The translations under genes were made by a program, and so were the position numbers. 64,000 nt of DNA from Haematobia irritans (taxonomy: Eukaryota; Arthropoda; Insecta; Diptera; Muscidae): NCBI RefSeq assembly GCF_050003625.1, contig NC_134397.1, forward strand, positions 149,605,526 to 149,669,525, in the 5' to 3' direction. Of the stretch, positions 1 to 64,000 are shown piece by piece (position 1 is the first letter of the stretch; every line of letters starts with the position of its first letter). The notes under the pieces were generated by a model. It made no database searches, was not told where the DNA came from, and worked only from the letters and a program-made list of their open reading frames with translations.

Positions 1-166
1 AAGTGAATCTGAAATATTGGGCTGCCACTATACCTAACCTAAACTGCAATGAGGCAGTAGTCATCGATAAGGGAGACATTCGTCACTTGTGGTATCACAA
101 TGGACTAAATGGTCTATGTGAGTCTAAAAGTAACGGGATGCCACTATACTAAACCTAACCTATGTC
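1..166 (+). repeat. Two truncated tails of the tRNA-derived SINE
   Basis: Two short, diverged pieces end in GGGCTGCCACTATACCTAACC-like sequence (about 1-45 and 75-166). They match the reverse complement of the tail of the two full SINEs at 25242-25586 and 43920-44263, so these copies lie on the plus strand. The tRNA-like head is missing in both. The CCTAACCTAA tail is SINE sequence, not telomeric DNA. Confidence 0.65.
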
Positions 167-189
167 CAATCATTGGTTTTGTTTTTGAG

Positions 190-300
190 CAAAAAAACGT
201 CACCATTTGACCAAGAAAATTACTTTTCCACCAGGATAATGATCCAGTTCATACCTCCCTAATCTCGACGGTCAACTGCAGCAACATCCACTATATTCTA
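190..300 (+). pseudogene. Fossil of a Tc1-like transposase
   Basis: One frame at 226-258 reads FHQDNDPVHTS. This closely resembles the motif around the second catalytic aspartate of Tc1-like transposases (QQDNDPKHTS type). The flanking frame is not clearly alignable and the DDE triad cannot be completed. No terminal repeats are visible nearby. The region is best read as a decayed fragment; the call rests on one 11-residue motif. The rest of 300-1180 shows nothing I can name. Confidence 0.4.
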
Positions 301-1183
301 GTCATTTGGCCTAGTAGCCATTTTTTCGAAACTTGTCGACTTGGCTCAAAGAGCTCTCGAATTCCATTTTTATCGCCGCAAAGGGGGCTCATTTTCGCTG
401 GGCCATGGACTGTGTGCATAAGCTACATAAAAATTTCTTCAGTGTATTCGAATAACTACCTTAGTAAGCTCGGGAATTAATACAATAGGCAGTTTCATAT
501 ACGATGGGCATTTTCTGTGCACAAAAAAAAAACAAGAGAAGACAAAAAGCGGTCTCATAAATATTTTGGCTCAAATCATCATCAAACAATTCAACAACAA
601 TGTGTCCTCAAATATGGCTTTGGTGTTTCTGTTCTGGTGTTGGGGTTCTGTTCTCTCCATAGTATGTGGGGAAAGACGCCTACATTGTTACAATTTTTAA
701 GAGGATAATGGCAAATAAACTACCCCCATCCCCCTCCATATATTCATCTTACCACCATCTACCATAGCATTAGCTTTGCCACCAACGCAAGCTTTTTCAG
801 AGCTCTACCATCCATCGCCTTGGTTGGCAATGAAGCGACTCTATACAAAAAATGAGGTCAGACTCATAAATTTGGTTTAATTTTTTAAAGAGTGTTTTTG
901 GAGAAATTTTTTTTCTCGATGGGGTTTAAAGTCACTTCAGTGATAATAAAAACTTGAAACTTGAACGAATATTGCAAAGACGATAATAATACCAAGTGGA
1001 AGCAATTTGAAACTCTGTTGACCTCGTTGTGTGTAGACGCTATAAACATGGTGTACAACAAGTTGAAGTATCTGGAGGAAAATTGAAAAAGGATGGTGTT
1101 TTGTTGTTTTTTTAACCAGGAAACGATAAGGAAATTTAATCATTAAAGGTCAATCTTTTGAGAACTTTATAGGGTGACAGTAA

Positions 1184-1417
1184 TTTTGTAGTGTTTGTGC
1201 AGATACCAGCAGATTTGGAGTTTTGGAGAAATATGACAAGAAAGAAATTTTCAATATTTTTCTTCAAAAGGATTCAACGCAATGTGAAACGCCGTTTGAA
1301 TTTTGTAGTGTTTGTGCAGATATCAGCAGATTCGGAGTTTTGGGGAAATATTTCAATAAAGAAATTTTCAATATTTTTCTTCAAAAAGATTCACCGCAAT
1401 GTGAAAAGCCGTTTGGA
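1184..1417. repeat. Tandem duplication, 2 x 117 bp
   Basis: The block beginning TTTTGTAGTGTTTGTGCAG at 1184 repeats at 1301 with about 90% identity. The unit of 117 bp is 39 codons, so two overlapping plus-strand frames stay open through both copies. One of these shows repeated FNIFLQKDS and CSVCAD motifs. No recognised domain is completed, and there is no further copy in the window. It could be an old exon-like fragment or simply an intergenic duplication. Confidence 0.75.
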
Positions 1418-1749
1418 CTCGGCTAAAAAAGAGGTCCCACATAATAGATTGAAAAGTCTAAATAAATAAATGAATTAAACGGCTACCACTATAACTAAAC
1501 CAGGTTAACTTTGTAATACCTATACATGCCGATTATAGATTACATTATTGATAAGGGAGAAACTCTAGGGCGCATTTAACAAAGCAGAATATTATCGGGA
1601 AAATATCCAAATGAAACCTGGCAAACATTTCGGCCGCAGTCCATGGCTATTCCCATAGGACTCTGCACGCGTCAACCAAGAATGACCTTTAAAGGAGGTC
1701 TATATAGGGGGCTATACCAAAACGTCCCAGCAATAAAAATTGGAAGTTG

Positions 1750-1915
1750 TTCCACAAACATTTCTTTTAAAGCCCATCCCAGAATCCCCCATCGAGTTTT
1801 TTAAACTTCTGATGCTGTCCATTTGGACAAGTCCACAAACATTTCTTCTAAAGCGCATCGTGGGATCCCCCAATGATTTTTTTTCTACTTCCGATGCAGT
1901 CTTTGTGGACAAGTA
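1750..1915. repeat. Tandem duplication, about 2 x 81 bp
   Basis: A unit beginning CCACAAACATTTCTT at 1752 recurs at 1833, with TGATGC/CGATGC and TTGGACAAGT/GTGGACAAGT near each end. It lies just upstream of the tRNA-like cluster at 2077-2512 and may be the body of the same SINE-type sequences. Confidence 0.6.
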
Positions 1916-2076
1916 TTAGAAAGAACGCAATCAGGCTATTTTAAGTGCAAATTTTGGACAATTAAATTTTACAAAAAAAATAGAAAACTAATGAAAAAAA
2001 ACTAAAAAAATGAAAAAAAATGAAAATTAATAAAAAAGTAAAAAAAAAAAAAATAATACAAAAAATTAATTTCATC

Positions 2077-2310
2077 CCCGCTGGGATTTGAACCTGTGCC
2101 ATTTGACTTTTTCGCTTCCATGGAAGTTCTTTTGAGAACGTTTTGCAAATTACAAGAATTTTTAATTATTTGTTGATTTTTAATGGAAAAAATATATTTA
2201 TACGAAAATATATGCCGAAAATAAAAAATAAAAACAATTCATGATAAAAAATTAATTTTTTAAACAAATATTTGATAAAAAAATTGCCGCTGGTGAGATT
2301 CAAACCTGCG
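2077..2310 (-). repeat. Two degenerate tRNA-like (B-box) modules
   Basis: Read on the minus strand, B-box-like motifs GGTTCAAATCC (near 2083-2093) and GGTTTGAATCTC (near 2290-2302) are each followed by a CCAGCGG motif and a T-rich stretch. A boxes are not convincing and the T stems pair poorly. They look like decayed tRNA-derived SINE heads or duplicated copies of one head, not functional tRNA genes. Confidence 0.45.
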
Positions 2311-2436
2311 TTTCTTATTTTTTCGTTCATACTAATAAAGAACATCTCGATAAGCAATTAGAATGTTATTCCTTGGTTTCGTATTACGATCATATCACAA
2401 ACATTTGAATTGGCCTTTCGACCCTTTATGTTTAAT

Positions 2437-2512
2437 GGCGTTTGTGGCTGAGTGTGCTAAGGCGTTCTGTTATGGTGCCAGCAAACCCAGGTTTAACCCC
2501 TGGTCGGAGCGA
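2437..2512 (+). repeat. tRNA-like SINE head (serine/leucine-type)
   Basis: The plus strand shows an A-box-like TGGCTGAGTGTGCTAAGG (from 2444) and a perfect 5-bp T stem, CCAGG/CCTGG, around TTTAACC (2487-2503). The spacing suits a tRNA with a long variable arm. The acceptor stem does not close, so it is a tRNA-derived repeat and not a tRNA gene. An A-rich then T-rich tail follows. Confidence 0.55.
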
Positions 2513-2689
2513 AAAAGTTTTTCAAATTGTAAAAATACATAATAGGAAAATAATTGTGTAATAAAACATATGGATGAAAAAAGTGAAATTGGTTGAAAAA
2601 AAATTGTTTTTTTTTCGCTTTTTAAATTTCTTCATTCAAATTAACTTCTAGGGCACAACTTCTAAAGCAATGCAAAGGATCCAAAAAAG

Positions 2690-4740
2690 GAGTACTTCCG
2701 TCCTATGACAAGCCCGTCTAGAAACTGTATTCCGATTTGCTTGAAATTGAAAATCTAGAAGTATTTTAGGACCATAAAGAGGTGCTTCGAAAAAAGTCCG
2801 TATCGGTCCATGTTTTGGTATAGTCCCCATATAGACCGATCTCCCGATTTTGCTTCTTTGGATTCTAGAAACTGTATTTACCATCCGATTTGCCTGAAAT
2901 TTGAAATCTACAGGTATTCTAGGAGCACAAATAGGTGTGGCGAAAATGGGGCGTAACGGTCCATCTTTTGGTATAGCCCCTATATAGAACGATCTTCCGA
3001 TTTTACTTCTTGGGCTTCTAGAAACTGTATTTACTATCTGATTTGCTTGAAATTAAAAATCTAGAGGTATTTTAGGACCAGAAATTGGTGTGTCGAAAAT
3101 GGCATGTATCGGTCCATGTTTTGGTATGGCCCTCATATAGACCGATCTCCCGATTTTATTTCTTCTGCTTCTAGAAACCGTATTATCAATTCGATTTACC
3201 TGACCGATCTCCCGATTTTACATCTTGGGCTTCTAGAAACTGTATTTACTATCGGATTTGCCTGAAATTAAAAATCTAGAGGTATTTTAAGATCACAAAT
3301 AGGTGTGTCGCAACTGGGGTGTATCGGTCGATCTTTTGGTGTAGCCCCCATATAGACCGATCTCCCGACCTTAATTCTTGGGCTTCTAAAATCCGTAGTT
3401 TTTATCCAATATGCCTGAAGTTGGAACTCTAGAGGTATTTTAGGACCATCACAAGGTGTGCCGAAAATTGTGCTTTTCGGTCTATGTTTTTGGTATAGCC
3501 CCCATATAGACTGATCTCTCGACTATACTTCTTGGGCTTCTATAATTCGTAGTTTTTACCCAGTTTGTCTGAAATTGGAATTCTAGACGTATTTTAGGAC
3601 CATTAAGAGGTGAGTATTGGTCCATGTTTTGGTATAGCCCCAAATATAGACCTAACTCCCGAATTTACTTTTACGATTACTCTAAGAGAAGCAAATTTCA
3701 TCCGATCCGGCTGAAATTTGGTATATGGTGTTAGTATACGGTATCTAACAACCTTGCAAAAATTGGTCCACATCGGTCCATAACTACATATAGCCCCCAT
3801 ACAAACCGATCCCCCGATTTGGCTTGCAGAGCCTCTAAGAGAAGCAAATTTCATCCGATCCGGCTGAAATTTGGTATATGGTGTTAGTATATGGTCTCTA
3901 ATGACCATACAAAAATTGGTCCATATGGGTCCATAATTATATATAGCCCCCATATAAACCGATCACCAGATTTGACCTCCAGAGCCTCTTGGAAGACCAA
4001 AATTCATCTGATTCAGTTGAAATTTGGTACGTGGTGTTAATATATGGCCTCAAACACCCGTGCAAAAATTGGTCGAAATCGGTCAATAATTATATTAGGT
4101 CCCATATAAACCGATCCCCAGATTTGACCTCCGGTGCCTTTTGGAGAAGCAAAATTCATCCGATCTGGTTGAAATTTGGTACGTGGTGGTAGAATGTGAT
4201 ATTTAACAACGATGCCAAAAGTGGTCCATATCAGTCCATAATCATACATACCCCCCATATAAACCGATCCCGAGATTTGGTTTTGGAGCCTCTTGGAGGA
4301 GCAAATTTCATCCGAGTCAGTTGAAATTTGGTACATTGTGCTAGTATATGGCCGTTAACAACCATGCCTAACTATGTCCATATCGGTCTATAGTTATATA
4401 TAGCCCTCAGATAAATCGATCCCCAATCACACAAAAATTGGTCCATATCAAGTTCATAATTCTATATAGCCCCCATATAACCGACCCCCATATTTCAATT
4501 CTGGCTCTCTACGTACCGTGCAAAAGTCCATGTCGATTCGTAATTATTTGTAGACTTACCTATCCATAACTTTTTTGTCTAATATATACCACGTATGGAC
4601 TAACTCACAATTTAGAAAACGATGTTAAGAAGTTTTAAGATACCACAACCCAAGTAATTCGATTGTGGATGACAGTCTTTCCATGGTGGAGGGTACATAA
4701 GATTCGGCCTGGCCGAACTTACGGCTGTATATACTTGTTT
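2690..4740 (-). mobile_element. Mixed HINE-B/HINE-A element (DINE-1-like)
   Basis: From 2690 to about 3660 the tandem units are HINE-B type (GACCGATCTCCCGATTTTACTTCTTGG). From 3662 the units become HINE-A type (CCGATCCGGCTGAAATTTGGTA). The right end is a standard HINE-A terminus: the TTCGGCCTGGCCGAA palindrome at 4703-4717, then ATATACTTGTTT ending at 4740. The left hairpin and (GTCY)n block are missing. Open frames on both strands here are by-products of the roughly 153-bp period. Confidence 0.75.
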
Positions 4741-4835
4741 TTAATTGAAATATGTGATTCTTATTTATTTACATCGAGAAGTTTTGTTTTATAACAGTCG
4801 TGTCCTAAATTTGATGAAAGGCGGTTTGATCTTTC

Positions 4836-5370
4836 ATTAAATTTTGTCCTTTTTTTTGGATTTGGGTGGAATGGTCACGAACTATTGTCTTTTTCGCTAT
4901 AGGAGGCATATTTAAGGAGATATGGCCAAAAGAAGGTTTTCATATAAAAATTTAAATTTTTTTTAAGATTTGGGTGGATTTTTCAATTTTCACGAATTAT
5001 CGTCCTTTTCGCTCTAGGACGCTTAGTTTAGGAGATATGGTCAAAAGAAGTTTTTCATATAAAAATTTCAATTTTTGTTTAGCTTTTGGGTTGATTTTTC
5101 AATTTTTGGAGGGTGGTCACGAATTATCGCCATTTTCGGTCTAGGACGCATATTTAAGGAGATATGGCCAAACGAAGTGTTTCATATAAAAATTTATTTT
5201 TTTTAGGATTTGGGTGGATTTTTCAATATAAATATGGTGGTCACGAATTATCGTCCGTTTCGCTCTAGGACGCTTAGTTTTGGAGATATGGCCAAAAAAA
5301 GTTTTTCATATAAAAATTTAAATTTTTGTAGGATTTGGGTGGATTTTTTAATTTTTTGAGGGTGGTCACG
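4836..5370. repeat. Tandem repeat, about 4.5 copies of 115-127 bp
   Basis: The phrase GGAGATATGG recurs at 4916, 5031, 5158 and 5282. It lies inside a unit that also holds TTCATATAAAAATTT, GGATTTGGGTGGATTTTTC and GGTCACGAATTATCG. Copies differ by indels. The array sits between AATTGAAAT sequences at 4742 and 5401. The sequences around it resemble the tail of the CACTGAAAA-type MITE, so it may have expanded inside or beside such an element. Confidence 0.8.
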
Positions 5371-5499
5371 ACTGTTAAAAAAATATTATAAATTTGCTTT
5401 TAATTGAAATGTCTTTATTTTATTTATTTTAGTATTCATTTAGAAATTTTCTCCTCAATATTTTTTTTCGAATTAGGTCAAAATTTTTTAGTGTACTAT

Positions 5500-6480
5500 T
5501 TAGAAGGGATTGAAAGCTTTAAAAATATTTTAAAAGTTTACCTATTACTTTTTATACATCAAAACTTTCCTTGGAGACATATATACAATTTTAAACAAAT
5601 ATTCCAATAAACAACCCTTATAGATATGTATTTAAATGTCTCTCGTTAAATATAAAACAATACCCATAAATAACATCTACCTATCGTTCAAGCTGTTATC
5701 CTTGCTCAGCATCCGCCCCCCATTTGTGTTCAGTGATGCTGAAGGCTGCATTACAACACTTAACACCGTTGAAAGTTAAATTGGGAGATGTGTAGGGTTT
5801 ATTTTCGGAATGCTTGTATTGTGTCTGTCGCATATCCAATGAATGATAAAAAGGGTCAACAACAGCACTGGACATGGTTATAGCCAAAATATAAGACTTC
5901 ATCCATTAACACCACAACTTTTGCAACATCCTCTCGCTACTCTCTCTCCCTTTCACTCCCTTGAACCAATATAAAACAATAAATAAACATGGTCAGAAAC
6001 AGCTTCATCATCAGCATTTCGTTTTCATAGCCCAAACATGGAAATGAATTCCATTGGAAATTTAATCGTCATTTGTTCATAAACCAAGCTACCAAGCTTA
6101 CTCCCCCCCCCCCCGACTTTGGTATTATCTTCACTTTTATCTTTGTTGTAGTACTTTATTGTGTTCTCTGGTGACAATGGTCGGGGGTATTGTTAAAAAT
6201 TTAATACTGGCTACTGTCATCAGCTAGGCCTATATCTAAAACATAATGACTCCCTAGACATTGGAGACACTAAGATATATTGGCCAAACGAGAGCGTATC
6301 GAACTGATGCCGTAGTCCACAAGGATATACGAACACACAGTGGGAATAATTGGAAAATTGATAATGTAGCCAATGTTAAATATAAATAATTCCCAATATA
6401 AATTTCGATTGGTGATAACCTTTTAGTGGAATTTTTGGCATTCTGGGGTAGGAGGAACTAGAAAAAGAAAAAAAATTAAA
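5500..6480. other. Repeat-poor tract, probably host intergenic or intronic DNA
   Basis: I find no family seen elsewhere in the window here. The tract contains a run of 12 C at 6103-6114 and a CT-rich stretch at 5930-5965. The only candidate coding sequence is the small frame at 5696-5902. Confidence 0.5.
5696..5902 (-). CDS. Weak small-ORF candidate, 68 codons
   Basis: This is an ATG-initiated minus-strand frame in one of the few repeat-free tracts. It starts MKSYILAITMSSAVV, a possible but weak hydrophobic leader. The rest is polar with an adjacent Cys pair (VKCCNAA) and ends WGADAEQG. Upstream on the same strand is a GA-rich tract (around 5925-5960) resembling GAGA-factor sites. No homology is recognised. 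Random occurrence is quite possible in AT-rich DNA, so treat it as a hypothesis. Confidence 0.15.
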   Translation of the reverse strand: MKSYILAITMSSAVVDPFYHSLDMRQTQYKHSENKPYTSPNLTFNGVKCCNAAFSITEHKWGADAEQG

Positions 6481-6504
6481 ATTTGTGATTTGAAAAAGAG
6501 GAAC

Positions 6505-6772
6505 GTTAGTTCGGTACCATGGATCAAATATAATGGTTTGCTTTGAAAATCACTCGTCGTAAGGGGATACTTGAAAATACATAGTACTGCATGGGAATTT
6601 TATGAAACATTCTACCCCACGACGATTGGTCAAATGCTATGCTTCTCGAAGTCAAATTTCAAAATTTGTACATATGGAGAATACACCAGATTCTGAATTT
6701 ATGAGAACTATTTCTGTTTGAGTTTTAGAGAAATTTTAAACACCTCATTTATGCATGTAATAAAATTTTATG
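6505..6772 (+). mobile_element. Old HINE-B 5' fragment
   Basis: Phrases such as GTACCATGGATCAAATATAATGG, CTTCTCGAAGTCAAATTTCAAA and GAGAACTATTTCTGTTTGAGTTTTAGAG are diverged copies of the HINE-B leader. The same leader appears intact in the next element. The fragment stops where the younger HINE-B begins at 6773. Confidence 0.65.
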
Positions 6773-9040
6773 AAACAAGTATATCGGCCGGGCTGAATCT
6801 TAAATACCCACCACCATGAATCAAATATTATAATTTCCAGGGGGGTTTGATGACAGATATTCTCCCAAGCAGAGCCGTTCAACTAGTACACTTCCCGAAG
6901 ATAAATTTAAAGATTTTACCTATGAAGACTATATCAAATTTTGGATTTATAAGAACCATTTTTGTTTGAGTTTTAGAGGAATCATTAACATCTCTTGTAA
7001 GTGTGCTAGAAAATAATGAAATAACATCTTGGATGGAAATCTTAAATCTGTAGATTTTCACCCCCATTATTTAAATGATAACAAGAAGTAAAATATGGAA
7101 ATTTTACATTCAGTTTCAAGCAATTTTCATGATCAGTGCGCCTTCTATACACTCAAGAAATGAAATCTATATGGAGGCCTTAACTAATGGACCGATAAAA
7201 ACTAACTCCGATACACGTTTTTGTGAGTCTAAAATACAATTTCAGGCAAATCGGATAAAAACTACGGTTTCTAGAAACCCAAGTAGATCGAGAGATTGAT
7301 CTTAGTAGGGCTATACTAAAACATGGACCGATACTCACCGTTTTTGGCACACCTGTTTATGGTCCTAAAATACGTTTAGATTTCAAATTGCAGGATAATT
7401 GGATAAAAACTACGGTTTCTAAAATCCCAAACAATAAAATCATTCCTTGCACACCTATTTATAGTTCAGAAAAATTGGACAACAACTACGATTTCTACAA
7501 TCCCAAAAAGTACAATTGGGAGATCGGTATATATGGGGGCTATACCAAAACACTGACCTATACTCACCATTTTCGCCGCAACTCTTTATGGTCGTAAAAT
7601 AATTCTAGATTTAGAATTTCGTGCAAATTGGATAAAAACTACGGTTTCTATAAGCCCAAGAAATAAAATCTGAAGATCGGTTTATATGGGGGATATACAA
7701 AAACATGGACCAATACACGTCATTTTCGGCACACGTATTTGTGGTACTACAATACCTCTAGATTTTCAATTTCAGACAAATTCGATAAAAACTACGGTTT
7801 CTATAAGCCCAAGAAATAAAATCGGGAGATCGGTCTATATGGGGGCTATATCAAATCATTGACCGATACTCATCATTTTTGGCATACTTCTTTAAGGTCC
7901 TAAAATACCTCTAGATTTCAAATTTCAGGCATATTGGATAAAAACTACGTATTCTAGAATCCAAAGAACTAAAATCGGGCGATCGGTCTCTATGGAGGCT
8001 ATACCAAAACATGGACCGATACTCACCATTTTTGGCACACCTTTTTATGGTCCTAAAATACCTCTTGATTTTCAATTTGAGGCAAATTGAATAAAATCTA
8101 CGGTTTCTATAAGTCCAAGAAATGAAATCGGGAGATCGGTCTATATGGGTGCTATACCAAAACATGAACCTATACTCACTATTTTTGGCATACCTCTTTG
8201 TGGTCCTAGAATACCTTTAGATTTCAAATTTCAGCCAAATTGGGTAAAAACTACGGATTCTAGGAGCCCAAGAAGTAAAATTGAGAATTCGGTCTATATG
8301 GGGGCTATACCAAAACATGGACCGATACGCATTATTTCTGGCACACCTCTTTATGGTCCTACAGTAACTCTAGACTTAAAATTTTAGGCAAATTGGATAA
8401 AAACTACGTATTCTAGAAGCCCAAGAAGTAAAATCGGGAGAACGGTCTATATGGGGGCTATACCACAATATGGACCGATACTCACCATTTTTGGCATACC
8501 GCTTTACCTCTAGATTTCAAATTTCAGGTAAATTGGGTAAAAACTACGTATTCTAGAAGCCCAAGAAGTAAAATCGGGAGAACGGTCTATATGGCGGCTA
8601 TACCACAACATGGACCGATACTCACCATTTTTGGCACACCTCTTTATGGTCCTAAAATACCTCTAGATTTCAAATTTTAGGCAAATTGGATAAAAACTAC
8701 AGTCTTTATAAGCTCAAAACCCCAAATCGTGTGGTCGGTTTATATGAGGACTATATCAAAACCTGGACCGATATAGCCCATCTTCGAACTTGACCTGCCT
8801 GCAGACAAAGGACGAGTTTGTGCAAAATTTCAGCACGATTGCTTCATTATTGAAGACTGTAGCGTGATTACAACAGACAGACAGACATACAGACGGACAT
8901 CGTTATATCGTCTTAGAATTTCTCCCTGATCAAGAATATATATACTTTATATAGTCGGAAATTGATATTTCGATGTGTTACAGACGGAATGACAAACTTA
9001 TTATACCACCGTCACCATTCTATGGTGGTGGGTATAAAAA
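6773..9040 (+). mobile_element. HINE-B, near full length (DINE-1/mini-me-like)
   Basis: The left end is AAACAAGTATAT with a GGCCGGGCTGAA palindrome relic. A leader of about 300 bp follows, then tandem units with anchors at 7841, 7994, 8147 and 8300, giving exactly 153 bp spacing. The right part has (GACA/GACG)n at 8873-8895, a TATATACTTTATATAG core and the closing hairpin CACCATTCTATGGTGGTGGGTATAA at 9013-9036. Dipteran mini-me/DINE-1 elements are known for a conserved core between (TA)n and (GTCY)n. Assigning this family to that group is inference. No protein is encoded. Confidence 0.8.
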
Positions 9041-9303
9041 ATAAATAAACTTTCCTAATTGCAAAAAAAAAAAACAAAACAACACATTAAACTAAAGTTA
9101 CAAAATCGTCAAAATAAGTCTTAGTCTATATTTGAAGCGTTTTTATCTAAAAACTAAAGATTCAGTATTGCAGTTCATTTACGGACGGTTTCATTAAATC
9201 AAAAATGCGTTTGTTAAATTTACGAAAAATTTGCCATAGTTCAAACACATGTGACTTTAATGGGGGAATGCAAATTTCCAAAATTTGTGTACCCTCATTA
9301 ATG
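9041..9303 (+). mobile_element. Fragment of the CACTGAAAA-type MITE (family E)
   Basis: The stretch matches the right half of the elements at 29960-30583 and 33102-33768: AAATAAGTCTTAG, TATATTTGAAGCGTTTTTATCTAAA and ATTTCCAAAATTTGTGT. It is cut on the left by HINE-B and on the right by insertion of HINE-A at 9304. ATGAAA occurs on both sides of that HINE-A. Confidence 0.65.
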
Positions 9304-10744
9304 AAAAACAAGTATATACGGGCGTAAGTTCGGCCAGGCCGAAGATTATGTACCCTCCACCATGGATTTCGTAGAAACTTCTTCTTAACACTGCCATCCA
9401 CAATCGACTTCATTTGAGTTGCGGTAACGCTTGCCGATGGCAAGGTATCTTAAAATCTCCTAACACCGTCTTCTAAATTGTAAGTAAGTCCATACGTTGT
9501 CCATAAAAAAATAGCGATTAAATACGTTTATAATTCAGTTTGACAAAATTTTCTATAGAAATAAAATTTTGACAAAATTTTCTATAGAAATAAAATTTTG
9601 ACAAAATTTTCTATAGAAATGAAATTTTAACAAAATTTTCTATAGAAATAAAATTTTAAATTTGTCAAATAAAATTTTGACAAAGATTATTTTTGGCTCG
9701 AGTGGCAACCATTATTATGAACTGGTATGGACCAATTTTTGTGTGATTGGAGATCGGCTATATACAACTATAGACCGATATGGACCAATTTTGGTATGGC
9801 TGTTAGCGGCCATATACTAACACCACGTTCCAAAATTGCACCGGATCGGATGAATTTTGCTCCTCCAAGAGGCTCCGGAGTGTTTATATGGGGACTGTAT
9901 ATAATTATAGGCCGATATGGACAAGTTCTGACATGGTTGTTACCATGTTCCAAATTTCAACCGGATCGCATGAAATTTGCTTCTCTTAGAGGCTCCGCAA
10001 GCCAAATCTGGGGATCGGCTTATATGGGGGCTATATATAATTGTGAACCGATGTGGCCCAATTTTTGCATGGATGTTAGAGACCCTATACTAACTCCACG
10101 TTCCACATTTGAACCGGATCGGATGAATTTTGCTCCTACAAGAGGCTATGGGGGCTATATATAATTATGGACCAACGATATAGACCAATTTTTGCATAGA
10201 TCTTAGAGATCATATACCAACACCATGTACCAAATTTCAGCAGGATAGGATGAAATTTGCATCTCTTTGAGGCTCCGCAAGCCAAATCTGGGGATCGGTT
10301 TATATGGGGGCTATATATAATTATGGGCCGACATGAACCAATTTTTGCATGGTTGTTATAGATCACATACTTACACCACATACCAAATTTCAACCGGATC
10401 GGATGAATTTTGCTCCTCCAAGTAGCTCTGCAAGCCAAATCTGGGGATCGGTTTATGTGCGGGCTATACGTAAAAGTGGAACGATATGGCTCATTTGCAA
10501 TACCATCTGACCTACATCAATAACAACTACTTGTGCCAAGTTTCAAGTCGATAGCTTGTTTCGTTCGGAAGTTAGCGTGATTTCAACAGACGGACGGACG
10601 GACATGCTTAGATCGACTCAGAATTTCACCACGACCCAGAATATATATACTTTATGGGGTCTTAGAGCAATATTTCGATGTGTTACAAACGGAATGGCAA
10701 AGTTAATATACCCCCCCCCCCCCATCCTATGGTGGTGGGTATAA
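9304..10744 (+). mobile_element. HINE-A, complete (DINE-1-like)
   Basis: The left end is AACAAGTATATACGGGCGTAAG with the palindrome TTCGGCCAGGCCGAA. About five 29-bp minisatellite units follow at 9540-9690, then 153-bp units from about 9720 to 10440. The mini-me-like block follows, with GACGGACGGACGGAC at 10589-10603. The right end is a C13 run plus the ATCCTATGGTGGTGGGTATAA hairpin. Coding-looking frames of 60-145 codons on both strands are repeat shadows. Confidence 0.8.
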
Positions 10745-11270
10745 TAATGAAACAAATTTTTGATGGATTAAGGATTTTGGTATTGATTCCGAGCGAAAGA
10801 TGCGGCTTCTTTAAAATAAAGACATTTTTAGCGACCTATTTGGATACAGATCTCATTTATCAAATTTTCATTCTCTTTTTGCGATTTATTAATAAAGGTA
10901 CTCACGTGCAAACAAATGCCAGCTTAAAAATTCAAATTATAACGGATACTTCAAAGTATAACATGTTTTCTTAATTCCAAAAAAAAAAAAAAACTTTAAA
11001 CCAAAGACGCTATATCCCCTAAATAAGTCTTAGCCTATATTTAAAGCGTTTTTATCTTAAATCTAAAGTTTAAATATTTCAGTTAATTTAAGGCAATTTC
11101 TTTAAATCAAAAATGTGTTTATTTACTTTAAGGAAAATAAGCCTTAGTTCAAAGACATGCGACTTTGCTGGCGGGACGCAAGTTTACAAAATTTGTGTTT
11201 TAAATTTAATGAAAAAATTTTTGAAGCAAAGATAAAATGTGTCCTTAATATTTTGTAAATGTTTTTTCAT
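10745..11270 (+). mobile_element. CACTGAAAA-type MITE (family E), ends eroded
   Basis: The stretch holds the body of family E in order: GGTATTGATTCCGAGCGAAAGATGCGGCTTC at 10780-10810, CAGATCTCATTTATC, an A14 run, AAATAAGTCTTAGCCTATATTTAAAGCG and ATTTGTGT. The left TIR is lost; the right side ends near TTTTTTCATTG. A HINE-A terminal scrap follows at 11271-11320 (ATTCGGCCTTGCCGAAC). Confidence 0.65.
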
Positions 11271-11411
11271 TGTGGAAGGCACATAAGATTCGGCCTTGCC
11301 GAACTTTCGTATATTTTTATCGATTTTATTTAATAGTCACTTTTTATGGTTGTAATATTCACTTTTTTATACTCTAAAGAAGTTGAATTTATTTTGATCA
11401 TTTAAACCAGT

Positions 11412-13801
11412 TTTTTATACCCTCCATCATAGGATGGGGGTATATTAACTTTGTCATTCCGTTTGTAACACATCGAAATATTGCTCTAAGACCCCATAAA
11501 GTATATATATTCTGGGTCGTGGTGAAATTCTGAGTCGATCTAAGCATGTCCGTCCGTCCGTCCGTCTGTTGAAATCACGCTAACTTCCGAACGAAACAAG
11601 CTATCGACTTGAAACTTGGCACAAGTAGTTGTTATCGATGTAGGTCGGATGGTATTGAAAATGGGCCATATCGCTCCACTTTTACGTATAGCCCCCATAT
11701 AAACCGATCCCCAGATTTGGCTTGTGGAGCCTCTAAGAGAAGCATATTTCATCCGATCCAGCTGAAATTTGGTACATGGTGTTGGTAGATGGTCTCTAAC
11801 AATCGTGCAAAAATTGATCCACATCGGTCCATAATTATATATAGCCCCCATATAAACCGATCCCCAGATTTGGCTTGTGGAGCCTCTAACAGAAGCATAT
11901 TTCATCCGATCGGGCTGAAATTTGGTATATGGTGCTGGTATATGGTCTCTAACAACCATGCAAAAATTGGTCCACATCGGTCCATAATTATATATAGCCC
12001 CCATATAAACCGATCCCCAGATTTGGCTTGTGGAGCCTCTAAGAGAAGCATATTTCATCCGATCCGGCTGAAATTTGGTACATGGTGTTGGTAGATGGTC
12101 TCTAACAATCATGCAAAAATTTGTCCACATCGGTCCATAATTATATATAGGCCCCATATAAACCGAACCCCAGATTTGGCTTGCGGAGCCTCAAAGAGAA
12201 GCAAATTTCATCCGATCCGGCTGAAATTTCGTACATGGTGTTGGTATATGGTCTCTAGCAACCATGCGAAAATTGGTTCACATCGGTCCATAATTATATA
12301 TGGACCCCATATAAACCGATCTCCTGATTTGGCTTGTGAAGCCTCAAAGAGAAGCAAATTGCATCCGATCCGGCTGAAATTTGGTACATGGTATTGGTAT
12401 ATGGTCTCTAACAACTGTGCAAAAATTGTTCCACATCGGTCCATAATTATATATAGCCCCCATATAAACCGATCCCCAGATTTGGCTTGTGGAGCCTCTA
12501 ACAGAAGCATATTTCATCCGATCGGGCTGAAATTTGGTATATGGTGCTGGTATATGGTCTCTAATAACCATGCAAAAATTTGTCCACATCGGTTCATAAT
12601 TATATATAGCCCCCATATAAGCCGATCCCCAGATTTGGCTTGCGAAGTCTCCAAGAGAAGCAAATTTCATCCAATCCGGTTGTAATTTTGAACATGGTGT
12701 TAGTATATGATCTTTAACAACCGTGCCAGAATTGGTCCATATCGGTCCATAATTATATATAGCCCCCATATAAAACTTTCTCCAGATTTGACCTCCGGAG
12801 CCTCTTGGAGGAGCAAAATTCATCCGATCCGATTCAAATTAGGAACGTGGTGTTAGTATATGGTCGCTAACAACCATACAACAATTGGTCCAATCAAACA
12901 AAAATTGGTCCATATCGGTTCATAATCATGGTTGCCACTAGAACCAAAAATAATCTACCAAAATTTTATTTCTATAGAAAATTTTGTCAAAATTTTATTT
13001 CTATAGAAAATTTTGTCAAAATTTTATTTCTATAGAAAATTTTGTCAAAATTTTATTCGGTTCAGAATGAAATGTTCATCATCGTCAAAATGTTATGTCT
13101 ATAGAAAATTTTGTCAAAATTTTATTTCTATAGAAAATTTTGTTCAAATTTTATTCGGTTCATAATCATGGTTGCTGCTCGAGCCAAAAATAATCTACCA
13201 AGATTTTATTTCTATAGAAAATTTTGTCAAAAGTTTATTTCTATAGAAAATTTTGTTACAATTTTATTGCTGTAGAAATTTTTGTCAAAATTTTCTTTCT
13301 ATAGAAAATTTTGTGAACATTTTTATTTCTATAGAAAATTTTGTGAAAATTTTATTTCTATAGAAAATTTTATTTCTGTAGAAATTTTTGTCAAAATTTT
13401 ATTTCTGTAGAAATTTTTGTCAAAATTTTCTTTCTATAGAAAATTTTGTCAAAATTTTTATTTCTATAGAAAATTTTGTGAAAATTTTATTTCTATAGAA
13501 AATGTTGTTAAAATTTTATTTCTGTAGAAAATTTTGTCAAAATTTTATGTCTACTTTATCAAACTGAATTATATACGTATTGGATCGATCTTTTTTGATT
13601 TAATATATACCACGTATGGACTTACATACAATTTAGAAGATGGTGTTAGGAGGTTTTAAGATACCTTGCCATCGGCAAGCGTTACCGCAACTTAAGTAAT
13701 TCGATTGTGGATGGCAGTGTTTAGAAGAAGTTTCTACGCAATCCATGATGGAGGGTACATAAGCTTCGGCCTGGCCGAACTTACGGCCGTATATACTTGT
13801 T
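11412..13801 (-). mobile_element. HINE-A, full length reference copy
   Basis: This is the clearest copy. The hairpin TATACCC...GGGTATA is at 11416-11444. The conserved TTTGTCATTCCGTTTGTAAC block follows, then a GTATATATAT tract and (GTCC)n at 11545-11570. The 153-bp units have anchors at 11691, 11844, 11997 and 12150 and run to about 12860. The 29-bp minisatellite occupies 12957-13556. The terminal segment has the palindrome GGCCTGGCCGAACTTACGGCC and ends ATACTTGTTTT. The order of parts matches known DINE-1-like elements with central tandem repeats. Translated frames (51-residue period, GSVYMGAIYNYGP) are not genes. Confidence 0.85.
12957..13556. repeat. 29-bp minisatellite inside HINE-A
   Basis: About 20 imperfect units contain TTTTCTATAGAAAA alternating with ATTTTGTCAAAAT-type palindromes. 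The array lies between the 153-bp array and the terminus of the element, so it is an internal, expandable part of it. Confidence 0.85.
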
Positions 13802-13929
13802 TTTATATATCCTTAATTTTTTTTCTGTTCCGTAATTATTTTAACTCTATCGAACCTATATAAACTTATTGTATTTATGAATTTACATTCGAACTGGCTT
13901 GTCATAGCTGAATAACTTAATAAATAAAT

Positions 13930-14106
13930 AAATAGATTCCATATGGACTAACAATGTTACAAATTAAACTATAACTTATCATCGACAACTCTAACGAAAT
14001 CCAAAGTGATTCGATTGTGGTTGACAATTTTTAGTAGAACTCAATCCATGGTAGAGGGTACATAAGATTCGGCCTGGACACATTCTGGACCGTTGATACT
14101 TGTTTC
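13930..14106 (-). mobile_element. Decayed HINE-A terminus
   Basis: The stretch shows ATATGGACTAAC, AAGTGATTCGATTGTGG, TCCATGGTAGAGGGTACATAAG, ATTCGGCCTGG and TGATACTTGTTT. All are diverged forms of the last 180 bases of HINE-A. It lies directly beyond the end of the full copy. Confidence 0.7.
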
Positions 14107-15650
14107 TATGTAAACAAATATTAAAAAATTTTTTCTGCCAGTTTATAGTCAGCTTTTCATTTACTTCGTGTTCATCTCTATATTTCTATTTGGAGGTACT
14201 GTTCCGCTCCTTTAATCTAATCGGAAATTAACCGTCTCGATTTGCTCACTTTCCATATTTTTGGGAGGGTATTTGTATGTATGTGATGTGACACATCTTT
14301 AGTCATTTTAGCTTAAAATCGATTATGGCCCATCAGAATATGTAATGGAGACCACACGAGTGTCCCAGTGTTTATAGCAATGACTATACTGTGAAAGTAG
14401 ACCTTCATCATAGACCATGTTTATGTCGCGTGTTTTATACTCCTCCAATGCAAAATAAATATTTGTATGGGGGTTGTGGGCTACATCATAGCTGCCAACT
14501 TTTTTATAAAGTCTCCGATACCTCAAAATACCCAAATAGAATAAAAATAGAGCCATGGGCTATTGGACATTATGACCCCTAAAAGTCCCCCAGTCATGTA
14601 TCATGCCACAAAACCCAAACACGTACTCCCCCCCATCAAACATAACCAATATCTCGGGCTAATGGTTTTTGGCTCAAATGTCTCCATTCAGTTTGGAATG
14701 TACTCTGAATATTAAGCCAAAATAAAATGGCATAGCCTGTGATAGTGAATAAAAGAGAAGAAGACAATGATATCGGGCATAGGAAGGATTATTGCTATTG
14801 GTTTTTGGGGTATGGTGTGGTATGGATGTTATATTCATAAAACGTTGTTCTATTTAGTCTGTTGCTAAATATTAAATATAGGGTAATACCCATTGGACAT
14901 TTAACGCTTCGATATGGTCAATAAAATATTTCATGTTTCTTTTCGTTTTTCGTTTTTTGTTTTTTGTTTTTTTTTATTTTTGTATTGTAGTTTTTTTTTT
15001 TTTTAATGAAACTCATATCAAGTTTCCTTTTTTAATAAGGGGATAGGGTTAATACTGTTGTTTTAAAGGATCTGTATCTAACTAGTTCATTGAAAGCTCC
15101 TCATCTGTTGGTTAATTAGTTTATGAACTATTGTATTAAAGGTTTTGTGATTTTTAAATAAATTGGATACTCGTAAAAATATATTTTTGCGAATGGATAA
15201 TATATGGATTTTTTAAGAGAAACAGTTGGAGGAGTAGAGATCCAAAAGTTGAAATTGATTTTTGGACTAATCGACTTTTTCTAAACAAAAGTCGGAATGA
15301 ACTTTTTCTAATTTTTAATTTGAGTACTAGACATTTAATATCTTTAAAATCGACTCAAGTCAATTTTTTTGTTGGCCAAAATCGATTTTTGATTAAACAG
15401 TCGGCACGGGATCAAACATGGATATTTTTCCATAGTAACACTGAGAGTATCTGTAGCCGACATAATTTATTCTCATTATAAAATGCCACAAAGAAAATGC
15501 TATATATTTTTTCAAATTTTTTGTTCAAAACTAAAAATTTTCGGATAAAACCTAAAATTTTAGAATTTGTTAAAATTTTTTTCGCACGAATTATGAGTTT
15601 CAAACGGCCGATAATGGTATTCCAGGTGGAGTGAAGTCTTGAGATGATCA
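14107..15650. other. Repeat-poor tract, no supported gene
   Basis: There are no copies of the other families and no convincing coding signal. A 77-codon minus-strand frame at 14323-14556 overlaps an antisense frame of similar length and lacks a recognised domain. T-rich runs occur at 14940-15005. The tract is probably intergenic or intronic host DNA. Confidence 0.45.
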
Positions 15651-15654
15651 CTAT

Positions 15655-16030
15655 TTTGCTATTTATTTGTGTAAACTTTACTCTCCAAGCTGCCCCATGC
15701 GCAATAGTTTGTGGCCATTGTGCGACAGAAATGCAGCGATGAGCCTCATATTTATGACTTTATTGGTTGACGCGTGTTGAGTGAGATGGTGCTGAGTGCA
15801 GTTGGAATGTCCATGTTTTGCGGCCAAAACGTCTATACGGTCTTTACGATATTTTCCCGAAAATATTCGTCATTTATTTTGACCCCACGATCGATAATTA
15901 CTAGCGACCCTTTACGACGGCCCACGCCATTGTCATCGCTTCAATTCTGCAAGTTTTCTACATCCGCGTGGATTTCAATCAAATCTGGCTTCCATTTTTT
16001 TTCGGACCATTTCTGGTGTTGTTACCACGA
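15655..16030 (-). pseudogene. Fossil mariner-type transposase, C-terminal half
   Basis: Reading the minus strand through frame breaks recovers, in order, GVKINDEYFRENIVKTV (about 15836-15885), KTWTFQLHSAPSHSTRVNQ (about 15763-15820), an AQWP motif and LESKVYTNK (about 15668-15700). This is the expected sequence order around and after the second catalytic Asp of mariner transposases. The catalytic Asp of QQDSAP reads as His (LHSAP), and several stops and frameshifts are present, so it is inactive. No terminal repeats were found. A TA-targeted MITE begins immediately beside it at 16037. Confidence 0.65.
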
Positions 16031-16036
16031 TTGCTA

Positions 16037-17045
16037 CACACAGAAAAAATATCAATAGTTGATTGAAGTTGAAAACTTTTTCAATTAAAAAATTAATTGA
16101 TACAATTAACTTTTTAATCAAACTCGGAAGAGTTATTCAGTTAAAAAATTATGGATATTTTTTAAAATGTTTATTTTATTTTTTTTTTTAAACGACCAGT
16201 TTTTGAGTCGAACTAAAAATGATTAAAAATAGCTATAGAAGGTGATTGAAATATAGTATAGTGATTGAAAATAATTTTGTTTTTAATTAAAACATTAAAT
16301 AAATTTTGCAATCAACATCAATTAAAAATTTAATTTAATTAAAAAATTAATTGAAATTTGCTAATGAAATCAATTAACTTTTTAATCAAGTATTTTTGAT
16401 GCCCAATTAAAACTATGATTGATACTATCATTTTCGTGATGGAAGACATTTCAATTAAAAAATTAATTGGATCAATTAATTTTGTGATTGAATCAAAAAT
16501 TTTTTTTGTGCAAATTTTTTTTTTTAGAATTCTACCAAAAATTAAATTTCACAAAAAAAAATTACGAAAATTTTTCCAATTAAAGTCTTAATTGAATTTT
16601 AAAAAATATTGAATGAATTTTAAAAAATATTGAATGAAATATTCAATTAAAAATTTAATTGATTCAACCAATTTTTTATTGAAACGGAAATCAATCACAA
16701 AAATAATAGTATCAATTAATTTTTTAATTGATACTACCATTTATGTGATTGAAGACATTTCAATTCAAAAATAAAAAAGGATTAAAAATAGCTATAGAAG
16801 GTGATTGAAATATAGTATAGTGATTGAAAATAATTTTGTTTTTAATTAAAACATTAAATAAATTTTGCAATCAACATCAATTAAAAATTTAATTTAATTA
16901 AAAAATTAATTGAAATTTGCTAATGAAATCAATTAACTTTTTAATCAAGTATTTTTGATGCCCAATTAAAACTATGATTGATACTATCATTTTCGTGATT
17001 GAAGACATTTCAATTAAAAAATTAATTGGATCAATTAATTTTGTC
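16037..17045. mobile_element. AATTAATTGA-rich MITE, rearranged, right end lost
   Basis: The left end is TA followed by CACACAGAAAAAATATC. The interior is dense in TCAATTAATTTTTTAATTGA-like palindromes, as in the complete copies at 24591-24877 and 48817-49348. A 265-bp segment occurs twice (16221-16485 and 16780-17044). The typical TTTTTGTGTG right end is missing; the sequence breaks off at about 17045. Confidence 0.75.
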
Positions 17046-17062
17046 TGTTTCACAGACTTTCC

Positions 17063-17310
17063 TATAGAAATAAAATTTTGAGAAAATTGTTAAAAGAAAT
17101 AAAATTGTGACAACATTTTTTGTAGATATAAAAAAATGGAACTACATTTTCTATATAAATGACATTTTGACAACATTTTTATAGACATAAAATTTTGACA
17201 AAATTTTCGTAGAAAAAAGAAATGAAAAAAAAAAAAATTTTATAGACATATTTTGACGAAATTTTATAGAAATATTTTGACGAAATTTTCTATAAATTCA
17301 CAATCATTAA
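17063..17310. repeat. Degenerate 29-bp minisatellite
   Basis: About eight decayed units of TTTTGACAAAATTTTCTATAGAAATAAAA type occur here. From 17310 to 17690 I see only AT-rich DNA of no recognisable family. Confidence 0.7.
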
Positions 17311-17697
17311 AAAATTTAATTTTCGCGTAAGGTCTATTGTGAGTAAGTTTTCCCTTTTGATGCAAGCTAATATCGTTAAAACATTTAAGATTCGACACAT
17401 TTACAATTCAAGGGATATCTATATATCCAAATATTGTTTTTCATACTAACCACAAAAATTTAATAAAAAAATCCAAAATAAGAATTTTTATTATTATTTT
17501 AGGCACCAGTGCACTATGGTCTGGCGGCCCCAATTTTTTGGCCAAAAATCATAGCGCTTAAGCGGTTCTTCTGATCACTACAAAATGTTCTAGACATTGA
17601 TTCAAACGGACAAAACCTTTAAGAATAAAAAAAAAAAAAATTTGGACCCGCCTGCCCCAATACAGGGTGGGAGACAGCGTGTAAAAATATACTGCTT

Positions 17698-17810
17698 TCA
17701 TAGTTTTACACCCACCACCATAGGATGGCGTATAATACGTTTGTCATTCCGTGTGTGACACATCGAATTATCGATTTCCGACTACGAGTATATACCTAAC
17801 AAAAAGTTAT
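17698..17810 (-). mobile_element. HINE-B hairpin-end scrap
   Basis: TTTTACACCCACCACCATAGGATGG is followed by TTTGTCATTCCGTGTGTGACACATCG and ATCGATTTCCGACTA. This is the hairpin end and first block of HINE-B, truncated before the (GTCY)n tract. Nothing recognisable lies between 17810 and 18120. Confidence 0.7.
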
Positions 17811-18121
17811 AAAGTTTTTGAGAAAGTTTTCATATGGAGAGTTCTCACATATTTTAGATATCATGGATCTCATTTTCTTCTCCAATCCAATAGGCAATAA
17901 GTTTTTGAAATAATAGTGGTATAGAGTGGTTAGTGGTTAGAGTATAACAACTTTAATCTGCAAAATAATGTATCTACGAAAAATATTGATCTTAGGCCAG
18001 ATTTTCAAATTTTCTCAAATTTGGCTATAATACCCTTATTTCTCAACTAATCGTACTCAAAACTGTTACAAGTTAATAATTAACAGTGTCAACTAAGTCT
18101 TCAAAATATCATCCGATTTAT

Positions 18122-18166
18122 TTCAGGTTCACTTAGACTATTCAGTCCATTGTTATACCACATTAA
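18122..18166 (-). repeat. SINE fragment
   Basis: AGGTTCACTTAGACTATTCAGTCCATTGTTATACCACATT matches an internal part of the tRNA-derived SINE (compare 25275-25320). Confidence 0.65.
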
Positions 18167-18181
18167 CTACAACTACCTATT

Positions 18182-18735
18182 ACCCAGTAAAAACACGTCG
18201 CCCAAAAAGTAATGAAAATGTTGTTTTTGGATTCGGAAGTGGTGCAAAATTGGCGCAGAAGCGATGAATTTAACATGGGCTTGCCATAGGGCGAATGCTA
18301 GCCATTTTAACATCCGTTGCACTGACTTTGCATCACTTCTTAAGGTGTTATCTGAATTCAGTGTTTTGGATGCGGATTGGAAAATTTTGTGATATTTTGC
18401 CAAACGTTTGACTTTAAATATTGTCCAAAATTCGCAATTTTTCTAGAATAAATTTAGAAATTTCATTGAAAAAATGTTTATAATTTGTACCATTTTATTT
18501 ATTCTTACTTTGTTTTTAACCCATTTGAAACAAAAAAAAGTTAAATTATCCATTAAAAATATGGAAAAACCGAGATATAAAAAATTGAATCAAAAGAACT
18601 TCTTGTGTAGTTAAAATAAAGAACATCCTTGGGAGGACATTTTTTGAAGTACTTTTGAAGTTGTGCCTTTAGAAGGTACATACAAGCACTTCTAGGTTTA
18701 ATCACTGAACCCACCCGATTATTTTGCTTATTTTG
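18182..18735 (+). mobile_element. Family D transposon copy (CCCAGTAAAAA end)
   Basis: The left end is CCCAGTAAAAACACGTCGCCC. Diagnostic blocks are GGTGCAAAATTGGCGCAGAAGCG, GTTGCACTGACTTTGCATCACTTCTTAAGG, TTACCATTTTATTTATTC-like sequence and AACATCCTTGGGAGGACATTTTT. The same order occurs at 31022-31622, which ends TTTTTTGCTGGGA, suggesting short terminal inverted repeats (CCCAGCAAAAA). There is no coding capacity. Confidence 0.65.
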
Positions 18736-18953
18736 AACCAATAAAAAAAACGTAGTGAAAATGTTCTTTTTGGATCCGAAAGTGGTTCAAAATTGGCACA
18801 GAAGCGATGAATTTAACACGGGCTTGTCATAGGATGGATGTCCACCATTTCAGCAGCCGTTGCACTGAATATGCATCACTTCTTATGGTATGATAAATAA
18901 ATAATTTTTAATTATTTTATGATTTTTAATGCATTCGAAAATTAGCGATTTTT

Positions 18954-20168
18954 ATACCCTCTACCATAGGATGGGGGGTATATTAACTTTGTCATTCCGT
19001 TTGTAACACATCGAAATATTGCTCTAAGACCCCATACAGTATATATATTCTGGGTCGTGGTGAAATTCTGAGTCGATCTGAGCATGTCCGTCCGTCCGTC
19101 CGTCTGTTGAAATCACGCTAATTTCCGAACGAAACAAGCTATCGACTTGAAACTTGGCACAAGTAGTTGTTATTGATGTAGGTCGGATGGTATTGCAAAT
19201 GAGCCATATCGGTCCACTTTTACGTATAGCCCCCATATAAACGGACCCCCAAATTTGGCTTGCGAGGCCTCTAAGAGAAGCAAATTTCATCCGATCCGGC
19301 TGAAATTTGGTACATGGTGTTAGTATATGGTCTCTAACAACCATGCAAAAATTGGTTCACATCGGTCCATAATTATATGTAGCCCCCATATAAACCGATC
19401 CCCCGATTTGGCTTGCAAAGCCTCTAAGAGAAACAATTTTCATCCGATCCGGCTGAAATTTGGTACATGGTGTTAGTATATGGTCTCTAACAACCATGCT
19501 AAAATTGGTCCATATCGGTCCATAATTATATATAGGCCCATATAAACCGATCCCCCGATTTGGCTTGCAGAGCCTCTAAGAGAAACAATTTTCATCCGAT
19601 CCGGCTGAAATTTGGTACATGGTGTTAGTATATGTTCTCTAACAATCATGCAAAAATTGGTTCATATCGGTCCATAATTATATATAGCCCCCATATAAGC
19701 CTATCACCAGATTTGAACTCCGGAGCCTCTTGGAAGACCAAAATTCATCTGATTCAGTTGAAATTTGGTACGTGATGTGAAAATTGGTCGATATCGGTCC
19801 ATAATTATATATAGGCCCCATATAAACCGATCCCCAGATTTGACCTCCGGAGCACCTTGGAAGAGCAAAATTCTTCCCATTCGGTTGAAATTTGGTACAT
19901 GATGTTAGTATAGGATATCCAACAACCATGCAGGAATTGGTTCCTATCAGTCCATAATAATATATAGCTCCCATATAAACCGATCCCCAGATTTGACCTC
20001 CGATGCCTTTTGGAGGAGCAAAATTCATCCGATCTGGTTGAAATGTGGTACGTGGTGGTAGTATATGATATTTAAGTCTTTAGTCTTTCGTAGAAGTTTC
20101 TACGCAATCCATGGTAGAGGGTACATAAGATTCGGCCTGGCCGAACTTACGGCCGTATATACTTGTTT
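18954..20168 (-). mobile_element. HINE-A nested in family D
   Basis: The element begins ATACCCTCTACCATAGG and ends GGCCGTATATACTTGTTT. Comparison with empty family D copies places the insertion in a T run (ATTTTT|...|AGAATGG). It contains the (GTCC)n block at 19083-19105 and about six 153-bp units, but no 29-bp array. This copy gives the best evidence for the true element ends. Confidence 0.8.
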
Positions 20169-20259
20169 AGAATGGATTTGGCATATTTTTCGACAAAATT
20201 TAAATAATTTTTACCATTTTATTAATCCATACTCTGTTTATAGCCTATCTGAAACAAAA

Positions 20260-22046
20260 CCAAGTATATATGGCCGTAAGTTCGGCCAGACCGAATCTTA
20301 TGTACCCTCCACCATGGATAGCATAGAAACTTTTACGAAAGAATGTCAATCACAATCGAATTACTTAGGTTGTGGTATTTTAAATCGTTTTTGAATTTGT
20401 GAGTTAGTCCACGTATGGGATTTATTAGACAAAAAAGGTATGTGTAGGTAAGTCTACAAATAGTTACGAATCGATATGGAGTTTTGCACGGTACGTAGAG
20501 AGCCAAAATTGAAATATGGGGGTCGCTTATATGGTGGCTATATACAACTATGAACTTGATGGACCAATTTTTGTGTGATTGGGGATCGATTTATCTGAGG
20601 GCTATATATAACTATAGACCGATATGGATCTAGTTAGGCATGGTTGTTAACGGCCATATACTAGCACAATGTACCAAATTTGAACTGACTCGGATGAAAT
20701 TTGCCTCCAAGAGGCTCCTCCAAGAGGCTCCAAAACCAAATCTCGGGATCGGTTTATATGGGGGCTATATATAATTATGGACTGATATGGACCACTTTTG
20801 ACATGGTTGTTAAATATCATATACTACCACCACGTACCAAATTTCAACCGGATCGGATGAATTTTACTTCTCCAAAAGGCACCGAAGGTCAAATCTTGGG
20901 ATCGGTTTATATGGGGGTTATATATAATTATAGACTGATATGAACCAATTCCTGTATGGTTGTTGGAATGACAATGTTAATATTAAAATTGCTTAAATCT
21001 GAAGCAATTTTAAGGAAACTTGATGACTATATTACTAATTGTACTCCTAGTGCAAAATTTCGACCAAATTGGGCCAAAACTCAGTCTTATGGGGCCATAT
21101 AAGTCCATATATTGGAGCTATATCTAAAACTGAACCGATTTCAATCAAATTTGGCACACATGACTATACTACCAATTGTACTCCTTGTGCAAAATTTTAA
21201 GCTAATCGGGATAAAACTCTGGCTTCTGGGTCCATATAAGTGCATATCGGGCGAAAGATATATATGGGATCTATATCTAAATCTGAATCAATTTCAACCA
21301 AATTTGGCACGCATAGCTACAATGCTGAATATACTCCCTGTGCCAAATTTCAACTAAATTTGACCAAAACTCTGGCTTGTAGGACCATATTAGTCCATAT
21401 CGGGCGAAAGATATATATGGGAGCTATATCTAAATCTGAACCGATTTCAGTCAAATTTTGCACACTTGACTATACTACTAATTGTACTCCTAGTGCAAAA
21501 ATTCAACCAAATTCGGCAAAAAATCTGGCTTCTGGGGCCATATAAGTCCATATCGGGCGAAAGATATATATGGGAGCTATATCTAAACCTGAACCGATTT
21601 CAATCAAATTTTGCACATTTGACTATACGACTAAGTGTTATGTTTGTACAAAATTCCAAGCAAATCGGTATAAAACTCTGGCTGCTGGATCCATATTAGT
21701 GCATATCGGGCGAAAGATATATATGGGAGCTATATCTAAATCTGAACCGATTTCTTCCAAAATCAATAGGGTTCTATGCTGACCCAAATTAGGAACATGT
21801 GGCAAATTTGAAGGCGATTGGACTTAAATTGCGACCTAGACTTTGATCACAAAAATGTGTTCACAGACAGACGGACGGATGGACGGACGGACAGACGGAC
21901 AGACGGACATGGTTATATCGACTCAGGGACCCACCCTGAGCATTATTGCCAAAGACACGATGTGTCTATCTTGTCTCCTTCTGGGTGTTACAAACAAATG
22001 CACTAACTTATAATACCCTGTTCCACAGTGTGGCGCAGGGTATAAA
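20260..22046 (+). mobile_element. HINE-A/HINE-C composite
   Basis: The left end and units to about 20965 are HINE-A type (AAGTATATATGGCCGTAAG, ATCGGTTTATATGGGGG). From about 21000 the units are HINE-C type (CCATATCGGGCGAAAGATATATATGGGAGC). They have the same 153-bp spacing (anchors near 21420, 21572, 21725). The right end is the HINE-C hairpin CCCTGTTCCACAGTGTGGCGCAGGG preceded by (GACG/GACA)n at 21867-21908. It is either a recombinant element or two truncated elements joined. Confidence 0.7.
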
Positions 22047-22123
22047 CATCCTTGGGAGAAAATTGTTGGAAGTGCTTTTAAAGTCGTTCCCTTAGAAGTA
22101 CTTCCAAGTTTGTTTTGCTGGGA

Positions 22124-23735
22124 GACTTAAGTTGGAATTTTCCATGCTCGCCAGTTATCTAAAGCTGTATGGTCATAAAATTCGATTACGCCTCACATAA
22201 AATGCAGGACACTCATACAATAGGTGTCTAATAATAGCTCGCGCAACCGTACAGCTGTTGCAATGGATGCAATATGACACTAAGGAAACCTGTTACTGTC
22301 TTACTGTACAAGAAACCGCCTGAAATACACAAGCACGGGATTCGCTGAACTTTATCTAAACTTGTTGGCTGCTGAAGTGCCCGCCACCAGTTTCGGCCTG
22401 GTCAAACATTCGACCGTATATACTTGTTTTGGCTTGCGTACAAGCATTTTTACAATTTTGGAAGAACTACAAATTTTTTGTTTTGCTGGGAAACCATGTA
22501 GCCTGTTCACACACATTCAAAACGCGTTCACAAACACTTTGCCGCCTTCGACAAACATTCTCGAACACATACAAATTTTTCTCATTTATAATTACAAAAT
22601 ATTGGGGGAAAATATCATTGGACCATACTAACTAGGCTAACTCTAAGATGGCACACATATGCAAGCATAGGGGCCATATAAGGGCAAATGTATGAGTGGT
22701 AATTTAATATTTAATAAATGAGTAAAATTGAATGCCTATATATTTGTTACGGTATAGACGAGTTAGAGAGGAAAAGGTCATCTGAGGTGAATTCAACACA
22801 TACATACCCACACGTGACACGTGTGTGATATATTGCAAGAGAATATTTAAACGTTGTTGTGTGATAAATACATTTTTGGCCTTGATTCAATTTTGTCTGA
22901 GAAAAAAGAAGACACAAACCCTTCTCACCAATTTAACAACGTCTACTCGTATATTAGGTTGAATAAATGTTGACATACTAACGTATATGAGAGTGTTGCT
23001 AACTCGACATAGATGCCAATGAATTTCATACTTATAACTAACACTTGGTATGTGTGTGTGTGCGTGTGATTACGTTTATTCAACTGTAACATTTCAGAGA
23101 CAGGCATCATCATGTCCTTTCAACATTTAAATCTCAGTCACGTCACTCGTAAATTTTAAAATCTTTAAAAATAGATTTTATCAATTACATTCTCATTTCT
23201 TTTTGTCACTCAACACTAAACACTACATAAGCACATTTACACTGATTTATCTTTGTTTGGAGTGTTTCTCTGAAGTACAAAAATAGACACATGTTTCAAT
23301 TGTCAAAACATCTTTCTTTTTTTTGTGAAGGATGTAAAGTGTATTATACCAAAGAAATTTAAAATTTTAAGGCTATGTAAGTTTGTTTTTCTCGGTTGAG
23401 TTAGGCTTACTCGTATCCAGAGTTTCTCTAAGGACTCGAGAAATCTTCCAGAGTAACAACATAAGGATTTTATCAGTTCGAATTTTAATGGCAACTAGAA
23501 TTGGTGTATTCGTTGAGATGCAGATAATCGTGAGTTCGGGAGCTCTAGAGTTAGGAGTTGAACAGACATTGGTTGGTTTTCAAAAGATTGTTAGATGGTG
23601 AGAACCTAGATTTGTAGGTGATTTATGTATTCGCAAGTTCACAAGCTCTTCTATTTGCATCAGATGTTATTTCGTTTACATGCGGCTACAACACGTTACG
23701 CGCACAGAAAACGTAATTTAAAATGAGACAGAGAT
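22124..23735. other. Mostly unassigned AT-rich DNA
   Basis: Recognisable scraps are a HINE-A terminus at 22392-22430 (TTCGGCCTGGTCAAACATTCGACCGTATATACTTG) and a family D end near 22470-22495 (TTTTTTGTTTTGCTGGGA). There is also a (GT)n microsatellite at about 23048-23070. No gene is supported. Confidence 0.5.
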
Positions 23736-23736
23736 T

Positions 23737-23828
23737 TTTGCACCCACCACTATGGTGATGAGGTTTATTTAGTTTACGATTTCTTTTGCAACACATAGAA
23801 ATATCCATTTCCGACTATATAAAGTATA
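23737..23828 (-). mobile_element. HINE-B hairpin end interrupted by a mariner relic
   Basis: GCACCCACCACTATGGTGATGAGG leads to TTTCCGACTATATAAAGTATA, the start of HINE-B up to its (TA)n tract. There the sequence switches to the GAGGGTGATACGG end of a Tc1/mariner element. TA is the expected target of that superfamily. Confidence 0.65.
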
Positions 23829-24265
23829 GAGGGTGATACGGTAAAAATTTGGTCAAGGGAAAACACGTGTAAATCGGTGAAATCGTTTATTTAAAAAATC
23901 AAATTAAATTTATTTTTCAAGTTCAATTAGTATAAAATTCAGGAAAAATATTCAGTTAGGCTTTCGCTTTTCCAAATCCGAATTGCCGGGCCTCACGCTT
24001 GACACCTGCCATCAGATTTTGTACAGCCACCTTGTCCACCTTCTTCGCCGCAGAAAGCCAGTTTGCCTTGAACTGCTGCTCGTCCTTAGCAGTTTTTTGG
24101 TCTTCTTTAGGTTCCGCTTGACAATAGCTCAGTATTTCTCAATTGGGCGGAGGTCTGGCGTGTTGGGAGGGTTCTTGTTCTTGTTCTTGGGAACCACCTG
24201 CACGTTGTTGGCGGCGTACCACTACATGGCCTTTTTAAAGGGTGATACGGTCAAAATTTGGTCAA
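23829..24265 (-). mobile_element. Tc1/mariner element, truncated, GGGTGATACGG termini
   Basis: The end GGGTGATACGGTAAAAATTTGG at 23831 is repeated in the same orientation at 24240 (GGGTGATACGGTCAAAATTTGG). Between them is the C-terminal part of a transposase on the minus strand. A normal element would carry this terminus inverted, so either a second copy begins at 24240 or the first was truncated by another insertion. From 24266 to 24480 nothing else is recognised. Confidence 0.6.
23956..24237 (-). pseudogene. Tc1/mariner transposase C-terminal fragment
   Basis: The minus strand reads WYAANNVQVVPKNKN, then NTPDLRPIEKY and AIVKRNLKKTKK. In a shifted frame it continues FKANWLSAAKKV and VKREARQFGFGKAKA, with a stop at 23956. 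RPIEKYW-type sequence is where the third catalytic residue (Glu) of Tc1-like DDE transposases lies. Inactivating lesions are visible: a stop after KKAM, a Trp-to-stop change after RPIEKY and a frameshift near 24085. The first two catalytic Asp and the DNA-binding region are missing. It is clearly non-functional. Confidence 0.8.
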
Positions 24266-24590
24266 TATAAACTGTAATACATCCGAGTAATCTGCAGTAA
24301 AAATTTTAAATAAACTTTTGACCAAAAAACTTCAAATTTGAATATAAATAATATTTACCAAATTTGAAAGTAATGTTGGTAAAATAACTGTGTGGTGTAA
24401 AAATATCTCTATTCTCTACTTAAATCAAATTGTTTATTTGTAAACGAAAACTTAGTTTAATGTATTTTTTAAAATATAACCACTATTTATACCCTTCACC
24501 ACTACTGTGGTACAGGGTATAATAAGTTTGTGCATTTGTATGTAACGCCAAGAAAGAAAAGTCTGAGACCCATCGTTTAGTATACCGATA

Positions 24591-24877
24591 CACACAAAAA
24601 AATTTCACGAAAATTTTTCCAATTAAAATTTTAATTGAGTTTTAAAAAATATTCAATTAAAAATTTAATTGATTCAACAAATTTTTTAATTGAAACAAAA
24701 ATCAATCACAAAAATAATAGTATCAATTAATTTTTTAATTGGATCAATTAACTTTTTAATTGACCTTCAATTAATTTTTTAATTGATACTATCATTTCTG
24801 TAATTGAAGACATTTCAATTAAAAATTAATTGGATCAATTAATTTCGTGATTGAATCAGAAAAAAAATTTTTGTGTG
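24591..24877. mobile_element. AATTAATTGA-rich MITE, 287 bp, TA-flanked
   Basis: The left end is CACACAAAAAAATTTCACG and the right end is AAAAAAATTTTTGTGTG; both are flanked by TA (24589-24590 and 24878-24879). TA duplication plus short TIRs fits a non-autonomous Tc1/mariner-superfamily element. Internal TTTTTTAATTGA palindromes are abundant. It has no coding capacity. Confidence 0.8.
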
Positions 24878-25241
24878 TAGTCTTAGAATTAAATTCTGAG
24901 TGGATTTAGCCATGTCCGTCTGTCCGTCTGTCTGTCGGTCTGTATATGTAATTTTGTGTACAATGTACAGGTCGCAGTTTAAATCCGATCGTCCTAAAAT
25001 TTGGAACAGAGTTTTAATTTGGCTCAAAGATAATCGCTATTGATTTTGAAAAAAACCGGCTCAGATTTAGATATATTATATGGTTTGCGACTCTCGTTAA
25101 ATATGCCAAATATCAGCCAATCGGTTCAGATTTAGATATAGCTCCCATATATATCTTTCGTCCGATTTGCACTTACATGGCCACAAAAGCAAGAGTTTTG
25201 TCCTGATTTGCTTCTAATTTTTAACAAGGGGTGCGTTTAGT

Positions 25242-25586
25242 TTAGGTTAGGTTAGGTGGCAGTCCGATGTATCAGGCTCACTTAGATTATTCAGTCCATT
25301 GAGTTACCACATTGGTGAACTTCTCTCTTATCACTGAGTGCTGCCCGATTCCATGTTAAGCTCATTGACAAGGGACCTCCTTTTTATAGCCGAGTCCGAA
25401 CGGCGTTCCACATTGCAGTGAAACCACTTAGAGAAGCTTTGAAACCCTCAGAAATGTCCCCAGCATTACTGAGGTGGGATAATCCACCCCTGAAAAACTT
25501 TTTGGTGTTCGGTCGAAGCAGGAATCGAACCCACGACCTTGTGTATGCAAGGCGGGCATGCTAACCATTGCACCAGGATGGCTCCC
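25242..25586 (-). mobile_element. tRNA-derived SINE, full length
   Basis: On the minus strand an A box TGGTGCAATGG (25565-25575) and a perfect B box GGTTCGATTCC (25521-25531) form a tRNA-like head. The body runs leftward to a (TTAGG)3-type tail as read on the plus strand. The target duplication GTTTAGT flanks it (25235-25241 and 25587-25593). SINEs are Pol III transcribed and mobilised by LINE proteins. The frame containing GRGFDSCFDRTPKSFSG on the minus strand is SINE-derived, not a gene. Confidence 0.88.
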
Positions 25587-26611
25587 GTTTAGTAGTATAG
25601 TTAAGCGTGCCAAATTTGATTAAAATCAGTTCCGATTTAGATATAGCTCCCATATATATATTTCGTCCGATTTAGACTTATATGGCCTCAAAAGCCAGAG
25701 TTTTGTTCTGGTTTGCTTCAAATTTTGTACGTTTAATAGTATCGTTAATTATGCCAAATTTAGTTGAAATCAGTTCCGACTTAGATATAGCTCCCATATA
25801 TATCTTTCGCCCGATATGGACTTATATGGCCCCAGAAGCCTGAGTTTTACCCTAATTTGCTTGAAATGTTGTACTAGGAATATGATTAGTAGTGTAGTCA
25901 AGTGTGGTAAATTTTATTGTGAATCGGTTCAGACTTAGATCTAGCTCCCATATATATCATTCCCCCGATTTGGACTAATATGACCACAGAAGCAAAAATT
26001 TTACTCTGATTTACGTGAAATTTTGCAGAGGGAGTAGAATTAACATAGTAACTATGCATGTGAAATTTTATTTAAATCGCTTCAGATTACGATATAGCTT
26101 CCATATATATGTTTTTGGCCAAAATACCCACATTTTCCTTATAGAATCGCCACTGCTAAGTCGAAAACTTGTAAAAATGACTCAAATTTTCCTATTACTC
26201 TAATAAACATCTATCGACCGATAAATCATAAATACGCTTTTGCGAAGTTGCCTCAAAATTGGCTCAGATTTAAATGTTTCCCATATTTTCTTTAGTAACA
26301 TTGTGCTTCATCCCAGGACACAAGCCGATTTAAATTTTAGTTCTAGAGATTTTGTAGAAGTATAAAAATTTTTCTCCAAACCGGTTAAGATATAAATATT
26401 TGTATATGGGAATATAAACCTTCATGAAGGAGTTGAGATGGTAACACAAATTTTGGTCTACAAAGTGGTGAAGGGTATAATATAGTCGGCCCCGCCCGAC
26501 TTTAGACTTTACTTACTTGTTTTGTTTTCTAAATGTGGTATGCAAATGTTCTCGGTGATGTTGTGAACTTAAGGGTTAAAGATTTTTAGTCCATGAAGAA
26601 AACACATAATA

Positions 26612-27543
26612 AAGGGTGATTCTTTTGAGGTTAGGATTTTCATGCATTAGTATTTGACAGATCACGTGGGATTTCAGACATGGTGTCAAAGAGAAAGATG
26701 CTCAGTATGCTTTGACATTTCATCATGAATAGACTTACGATCTGCCACAACGTCGAATTTTCAGTGAATGGGCCCTAGAAAAGTTGGCAGAAAATCCGCT
26801 TTTTTATCGACAAATTTTGTTCAGCGATGAGGCTCATTTCTGGTTGAATGGCTACGTAAATAAGCAAAATTGCCGCATTTGGAGTGAAGAGCAACCAGAA
26901 GCCGTTCAAGAACTGCCCATGCATCCCGAAAAATGCACTGTATGGTGTGGTTTGTACGCTGGTGGAATCATTGGACCGTATTTTTTCAAAGATGCTGTTG
27001 GACGCAACGTTACGGTGAATGGCGATCGCTATCGTTCGATGCTAACAAACTTTTTGTTGCCAAAAATGGAAGAACTGAACTTGGTTGACATGTGGTTTCA
27101 ACAAGATGGCGCTACATGCCACACAGCTCGCGATTCTATGGCCATTTTGAGGGAAAACTTCGGAGAACAATTCATCTCAAGAAATGGACCGGTAAGTTGG
27201 CCACCAAGATCATGCGATTTGACGCCTTTAGACTATTTTTTGTGGGCTACGTCAAGTCTAAAGTCTACAGAAATAAGCCAGCAACTATTCCAGCTTTGGA
27301 AGACAACATTTCCGAAGAAATTCGGGCTATTCCGACCGAAATGCTCGAAAAAGTTGCCCAAAATTGGACTTTCCGAATGGACCACCTAAGACGCAGCCGC
27401 GGTCAACATTTAAATGAAATTATCTTCAAAAAGTAAATGTCATGGACCAATCTAACGTCTCAAATAAAGAGCCGATGAGATTTTGCAAATTTTATGCGTT
27501 TTTTTTTAAAAAAAATTTATCAAGCTCTTAACAAATCACCCTT
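26612..27543 (+). mobile_element. mariner-type element, DD41D, 932 bp, defective
   Basis: AAGGGTGATT at 26612-26621 is matched by AATCACCCTT at 27534-27543, with TA on both outer sides (26610-26611, 27544-27545). Inside is a transposase missing its N-terminal DNA-binding part. The TIR, TA target and DDD triad identify the Tc1/mariner superfamily. The spacing suggests the rosa-like DD41D lineage (inference). Confidence 0.9.
26725..27436 (+). pseudogene. DD41D mariner transposase, deleted and frameshifted
   Basis: An ATG at 26725 gives MNRLT; a deletion junction at about 26738/26739 then joins to DLPQRRIFSEWALEK in another frame. The catalytic region is well kept. The first Asp is in LFSDEAHF (codon 26826) and the second in FQQDGATCHTA (codon 27105). 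The third is in SCDLTPLDYFLW (codon 27231), with 41 residues between the second and third Asp. A single-base loss near 27245 shifts the frame just after FLW. The next frame continues GYVKSKVY-like sequence to a stop at 27434-27436. Helix-turn-helix DNA-binding domains are absent. It cannot make active transposase, though the intact termini could be mobilised in trans. Confidence 0.9.
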
Positions 27544-27545
27544 TA

Positions 27546-28776
27546 CAAGTATATGCATATATAAAAATTTTATTTTTTATCTCTTTATTATTTTTTTAAT
27601 TTCTTGACTAATTTGATTTCACGCATAATATTTTTGCATGCACGGACGAAAAAGACTGTTTTTCATATGTTTATATGTTTGGAACTCAATTTATTTTTTA
27701 ACACAATATCTTAAAGTACAAGCATATAAAGGTCATAAACTAGCATAACATGTTTGGGACATATATGTTAATATGTTGGAACATATTATGTTTGGGACAT
27801 AAAATGCTAGTAAATATAATATGCTTAGATATAAACATATATTAATTTGGAAATAGCCTATAAACATATATGCGTTTAGAAAGATAGACCTAGAGAGTAT
27901 GCTGCAAGTAAAATAATGGAAGTAACCAATTGACGCCTTAATAATATATCCACACAAAGAAAATTTCATTAAAATTTTTTACTACCAGTGTATGCCAGAA
28001 GCGATTTTTTTTGAGGGTGTGGGTGTACAGTCTAATCAGTTGATTAATATATAGAGATGGCTTACGGGGTATGCTTATAGGTTTATTCATAGACAATTTT
28101 TCAACAGAATATTCATTTAAGACGAATATTTATGACTACATGGAAACCTTTAATAATGGATCTATAGTTCAAAATTCTAAGATAGTTTCAACTTATCTGT
28201 AAAGGGAGATGTGTTTCGAAGATGAATTATGAATGAGTTCAATATTGAATGTAGTTCCCGGTTTGAGGTTTCTCTTCTAATCAAATATTGCACGAAAGAA
28301 AATCTATATTTAAATGTGTATCTACTTTGACTTTTTAAATTCATAGTATGAATAGTATCTTGAACCACTGTATATTGATTTCATACGACACCTAACATTT
28401 GCAAAAATCTCTTGTAACATAAATCATAATCACATCAATACATGACAAAAGACTTTGCTCAAGTTTCAAATTAATACATACGAAAGTTGGTATACGGGTA
28501 AATGGAAAATATTTGATATGTGTGAATATCGAAATGACAGCATATCACATTGTCATATGACAAACATTGGATGTTTAATATGAAAGGCAGTATTCGAATG
28601 TACGTACGGTGGTACCCGCAATCAAAAATCATCGTGTAAATCAAATGCTTATCAAACCACACTGTGGATACTGATCATCTCAGAAGTACATCCTGGGCAC
28701 GTTTTTCTACTATATCTAAAATCGATAACATTTTTAGTGAAGACATTTATGATTAGAGTTAAGCAATTTTTGTATC
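27546..28776. other. AT-rich tract without supported genes
   Basis: From about 27660 to 27870 the sequence is rich in loosely repeated ACATATATG/ATGTTTGGGACATA words. The remainder shows no recognised family. Short frames here have no recognisable domain. Confidence 0.45.
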
Positions 28777-29100
28777 TACACGCAAAAAAATAATTCTTTC
28801 CTCCCAAACGAAATTTTAGACAAACAAAGTTCGTTTCTCATTTGCGTTTCGCTGTAAGGTAGTGTATTTGGAAGAAAAGTATATACTTTTTGTGATAAAC
28901 GTTTATTCTTTTCTAGGTTGTAGAAACAATTTCATAAAGACTAACTCAAAAAAAAAAAACTTTGTTTTCTTGCTAATTACATTTGCCCTCACATCTTTCT
29001 CACATCCACAAGGATTTTTAGTTCTTAACACCTTTTCCTGTAATACCAACTATGTAGAAGAAATTATACGATTTTATAAATTTTGAAAATTTTTTTTACC

Positions 29101-29172
29101 TTTCGCCTGGACGGAGAATTGAACCGCGGACCATGCACTTTGTAAGCCAATACATTAACCACTGGGCTATGT
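29101..29172 (-). repeat. tRNA-like module, leftward
   Basis: On the minus strand an A box TAGCCCAGTGG (29159-29169) and a B box GGTTCAATTCT (29115-29125) have tRNA-like spacing, with TTGGCTTACAAAGTGC where the anticodon arm would be. The stems are imperfect, so this is a tRNA-derived sequence and not a functional tRNA. Confidence 0.6.
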
Positions 29173-29289
29173 ACCTGTTATGGTCATCAATAGATAATTA
29201 TCCATATAAGTTATATTTATATAGCATAGCTTGCGGCGCCCACGAACGGAATAAACAAAGTTTATTTAACAGAAACAAACATTTAGTTT

Positions 29290-29365
29290 GGCACCGTGGA
29301 GCAGTGGTTGCTACGTCCGACTTGCATGCCAAGGGTCGTGGGTTCGATCCCTGCTTCGACCAAAG
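29290..29365 (+). repeat. tRNA-like module, rightward, with T-run terminator
   Basis: The A box TGGAGCAGTGG is at 29297-29307, the B box GGTTCGATCCC at 29341-29351, and a 5-bp T stem GTGGG/CCTGC is present. A T9 run at 29366-29374 would terminate Pol III. The 3' part (GGTCGTGGGTTCGATCCCTGCTTCGACC) is almost the same as the head of the SINE at 25242-25586, so the two share an ancestor. Confidence 0.65.
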
Positions 29366-29959
29366 TTTTTTTTTGTTTTTGTTTTTTTTTTTTACATATA
29401 TTCCAGATATGTTCGGAAGATTCCGAAAAAATGTTCAACATTACATTGTAGTATATTAAATTTTGAACTGTAAAATGTGTCTTATTAAAGACCTAAAGTC
29501 AGAAAAGAACAGTGTTTGATATAAACGAAATGGACTGTGTTGTTGTTTCAAAATAACTTTTTTATTGAAAAAATAAAAATGTTGTAACAAACTATTTTTT
29601 TGGTGATAAAAGTTTAAAATGTTCGAAGCAATTCAAAAAACTCTAACAAAATAAACACGTTTTCGATACACGTTTTTCAAACGTTTATTTTCTTTGCGTG
29701 TATAATGCTACAAAATTTTAAACAAAACTTCTATATTTTTGAAAATGCCCTTAATTTATATGTTTTTGTAACATGATTATAAAACTGTAATGTATTCAAA
29801 CGGTGGAGATGACTGTCTTTATTAAAAAAAACCTTTTACTTGAAACATAATTTATATTTTATGTCGAGGTTGAATTTCGAAATTCAGGTTATGTTTATCA
29901 CGTATTTGGAGAATTTTAACATTAAATAATGAAACAAAAACGGCAGAAAAGAGTAGTTA

Positions 29960-30583
29960 CACTGAAAAAAAAGCATACTCGGTTCCAAAGGTTTTATCTT
30001 TACTTTAAAAAAATTGGTATTGATTCCGAGCCAAAGAAGCGGAGAATACAAGTAAGGATACTTTTATTTTTTTAATTTTTAATTTTAATTTTAATTTTTC
30101 GCTTTCTCAGCTTTTTTTCTTCATATGCTATCAAAGTCCTTTAAAAACGAGTTAACGGCAACTTTATTTTCCAAATTAGGACTCGACTTCCAGAAGAAAT
30201 TATGATATGTTTGAAGTAAAAAACTTCTTTAAAATAAAGTTTTGAAAAACATGTCCTATATTTGAACGATTTTTTGCTTTGTAGTCAAGATGCAAAAAGA
30301 CAACAAATTTAAAGACAATTTCATTAAATTTAAAGAATTTTTCTGAAATATTAAAGTCAAGTTGACCTTAGCCTATAAATTTTTTCATTCATGTTAAGAT
30401 ACCCATTTTTAAGTCAAATCACTTAATTATAAGGACAATACGACTTCATTGAAAAGTTTATCGACTTTTGGACAAGGAAAATAACTTTATTTTAGAGAAA
30501 TGCGTCTTCTATGCTAAGCAAAATTTGTATTCGTATTTTAAAAACATGAAATCCTTGACCTCACGACAATATTTTTTTCAGTG
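29960..30583. mobile_element. CACTGAAAA-type MITE (family E), complete, 624 bp
   Basis: CACTGAAAAAAAAGC at 29960 and ATTTTTTTCAGTG ending at 30583 are inverted repeats, flanked by TA on both sides (29958-29959, 30584-30585). The internal landmark TTGGTATTGATTCCGAGCCAAAG is shared with the copies at 10745, 33102 and 40165. It is non-coding. Confidence 0.8.
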
Positions 30584-30659
30584 TAAGTTCACAAAACTCA
30601 AATAAAACAGGTGTATACGGCCGTAAGTTCGGCCAGTGCGAATCTTATATACCCCCCTC

Positions 30660-31786
30660 CATAAGCGTAGGAAGGCCTCTGGGGAGGGGGCTTAGACCCC
30701 CCCAGAAAAAATTTAGCCCCCCCCAGAATTTGAAAACCTATTTACGATTTTACATTTTTATAAAAATTAAACAAGTATATACAACCGCACAAAGTTCCGC
30801 TAAAGACTTTCATGCACAATCGAATTACTTGGGTTGTGGTAGCAGTTGCCGATGGCAATGTTTGAAGTCTGATATTTATGAAATAGAGTTGTGATTGAAC
30901 TTTTGGTTTAGTTGAATAACTAAAGCTCCTTTATTATATTGTTTAGTCTGGTTTAGTCAACTTAATTAAAAAATAGTAATTGGAATTAAAACTATTCTTT
31001 CATAAATTAAAATCTTAATAATGCTGCAAAAAAGCGTCGCCAAAAAAGAAGTGAAAATGTCCTTTTTGGGTCCGGAAATGGTGCAAAATTGGCGGAGAAG
31101 AAGGCACTCGTCATAGAACGAATGTCCACCGTTTCAACAGCCGTTGCACTAAATTTTCATCACTTCTTACGGTGTGATCCGAATTCAGTGTTTTGAATGT
31201 GAATTTAAAAATTGTGTGATATTTTCCCAAATAAATAATTTTTATTCATTCGTTTTTTATTTGATTTTTGGTCGACCTTTTGTTAGAATTATATAGATAT
31301 TTATAAAGACCTCGGGCTTCAAGAAACATCAATTTATAATAATTTTTATATTTGTTTGAATACTTTCAAAAATTATCGATTTTTCTATAATGGATTTAGC
31401 ATTTTTGTGGCAAAATTTGAATAATTTTTACCATTTTATTTATTCTTACTCTTTTTTTAAACTATTTGAAAAAAGAAAACAAAAATTACGCATTAAAATA
31501 TGACAAAACTGAAGTAAAAAACTTCATGTGTAGTTAATATAATTAACTTCTTTGTGAGGACATTTTTGGAAGTGCTTTTAAAATTGTGTCTTTAAAACAA
31601 ATCCCAATTTTTTGCTGGGAAAAGTGTGGAACTACTTTTAGTTGCTTTATTATATATTATTTTGATGTCTATTTTTTATTCATTTTTATGAAATAAAACA
31701 ATAATTGAACCTATAAGTTCAGTCTATAAATTTTTAGCTAGGGGGGCTATAGCCCCCCCTAGGAAAGTTGTCTAGCTACGCTAATG
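30660..31786. mobile_element. hAT-type element, CATWAGCGTAG termini, 8-bp TSD
   Basis: CATAAGCGTAG at 30660 and its inverted match CTACGCTAATG at 31776-31786 are flanked by CCCCCCTC on both sides (30652-30659, 31787-31794). An 8-bp duplication and this terminus fit the hAT superfamily. The subterminal regions hold runs of G and C (GGGGGGCTATAGCCCCCC near 31741). The interior carries a HINE-A scrap (about 30766-30872) and a family D element. No transposase is present. Confidence 0.75.
31022..31622 (+). mobile_element. Family D, least interrupted copy
   Basis: It begins TGCTGCAAAAAAGCGTCGCC and ends AATTTTTTGCTGGGA. It contains all family D blocks without interruption, so it serves as the empty-site reference for the split copy at 18745-22123. 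It lies inside the hAT-type element. Confidence 0.65.
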
Positions 31787-32118
31787 CCCCCCTCCATGGA
31801 TTACGTAGAAACTTCTACTAAAGACGGTCATCCACAATTGAATTACTTGGGTTGCGGCCGATGGCAAGGTATCTTAAAATTTATTAACATCATCATCTAA
31901 ATTGTAAGTTGGTCCATGCGGGATATATTAGACAAACAAAAGGTCGTTTAAATATGTATATATACAGTTCTTGACCGGTATATATAGCGAAGAAATAATT
32001 ACGAACCTTGTGTGCGGTAATTACAGAGCCAGAATTAAAGATGTACTGTTTAGTAGAATTCTTGATGTTTTGGAAGATTTTGCAAAATATTCCTCTCCAA
32101 CTAAGAGGTGCTTCATGA

Positions 32119-32420
32119 ATTTCCTATAGAAATAACATTTTGATAAAATTTTCTACAGAAATAAAATTCTGATAAAATTTTCTACAGAAATAAAATTCTG
32201 ACAAAATTGTCTATAAAAATAAAATTTTGACAAAATGTTCTATAAAAATGAATTTTTGACAAAATTTTCTATAGAAATTATATTTTGACAAAATTTCCCA
32301 AAGAAATAAAATGTTGACAAAATTTTCCATAAAAATTTAAATCTTTGGCAAATTTTCTCTAGAAATATAAAATTTTGACATAATTTTCTCTGGCAATAAA
32401 ATTTTGGTAGATTATTTTTG
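32119..32420. repeat. 29-bp minisatellite in HINE-A
   Basis: About ten units of TTTTGACAAAATTTTCTATAGAAATAAAA type occur, diverged, in the position expected for HINE-A. Confidence 0.8.
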
Positions 32421-33101
32421 GCTTGAGTGGCAATCGTGATTTTTCTGTGATTGGGGATCGGTTTATCTGGCGGCTATATATAAATATAGATCGATACGGA
32501 AACTTTTTGGGATGATTGTTATCGGCCATAGACTAGCGCAATGTGCCAAATTTCAACCGGAGCGGATGAATTTTGCTCCTTTAAGAGGCTCCGGAGATCG
32601 AATCCGGGGGTCCGCTTATATGGGGGCTATATGTAATTATGGACCGATGTGGTCCATAATTACATTTACATAATAAATTACATTTACATTTGTTTAGTTG
32701 TTGGAGACCATATTATAATACCATGTACCAAATTTTCGGATGAAATTTGCTTCTCTTAAGGGATCCGCAAGCCAAATCTGGGGATCGGTTTATATGGATG
32801 CTATATATAATTATAGGCCGATATGGACCAATTTTTGGATGGTTGTTAGAGACCATATACTAACACCATGTACCAAATTTCAGCAGATCGGATGAAATAT
32901 GCTTCTCTTAGATTTCAGCAGATCGGATGAAATATGCTTCTCTTAGAGGCTCTACAAGCCAAATCTTGAGGTCCGTTTATATGGAGGTTATACGTAAAAG
33001 TGAACCAATATGGCCCATTTGCAATACCATCCGACCTACATCAACAACAACTACTTGTGCCAAGTTTCAAGTCGATAGCGTGTTTCGTTCGGAAGTTAGC
33101 G

Positions 33102-33768
33102 CACTCAAAAAAACAAAAGTTTACTTAGATCCAAAGATTTTGACCTTCCCATAAGGACTTTGGTATTAATTCCGAGCCAAAGATGCGGCTTTTTTAAAAT
33201 AAAGTCACTTTTTATGAATCTCCCGGGCTTTAAATCTAGGACCAATAAAATTAAAATTGGATACAGATCTCATTCATCGAGTTTTTTATATTCTTTTTGC
33301 AATATATTTATAAAGGTATTTATGTACGAACAAATTCCAATTTCAAAATCCAAATTATGCCAGGTACTTCAAAGTAAAAACAATTTTCCTAATGCTAAAA
33401 AAAACTTTAAACCAAAGATGCAAATCCTTAAAATAAGTCTTAGCCTATATTTGAAGCGTTTTTATCTAAAATTTAAAAATTCAATATGTCAGTTGAGTTA
33501 AAGATGATTTCTTTAAATTAAAATTTTTTTTCTTTATTTTAAGGAAAATTTGCCTTACTTCAAAGATCTACAACTTCAGCAGAGAGACCCAAAATTTCAA
33601 GATTTGTGTCCTAAATTTAATAAAAAAAATTTTTGAAGCAAGGAATAAACTTTCTTTTAATTAAAATGTCATTGTTTTAAAGAATGTTGTTCTTAGCATT
33701 GCGTAAATTTTGAGTCCTAAAATATAAGTTGCATAATCTTCCATATTAGGTCAATATTATTTTCAGTG
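33102..33768. mobile_element. CACTGAAAA-type MITE inserted in HINE-A, 667 bp
   Basis: CACTCAAAAAAAC starts at 33102 and TTTTCAGTG ends at 33768. Removing it restores the HINE-A phrase GTTAGCGTGATTTC with CG counted once. CG is therefore duplicated (33100-33101, 33769-33770), where TA flanks the copy at 29960. Confidence 0.8.
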
Positions 33769-35564
33769 CGTGATTTCGACAGATGGACGGACGGACAGAT
33801 ATGCTTAGATCGACTCAGAATTTCACCACGACCCAGAATATATATACTTTTTGGGGTCTTAGATCAATATTTCGATGTGTTACAAACGGAATGGCAAAGT
33901 AAATATATTTCATCCGATCCGGCTGATATTCGGTACATGGTTCTAGTACATCGGTCCATAATTAGTCCACATCGGTCAATAAATTGGCTTGCGGAACCTT
34001 TAAGAGAAGCAAATTTCATCCGATCCGGTTGAAATTAGGTAAATGGTGTCAGCATATGATCTTTAACAACCATGCAAAAATTGGTCCACATTGGTCAATA
34101 ATTATATATAGCCTCCATATAAACCGATCCCCCGATGTGGCTTGCGGAGCCTCTAAGGGAAGCAAATTTCATCCGATCCGGCTGAAATTTTGTACATGGT
34201 ATTAGAATATGGTCTCTAATGACCATGCAAAAATTAGTCCACATCGGTCTATAATTATATATAGCCCCCATATAAATCGATCACCAGATTTGACTTCTGG
34301 AGCCTCTTGGAAGACCAAAATTAATCTGACTCAGTTGAAATTTGGTACGTGGTGTTAATATATGGCCTCAAACACCAATGCAAAAATTGGTCGAAATCGG
34401 TCCATAATTATATATAGCCCCCACATAAACCGATCCCCAGATTTGACCTCCGGAGCCCCTTGGAAGAGAAAAATTCATCCGATTCGGTTGAAATTTGGTA
34501 CGTGATGTTAGTATATGGTATCCAACAACCATGCAGGAATTGGTTCATATCAGGCAATAATTATATATGTCCCCCATATAAACCGATCCTCAGATTTGAC
34601 CCCCGGTGCCTTTCGGAGAAGCAAAATTCATCCGATCTGGTACGTGGTGGTAGTATATTTTATTTAACAACCATGCTAAAAGTGGTCCATATAAGTCCAT
34701 AAGCATATGTAGCCCTCATATAAACCGATCCCGAAATTTGGTTTTGGAGCCACTTGGAGGAGCAAATTTCATCTTAGTCAGTTGAAATTTGGTACATTGT
34801 GCTAGTGTATAGCCGTAAACAACCATGCCTAACTAGGTCCATATCGGTCTATAGTTATATATAGCCCTCAGATAAACCGATCCCCAATCACACAAACTTT
34901 GGTCTATATCGGTTCATAATTGTATATAGCCCACATATAAGCGACCCCCATATTTCAATTCTGGCTCTCTACGTATCGAGCAAAAAGTCCATATCGATTC
35001 GTAATTATTTGTAGACTTACCTATTAGAGCATTGCATCGGTCATATATTTTTGTGTTCGAGAACATCTCGAAGCCCAACAAGTAAGGTAGAGATTTGTAG
35101 TCGTTCCCGTTTGGACCGATGTTTGTAAGTTCGAATACAACCATAACTCGTTCTCGTTTGTGGTGTATGAAACGGTCAATCAAACAACTTCAGTCTTCGG
35201 GATCAAACACGAGTCAATTTGTTTTCGAAAACATTGTGAAGTAATCGAGGATTTCGAATCTTTTTTTGCCCTCACGTAGTAACAATAACAACAACTTTTA
35301 TATGTATTGTACGTTTGTTTAGTTGTAAGTTGATGGAAAGGGGTTTGTGTATGAAGTAAAAAATAAATAACATAAAGTGGACAAAACCTTCTGCATTTCT
35401 ATGTAAAAAGGTATTAACAGCAAAACAAAATATTGCTCTAGTTTTTAGGAGAAACATTTGGGATGATATTTTTGGGCATTATAGTAAGTAATCGTTAAAA
35501 ATGCAATCCACTTTTTCGTATAAAAAATAAGGGACATTCGTATTTAAAGGAAATAAAACATATT

Positions 35565-35870
35565 GTCTTTTTCTATAGAAATAAAATTTTTACAAAATTT
35601 TCCATAGAAATAAACTGTCGACAAAATTTTCTATTGAAATAAAATTTGACAAAATTTTTTGTAGAAATAAAATGTTGATAAAATTTTCTAGAGAAATAAA
35701 ATTTTGACCAAATTTTCTATAGAAATAAATTTTTTGATAAAATTTTCTATAGAATTTTTTTTATGTTGACAAAATTTTCTTTAGAAATAAAATGTTAATA
35801 ATTTTCTATAGAAATAACATTTTCACAAAATTTTTCTATAGAAATAACATTTTTACAAAATTTTTTATAG
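35565..35870. repeat. 29-bp minisatellite
   Basis: About ten units occur, continued by short stretches at 36048-36107 and 36473-36690 around inserted fragments. Confidence 0.8.
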
Positions 35871-36047
35871 ATTTACTCGTTTGCGAATAAGTTCATTGTT
35901 CTTTACTTCTAAAAAAATTTCCCTGAAGACGAACATCGGAGTTGTTTCGAAATATTGGATAATATTAAATAAAAATACAACTCAAAAAAACAACAACATC
36001 TGTTTTTATTCATATGACCTCAAGCCGAACTAAACAAATATAATGTT
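35871..36047 (+). other. Non-array insert with a degenerate hammerhead-like phrase
   Basis: CTGAAGA at 35923-35929 and CGAAATATTGG at 35948-35958 resemble the CTGATGA...GAAA framework. The core U is changed to A, and the first pair of the intervening stem would be C-C. It is probably a decayed relative of the element at 36108-36472 or another retroelement end. It is not called a ribozyme. Confidence 0.35.
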
Positions 36048-36107
36048 GATAAAATTTTCTATAAAAATAAAATTTTGACAAAATTTTCTATAGAAATAAA
36101 ATTTTTT

Positions 36108-36472
36108 TTCGGTTTGTTTGTTATTGTTGGCTTCTCTTCAATCGTTATTGTTGTATGCTTGTCAAATTTATTTGGGCAAAGCCCTATAGACTGCAAGATG
36201 GTTGGATGTACAGCTGTTTCGGAATTACCACATTCCTCATCAGCATCCTCTACTTGCAGCAAAACTATCAACCAATTATCAGAATAAATTCGGTTAATTC
36301 ACTCAACCCAAAGAGAACTACACTTGAACCTCCCGAAAAAGGGTTTGATAGTCGGCTACTGCCTAAACAAATTTGCCAGCATATCTCTTTTCCTTTGCCA
36401 AACTCAAATCATCGATTTGAATGTATTTGGCTGGGTTTGTTTTTGAGCGTAAAAAAAAACAACAATAACGAA
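36108..36472 (-). mobile_element. Retroelement fragment carrying a hammerhead, probably Penelope-like
   Basis: A 365-bp block of mixed composition interrupts the 29-bp array (GAAATAAAATTTT | TTTTCGG... | ...AACAATAACG | AAATAAAATTTTG). Its ends contain TTATTGTTG-type words in opposite orientation. It includes the ribozyme at 36191-36259. Penelope-like elements are known to carry hammerhead ribozymes in their terminal repeats. No reverse transcriptase or GIY-YIG endonuclease is present, so the family assignment is inference. Confidence 0.5.
36191..36259 (-). ncRNA. Hammerhead ribozyme, intact core
   Basis: All parts are read on the minus strand. The conserved CTGATGA is at 36243-36237. Stem II GGAAT/ATTCC closes a GTGGTA loop (36236-36221), followed directly by GAAAC (36220-36216). 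The very short stem III is CAGCTG, and the cleavage triplet is GTA (36211-36209). Stem I inner helix GGATG/CATCC is at 36248-36244 with 36208-36204. Its internal loop is TAGA/AACCAT. The outer helix is CTGCAAG/CTTGCAG (36259-36253 with 36197-36191). Predicted cleavage is between 36209 and 36208. Every invariant core position is present. A stem III this short is typical of retroelement hammerheads, which may act as dimers. Confidence 0.88.
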
Positions 36473-36689
36473 ATAAAATTTTGACAAAATTTTCTATAGA
36501 AATAAAATTATGACAACATTTTTTATAGAAATAACATTTTGATAACATTTTCGATAGAAATAAAATTTTGATAAAAATCTTTATAGAAATAAAATTTTCA
36601 CCAAGTTTTCTATAGAAATAAAATTTTGATAAAATTTTCTATAGAAATACAATGTTGATAAAATTTTCTATACAAATAAAATTTTGATA

Positions 36690-36950
36690 AAATATGGCCC
36701 ACTTGCAATACCATCCGACTACATCAATGAAAACTACTTATGCCAAGTTTCAAGTCGATAGCTTGTTTCGTTCGGAAGTTAGCGTGATTTCAACAGACGG
36801 ACGGACGGACATGCTTGGATCGACTCAGAATATCACCACGACCCAGAATATATATACTTTATGGGGTCTTAGAGCAATATTTCGATGTATTACAAACGGA
36901 ATGGCAAAGTTAATATACCCCCTCTTCCTGTGGTGGATGGTATAAAAACA
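36690..36950 (+). mobile_element. HINE-A hairpin-end fragment
   Basis: ATATGGCCCACTTGCAATACC through GACGGACGGACGGAC (36798-36812), CCCAGAATATATATAC and TGTGGTGGATGGTATAAA. This is the last 260 bp of HINE-A without its 153-bp units, joined directly to the 29-bp array. Confidence 0.75.
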
Positions 36951-36986
36951 CACACAAAAAATACAAAAATAAATTTACTTTTGCTA

Positions 36987-39079
36987 CACACAAAAGAAAA
37001 TTTTTTGATTTCAATCACGAAAATCGCGGATTCAATCATTTTTTTAATTGAAATGTCTTCAATCACGAAAATGATAGTATCAATCACCCATTTTGATTGA
37101 AAACCAACACGATTTTCAATTAAAAATTTAATTGACTTTTGTCACGGAATTGAATCAACTAAAAACTTGATTGATTTTTAACATAAAATTCAATCACAGT
37201 TTTAATTGAATCAATTAAAATTTTAATTAATTTCGCGACAAAAATCAATCAACTATTTGATTCATTCAATTAAATAATTAATTGAAATTGGTTATAAATT
37301 TCGATCAAAAATTTATATATTGCGACCCCAAAACCGTATTTAGTTTTATTTGAAATAAAAGAAAATATGTGTTTCTTATAATATTTAATATTTTATTATT
37401 TTATTATTTTTTTAATTATGCAAAAGACAAATAAATTTGGTTCTTTTCATTGTGTTTTGTTCTAACATAACTTACAAATACAATTATTATCAATAACAAC
37501 TATAGGGTGAAAAAATAAATTATATAAATCATTAGCTTCCTTATAATAATAACCATGTTAGCATGTTCCTTCTAATATGTAGATGCGCCTAGATTTCCAA
37601 TAAATCAGCAGACTGTAAGCTAAATTAGTTTTTCTGAAAGTAAACAGAATAATTCGAATTTAATTTTGTTCAATTAAAAGTTAATTTTGTTAAATATTAC
37701 CTGCATAGAATATCAAGTTCAATTCTTAGTTCCAGGTTGCAGATTTATAATCTTCTTTTGCAGTTGTAGTCTTTTAGCATAAAAAGGTGTATTAAGGAGC
37801 TCGGTAATTTAATTTTAGTAACAATTCTTTTCCAAAATTTCCGCACATTGAAATCGTCTATTAAAATTTGAACCAATCAAAGACAAAAATAATGGGAAAG
37901 CAATGTACTATTTGGTATTATATTGATGATACTTTGCAAATTCTGGAAATAGTTAAAAATATAAATGGAAAATACATATTTTTATTATTTTCGGATATTT
38001 TTCGTATTTTTAAATCCAAAAGAAAGAACTTTTTTACCATAACATAATTCAGCTCATTAGTTTATATATCAGATATACTGCTCTCTACTTGGGTTCAAAC
38101 TAAAAAAGGCAGGTAAAACAAAAATGCAATTTAATGCCAACGCCACTTCGCAACTTCAAGGTGAATCTTCCAACAAACCCATACCGCTCTTGGTTTTAAG
38201 AAAACTAGGAGTGAAAAAAATTTATAATTTTAAAAGATCAATACGGTACCCACTTTTTTATTGCAAACATATTCTTATATATTTGATAAAATGGTGGAGT
38301 TGATGGGATTGATTGGTTAATTTCACGAAATAAAATTGGTCACTAAAAGAAATGAAAAAATATATATTCCATTGAAGCCGTTTAATGTAAACAGGCTTCA
38401 ATGGAAAACGGTATTCATATTTCACAATTTCTTACCTTCAATAAACGTAGATTGTTTTCCATTTTTACAATGCCACAAAACACAAACACAGGTAATTTCA
38501 AATGCGTTCTCTCATATATTTTTTTCAAACCTTTACCACGTGGCCATTTGTTGTTGCACACTTTATTTATTTCAACCCTTTGCTATGAGTTGTTGTTGCG
38601 TTCAAAATATTTATGCACACATTTTGAATGCAGCAGACAGAATGTCGCCAATCATGTTATTCAATTTACGCGAAAAACAAAACCCAACCGTTCGTTATGA
38701 GTTACTTCAACAGACTGATCTCTCCATCATACCTTGTTGAATAAATACCCATTCTCTTATTCTCTTTTCGCTCTTTCCATTGCTCAAAATTATTCAATTT
38801 CAATCACAAAGGTGATTGGATCAATCACATGTGTAATTGGAAACGGAAAAAATATCAATCACGTTTGTAATTGAAAATTATTTCCGAATTGATTAACAAA
38901 TTGATTGAATCAATTAATATTTTAATTGGAAACGTAACAAATATCAATCATTTTTTTAATTGGATTTTATTCGGATTTGATTAAATAATTAATTGAATCA
39001 ATTAACATATTAATTGAATCCGTTTCCAAATTCAATTAAGTGTTTAATTGAAAAAATTTTGGTCATAATTTTTTGTGTG
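36987..39079. mobile_element. Long AATTAATTGA MITE with about 1.45 kb of internal DNA
   Basis: CACACAAAAGAAAATTTTTTG at 36987 and AATTTTTTGTGTG ending at 39079 are inverted, with TA outside both (36985-36986, 39080-39081). The arms (to about 37320 and from about 38790) are AATTGA-rich as in the 287-bp copy. The middle is unrelated AT-rich sequence. It holds a 134-codon frame at 38336-38740 that starts at TTG and overlaps another frame; no domain is recognised. Confidence 0.7.
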
Positions 39080-39984
39080 TAGTTACATATAAAAACATAA
39101 CAAATTTAAACATTTACCTAGTTAGAATTTTCCATTTTATCGTCAATAAGCTTAACTATTAATTACACACTTATATCTAAAGAAACACAAACTGTATGAC
39201 TTCTTTTCTCATTAAGCATGATTCCATTTTTTGTCATAACATACTCGAGAACTTTGCAAATTCTCGAAACTCCCGCTAAATGTTCGAGTATTCTCGATTA
39301 TCCCGTTTCACCAAATGCAATCGAATGGTTGCTTGCGACCGAGAATGGAAACAAATGCACAACTTCAATGATGTGACGTCACAACAACATTCACTCGATA
39401 CTGAATTATTGGGTGTGATTCAAACCATGTCTCATTCATACATTTACATTCATTCGAACCGATTCGATCAAGCCAGTGTTCTCATTCTATTCATTCGATC
39501 AACGAAGATTATTCAGTCTTCTCGAATCGTTTCATGAGTGCAGTTGTGTGCGCTATGAATGAATGTTCTCATGCAATGCTCTATTACCTATATATACCTT
39601 TTTGTCCAATATTTACCACGTATGGACTAACTCACAATATAGAAAACGATGTTAAGAAGTTTTAAGATACCACAACCTAAGTAATTCGATTGTGGCTGAC
39701 AGTCTTTCGTAGAAGTTTCTACGCAATCCATGGTGGAGGGTACATAAGATTCGGCCTGGCCGTACATACTTGTTTTGTTTAATATATACACCGTATGAAC
39801 TTTGTTACTTGCAATTTTCGTAATTTAATTTTTTTTACATAGAAAGAAAGTTAAATATTTACTATACTTATTATACATACACAGAAAAAAAAATCCGTAT
39901 TTAAACTAATGCTAGATTTAACTTATTTTTATTGAAAAAAAATATTTGTTTGTAGTTAAATTTTATTATTTTATTTAAAGAAAA

Positions 39985-40105
39985 ATCCTTGCTTCTGGGT
40001 GCATATCGGGCGTAAGATATATATGACAGCTATATCTAAATCTGAACCGATTTCAACCGGTATGAATGTTATTTCTACTAACTGTGCAGAAATTCAAGTA
40101 ACTCG
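39985..40105 (+). mobile_element. HINE-C unit fragment
   Basis: CTTCTGGGTGCATATCGGGCG, AAGATATATATGACAGC and TATATCTAAATCTGAACCG form less than one HINE-C unit, with no ends. Confidence 0.65.
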
Positions 40106-40164
40106 GAGAGTAACTTTGGCCTCGAAGTGAAAATTTAGTCTCCGGTGGTCATATGAGTCTAACT

Positions 40165-40620
40165 CGGACGGAAGATTTATATTGATTTTGTTATTGATTC
40201 CGAGTCGAAGATGCTGCTTCTTTAAACTACGGACATAAAAATATATCTAGCTTCAACTCTAGACTCCTTAAAATTAAAATTAGGATACAAATATCATTTC
40301 ACGAGTTTTTCGATTATTCCATAACTGAGATATTGAATCTTTGAATTGCGATTCCTATATAATTGCAATGCAAAGATTCAATATCTCAGTTATTTTTGAC
40401 GACTCGAGTCCTGAATTTGAAGAACAAAATTTTTAAAGCGAATTTTTGATTTGCGATTTCTGTATAATCGCAATTCAAAGATTCAATATCTCAGTTATTT
40501 TTTTAACGACTTATTTAAAATTTCTTTATATTAAAGACATTTGTCCTGTGTATTTGTGTGTCCTAAAATTGAAGTTTGATAGTGGTTAATACTAGGCCAA
40601 TATATTTTTCACTGTATGTA
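40165..40620. mobile_element. Decayed family E copy containing a long hairpin
   Basis: GTTATTGATTCCGAGTCGAAGATGCTGCTTCTTTAAA and the end TATTTTTCACTGTATG match family E. Inside it, 40321-40393 forms a near-perfect hairpin that other family E copies lack. Confidence 0.6.
40321..40393. repeat. 73-nt inverted repeat (hairpin)
   Basis: Arms 40321-40343 and 40371-40393 are perfectly complementary over 23 bp. After one mismatch they extend by ATTGC/GCAAT, leaving a loop of about 15 nt. The right arm recurs in direct orientation at about 40478-40500. Confidence 0.8.
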
Positions 40621-40639
40621 TCATCCTCCCTAACTTAGA

Positions 40640-41580
40640 CGTTTCTTTAAATATTGAATCAGAATCAGTTTAGTACATTACAGCGTGCTTAAAAGTAAGA
40701 AACTTAATAATCCCTTATAAACTGTTCAATTAATATTTTTGCTTTAAAATATTAACTCGCATCACTGTACGTCGTATGTATGTGTGTTGTTTTTGTTGAG
40801 TGAAGGGAAATTTTTGACAGAAAAACACATCCTGTTTTATCAAAGCTCCTTTGATACAACAAATCTACAACAAACATTCTAGTCAAATATACAGGTGTCA
40901 AAAATAAAAAAACACGCCATGAAAAATACAACACAAAAACCCAAGAAACAATAACAAAAATGTCGATTGTTGTAGTCATTCGTATAATCAGATAGATGGA
41001 AGTGTCAATGAAAACAGGATGTAAAGATGTCAGGATACGCACAATGTGGTGTGCGTGGGATCAAACACTCATTCACACACACTCACACAAATTCAAACTT
41101 ATATTTAGCCATATTTCGACCCTTCAGCAAAATATCCGGGACGAATGAAATCAAGAACAATGGGATATCAAAATGAATATCGTAATAAAAACATGAGCAA
41201 AAGCTAGTGAAAAAAAAAGGAAAACGAAAAGCCTAGACTGGCAGGCGTTGACTTTTCCGCAAAAGAAAGGAAATTAAATGAATATGAGTGACTGCTCGTT
41301 TCTGTTCTATTGAGAAGGTAGTTAAGAAAGGAATAATTTTAAAAATTTCTATGGAATTTTAACAAGCAAATAAAAAGTTTTTAATGTATATATAAACAGC
41401 ATTTAGATTATATTACATTTTACACATTGTTGTTGATACACGAAAGAAAAATATTTATTAAGCTTAAATGTAAAGTTGATCATATGGTTAAAGTAAGCTC
41501 ACCGGGAAGGGGTCAACTTAGCTCAAAGTTTTTTATGTATTTTTACGTAAGATATAGTCCAGGTTTTCATATAGTCACCC
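40640..41580. other. Repeat-poor tract, no supported gene
   Basis: None of the window's repeat families is present. A minus-strand frame (40752-41042) starts at GTG and encodes a hydrophobic stretch with an internal ATG. There is no recognised domain, so I do not call it a gene. A CA-rich stretch is at 41065-41095. Confidence 0.45.
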
Positions 41581-41582
41581 AT

Positions 41583-43665
41583 ATAAACCAACACAATTTT
41601 CTACAGAAATAAAATTTTGACATAATTTTCTGTAGAAATAAAATTTTGACAATTTTTTTTATAGAAATAAAATTTTGACATAATTTTCTGTAGAAATAAA
41701 ATTTTGACAATTTTTTTATAGAAATAAAATGTTGACAAAATTTTCTATAGAAATAAAATTTTGAGGAAATTTTCTATAGAAATAACATTTTGACAAAAAT
41801 TTCTATAGAAATAAAATTTTGTCAACATTTTCTATAGAAATAAAATGTTAACAATATTTTCTATAGAAATAAAATTTTGACAATATTTTCTATAGAAATA
41901 AAATTTTGAGAAAATTTTCTATAGAAATAAAATTTTGAGAAAATTTTCTATAGAAATAAAATTTTAACGAAATTTTCTATAGAAAAAAATTGACAAAATT
42001 TTCTATAGAAATACATTTTTTAAGAATTATTTTTCATAGTTTCGGCTATAGGTCGATTAAAAAACATAGATATGATGTTTTTCTTTTATTTTTATTTCCA
42101 ATATTTCGGTTGACTTCGTCAAAACCGTTTTCAAGGATTTTTTTCTGGTGTGCACAGCTTCACACTCTGTTTTATTTCCATAGAAAACTTTATCAAAAAT
42201 TTCAATAAAAATAAAATTTTGACAAAATTTTCTATATAAATAAAATTTTGGCAAATTTATCTATAGAACCACCTATATAAACCAACACAATTTTCTACAG
42301 AAATAAAATTGTGACAAAATTTCCTATAGAAATAAAATGTTGACAAAATTTTTTATAGAACTAAAATTTTGACAAAATTTTATACAGAAATAAAATTTTA
42401 ACAAAAATTTCTATAAAAAAATTGACAAAATTTTCTATAGAAATAAAATTTTGACAAAATTTTCTATAGAAATAAAATGTTGATAAAATTTCCTATGGAA
42501 ATAAAATTTTGATAAAATTTTATACAGAAATAAAATTTTAGCAAAATTTTCTATAAAGAAATGACAAAATTTTCTATAGAAATAAAATTTTGCCAAAATT
42601 TTCTATGGAAATAAAACTTTGACAAAATTTTCAATAAAAATAACATTTTGATACAATTTTCTATAGAAATTAAATTTTGACTAACTTTTCTATAGAAATA
42701 AAATGTTGACAAAATTTTTTATAGAAATAAAATTTTGACAAAATTTTCCGTGGAAATAAAGCATTTACAAAATTTTCAATAAAAATAAAATTTTGATAAT
42801 TTTTTTACAGAAATAAAATTTTAACAAAATTTTCTATAGAAATAAAATTTTGACATAATTTATTATAGAAATAAAATTTTGACAAAATTTTCTGTGGAAA
42901 TAAAACTTTGACAAAATTATCAATAAAAATAAAATTTTGATAATTTTTTTTACAGAAATAAAATTTTAACAATATTTTCTATAGAAAAAAAATTGAAAAA
43001 ATTTTCTATAGAAATAAAACTTTGTCAAAATTTTCTATGGAAATAAAACTTTGTCAAAATTTTCAATAAAAATAAAATTTTGACAAAATTTTCAATAAAA
43101 ATAAAAATTTGGACAAAATTTTCAATAAAAATAAAATTTTGACAAAATTTTTTATAGAAATAAAATTTTGACTAACTTTTATATAGAAATAAAATTTTGG
43201 CAAAATTTTCTATAGAAATAAAATTTTTGCAAAATGTTCTATAGAAATAAAATTTTGGCAAAATTTTCTATAGAAATAAAATTTTGACAAAATTATTGAG
43301 AGATATAAAATTTTGAGAAAATGTTCTATAGAAATAAAATTTTGAGAAAATTTTCTATAGAAATAAAATTTTGACAAAATTTGCAATATAAATAAAATTT
43401 TGACAAAATTTTTAATGCAAATAAAACTTTGAAAAAATTTACAATAGAAATAAAATTTTGACAAAATTTTTATAGAAATAAAATTTTGACAAAATTTTTA
43501 TAGAAATAAAATTTTGACTAACTTTTCCATAGAAATAAAATTTTGACACAATTTTCTATAGAAATAATATTTTGACACAATTTTCTTTAGAAATAAAATT
43601 TTGACAAAATTTTCTATAGAAATAAAATTTTTACAAAATTTTCTATAGAAATAAAATTTAAAAAA
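41583..43665. repeat. 29-bp minisatellite array, 2.1 kb
   Basis: Roughly 65-70 units of ATTTTGACAAAATTTTCTATAGAAATAAA occur with many substitutions and small indels. The array is interrupted at 42020-42187 by non-array DNA containing a palindromic CCAATATTTCGGTTGACTTCGTC phrase. The orientation is opposite to that of the 58200-61262 array. Confidence 0.9.
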
Positions 43666-43669
43666 AAAA

Positions 43670-44470
43670 TGTAGCGCTCTACATTACCGACCATATAAAG
43701 TGTATATATTCTTAGTCAAGGTGAAATTCTAAAACGATCGAATGATGTCCGTCTGTCGGTCTATTCTAATCACGCTACAGCTATCAATAGAAGAGCTATC
43801 GTTCTATAATGTGGCACAGATTAGTTTTGCTGGATCAAGATCAGGTTCGACGATGGATCGACCAGTCCAAGTTTTTATATAGCCACCCATATAAACCGAC
43901 TCGACCGATTTCCCGATTTAGTTTTAGGTTGGGTGGCAGCCCGATATATCAGGCTCACTTAGACTATTCATTCCATTGTAATACCACATTGTTGAACTTC
44001 TCTCCTATCACTGTGTGCTGCCCGATTCCACGTTAAGCTCAATGCCAATGGACCTCCTTTTTATAGCCGAGTCCGAACGGCGTTCCACACTGCAGTGAAA
44101 CCACTTAGAGAAGCTTTGAAACCCTCAGAAATGTCACCAGGATTACTGAGGTGGGATAAACCACCGCTGAAAAACTATTTGGTGTTCGGTCGAAGCAGAA
44201 ATCGAACCCACGACATTCTGTATGTAAGGCGGACATGCTATGCATTGTACCACGGTGGCTCCCATTTCCCGATTTGACTTTTGAGCTTCTAGACAATGCA
44301 ATTTTTATCCGACTTGCCTGAAATTGGAAATTTGGATCTACACATAGGTGTGTCTAGTATGGTGTGTATAGATTCATGTTTTTTCATAGCCTCCATATAG
44401 ACAGATCTCCCAAAGTGACTGTTTTGGTATCAAGACACCGAGTATCCGATAGAACTGAGTTTAAAAACCT
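43670..44470 (-). mobile_element. HINE-B fragment interrupted by a SINE
   Basis: CCGACCATATAAAGTGTATATATTCTTAG, ATGTCCGTCTGTCGGTC and TAATCACGCTACAG are the HINE-B core and (GTCY)n block. Units with ACCGATTTCCCGATTT follow. The SINE at 43920-44263 splits it. Confidence 0.7.
43920..44263 (-). mobile_element. tRNA-derived SINE, full length, 12-bp TSD
   Basis: ATTTCCCGATTT flanks both sides (43908-43919, 44264-44275). On the minus strand the head has an A box TGGTACAATGC (about 44242-44253) and a B box GGTTCGATTTC (about 44198-44208). It is about 90% identical to the copy at 25242 and is inserted in a HINE-B unit. Confidence 0.88.
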
Positions 44471-44484
44471 AACAGTATTTTAGG

Positions 44485-44870
44485 TCCAAAGTAGTGGAAA
44501 TGTTCTTATTGGATGCGGAAGTGGTGCAAAATTAGCAACTCAGCGATGAAATTGACATGGGCTTGTCATAGGGCGGATGCTCATCTCTTCAACAGCCGTT
44601 GCGCTGAAGTTGCATCACTTCTTAAGGTGTGATCCGAATTAAGTGTTTTGGAAGTGAGTTAACAAATTTTGTGATATTTTGGCAAATAAATAAATTTTAA
44701 ATTTTGTATGACTTTTAATGCGTTGGACCTCAAATATTTTTAAAAATTCGCAATTTTCCTAGAATGGATTTAGCATTTTTTGTCGACAAAATTTTAATAA
44801 TTTTTACCACTTAATTAATTCTCACTCTGTTATTAACCTAATTGAAACAAAACAAGTTAAAATTACCGAT
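44485..44870 (+). mobile_element. Family D copy, interrupted by HINE-B
   Basis: It contains AGTAGTGGAAATGTTCTTATTGG, GTTGCGCTGAAGTTGCATCACTTCTTAAGGTGTGATCC and GAAACAAAACAAGTTAAAATTACCGAT, then HINE-B starts at 44871. The HINE element lies near the same internal position as the one at 20260. Confidence 0.65.
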
Positions 44871-45273
44871 AAACAAGTACATACAGCAGTAAGTTCGGCC
44901 GGGCCGAATCTTAAATACCCACTACCGTGAATCAAATATTATAGCTTCCTTTGAAATTTTAGAGGTGTTTGATGGCAGATGTTCTCCCAAGCAGAGCAGT
45001 TCAACCAGTACACTTCCCGAAGAAAATTTATATATTTTACCTATAACGACTATATCAAAATCTGGATTTATAAGAACCATTTTTGTTTGAGTTTTAGAGG
45101 AATTATTAACATCTCTTGTAAGTGTGCAAGAAAATGATGAAATAACGCCTGGATTTGAAATCTAAAATCTGTAGATTTTTTTTAAATGATTACAAGAAGT
45201 AAAATCTGTAGAAGGAGTTAAATCGGGAGATCGGTCTTATGGAGGCTATACTAAAACAGGGACCGATACTCTC
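44871..45273 (+). mobile_element. HINE-B, 5' part only
   Basis: AAACAAGTACATACAGCAGTAAG, the palindrome TTCGGCCGGGCCGAA and the HINE-B leader are present. The element stops in the first unit at about 45273, where an inverted HINE-B hairpin end begins. Confidence 0.75.
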
Positions 45274-47064
45274 CGTATGGTGACAGGGGTATAATAGGTT
45301 TGTCATTCCATTTATAACACATCGAAATATCGTATATATGTTCTTGATCAGGGAGAAATTCTAAGATAATATAAGCATGTCCGTCTCTCTGTCTGTTGTA
45401 ATCACGCTACAGTCTTCAATAATAAAGCAATCGTGCTGAAATTTCGCACAAACTCGTCTTTTGTCTGCAGGCAGTCAAGTTCGAAGATGGGCTATATCGG
45501 TCCAAGTTTTGATATAGTCCCCATATAAATCGACCTACCGATTTGGGGTCTTGGGCTTATAAAGACCATAGTTTCTATCCAATTTGCCTGAAATTGGAAA
45601 TCTAGAGGTATTTTATGACCACAAAGAGATGTGCCAAAAATGGTGAGTATCGGGGCATATTTTGGTATATCCCCCATATAGACCGATCTCCCGATATGGG
45701 GTCTTATAGAATCCGTAGTTTTTATCAAATTTGCCTGACATGGTAAATCTAGAGGTATTTTAGAACAATAAAGAGGTGTGCCGAAAATGGTGAGTATCGG
45801 TCCATGTTTTGGTATAGCCCCCATATAGACCGATCTCCAGATTTTATTCTTGGGCTTATAGAAACCGTAGATTTTATCCAACTTGCCTCAAATTGGAAAT
45901 CTAGAGGTATTTTAGGGCCATAAAAAGGTATGCCGAAAATGCTATGGGTCCATGTTTTGATATAGCCATCAGACAGACCGATGTCCCGATATTACTTTTT
46001 GGGCTTCTAGAAACCGTAATTGTTGTCCACTTTGCCTGAAATCGAAAATCTGGAGGTTTTTAGGAATATAAATAGGTGTGCAAGAAATTATTTTTTTAGG
46101 TTTCTAGAATCCGTAGCTTTTATCTAATTTGCCTGAAATGAGAAATCTAGAGGTATTTTAGGACCTTAAATATGAGAGCCGATGACGTGTATTGGTCCAT
46201 GTTTTGGTTTATCTCCCAAATAGACCGATCAATCAAATTTGCATGAAATTTTAAATCTAGAAGTATTTTATGAACATAAAGAGGTGTGCCGAAAATGGTG
46301 AATATCGGTCCATGTGTACTGATAATGAAAATTGCTTGAAACTGAATTATAGTTTCCAGATTTTACTTCTAGTAATCATTTAAATAATGGGGCTAAACAT
46401 ATACAGATGTTAGATTTTAAATCAAAGCATTATTTCATGGTTTTCTTGCACACTTGCACACGATGTTTATGATTCCTCTAAAATCAAACAAATATGGTTC
46501 TTATAAATCCAGAATCTGATCTAGTCTTCGTAGGTAAACTCTTTGAATTTATCTTCGGGAAGTGTACTGGTTGAACTCAGGGCTGTGGAGTCGAGCCAAT
46601 TTTGCTCGACTCCGACTCCGACTCCAGCATTTTTCATCAGCTCGACTCCGACTCCGGAGTCGACTCCGGGTAATATAACTAAATCTCATTTTAGTACCAC
46701 TTATTTGTAGTTCTATTGAGGGGGTATATATGGGGTATATATATGGATCGATATAAAGTATCGTATTTATTTTTGTGTGCAAGAAAGGTCTTAATTTCGC
46801 ATTTATACCAATTAAAGTCTTTATTTCAAATTTAGGGCAATGTTTAATAAATAAAATAATGATATAAATACCCATCATAATATGAGAAGATACCGACAGT
46901 ATATGTATTTGTGGACGAAAATTATTATAAAGGGTTATATTCCCATATGTATGAATTTGAATCTGAATCGATTTAGACAAATTTGTATATACTTCTAGAA
47001 AATCTCTGTACCTAAAATTTAAATCTAACGTTATGGGACGTAACACAATTATAGCAAAAAATAA

Positions 47065-47265
47065 AAATGCAAAGAAAGTCTAAAGTCGGGCGGGCCGATT
47101 GTAACATACTCTGCACAACTTTGTATTTAGATCTATATTTTGATAAAATCTGAAATCAGACTTCTACAAAATCTCGTGCAATATTTGGGAAACATTCATA
47201 ATTTTTTATATAGCAAAATTTGAGTCACTTTTACCAGTTTTCGACTTAGCAGTGAGTATCGGTAA
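47065..47265 (+). mobile_element. HINE-C end fragment
   Basis: AAAGTCTAAAGTCGGGCGGGCCGATTGTAACATACTCTGCAC and the following leader match the palindromic end of HINE-C. The fragment runs directly into 29-bp minisatellite DNA. Confidence 0.65.
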
Positions 47266-47900
47266 GAAAACAATTTGAGAAAATTTGCTATATAAATAAA
47301 ATTTTGACAAATTGTTTTATAGAAATAAAATTTTGAAAAAAAATATAAATAGAAATTTTGGAAAAATTTTTGTGTAGTAAATAAAAGTTTGCAAAATTTT
47401 CTATAGAAACAAAATTTGAACTAAATTCTCTATATAAATAAATGTTTGAGAAAATTGTCTATATAAATAAATTTTTACCAAATTTTCTATAAATAAAATA
47501 TAGAAAATTTTGACAAAATTTTCTATAGAAATAAAATATTGAAAAAAATATCAATAGAAATTTTTGGAAAATTTTTTGTGTAGTAAATAAAATTTTGCAA
47601 AATTTTCTAAAGAAATAAAATGCTGCAAAATTTTCTATAGAAAGAAAATTTAGACTAAATTTTCTATAAAAATAAAATGTTGACTAAATTTTCTATCGAC
47701 ATAAAATGTTGTATAAATTTTGTATAAAAAAATCTATAGTAACAAAATTTTGGCACAATTTTCTATAGAAAAAAATTTGAAAAAATTATTAATAGAAATT
47801 TTGGAACATTTTTTGTGTAAATAAAATTTTGCACAATTTTCTATAGAAGCAAAATTTTGGCTAAATTTTCTATAGAAATAAATTTTTGACAAAATTTTCT
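47266..47900. repeat. 29-bp minisatellite, strongly diverged
   Basis: TTTTCTATAGAAA-type units with many indels; about 20 recognisable units. Confidence 0.75.
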
Positions 47901-47924
47901 ACATAAAAATATTTTTATACCCAC

Positions 47925-50142
47925 AACCATGGAATAGTGACAGGGGTATAAAAAGTTTGTCATGTCGAAGATGAGCTAGATCGGTCCAGGTTTTGATATA
48001 GCTCCCATATCAACCGATCGCCCGATTTGGGGTCTTGGGCTTATTGGAAACCTAGAGGTATTCCAGGGCTATAAGGAGGAGTGCTGAAAATGGTGATTAT
48101 CGGACCATGTTTTAATATAGCTCCCATATAGACAGAACTCCCGATTTTATTTCTTGAGCTTCTAGAATCCGTAGTTTTTATCCAATTTTTCTGAAATTGG
48201 AAATCTAGAGGTATTATAGGACCATTACAAGGCGTGCCGAAGATGGTCATTATCGGACGAAGTTTTGATATAGCCCCCTTTTAGACCGATGTTACGAGTT
48301 TACTTCTTGGACTTCTATAATCCGTAGTTTTTATCCAATTTGCCTGAAATTGGAAATCTGAAGGTATTCTAGGACCATTAAGAGGTGTGCCGAATATATT
48401 GTGTATCGGTCCAGTTTTTGATATAGTCCCCTTATAAACCGGCCCTCCGTTTTGGGGTCTATATACTAGAACTACAATAGATGTGCTGAATACTGTACGT
48501 ATCCTTCCATGTTTTTGGCGTAGCCCCATTAGTCCGATTGGACCAAAATAGACCCAAAAAATTATTGAAGTTGGTCCGATGGTCAGACGAAATGGAATTT
48601 TTCTGCAGAAATAACATTTGGACAAAAATTTCTATAGAAATAAAATTTTAACAAAATTTTCATAGAAATAAAATTTTAACAAATTTTTCATAGAAATAAA
48701 ATTTTAACAAAATTTTGTATAGAAATAAGCTTCTTAAAAAATTTTGGGATACAATATTATGCAAAAATTTTGTACAAATTTTAAGAAAAAATAAAATTTT
48801 GCGATAACTTTCTATACACAGAAAAAAATATCACCAAAATATTTCCAATTAAAAAGTTAATTGAAGTTGAAAATTTTTTCAATTAATAAATTAATTGATA
48901 CAATTAACTTTTTAATCATGATAGAAACATTAAGTTAATTAAGTCAATGATTGAAAATTTTAAAATTTGTAATTAAAAAATTAATTGATACAATTAACTT
49001 TTTAATCTAATTCGGAAGACTAATTAAAAATGTATTTCAAACAATCATTTGTTAATCCAAATAAAAACCCTAAGCCAAATTCAGAAAGTAATTAATAATA
49101 GTTACCTTTTTTAATTAATAAATAATTTGAGTTTTGCACTCAACATCAATTAAATTTTTAATTGAATCAATTAAAAAATTAATTGAAATTTGCTGAAAAA
49201 ATCAATTAATTTTTTAATCAAAATTTTTTTCTATGCCCTATTAAAACTGTGATTGATACTATCATTTTCGTGATTGAAGACATTTCAATTAAAAAATTAA
49301 TTGGATCAATTAATTTGGTGATTGAATCAGAAAAAAATTTTTTGTGTGTAGAAAAAGATTTCTTCTAAATATGTAATAGAAATAAAATTTTGGCTAAATT
49401 TTTTACAGAAATTAAATTTTGGCTAAATTTTCAATAGAATTAAACTTTGGCTACATTTTCTATAGAAACTAAATTTTGGCTAAATTGAAATTTTGGCTAA
49501 AATGAAATCTATTGAAATAAAATTTGGACCAAATTTTCTATAGAAATAAAATATGGACAAAATTTTCGATAGAAATAGAATGAGGTCAAAATTTTATATA
49601 GAAATAAAATTTTGAACAAATTTTCTTTCGAAGAAAAATTTTAGAAAAATTGTAACTTTTAAATTATATTAATTTAAATTAGAAAACTGGTCCCCTGATA
49701 CGAATTTTGATAAAATTTGGTCCAAAATAAAAATTCGTTGTTGCAACGCTGGTAAGGCCTCCATATAGACAGATTTCAGATATTGAGGGTACAGAAGGTG
49801 CATTTACCATAAATGTAAATTTGCCAGATATTACTTCTCGTAATCATAAAACAGTTGGTGTACTATAGATTTTAGATTTCAAATCAAGGTATTTTTTCTT
49901 AATTTTCTTGCACACTTACAGGATATGTTTATGATTCCTTTAAAACTCAAACAAAAATAGTTCTTATAAATCCGGAATCTGATAGGTAAAATCTTTGCAT
50001 TTATTTTCGGGATGCGAACTGGTTAAACTGATCTGTCATCAAACCCCCATGAAATTTTCTAAGGAAATTAGTATATTTGATTCATGGTGGGGGATATTTA
50101 TGATTCGGCCCGGACGAACTTACTGCTGTATATACTTGTTTT
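47925..50142 (-). mobile_element. HINE-B inside the hAT-type element
   Basis: The hairpin TATACCCACAACCATGGAATAGTGACAGGGGTATA starts near 47926. The (GTCY)n block is deleted. Units run to about 48595, and 29-bp arrays at 48598-48810 and 49355-49660 surround a MITE. The leader and the end GATTCGGCCCGGACGAACTTACTGCTGTATATACTTG close at 50142. Confidence 0.75.
48817..49348. mobile_element. AATTAATTGA-rich MITE, 532 bp, TA-flanked
   Basis: CACAGAAAAAAATATC at 48817 and AAAAAAATTTTTTGTGTG ending at 49348 have TA outside both (48815-48816, 49349-49350). Excising it leaves TTTCTATAGAAAAAG, so it targeted the central TA of the CTATAG palindrome of the 29-bp repeat. Confidence 0.82.
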
Positions 50143-50803
50143 ATTTTTTATTTTCTATAGAAATAAATGTTGACTTAATTTTCTATAGAAAAAAAATATT
50201 TCTATAGTAATAATATTTCGAATAATTTTTTTATAGAAATTAAATTTTGACAAAACATTCCATACAAATACAATAGTGACAAAATTTTCTATAAAAAACA
50301 GCTTTGACAATTTTTCTGTCATATGTGTGTAGGTATATAGCCTTAAAATAAAATTAAAAACAATAAATTCGAATTATTGTTCGAATTATTTCAAATAAAT
50401 TGATATGGGGATTAAAATGGATCGATCCAGCCCATTTGCTAGTCTAACATTCTAGGAAGTTGATTTTCATTTCCAATCATGATGTACATTGATCGAATGC
50501 ATAACGCATTGGAAACTAATTTGCGTAAAAACTTTTTTAGTTACAAAAATGTGAAGTGTTTTAAAAAATTTGGTTTAGCCGGAGTCGGAGTCGAGCAAAA
50601 TTTTTACGACTCCGACTCCGACTCCAGCCAAATCTTCAGACTCCGACTCCAAGACTCCGACTCCGACTCCACAGCCCTGGTTGAACTGATCTGCTTGTCA
50701 TCAAATCCCCCTGAAATTTTCACAGGAAACTATAATATTTGATTCATGGTGGTGGGTATTTAAGATTCGGCCCGGTCGAACTTACTGCTTTATATACTTG
50801 TTT

Positions 50804-51003
50804 ACTAACATTGTGTTCCACCTCAGCGCATTAGCCGACTTAAATGTAAAATCTATAAGTATTGTAGAACTCTGTCCAGATCTGGTCAGATATACAGAAT
50901 ATATGTGTATGGGTGCATATTGCATCCAACACATTGGACTGATTTGATATGGTATCGAAAATGTGGATTTACAAAGTCGACTTTTGACTTTCCTTACTTG
51001 TTT
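50804..51003 (-). mobile_element. HINE-C end fragment
   Basis: ACTAACATTGTGTTCCACCTCAGCGCATTAGCCGAC to AGTCGACTTTTGACTTTCCTTACTTGTTT is the terminal 200 bp of HINE-C. The 51004-51385 interval shows nothing recognisable. Confidence 0.7.
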
Positions 51004-51385
51004 ACCATATCATTCCTTTTTACAATCTCTAAAATTAGGAACATTATCTTTATGCCATTACTTTATTAAGAATTAAGAAGGTATAGATTATTCGGATATG
51101 TGGCAGCAATACTGCATGTAATCCGATTTTTATTTTAAAATATTAAATTGACTTAAATGCTTTTATGATGAAAATTTTTGAAAAACAATCAAATTTTAAT
51201 TTTCACCTATGCCCTTCTTCTTTTCATTAAAAAATAAAATTTCCATGCCCTTGTTTTCAAGGAGATAGGCTTATCCTTATGGTGACATGATGAATTTGAA
51301 AATATTTGCCTAGAGTAGTTATGACATGTCAGGCTTACTTGCCACATTTCTTTGTCTTGAGCTTCAAAAAAAAAAAACAAAAACA

Positions 51386-53427
51386 AAAACAAGTATATAC
51401 AGCAGTAAGTTCGGCCGGGCCGAATCTTAAATACCCACCACCATGAACCAAATATTAGGGTGTCCTTTGAAATTTCAGGAGGGCTTGAGGACTTGAGGAC
51501 ACTTCCCCAAGATAAATTTAAAGATTTCATCCATGAGGACTATATCAGATTCTGGATTTATAAGAACCATTTTTGTTTGAGTTTTAGAGGAATCATTAAC
51601 ATCTCTTGTAAGTTTGCAAGAAAATTATAAAATAATGTCTTGATTTGAAATCTTAAATCTGTAGAAGTAAAATCTGGAAATTTTACATTGAGTTTCAAGC
51701 AATTTTCATCATCAGTGCGCCTTCTACACCCTCAAGAAGTGAAGTCGGTCTATATGGAGGCATTACCAAATGGACCTATAAAAACCTAATCCGATACACG
51801 TTATTGTGAGCCTAAAATACCAGAATATTTACAATTTCAGGCAAATCAGATAAAAACTACGGTTTCTAGAAACCCAAGGAGTTAAATCGGGAGATCGTTC
51901 TTATGGGGGCTATACTGAAATATGGACCAATGCTCACCGTTTTCGGCACACCTCTTTATGACCCGAAAATACCTCTAGATTTCCAATTTCAGGCAAATAG
52001 GATTAAAAATTTCGGATTCTAGAAGCCCAAGAAGTAAAATCGGGAAATCGGTCTATGTGGGGGCTATACCAAAATATGGACCGATCCTCACCATTTTCGG
52101 CACACTTCTTTATGGTCCTAAAATACCTCTAGATTTCCAATTTCAGACAAATTGGATAAAAAATAAGGTTTCTATAAGCCCAAGACCCCAAATCGGGAGG
52201 TCGTTTTATATGGGGAACATACCAAAACATGGACCGATACTCACAATTTTTGGCACACGTATTTGTGGTCCTACAATACCTCTAGATTTCCAATTTCCGG
52301 TAAATTGAATAAAAACTGCGATTTCTATAAGCCAAAGAAGTAAAATCGGGAGATGGGTCTTTATGGGGGCTATACCAAAATATGGACCGATACTCACAAT
52401 TTTTGGCACACGTAATTGTGGTCCTACAATACCTCTAGATTTCCATTTTCAGGTAAATTGAATAAAAACTGCGGTTTCTATAAGCCCAAGAAGTAAAATC
52501 GGGAGATCGGTCTATATGGGGGCTGTACCAAAATATGGACCGATACTCACCATTTTTGGCACACGTATTTGTGGTCCTACAATACCTCTAGATTTCTAAT
52601 TTCAGGTAAATTGAATAAAAACTGCGGTTTCTATAAGCCCAAGAAGTAAAATCGGGACATCGGTCTCTATGGGGGCTATACCGATACTCACCATTTTTGG
52701 CACACCTCTTTATGGTCCAAAAATACTTCCAGATTTCCAATTTCAGGCAAATTGGATAAAAGCTACGGTTTCTATAAGCCCAATACCCCAAATCGGGAGG
52801 TCGGTTTATATGGGGACCCTACCAAAACATTGACCGATGCTCATCGTTTTTGGCACACCTCTTTATGGTTCTAAAATACCTCTAGATTTCCAATTTCTGG
52901 TAAATTGAATAAAAAGTGCGGATTCTAGAAGCCCAAGAAGTAAAATCGGGAGATCGGTCTATGTGGGAGCTATGCCAGAACCTGGACCGATACTCACCAT
53001 TTTTGGCACACCTCTTTACGGTCACAAAATACCTCCAGATTTCAAATTTCAGGCAAATTGGATAAAAACTACGGTTTCTATAAGCCCAAGACCCCAAATC
53101 GGGAGGTCGGTTTATATGGGGACTATATCAAAACCTGGACCGATACAGCCCATCTTCGAACTTGACCTGCCTGCAGACAAAAGACGAGTTTGTGCAAAAT
53201 TTCAGCACGATTGCTTCATTATTGAAGACTGTAGCGTGATTACAACAGACAGACAGACAGACAGACAGACAGACGGACAGACGGACATCGTTATATCGTC
53301 TTAGAATTTCTCCCTGATCAACAATATATATACTTTATATAGTCGGAAATCGATATTTCGATGCGTTACAAACGGAATGACAAACTTATTATACCCCCGT
53401 CACCATTCTATGGTGGTGGGTATAAAA
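51386..53427 (+). mobile_element. HINE-B, full length
   Basis: AACAAGTATATACAGCAGTAAG is followed by the palindrome TTCGGCCGGGCCGAA, a leader, about nine units of roughly 153 bp and (GACA)n/(GACG)n at 53248-53287. The hairpin CACCATTCTATGGTGGTGGGTATAA closes at 53427. It is uninterrupted, so it is the best HINE-B reference. Confidence 0.85.
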
Positions 53428-53429
53428 AC

Positions 53430-54360
53430 CTCAGGTGTTAGCAAGAATGATGGTGTGAAATTCTGAGTAAAGATAACTGGCAAAATTGTATGACTACCAA
53501 AAATTTAAATGTCCATGTATGTGTGTGCATATATGCTATTCACACACAAAGGAATTCATATGAGAGTTGGCAAATGGACTTGAGGGATTTCGATGGCAAT
53601 TGAAAAAGGCCTTTTGCATAGGAAACAAAATGGTGAGTGTTTTCTTATCCAACACAGTGTTATAGTTCTGGGAAATTCAAGAGAAGGCCGGTTACTTCAA
53701 ATTTATTTTAACAATTCTATATATTCTCAAATGTGTTCGCGTCTTTGTCTATTAGTCCCAAAGTCAATTTTTGACTTTTTTGTGTTTAGCTTAAGATTAA
53801 ACAAAGAGGAAATTTTTGGATCTGCAATATTTGCAGAAAATATTAGTTCCAATACCGTGGGATGGTGATGCGAGTAAAATAACACTGTTATTCCGTTTGC
53901 AACGCATCTAACATACATATCGATTTCCCACTATATAACATAAAGTAAATTCTTGATAAGGGAGGATTCTAATGGCGATTTCGATTGGAAAAAAGTTGCA
54001 ATATTCTCGAAATTGATTTCAAAATATAAGGAATACTCTCATAGCTTTTGGGTCCTGTATTCCTCACAATATTACTAATTAACAATAACTTTGGAATGAC
54101 GCTAACATTTGGGCGAAAATACATTGAGGGAAAAAGAAGTGCAACACCAAGGCAACATATTTTTTGCGAAACGAAAACGCTCTAAGATAATCCGACAAGG
54201 TCCGTATATCTGTTTTAATTATGCCTTACAGCCTTAATAATAAAGTTCAGTGTCCGTACACATAAGTTTAATATGAACTAATGTTGAAGAAAATTTTCGT
54301 ACTGTGTGATTAAAGAGGTCATGATTTGGCGCCAATGATTTTCTTTTTTTACTTTTAGTT
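53430..54360. other. Mostly unassigned DNA with one HINE-B scrap
   Basis: At about 53850-53980, ACCGTGGGATGGTGATG, TATTCCGTTTGCAACGCATC and ATATCGATTTCCCACTATATAA match the HINE-B hairpin end in decayed form (minus orientation). The remainder shows no family and no supported gene. Confidence 0.5.
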
Positions 54361-54364
54361 AATT

Positions 54365-56009
54365 TTTATACCCTGCGCCACACTGTGGAACAGGGTATTA
54401 TAAGTTAGTGCATATGTTTGTAACACCCAGAAGGAGACGAGATAGACACATGGTGTCTTTGGCAATAATGCTCAGGGTGGGTCCCTGAGTCGATATAACC
54501 ATGTCCGTCTGTCCGTCCCTCCGTCCGTCCGTTCATCCGTCTGTCTGTGAACACATTTTTGTGATCAAAGTCTAGGTCGCAATTTAAGTCCAATCACCTT
54601 CAAATTTGGCACATGTTTCTAATTTGGTTCACAATAGAACCCTATTGATTTTGGAAGAAATCGGTTCAGATTTAGATATAGCTCCCATATATATCTTTCG
54701 CCCGATATGCACTAATATGGACCCAGCAGCCAGAGTTTTATACCGATTTGTTTGAAATTTTGTACAAACATAACACTTAGTAGTATAGTCAAGTGTGCAT
54801 AATTTGATTGAAATCGGTTCAGATTTAGATATAGCTCCCATATATATCTTTCGTCCGATATGGACTTATATGGCCCATGAAGCCAGATTTTTGGCCGAAT
54901 TTGGTTGAAATTTTGCACAGGGAGTAGATTTGCACAGGGATTGTAGCTATGCGTGCCAAATTTGGTTGAAATCGATTTAGATTTAGATATAGCTCCCATA
55001 TATATCTTTCGCCCGATATGCACTTATATGGACCCAGAAGCCAGAGTTTTATGCCGACTAGCTTGAAATTTTGCACAAGGAGTACAATTGGTAGTATAGT
55101 CATGTGTGCCAAATTTGATTGAAATCGGTTCAGATTTAGATATATAGCTTCCATATATATTTTTCGCCCGATATGGGCTTATATGACCCCAGAAGCCAGA
55201 GTTTTGGCCCAATTTGGTTGAAATTTTGCACTAGGAGGACAATTAGTAATATAGTCATGTGTGCCAAATTTGATTGAAATCGGTTCAGATTTAGATATAG
55301 CTCCCATATATATGTTTTTCTGATTTCGACAAAAATGGTCAAAATACCAACATTTTCCTTGTAAAATCGCCACTGCTTAGTCGAAAAGTTGTAAAAATAA
55401 CTCTAATTTTCCTAAAATTCTAATACATATATATCGAGCGATAAATCATAAATAAACTTTTTCGAAGTTTCCTTAAAATTGCTTCAGATTTAAACGTTTC
55501 CCATATTTTTTTTACTAGCATTGTGTTCCACCCTAGTGCATTAGCCGACTTAAATTTTGAGTCTATAGATTTTGTAGAAGTCTATCAAATTCGGTCAAAA
55601 TCGAGTGATATTTAAATGTATGTATTTGGGACAAACCTTTATATATAGCACCTACCACATTTGACGGATGTGATATGGTATCGAAAATTTAGATCTACAA
55701 AGTGGTGCAGGGTATAATATAGTCGGCCCCGCCCGACTTTAGACTTTCCTTACTGGTTTTTTACTAACATTATGTTCCACCCTAGTGCATTAGCCGACTT
55801 AAATTTTGAGTCTATAGATTTTGTAGAAGTCTATCAAATTCTGTCAAAATCGAGTGATATTTAAATGTATGTATTTGGGACAAACCTTTATATATAGCAC
55901 CTACCATATTTGACGGATGTGATATGGTATCGAAAATTTAGATCTACAAAGTGGTGCAGGGTATAATATAGTCGGCCCCGCCCGATTTTAGACTTTCCTT
56001 ACTTGTTTA
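54365..56009 (-). mobile_element. HINE-C with duplicated terminus
   Basis: The hairpin TATACCCTGCGCCACACTGTGGAACAGGGTATTA begins at 54367. (GTCC/GTCT)n is at 54501-54545. Units with GCTCCCATATATATCTTTCG have anchors at 54681, 54834, 54992, 55147 and 55300. The terminal segment occurs twice in tandem (55514-55762 and 55763-56009), each ending GTCGGCCCCGCCCGA...TTCCTTACT(T/G)G. Confidence 0.82.
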
Positions 56010-56400
56010 TTCTATGATAGAGTGTAATTTCGTGAAATGCAAGTCGGATGGTATTGCAAATGTGCCACCTATAGCCCCCATATAAACCGACACCCAGATT
56101 TGGCTTGCGGTGCCCCTTGGAAGAGGCACCCCATATAAACTGATCCCCAGATTTTATTTCATAAGCCTCCTGGAAAAGCAAATTTCATGCGATCCAATTG
56201 AAATTTAGTACGCGACGTCAGTGTATGTACTAATCTTGTAAAAATTGCTTCATAATTATACACATGGTATATCCCATATAAACGGCTCCCATAATTTGAC
56301 TTCTGGAGCCTCATGGAGGAACAAATTTCATCCGATCTGGTTAAGATTTGGCTCTCTACATTGTCATAAGACCAAACATTTATTTTTTTTTAAATACGTG
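56010..56400 (-). mobile_element. HINE-A unit fragments
   Basis: CCCCCATATAAACCGACACCCAGATTTGGCTTGCGG and CAAATTTCATCCGATCTGG phrases mark two to three decayed 153-bp units with no ends. Between 56400 and 56710 nothing is recognised. Confidence 0.65.
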
Positions 56401-56711
56401 TGTGAATTTTGCTTAGCAGAGAATATGCATTTTTCTGATGATGTCCAATGATGCCACCAGATCATAAACCGCACAAAACTGTAACATTTGGATGCATTGG
56501 TAGCATTTGCAATGCTTCTAGCTAATCGTCACTCCAAACTTGACAATTTTGTTGTCCGTACTTTCCGTACCCATTTAGCCAAAACTGATGAACTTTATTA
56601 AATTCTAGACCAATCTAAAGATGTTTGACGATGTTTAACTCAAAACTTTCGTCAGCTGTTTAAAACAGAGTTGACAACAGCTCAAAAATCGTCCTTTATA
56701 TGGAAACTTCT

Positions 56712-56820
56712 TCCACTTAGGTTAGGTTAGATATAATAGCAGCCCGAGATTTTAGGCTTACTTAGACTATTAGTCCATTATTATACCACAGGTGTGAACT
56801 TCTCTCTTACACTGTGAAAA
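56712..56820 (-). repeat. SINE tail fragment
   Basis: CTTAGGTTAGGTTAGATATAATAGCAGCCCGAG to CACAGGTGTGAACTTCTCTCTTACACTG matches the tail half of the SINE. The tRNA-like head is missing. Nothing recognisable lies between 56821 and 57110. Confidence 0.75.
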
Positions 56821-57564
56821 GTGGACAATTTTCATGAGACGTTGACTATATTATCATATTAATGTTTTTAACCTTTCTTAAGTGAATATCTCCCAAATGT
56901 GGAGAGAACTTTGACGATCATGGGTGTTCACTTCTGAGAGGCATTACTTTTCTTGGAAAATAAAAATATTCTTACCTTTTATTTTTGGAATATTGAATTT
57001 TCTGAATCTCGAATAATCAGTAGTTTAGCCAATAAATATAAAGGCCAGGAGTTGAAAATCTGAAGCGGCCGTCTTCTTCTTAATATGGTTATCATTTCTA
57101 TTTGTTGTTTTTTTTTTGTACCCTCCACCATAGGATTAACTTTGTCATTCCGTTTGTAATACATCAAAATATTGCTCTAAGACCCCATAAAGTATATATA
57201 TTCTGGGTCGTGGTGAAATTCTGAGTCGATCTGAGTAGGTCCGTCCGTCTGTTGGAATCACGCTAACTTCCGAACGAAACAAGCTATCGACCTGAAACTT
57301 GGTATAAGTAGTTGTTATTGATGTAGGACGGATAGCATTGTAAATGGGCCATATCGGACCACTTTTACGTAGCCCCCAATATAAACCGACCAATAGATTT
57401 GGCTTGCGGATTCTCTTGGAGGAGTAAAATTCATCCGATCCGGTTGAAATTTGGTACGTGGTGTTAGTATATTGTCTCTAACAACCATGCCAAACTTGGT
57501 CCATATCGGTCCATAATTATATATAGCCCCCATATAAACCGATCCCCAGATTTGAACTCCGGAG

Positions 57565-58020
57565 CAGAGAATGAAGCCGCCGAGTCGCGCCGCCGATTTC
57601 AGTCGCCGCCGACGATTTTTGACCAGTCGACGCCGCCGCCGAATATATCGACTCATCTCGACTCAAATTTAGCCGCCAATTAATCAAAAATATCGATTTA
57701 AATCAGAAAAATGTATTACTAATTGTCGTACTTTATTCCAAAATTTTGAACCTTCCACCCACAATCAATCTATTTCACACTGCTATAATAACTTTGCAAA
57801 AAAATTTGCTCAGAAAATTTGAAGTCAATGTAAATTTGATTGATTGGTTGTACAACTAATCTCATTACCATTCGAATAAGTTCAAATTGATTTTATAATG
57901 GATAATTGTCCACCGCCGAATGGACAAATCTATATCGGCTTAGCCGTCAAGCCGCCGCCGCCGGAGACAAAAATTTAGTGTCAGCCGCCGCCGACAAAAA
58001 TGGGTCGGCTTCATTCTCTG
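57565..58020. mobile_element. hAT-type MITE, 456 bp, CAGAGAATGAAGCCG TIRs
   Basis: CAGAGAATGAAGCCG at 57565-57579 is perfectly inverted at 58006-58020. CTCCGGAG flanks both ends (57557-57564, 58021-58028), and removing one copy restores the HINE-A phrase ACTCCGGAGCCTCTTGG. Subterminal regions are full of GCCGCC/CGCCGCCG triplets, in sharp contrast to the AT-rich middle. A CAGAGAA start and 8-bp TSD fit the hAT superfamily. Confidence 0.88.
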
Positions 58021-58199
58021 CTCCGGAGCCTCTTGGAAGAGCAAATTTCATCCGATCCGGTTGAAATTTGGTACGTGGTGTTAGTATATGGTCTCTAACA
58101 ACCATGCAAAAATTGGCCGCTAACAGCCATGCAAAAATTGGTCCATATTTGTCTATAGTTATATATAGTCGATCGCCAATCGCACAAAAATTGGTCCAT

Positions 58200-61100
58200 A
58201 TCGCCACAAATAATCTAACAAATTTTGTTTTTATAGAAAATTTTGTCAAAATTTTATTACTATAGAACATTTTTTCAAAATTTTATTTCTATAGAAAATT
58301 TTGTCAAAATTGTATTTCTTTAGAAAATTTTGGCAAAATTTTATTTTTGTAGAATTTTTTTTTTTTTCAAAATTTTATTTCTATAGAAAATTTTGTCAAA
58401 AAATTATTTCTATAGAAAATTTTATCAAAATTTTATTTCTATAGAAAATTTTGTCAAAATTTTATTTCTATAGAAAATTTGGTTAAAATTTTATTTCTAT
58501 AGAAAATTTTGTCAAAATTTTATTACATAGAAAATTTATCAAAACTTTATTTCTATAGAAAATTTTGTCAATATTTTATGTCTATAGAAAATTTTGCCAA
58601 CATTTTATTTCTATAGAAAATTTATCAAAATTTTATTTCTATAGAAAATTTTGTCAAAATTTTATGTCTATAGAAAATTTTGTCAAAATTGTATTTCTTT
58701 AGAAAATTTTGTCAGAATTGTATTTCTATAGAAAATGTTGTCAAAATTTAATTTCTTTAGAAAATTTTGTCAAAATTTTATGTCTATAGAAAATTTTGTC
58801 GAAATTGTATTTCTTTAGAAAATTTTGTCAGAATTGTATTTCTATAGAAAATTTTGTCAAAATTTCATTTATGTAGAATATTTTGTCAATATTTTATTTC
58901 TATAGAAAATTTTGTCAAAATTTTGTTTTTATAGAAAATTTTGTCAAAATTTTATTACTATAGAACATTTTTTCAAAATTTTATTTCTATAGAAAAATTT
59001 GTCAAAATTGTATATTTTAGAAAATTTTGGCAAAATTTTATTTCTGTAGATTTTTTTTTCAAAATTTTATTTCTATAGAAAATTTTGTCAAAAAATTATT
59101 TCTATAGAAAATTTTATCAAAATTTTATTTCTATAGAAAATGTTGTCAAAATTTTATTTCTATAGAAAATTTTGTCAAAATTTTATTTCTGTAGAAAATT
59201 TGGTCAAAATTTTATTTCTATAGAAAATTTTGCCAAAATTTTATTTCTATAGAAAATTTATCAAAACTTTATTTCTATAGAAAATTTTGTCAATATTTTA
59301 TGTCTATAGAAAATTTTGCCAACATTTTATTTCAATGGAAAATTTATCAAAATTTTATTTCTATAGAACATTTTTTCAAAATTTTATTTCTATAGAAAAT
59401 TTTGTCAAAATTGTAGTTCTTTAGAAAATTTTGGCAAAATTTTATTTCTGTAGAAATTTTTTTTTCAAAATTTTATTTCTATAGAAAATTTTGTCAAAAA
59501 ATTATTTCTATAGAAAATTTTATCAAAATTTTATTTCTATAGAAAATGTTGTCAAAATTTTATTTCTATAGAAAATTTTGTCAAAATTTTATTTCTATTG
59601 AAAATTTGGTCAAAATTTTATTTCTATAGAAAATTTTATCAAAATTTTATTTCTATAGAAAATTTTGTCAAAATTTTATTTCTATAGAAAATTTTGTCAA
59701 AATTTTATTTCTATAGAAAATTTGGTCAAAATTTTATTTCTATAGAAAATTTTATCAAAATTTTATGTCTATAGAAAATTTTGTCAAAATTGTATTTCTT
59801 TAGAAAATTTTGTCAGAATTGTATTTCTATAGAAAATGTTGTCAAAATTTTATTTCTATAGAAAATTTTGTCAAAATTTTATGTCTATAGAAAATTTTGT
59901 CGAAATTGCATTTCTTTAGAAAATTTTGTCAGAATTGTATTTCTATAGAAAATGTTGTCAAAATTTTATTTATGTAGAATATTTTGTCAATATTTTATTT
60001 CTATAGAAAATTTTGTCAAAATTTTATTTATGTAGAATATTTTGTCAAAATTTTATTTCTATAGAAAATTTTGTCAAAATTTTATTTCTATAGAAAATTT
60101 TGTCAAAATTTTATTTCTATAGAAAATTTTGTCAAAATTTTATTTCTATAGAAAATTTTGTCAAAATTTTTTTTCTATAGAAAATTTTGTCAAAATTTTA
60201 TTTCTAAAGAAAATTTTGTCAAAATTTTATTTCTATAGAAAATTTTGCCAAAATTTTATTTCTATAGAAAATTTATCAAAATTTTATTTCTATAGAAAAT
60301 TTTGTCAAAATTTTATGTCTATAGAAAATTTTGTCAAAATTGTATTTCTTTAAAAAATTTTGTCAGAATTGTATTTCTATAGAAAATGTTGTCAAAATTT
60401 TATTTCTATAGAAAATTTTGTCAAAATTTTATGTCTATAGAAAATTTTGTCGAAATTGTATTTCTTTAGAAAATTTTGTCAGAATTGTATTTCTATAGAA
60501 AATTTTGTCAAAATTTTATTTATGTAGAATATTTTGTCAATATTTTATTTCTATAGAAAATTTTGTCAAAATTTTATTTATGTAGAATATTTTGTCAAAA
60601 TTTTATTTCTATAGAAAATTTTGTCAAAATTTTATTTCTATAGAAAATTTTGTCAAAATTTTATTTCTATAGAAAATTTTGTCAAAATTTTATTTCTATA
60701 GAAAATTTTGTCAAAATTTTTTTTCTATAGAAAATTTTGTCAAAATTTTATTTCTATAGAAAATTTTGTCAAAATTTTATTCCTATAGAATTTTTTGTCA
60801 AAATTTTTTTTCTGTAGAAAATTTTGTCAAAATTTTATTTCTATAGAAAATTTTGTTAAAATTTTATTTCTATAGAAAATTTTGTCAAAATTTTATTTCT
60901 AAGGCAAATCTTGTCAATATATTATTTCTATAGAAAATTTTGTCAAAATTTTATTTCTATAGAAAATTTTGTTGAAATTTTATTTCTATAGAAAAATTTG
61001 TCAAAATTTTATTTCTAAGGCAAATCTTGTCAATATATTATTTCTATAGGAAATTTTGTCAAATTTTATTTCTATAGAAAATTTTGTCAAAATTTTATTT

Positions 61101-61262
61101 CTATAGAAAATGTTGTCAAAATTTTATTTCTATAGAAAATTTTGTCAAAATTGTATTTCTATACAAAATTTTGTCAAAATTTTATTTTTATAGAAAATTT
61201 TGTTTAAATTTTATTTATATAGAAAATTTTGTCAAAATTTTATTCCTATAGAATGTTGTCAA
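58200..61262. repeat. 29-bp minisatellite array, 3.1 kb
   Basis: About 105 units of ATTTTGTCAAAATTTTATTTCTATAGAAA occur. For example, successive ATAGAAA at 60061 and 60090 are exactly 29 bp apart. Many neighbouring units are identical, and a higher-order block of several units with GTATTTCTTTAGAAAA and ATGTCTATAG variants recurs. This is much more uniform than the other arrays, so it is probably the youngest expansion. Frames such as SKFYFYRKFCQNF are by-products. Confidence 0.93.
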
Positions 61263-61500
61263 ACTGAATTATATATGTATTTGATCGGCCTGTTTTTAAT
61301 ATATACCCCGTATGGACTAACTTACAATTTAGAAGACGGTGTAAAGAAGTTTTAAGATAACTTGCTATCGTCAAGTGTTACCGCAACCCTGGTAATTCGA
61401 TTGTGGATGACAGTCTTTAGTAGAACTTTGTATGCAATCCATGGTGGAGGGTACATAAGATTCGGCCTGGCCGAACTTACGGCCGTATATACTCGTTTTT

Positions 61501-62737
61501 TTTTTATAACCTGCTCCACACTGTGGCACAGTGGTATGATACAATAGTACATATGTTTGCAACACCCAGAAGGAGACGAGATAGATATATATGTTATGGT
61601 GTCCTTGGCAATGTTGTTCAGGGCCGGCCGCTGAGTCGATATAGCCTTGTCCGTCTATCTGTCCGCCCGTCTGTCTGTGAACACATTTTCATAGTCTAGG
61701 TCGCAATTTGAATGCAATCGACTTAAAGTATGTATTTTGGGTCAGAATAGAACCCTATTGAGTTTGGAAGAAATCGGTTTTATATATAGCTCCCATATAT
61801 ATCTTTAGCCTGATATCTACTAATATGGCCCCCCCAGAAGCCAGAATTTTAGCGTGATTTCCTTTAAATTGTTTTTGTACAGGGTGTAGAATGAACGTTC
61901 TCGATATACACGCTACTTTTGGGTGAAGAAATGACCACAGATGACAAATTTGAAATCCGATTTAAGTGAAATTTTTCACAAGGAGTAGAATTAACATTGT
62001 AGCTATGCATCCCGAATTTGGTTGAAATCGGTTCAGATTTAGATAAAGCTCCCATATATATCTTTCGCCCGATATGCACTTATATGGTCCACAAGCCGGA
62101 GTTTTACCCAGATTTGCTTTAAATGTTGTACAGGAAGAAGAATTGACGTTCTCGATATAGATACCGATTTCAGATTTAGATATAGATCCTATGTATATAT
62201 TTCGTCCGATTTACACTCATATGACCACAGGAGTCAAATTGGTAGACCGATTTAAGTGGATGTTTGCACAGGGAGTATAATTATATCTTGAATTGTATCT
62301 ATGCATGCCGACTTTGGTTGAAATTGGTGCAGATTTAGATGTAGCTCCCATATGTATATGTTTTTCTGATTTCCCCCTTTTCCTTGTAACATAGAGTAGC
62401 CACTGCATTACCATACTTCTAATACATATCTATCGACCGATAAATACGCTCTTGCAAAGTCGCATAAAAATTGTTTCAGATTTAAATGTTTCCCATATTT
62501 GTTCAGTAACATTGTTTTCCATATCAGGACATTAGCCGCCGTAAAATTTGAAGTCTTAAGATTTTGTAGAAGTCTAACAAAGTTGTCCAAATCGAGTCAG
62601 ATTGAAATATATGCATATGGGAACAAAAACCCAATACATTTGACCGATTTGATATGGTATCGAAAATGTTGATCTACAAAGTGGTGCAGGGTATAATATT
62701 GTCGGCCCAGCCTGACTTTAGACTTTCCTTAATTGTT
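61501..62737 (-). mobile_element. HINE-C abutting HINE-A and HINE-B
   Basis: It starts TATAACCTGCTCCACACTGTGGCACAGTGGTATGATAC, a decayed hairpin. (GTCY)n is at about 61649-61678. Three to four units with GCTCCCATATATATCTTT follow, and the end is GTCGGCCCAGCCTGACTTTAGACTTTCCTTAATTGTTTTT. No spacer separates it from its neighbours. Confidence 0.78.
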
Positions 62738-63982
62738 TTTATACCCACCACCATAGAATGGTGACGGGGGTATAATAAGTTTGTCATTTCGTTAGTAACA
62801 CATCGAAATATCGATTTCCGACTATATAAAGTATATATATTCTTGATCAGGGAGAAATTCTAAGACGATATAACGATGTCCGTCTGTCTGTCTGTCTGTC
62901 TGTTGTAATCACGCTACAGTCTTCAATAATGAAGCAATCGTGCTGAAATTTTGCACAAACTCGTCTTTTGTCTGCAGGCAGGTCAAGTTCGAAGATGGGC
63001 TATATCGGTCCAGGTTTTGATATAGTCCCCATGCAAATCGACCTCCCGATTTGGGGTCTTGGGCTTATAGAAATCGTAGTTTTTATCCAATTTGCCTGAA
63101 ATTTGAAATCTAGGGGTATTTTATGACCATAAAGAGGTGTGCCAAAAATGCTGAGTATCGGTCCATGTTTTGGTATAGCCCCCATATAGACCGATCTCCC
63201 GATTTTACTTCTTGGGCTTATAGAAACCGCAGTTTTTATTTAATTTACCTGAAATTGGAAATCGAGAGGTACTGTAGAACCACAAATACGTGTGCCAAAA
63301 ATTGTGAGTATCGGTCCATATTTTGGTACAGCCCCCATATAGACCGATCTCCCGATTTTACTTCTTGGGCTTATAGAAACCGCAGTTTTTATCCAATTTA
63401 CCTGAAATTGGAAATCGAGAGGTACTTTAGAACCGTAAAGAGGTGTGCCAAAAATGGTGAGTATCGGCCCATGTTTTGGTATGGTCCCCATATAAACCGA
63501 CCTCCCGATTTGGGGTCTTGGGCTTATAGAAATAAATATTCTCGTATTTTAGGTTCACAAAAACGTTTATCGGATTAAGTTTTTATCGGTCCTTTTGGTA
63601 ATGCCTCCATATAGACCGACTTCACTTCTTTAGGGTATAGATGGCGCACTGATCATGAAAATTACTTGAAACTCAATGTAAAATTTCCAGATTTTACTTC
63701 TCGGGTGAAAATCTACAGATTTAAGATTTCAAATCAAGACGTTATTTTATAATTTTCTTGCACACTTACAAGAGATGTTAATGATTCCTCTAAAACTCAA
63801 ATAAAAATGGTTCTTATAAATCCAGAATCTGATATAGTTCTCATAGGTGAAATCTTTAAATTTATCTTTGGGAAGTGTCCTCAAGCCCTCCTGAAATTTC
63901 AAAGGAAACCCTAATATTTTATTCATGGTGGTGGGTATTTAAGATTCGGCCCGGCCGAACTTACTGCTGTATATACTTGTTT
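62735..63982 (-). mobile_element. HINE-B, short full-length copy
   Basis: The hairpin TATACCCACCACCATAGAATGGTGACGGGGGTATA starts near 62739. The core TATATATTCTTGATCAGGGAG and (GTCY)5 at 62878-62902 follow, then about four 153-bp units. The leader ends in CGGCCCGGCCGAACTTACTGCTGTATATACTTGTTT. At about 1.25 kb it is intact at both ends. Confidence 0.85.
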
Positions 63983-64000
63983 ATTTTATTTTTTCCTTCA

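Follow-up and report, generated by a model that had tools for sequence, protein, structure and literature searches.

The block at approximately 36108–36471 of the window, by which we mean the whole 64,000-nucleotide stretch of Haematobia irritans DNA that was analyzed, belongs to a high-copy element and represents a single copy of it. With its tandem unit of 427 nt and its lack of a long reading frame, this element is a metazoan-type retrozyme, likely one that was mobilized by Penelope-like elements (PLEs) and is not itself a PLE. We consider it highly probable that the data as a whole are best explained by insertion of a non-autonomous retrozyme whose multimeric transcript is cleaved as a dimer and whose insertion is driven by PLEs. 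The insertion footprint described here points to candidate machinery for the spread of animal retrozymes.

The minus strand carries a hammerhead motif that reads CTGCAAG-TAGA-GGATG-CTGATGA-GGAAT-GTGGTA-ATTCC-GAA-ACAGCTGT-A/CATCC-AACCAT-CTTGCAG, where the slash marks the predicted cleavage site and position n of the RNA corresponds to 36260 − n in window coordinates (Table 1). Helices I and II are perfect, helix I is open, all helices are in register with the core, and every residue of the type I core as listed in the available text of PMC3088659 (C3 U4 G5 A6 N7 G8 A9, G12 A13 A14, A15-U16, and H17) is present. Reading the sequence in this way bore out the original prediction of a complete hammerhead with all parts in register on this strand, its minimal stem III, which is a tiny helix formed by an 8-nt palindrome that points to dimeric cleavage, and, from the motif layout, its expected cleavage position between 36209 and 36208. 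Both strands of the window were searched with a descriptor (CTGANGA, GAA, A15.1-U16.1, H17, and minimum lengths of 4 bp for each of stems I and II and 2 bp for helix III), which matched once, at the motif. The same descriptor, which took in the inner stems and left the outer 7-bp helix of stem I outside, matched 20 times in 2025 Markov-1 resampled windows with stems of at least 4 and 4 bp, and one of these 20 matches had stems of at least 5 and 5 bp. That single match, together with the chance matches that large genomes contain, is what speaks for a hammerhead-like hairpin assembled by chance in AT-rich DNA, an explanation to which we assign a negligible probability and which we rejected on the genome copies and subfamilies: the motif belongs to a high-copy family and is retained in two subfamilies, and we consider the copies to have refuted a chance origin already.

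The covariance-model check that had been proposed for the motif came out negative, as Rfam 15 gave no hammerhead match at the gathering threshold over the whole window and no hammerhead family even at E ≤ 10 on 501 nt or 81 nt, in searches run without a positive control. This miss is not fully explained, and an Rfam match is a criterion of detection rather than a biochemical one. We hold the negative result to be outweighed by the genome copies and the subfamily comparison, and we accept the motif, on sequence grounds, as a real hammerhead because its core is retained in genome copies and the differences between subfamilies are confined to tolerant positions. A control hammerhead pattern had 0 matches in viral_contigs, an exact 22-mer had 0 matches in viral_contigs and 0 in genome_contigs, and a tRNA scan was empty.

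Table 1. Window coordinates of the hammerhead, the retrozyme copy, and the adjacent PLE fragment, with the basis of each assignment
Feature	Position	Strand	Basis
69-nt motif of a type I hammerhead ribozyme	36191–36259	−	Sequence; sole descriptor match in window; genome copies
Stem I, outer, 7 bp	36253–36259/36191–36197	−	Sequence
Stem I, internal loop, 4/6 nt	Between outer and inner stem I	−	Sequence
Stem I, inner, 5 bp	36244–36248/36204–36208	−	Sequence
CTGATGA core	36237–36243	−	Sequence
Stem II, 5 bp, 6-nt loop	36232–36236/36221–36225	−	Sequence
GAA core	36218–36220	−	Sequence
Helix III, ACAGCTGT	36210–36217	−	Sequence
Helix III as 8-nt palindrome, ACAGCUGU	36210–36217	−	Sequence; dimer and tandem folds; ACGUGCGU in older subfamily
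H17 = A	36209	−	Sequence; predicted cleavage site 36209/36208
Retrozyme unit 186–427, 5'-truncated upstream unit ending at cleavage site	36209–36450	−	Alignment to L027:1316–1742
Retrozyme unit 1–56, start of next unit	36153–36208	−	Alignment to L027:1316–1742
Retrozyme unit 123–169, AC-rich 3' region with both 3'-end sites	36108–36154	−	Unit alignment; 3'-end counts
Very short second arm, head to head; inverted 3'-tail piece (~unit 120–135)	36451–36471	+	Inverted repeat
Left target-site duplication, GAAATAAAATTTT	36093–36105		13-bp repeat; minisatellite itself could supply it
Right target-site duplication, GAAATAAAATTTT	36470–36482		13-bp repeat; minisatellite itself could supply it
3'-terminal PLE fragment (pLTR, L076 type)	35896–36043	+	86.7% match of L076 pLTR to 35896–36058
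Hammerhead-like motif of PLE fragment: CTGAAGA + 1 nt + stem II + GAAATATT	35916–35961	+	Sequence, by eye

Within the window the block at 36105–36475 had no second copy (short matches only). Searching the genome (1.17 Gb) with the block returned 754 first-look candidates, and an older copy used as the query returned 2021, the best 40 being scored in each case. Tandem 427-bp units were seen, for example, in loci L027, with three successive ribozymes, and L038, with three junctions, and L027:1316–1742 was taken as the reference unit. The longest stop-free frames of the tandem unit are 58 aa in the sense and 76 aa in the antisense direction, and its GC content is 38%. In being non-coding, tandemly repeated, a few hundred bp long, and equipped with a type I hammerhead, it belongs with the metazoan non-LTR retrozymes. 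A 137-aa frame spanning the window copy includes minisatellite sequence. The 365-bp block had been proposed to be a PLE, of which the connection to PLEs stood, through the insertion marks given below, and the assignment of the block itself did not: it is a 427-nt retrozyme-type element, we rejected it as a PLE for lack of an ORF or reverse-transcriptase frame, and the reverse transcriptase and GIY-YIG ORF of an autonomous PLE are found in the separate elements L074–L077. In RNA sense, the window copy runs from unit 186 to 427, across the cleavage junction, through unit 1–56, and then through 123–169, with 57–122 absent, and it contains a 13-nt inverted repeat (36142–36154/36459–36471).

The original description of the surroundings as a repeat desert was unfit, as the block is flanked by arrays of a 29-bp AT-rich minisatellite. 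Arrays of this minisatellite lie, for example, at 12959–13553, 32118–32406, 35569–35871, 36470–36693, 41591–43659, and 58220–61253, and are a preferred insertion place of both the retrozyme and the PLE family examined. The window also holds many scattered arrays of a tandem repeat of approximately 153 bp (e.g., 2731–3203, 3686–4425, 7465–8773, 11687–12892, and 51811–53146) and, at 26733–27389 on the plus strand, a 218-aa stop-to-stop frame that gave the impression, from its sequence only, of a Tc1/mariner-type transposase.

Helix III closes poorly within a single ribozyme and is well formed only as a palindrome between two. The minimum free energy (MFE) fold of the monomer (−22.1 vs −16.8 kcal/mol for the active fold) preserves stem II and the greater part of stem I and lacks the active junction, such that the hammerhead fold is not favored. 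The predicted MFE folds of the homodimer and of a 496-nt cis-tandem transcript are both double hammerheads with an 8-bp helix III, which arose unprompted. Given the palindromic helix III, the ribozyme should cut as a dimer; the predicted energy gain on dimerization is ordinary, being equaled by 167 of 200 shuffles, and is no evidence for the dimer. The 427-nt circle has a predicted energy of −130.5 vs −90.5 (sd 5.7) for its shuffles (z = −7.0, 0 of 100 as stable), and the circle of the complementary strand is less stable (−105.9). With 64% of its residues paired, the predicted circle is a highly self-paired RNA of the kind expected of retrozymes. The ribozyme junction is non-active in this predicted circular fold, and a stem-loop predicted at ~unit 101–148 has an AC-rich loop that contains the first 3'-end site.

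The proposed genome search for further copies uncovered a high-copy family, and the complete core is retained in 101 of 115 near-full-length copies, a few of which are truncated at the outer stem. These 115 remained of 120 copies in non-overlapping loci once five had been dropped that showed over 8 differences outside helix III. Helix III and H17 read ACAGCTGT followed by A in 67 of the 115 and ACGTGCGT followed by C in 38, both octamers being fully self-complementary when G-U pairs are counted, and self-complementarity is retained in the helix III of the older subfamily, ACGUGCGU. A comparison of the two subfamilies, with 75 and 45 aligned copies, covered 419 positions and showed differences at 38. 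Of these, 33 lie beyond the 69-nt ribozyme, and the 5 within it all fall in helix III or at H17. Four of the latter are differences by construction, the subfamilies having been split by positions 421–424, and the constancy of the other ribozyme positions, H17 excepted, is not by construction. The positions flanking the ribozyme are likewise conserved, and the protected stretch is thus wider than the motif. In the predicted circular fold, 7 pairs are disrupted by the fixed differences vs 15.6 expected (0 of 2000 random placements broke as few), and compensatory cells among them number 6 vs 1.1 expected (p = 0.01). We saw no selection on single copies, as the mutation rate of the core within subfamilies equals that of the rest (5/792 vs 32/4176 in one and 9/473 vs 51/2494 in the other), an unprotected state that is expected for dead copies.

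These counts bear on whether the block is no more than a SINE or inverted-repeat element of the ordinary structured type, with a fortuitous or long-dead hammerhead, which would account for the missing Rfam match, the inactive monomer fold, and the core left unprotected within subfamilies. We judge it very improbable, given that all core residues are retained in so large a share of the copies, that the ribozyme varies between subfamilies only where a hammerhead tolerates variation while 33 sites changed elsewhere, and that young copies deviate by 0.8% from their majority.

The insertion footprint of the retrozyme was examined in the best-scoring copies rather than in a random sample. Five overlapping loci (L008, L027, L044, L058, and L066) and one representing another gene (L031) were left out of the array, core, subfamily, minisatellite-flank, and duplication counts. 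Arrays of under 100 nt and arrays interrupted by the end of a locus were excluded from the array counts, resulting in 106 arrays from 67 non-overlapping loci. The 5' ends of these arrays are scattered. The 3' ends fall at unit 126–142 in 30 arrays and at 160–178 in 57, where 8% would be expected if they were uniform, forming two clusters approximately 37 nt apart at AC-rich sites; taken singly, the most frequent positions are 173, 132, and 169, in a tally that includes the overlapping L044, L058, and L066. The ribozyme junction is crossed in 94 of the 106 arrays, from which it follows that their templates were multimers or circles, and two or more junctions are present in 19. Six arrays began at unit 1, comprising three broken alignments whose upstream letters match the unit end, one ambiguous case, and two clean ones, so that two (perhaps three) of the 106 have a run-off end exactly at the cleavage site; such arrays hint weakly at a cleaved template. 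Where arrays of opposite orientation adjoin, they form head-to-head pairs (30 cases), with no tail-to-tail pair among them. An inverted-repeat DNA transposon was rejected on the scattered 5' ends and internal junctions.

When the copies were grouped in a slightly different way, 80 insertions were counted, 31 with two arms and 49 with one; among the one-armed insertions only two, the window copy and L024, bear a very short inverted tail. Duplications of at least 9 bp (9–15 bp) flank 14 of the 31 two-armed insertions (mean of 4.5 with permuted flanks, 0 of 1000 permutations with as many), and the other 17 lack a 9-bp duplication; across all 79 insertions there are 26 with at least 9 bp, against a permuted mean of 8.6 and a maximum of 17 in 200 permutations. 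The 29-bp minisatellite occurs within a 100-bp flank of 56 of 81 insertions, the corresponding share being 15% for points placed at random in the window and 25% for points 700–1200 bp away, and 58 of 87 retrozyme 3' junctions map within it, mostly near GAAATAAAATTTTG. The copies examined resemble PLE insertions, the head-to-head or partial tandem arrangement, optional tail, and short duplications of PLEs being found in part of them. Two loci, L037 and L038 (G000:C1, ~107.44 and ~107.43 Mb), hold retrozyme arrays approximately 12 kb apart with the same flanks over the 22–24 nt compared, one with one ribozyme junction and the other with three, which represents either a duplication or a post-insertion change in the number of units.

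A search of the same genome with a reverse-transcriptase stretch found 767 PLE candidates, of which the best 150 were scored (top identity 52%, stop-free frames of up to 901 aa). Among these 150, neighbors within 6 kb are head to head in 14 cases, tail to tail in none, and on the same strand in 4. Four PLEs (L074–L077) have stop-to-stop frames of 842–879 aa; RVT_1 was detected at E of about 1e-10 in all three that were scanned, and GIY-YIG in the C-terminus of two (E = 2.5e-4 and 2.2e-3, scores that fall short of the curated cut-off), with no Pfam GIY-YIG match in the third. A genome-wide Pfam search for GIY-YIG yielded as its sole match an SLX1-like gene, as judged by neighboring frames, and misses the resident PLEs, and a PDB sequence search with one PLE gave one weak match (E = 0.0039). 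The 3' ends of one PLE family were taken from 16 stretches, of which two had no match and one runs into the next unit; of the 13 counted, 11 lie at one site and 2 at a second site 35 nt further, at distances of 88 and 123 nt, respectively, from the presumed cut. Ten of the 13 adjoin the same 29-bp minisatellite as the retrozyme, four of them near AGAAATAAAATTTTG.

A fragment from the same PLE family also lies 65 bp from the retrozyme copy in the window; the last ~15 bases of the L076 pLTR match are minisatellite-like, and we place the PLE end at 36043. By eye, one additional nucleotide seems to separate CUGANGA from stem II in the motifs of L074–L077 and of the window fragment (35923–35956), and these motifs seem to end in GAAAUAUU, with CAGAAGA in L074. 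These hammerhead-like motifs differ by eye from that of the retrozyme, and they had no Rfam match. Sequence comparison of the four PLEs with the retrozyme found nothing significant in common (best E = 0.22), so the comparison identifies no particular PLE and the pairing rests on behavior, not homology. The retrozyme footprint agrees with that of the local PLEs in three ways, namely, an exclusively head-to-head arrangement, 3' sites 35–37 nt apart, and the minisatellite target, and this agreement brings the question of the partner within reach of a test that uses a single PLE protein and a single RNA.

LINEs also show 5' truncation and target duplications. Mobilization of the retrozyme by a LINE-type reverse transcriptase, with inverted copies arising by twin priming, is compatible with both features and with the lack of significant sequence in common between the retrozyme and the PLEs, the elements that our survey covered. 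Twin priming inverts the 5' part of an insertion and yields no second tail. The adjacent inverted pairs, in contrast, are head to head in 30 of 30 cases, and one of the two 3' ends is present in 87 of the 106 arrays, meaning that the outer ends are usually both 3' tails. The start sites 37 nt apart and the AT-rich targets further resemble those of the local PLEs and, in the part of that paper available, of an Anolis PLE (PMC11167929). We therefore regard mobilization by LINEs as unlikely.

Under PLE mobilization, transcription of the element would yield a multimer whose 427-nt RNA units are strongly self-paired and in which neighboring ribozymes would pair through the palindromic helix III and be cut as a double hammerhead, releasing units that are probably closed into circles. 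A PLE reverse transcriptase/endonuclease would then cut both strands of AT-rich DNA, often the 29-bp minisatellite, with a stagger of 9–15 bp. Copying would start inside the RNA at an AC-rich site approximately 132 or 169 nt beyond the cleavage point, proceed through the ribozyme junction, and stop at scattered places, and extension of both target strands would join two cDNAs head to head. More generally, we lean towards the proposal that animal retrozymes are parasites of PLEs, in that their circles may carry a PLE-type internal start signal, in the form of a pair of AC-rich sites that follow the ribozyme at a spacing of ~37 nt, and be inserted by the reverse transcriptase/endonuclease of PLEs into both strands at a staggered AT-rich cut, with a dimer-only hammerhead that would cut multimers and spare monomer circles.

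In the parts of the literature available to us, the metazoan retrozyme class and its insect carriers were known beforehand, and mobilization by PLEs and origin by PLE reduction had been proposed; the insertion footprint and the idea that a dimer-only ribozyme spares circles are added here. Our literature search recognized no report of a hammerhead or retrozyme from a muscid fly among full texts covered in part, and the abstract openings of papers since 2020 that join "retrozyme" and "Penelope" describe no such footprint. In the sections available, PLEs are called a strong candidate partner of animal retrozymes (PMC7229834), are likewise proposed as partner (PMC7761336), and are proposed both as partner and, through reduction, as the origin of retrozymes (PMC11722881). 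The ribozyme in circles is considered in PMC7229834, as excerpted, to be probably blocked by some mechanism, and a dimer-only ribozyme might explain how unit circles avoid being re-cut.

Metazoan non-LTR retrozymes, as described in the available text of PMC7229834, have a GC content below 50% and units of 170–400 nt and count insects among their carriers. The element described here has in common with them the type I hammerhead, the lack of a long frame, the low GC content, a tandemly repeated unit measuring a few hundred bp, a self-paired circular fold, and coexistence with PLEs, and differs in a unit slightly above that range and in arrays that, at the loci examined, are dispersed and of up to approximately three or four units rather than long. 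It shares a weak helix III with the type I hammerheads of newts and Aedes. Dimer use has been reported for newt hammerheads, whose copies, unlike ours, come from satellite DNA (PMC6155905, in part). For Aedes, the available text of PMC3088659 describes a palindromic helix III able to pair two ribozymes and proposes dimer use, and the example showed no cleavage in the reported assay.

The retrozyme repeats treated in the accessible portion of PMC7761336 show no conserved motif that would help deduce their autonomous partner, whereas the element described here has a PLE-like insertion footprint. The Anolis PLE PAc cuts an AT-rich target, extends both strands, and uses internal AC-rich start sites, its optional 30–40 bp tail being the stretch between two such sites (PMC11167929, in part), and bdelloid rotifer Penelope elements have head-to-head pLTRs, duplications of 9–10 bp in the cases shown, and a 31-bp tail (PMC3846280, in part). 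The retrozyme lacks an ORF and has a canonical core with a palindromic helix III, unlike the PLE motif ending in GAAATATT, and it has in common with these PLEs the internal AC-rich start, the optional 30–40 bp tail, the AT-rich target, two-strand extension, head-to-head copies, short duplications, and a hammerhead upstream of the start site.
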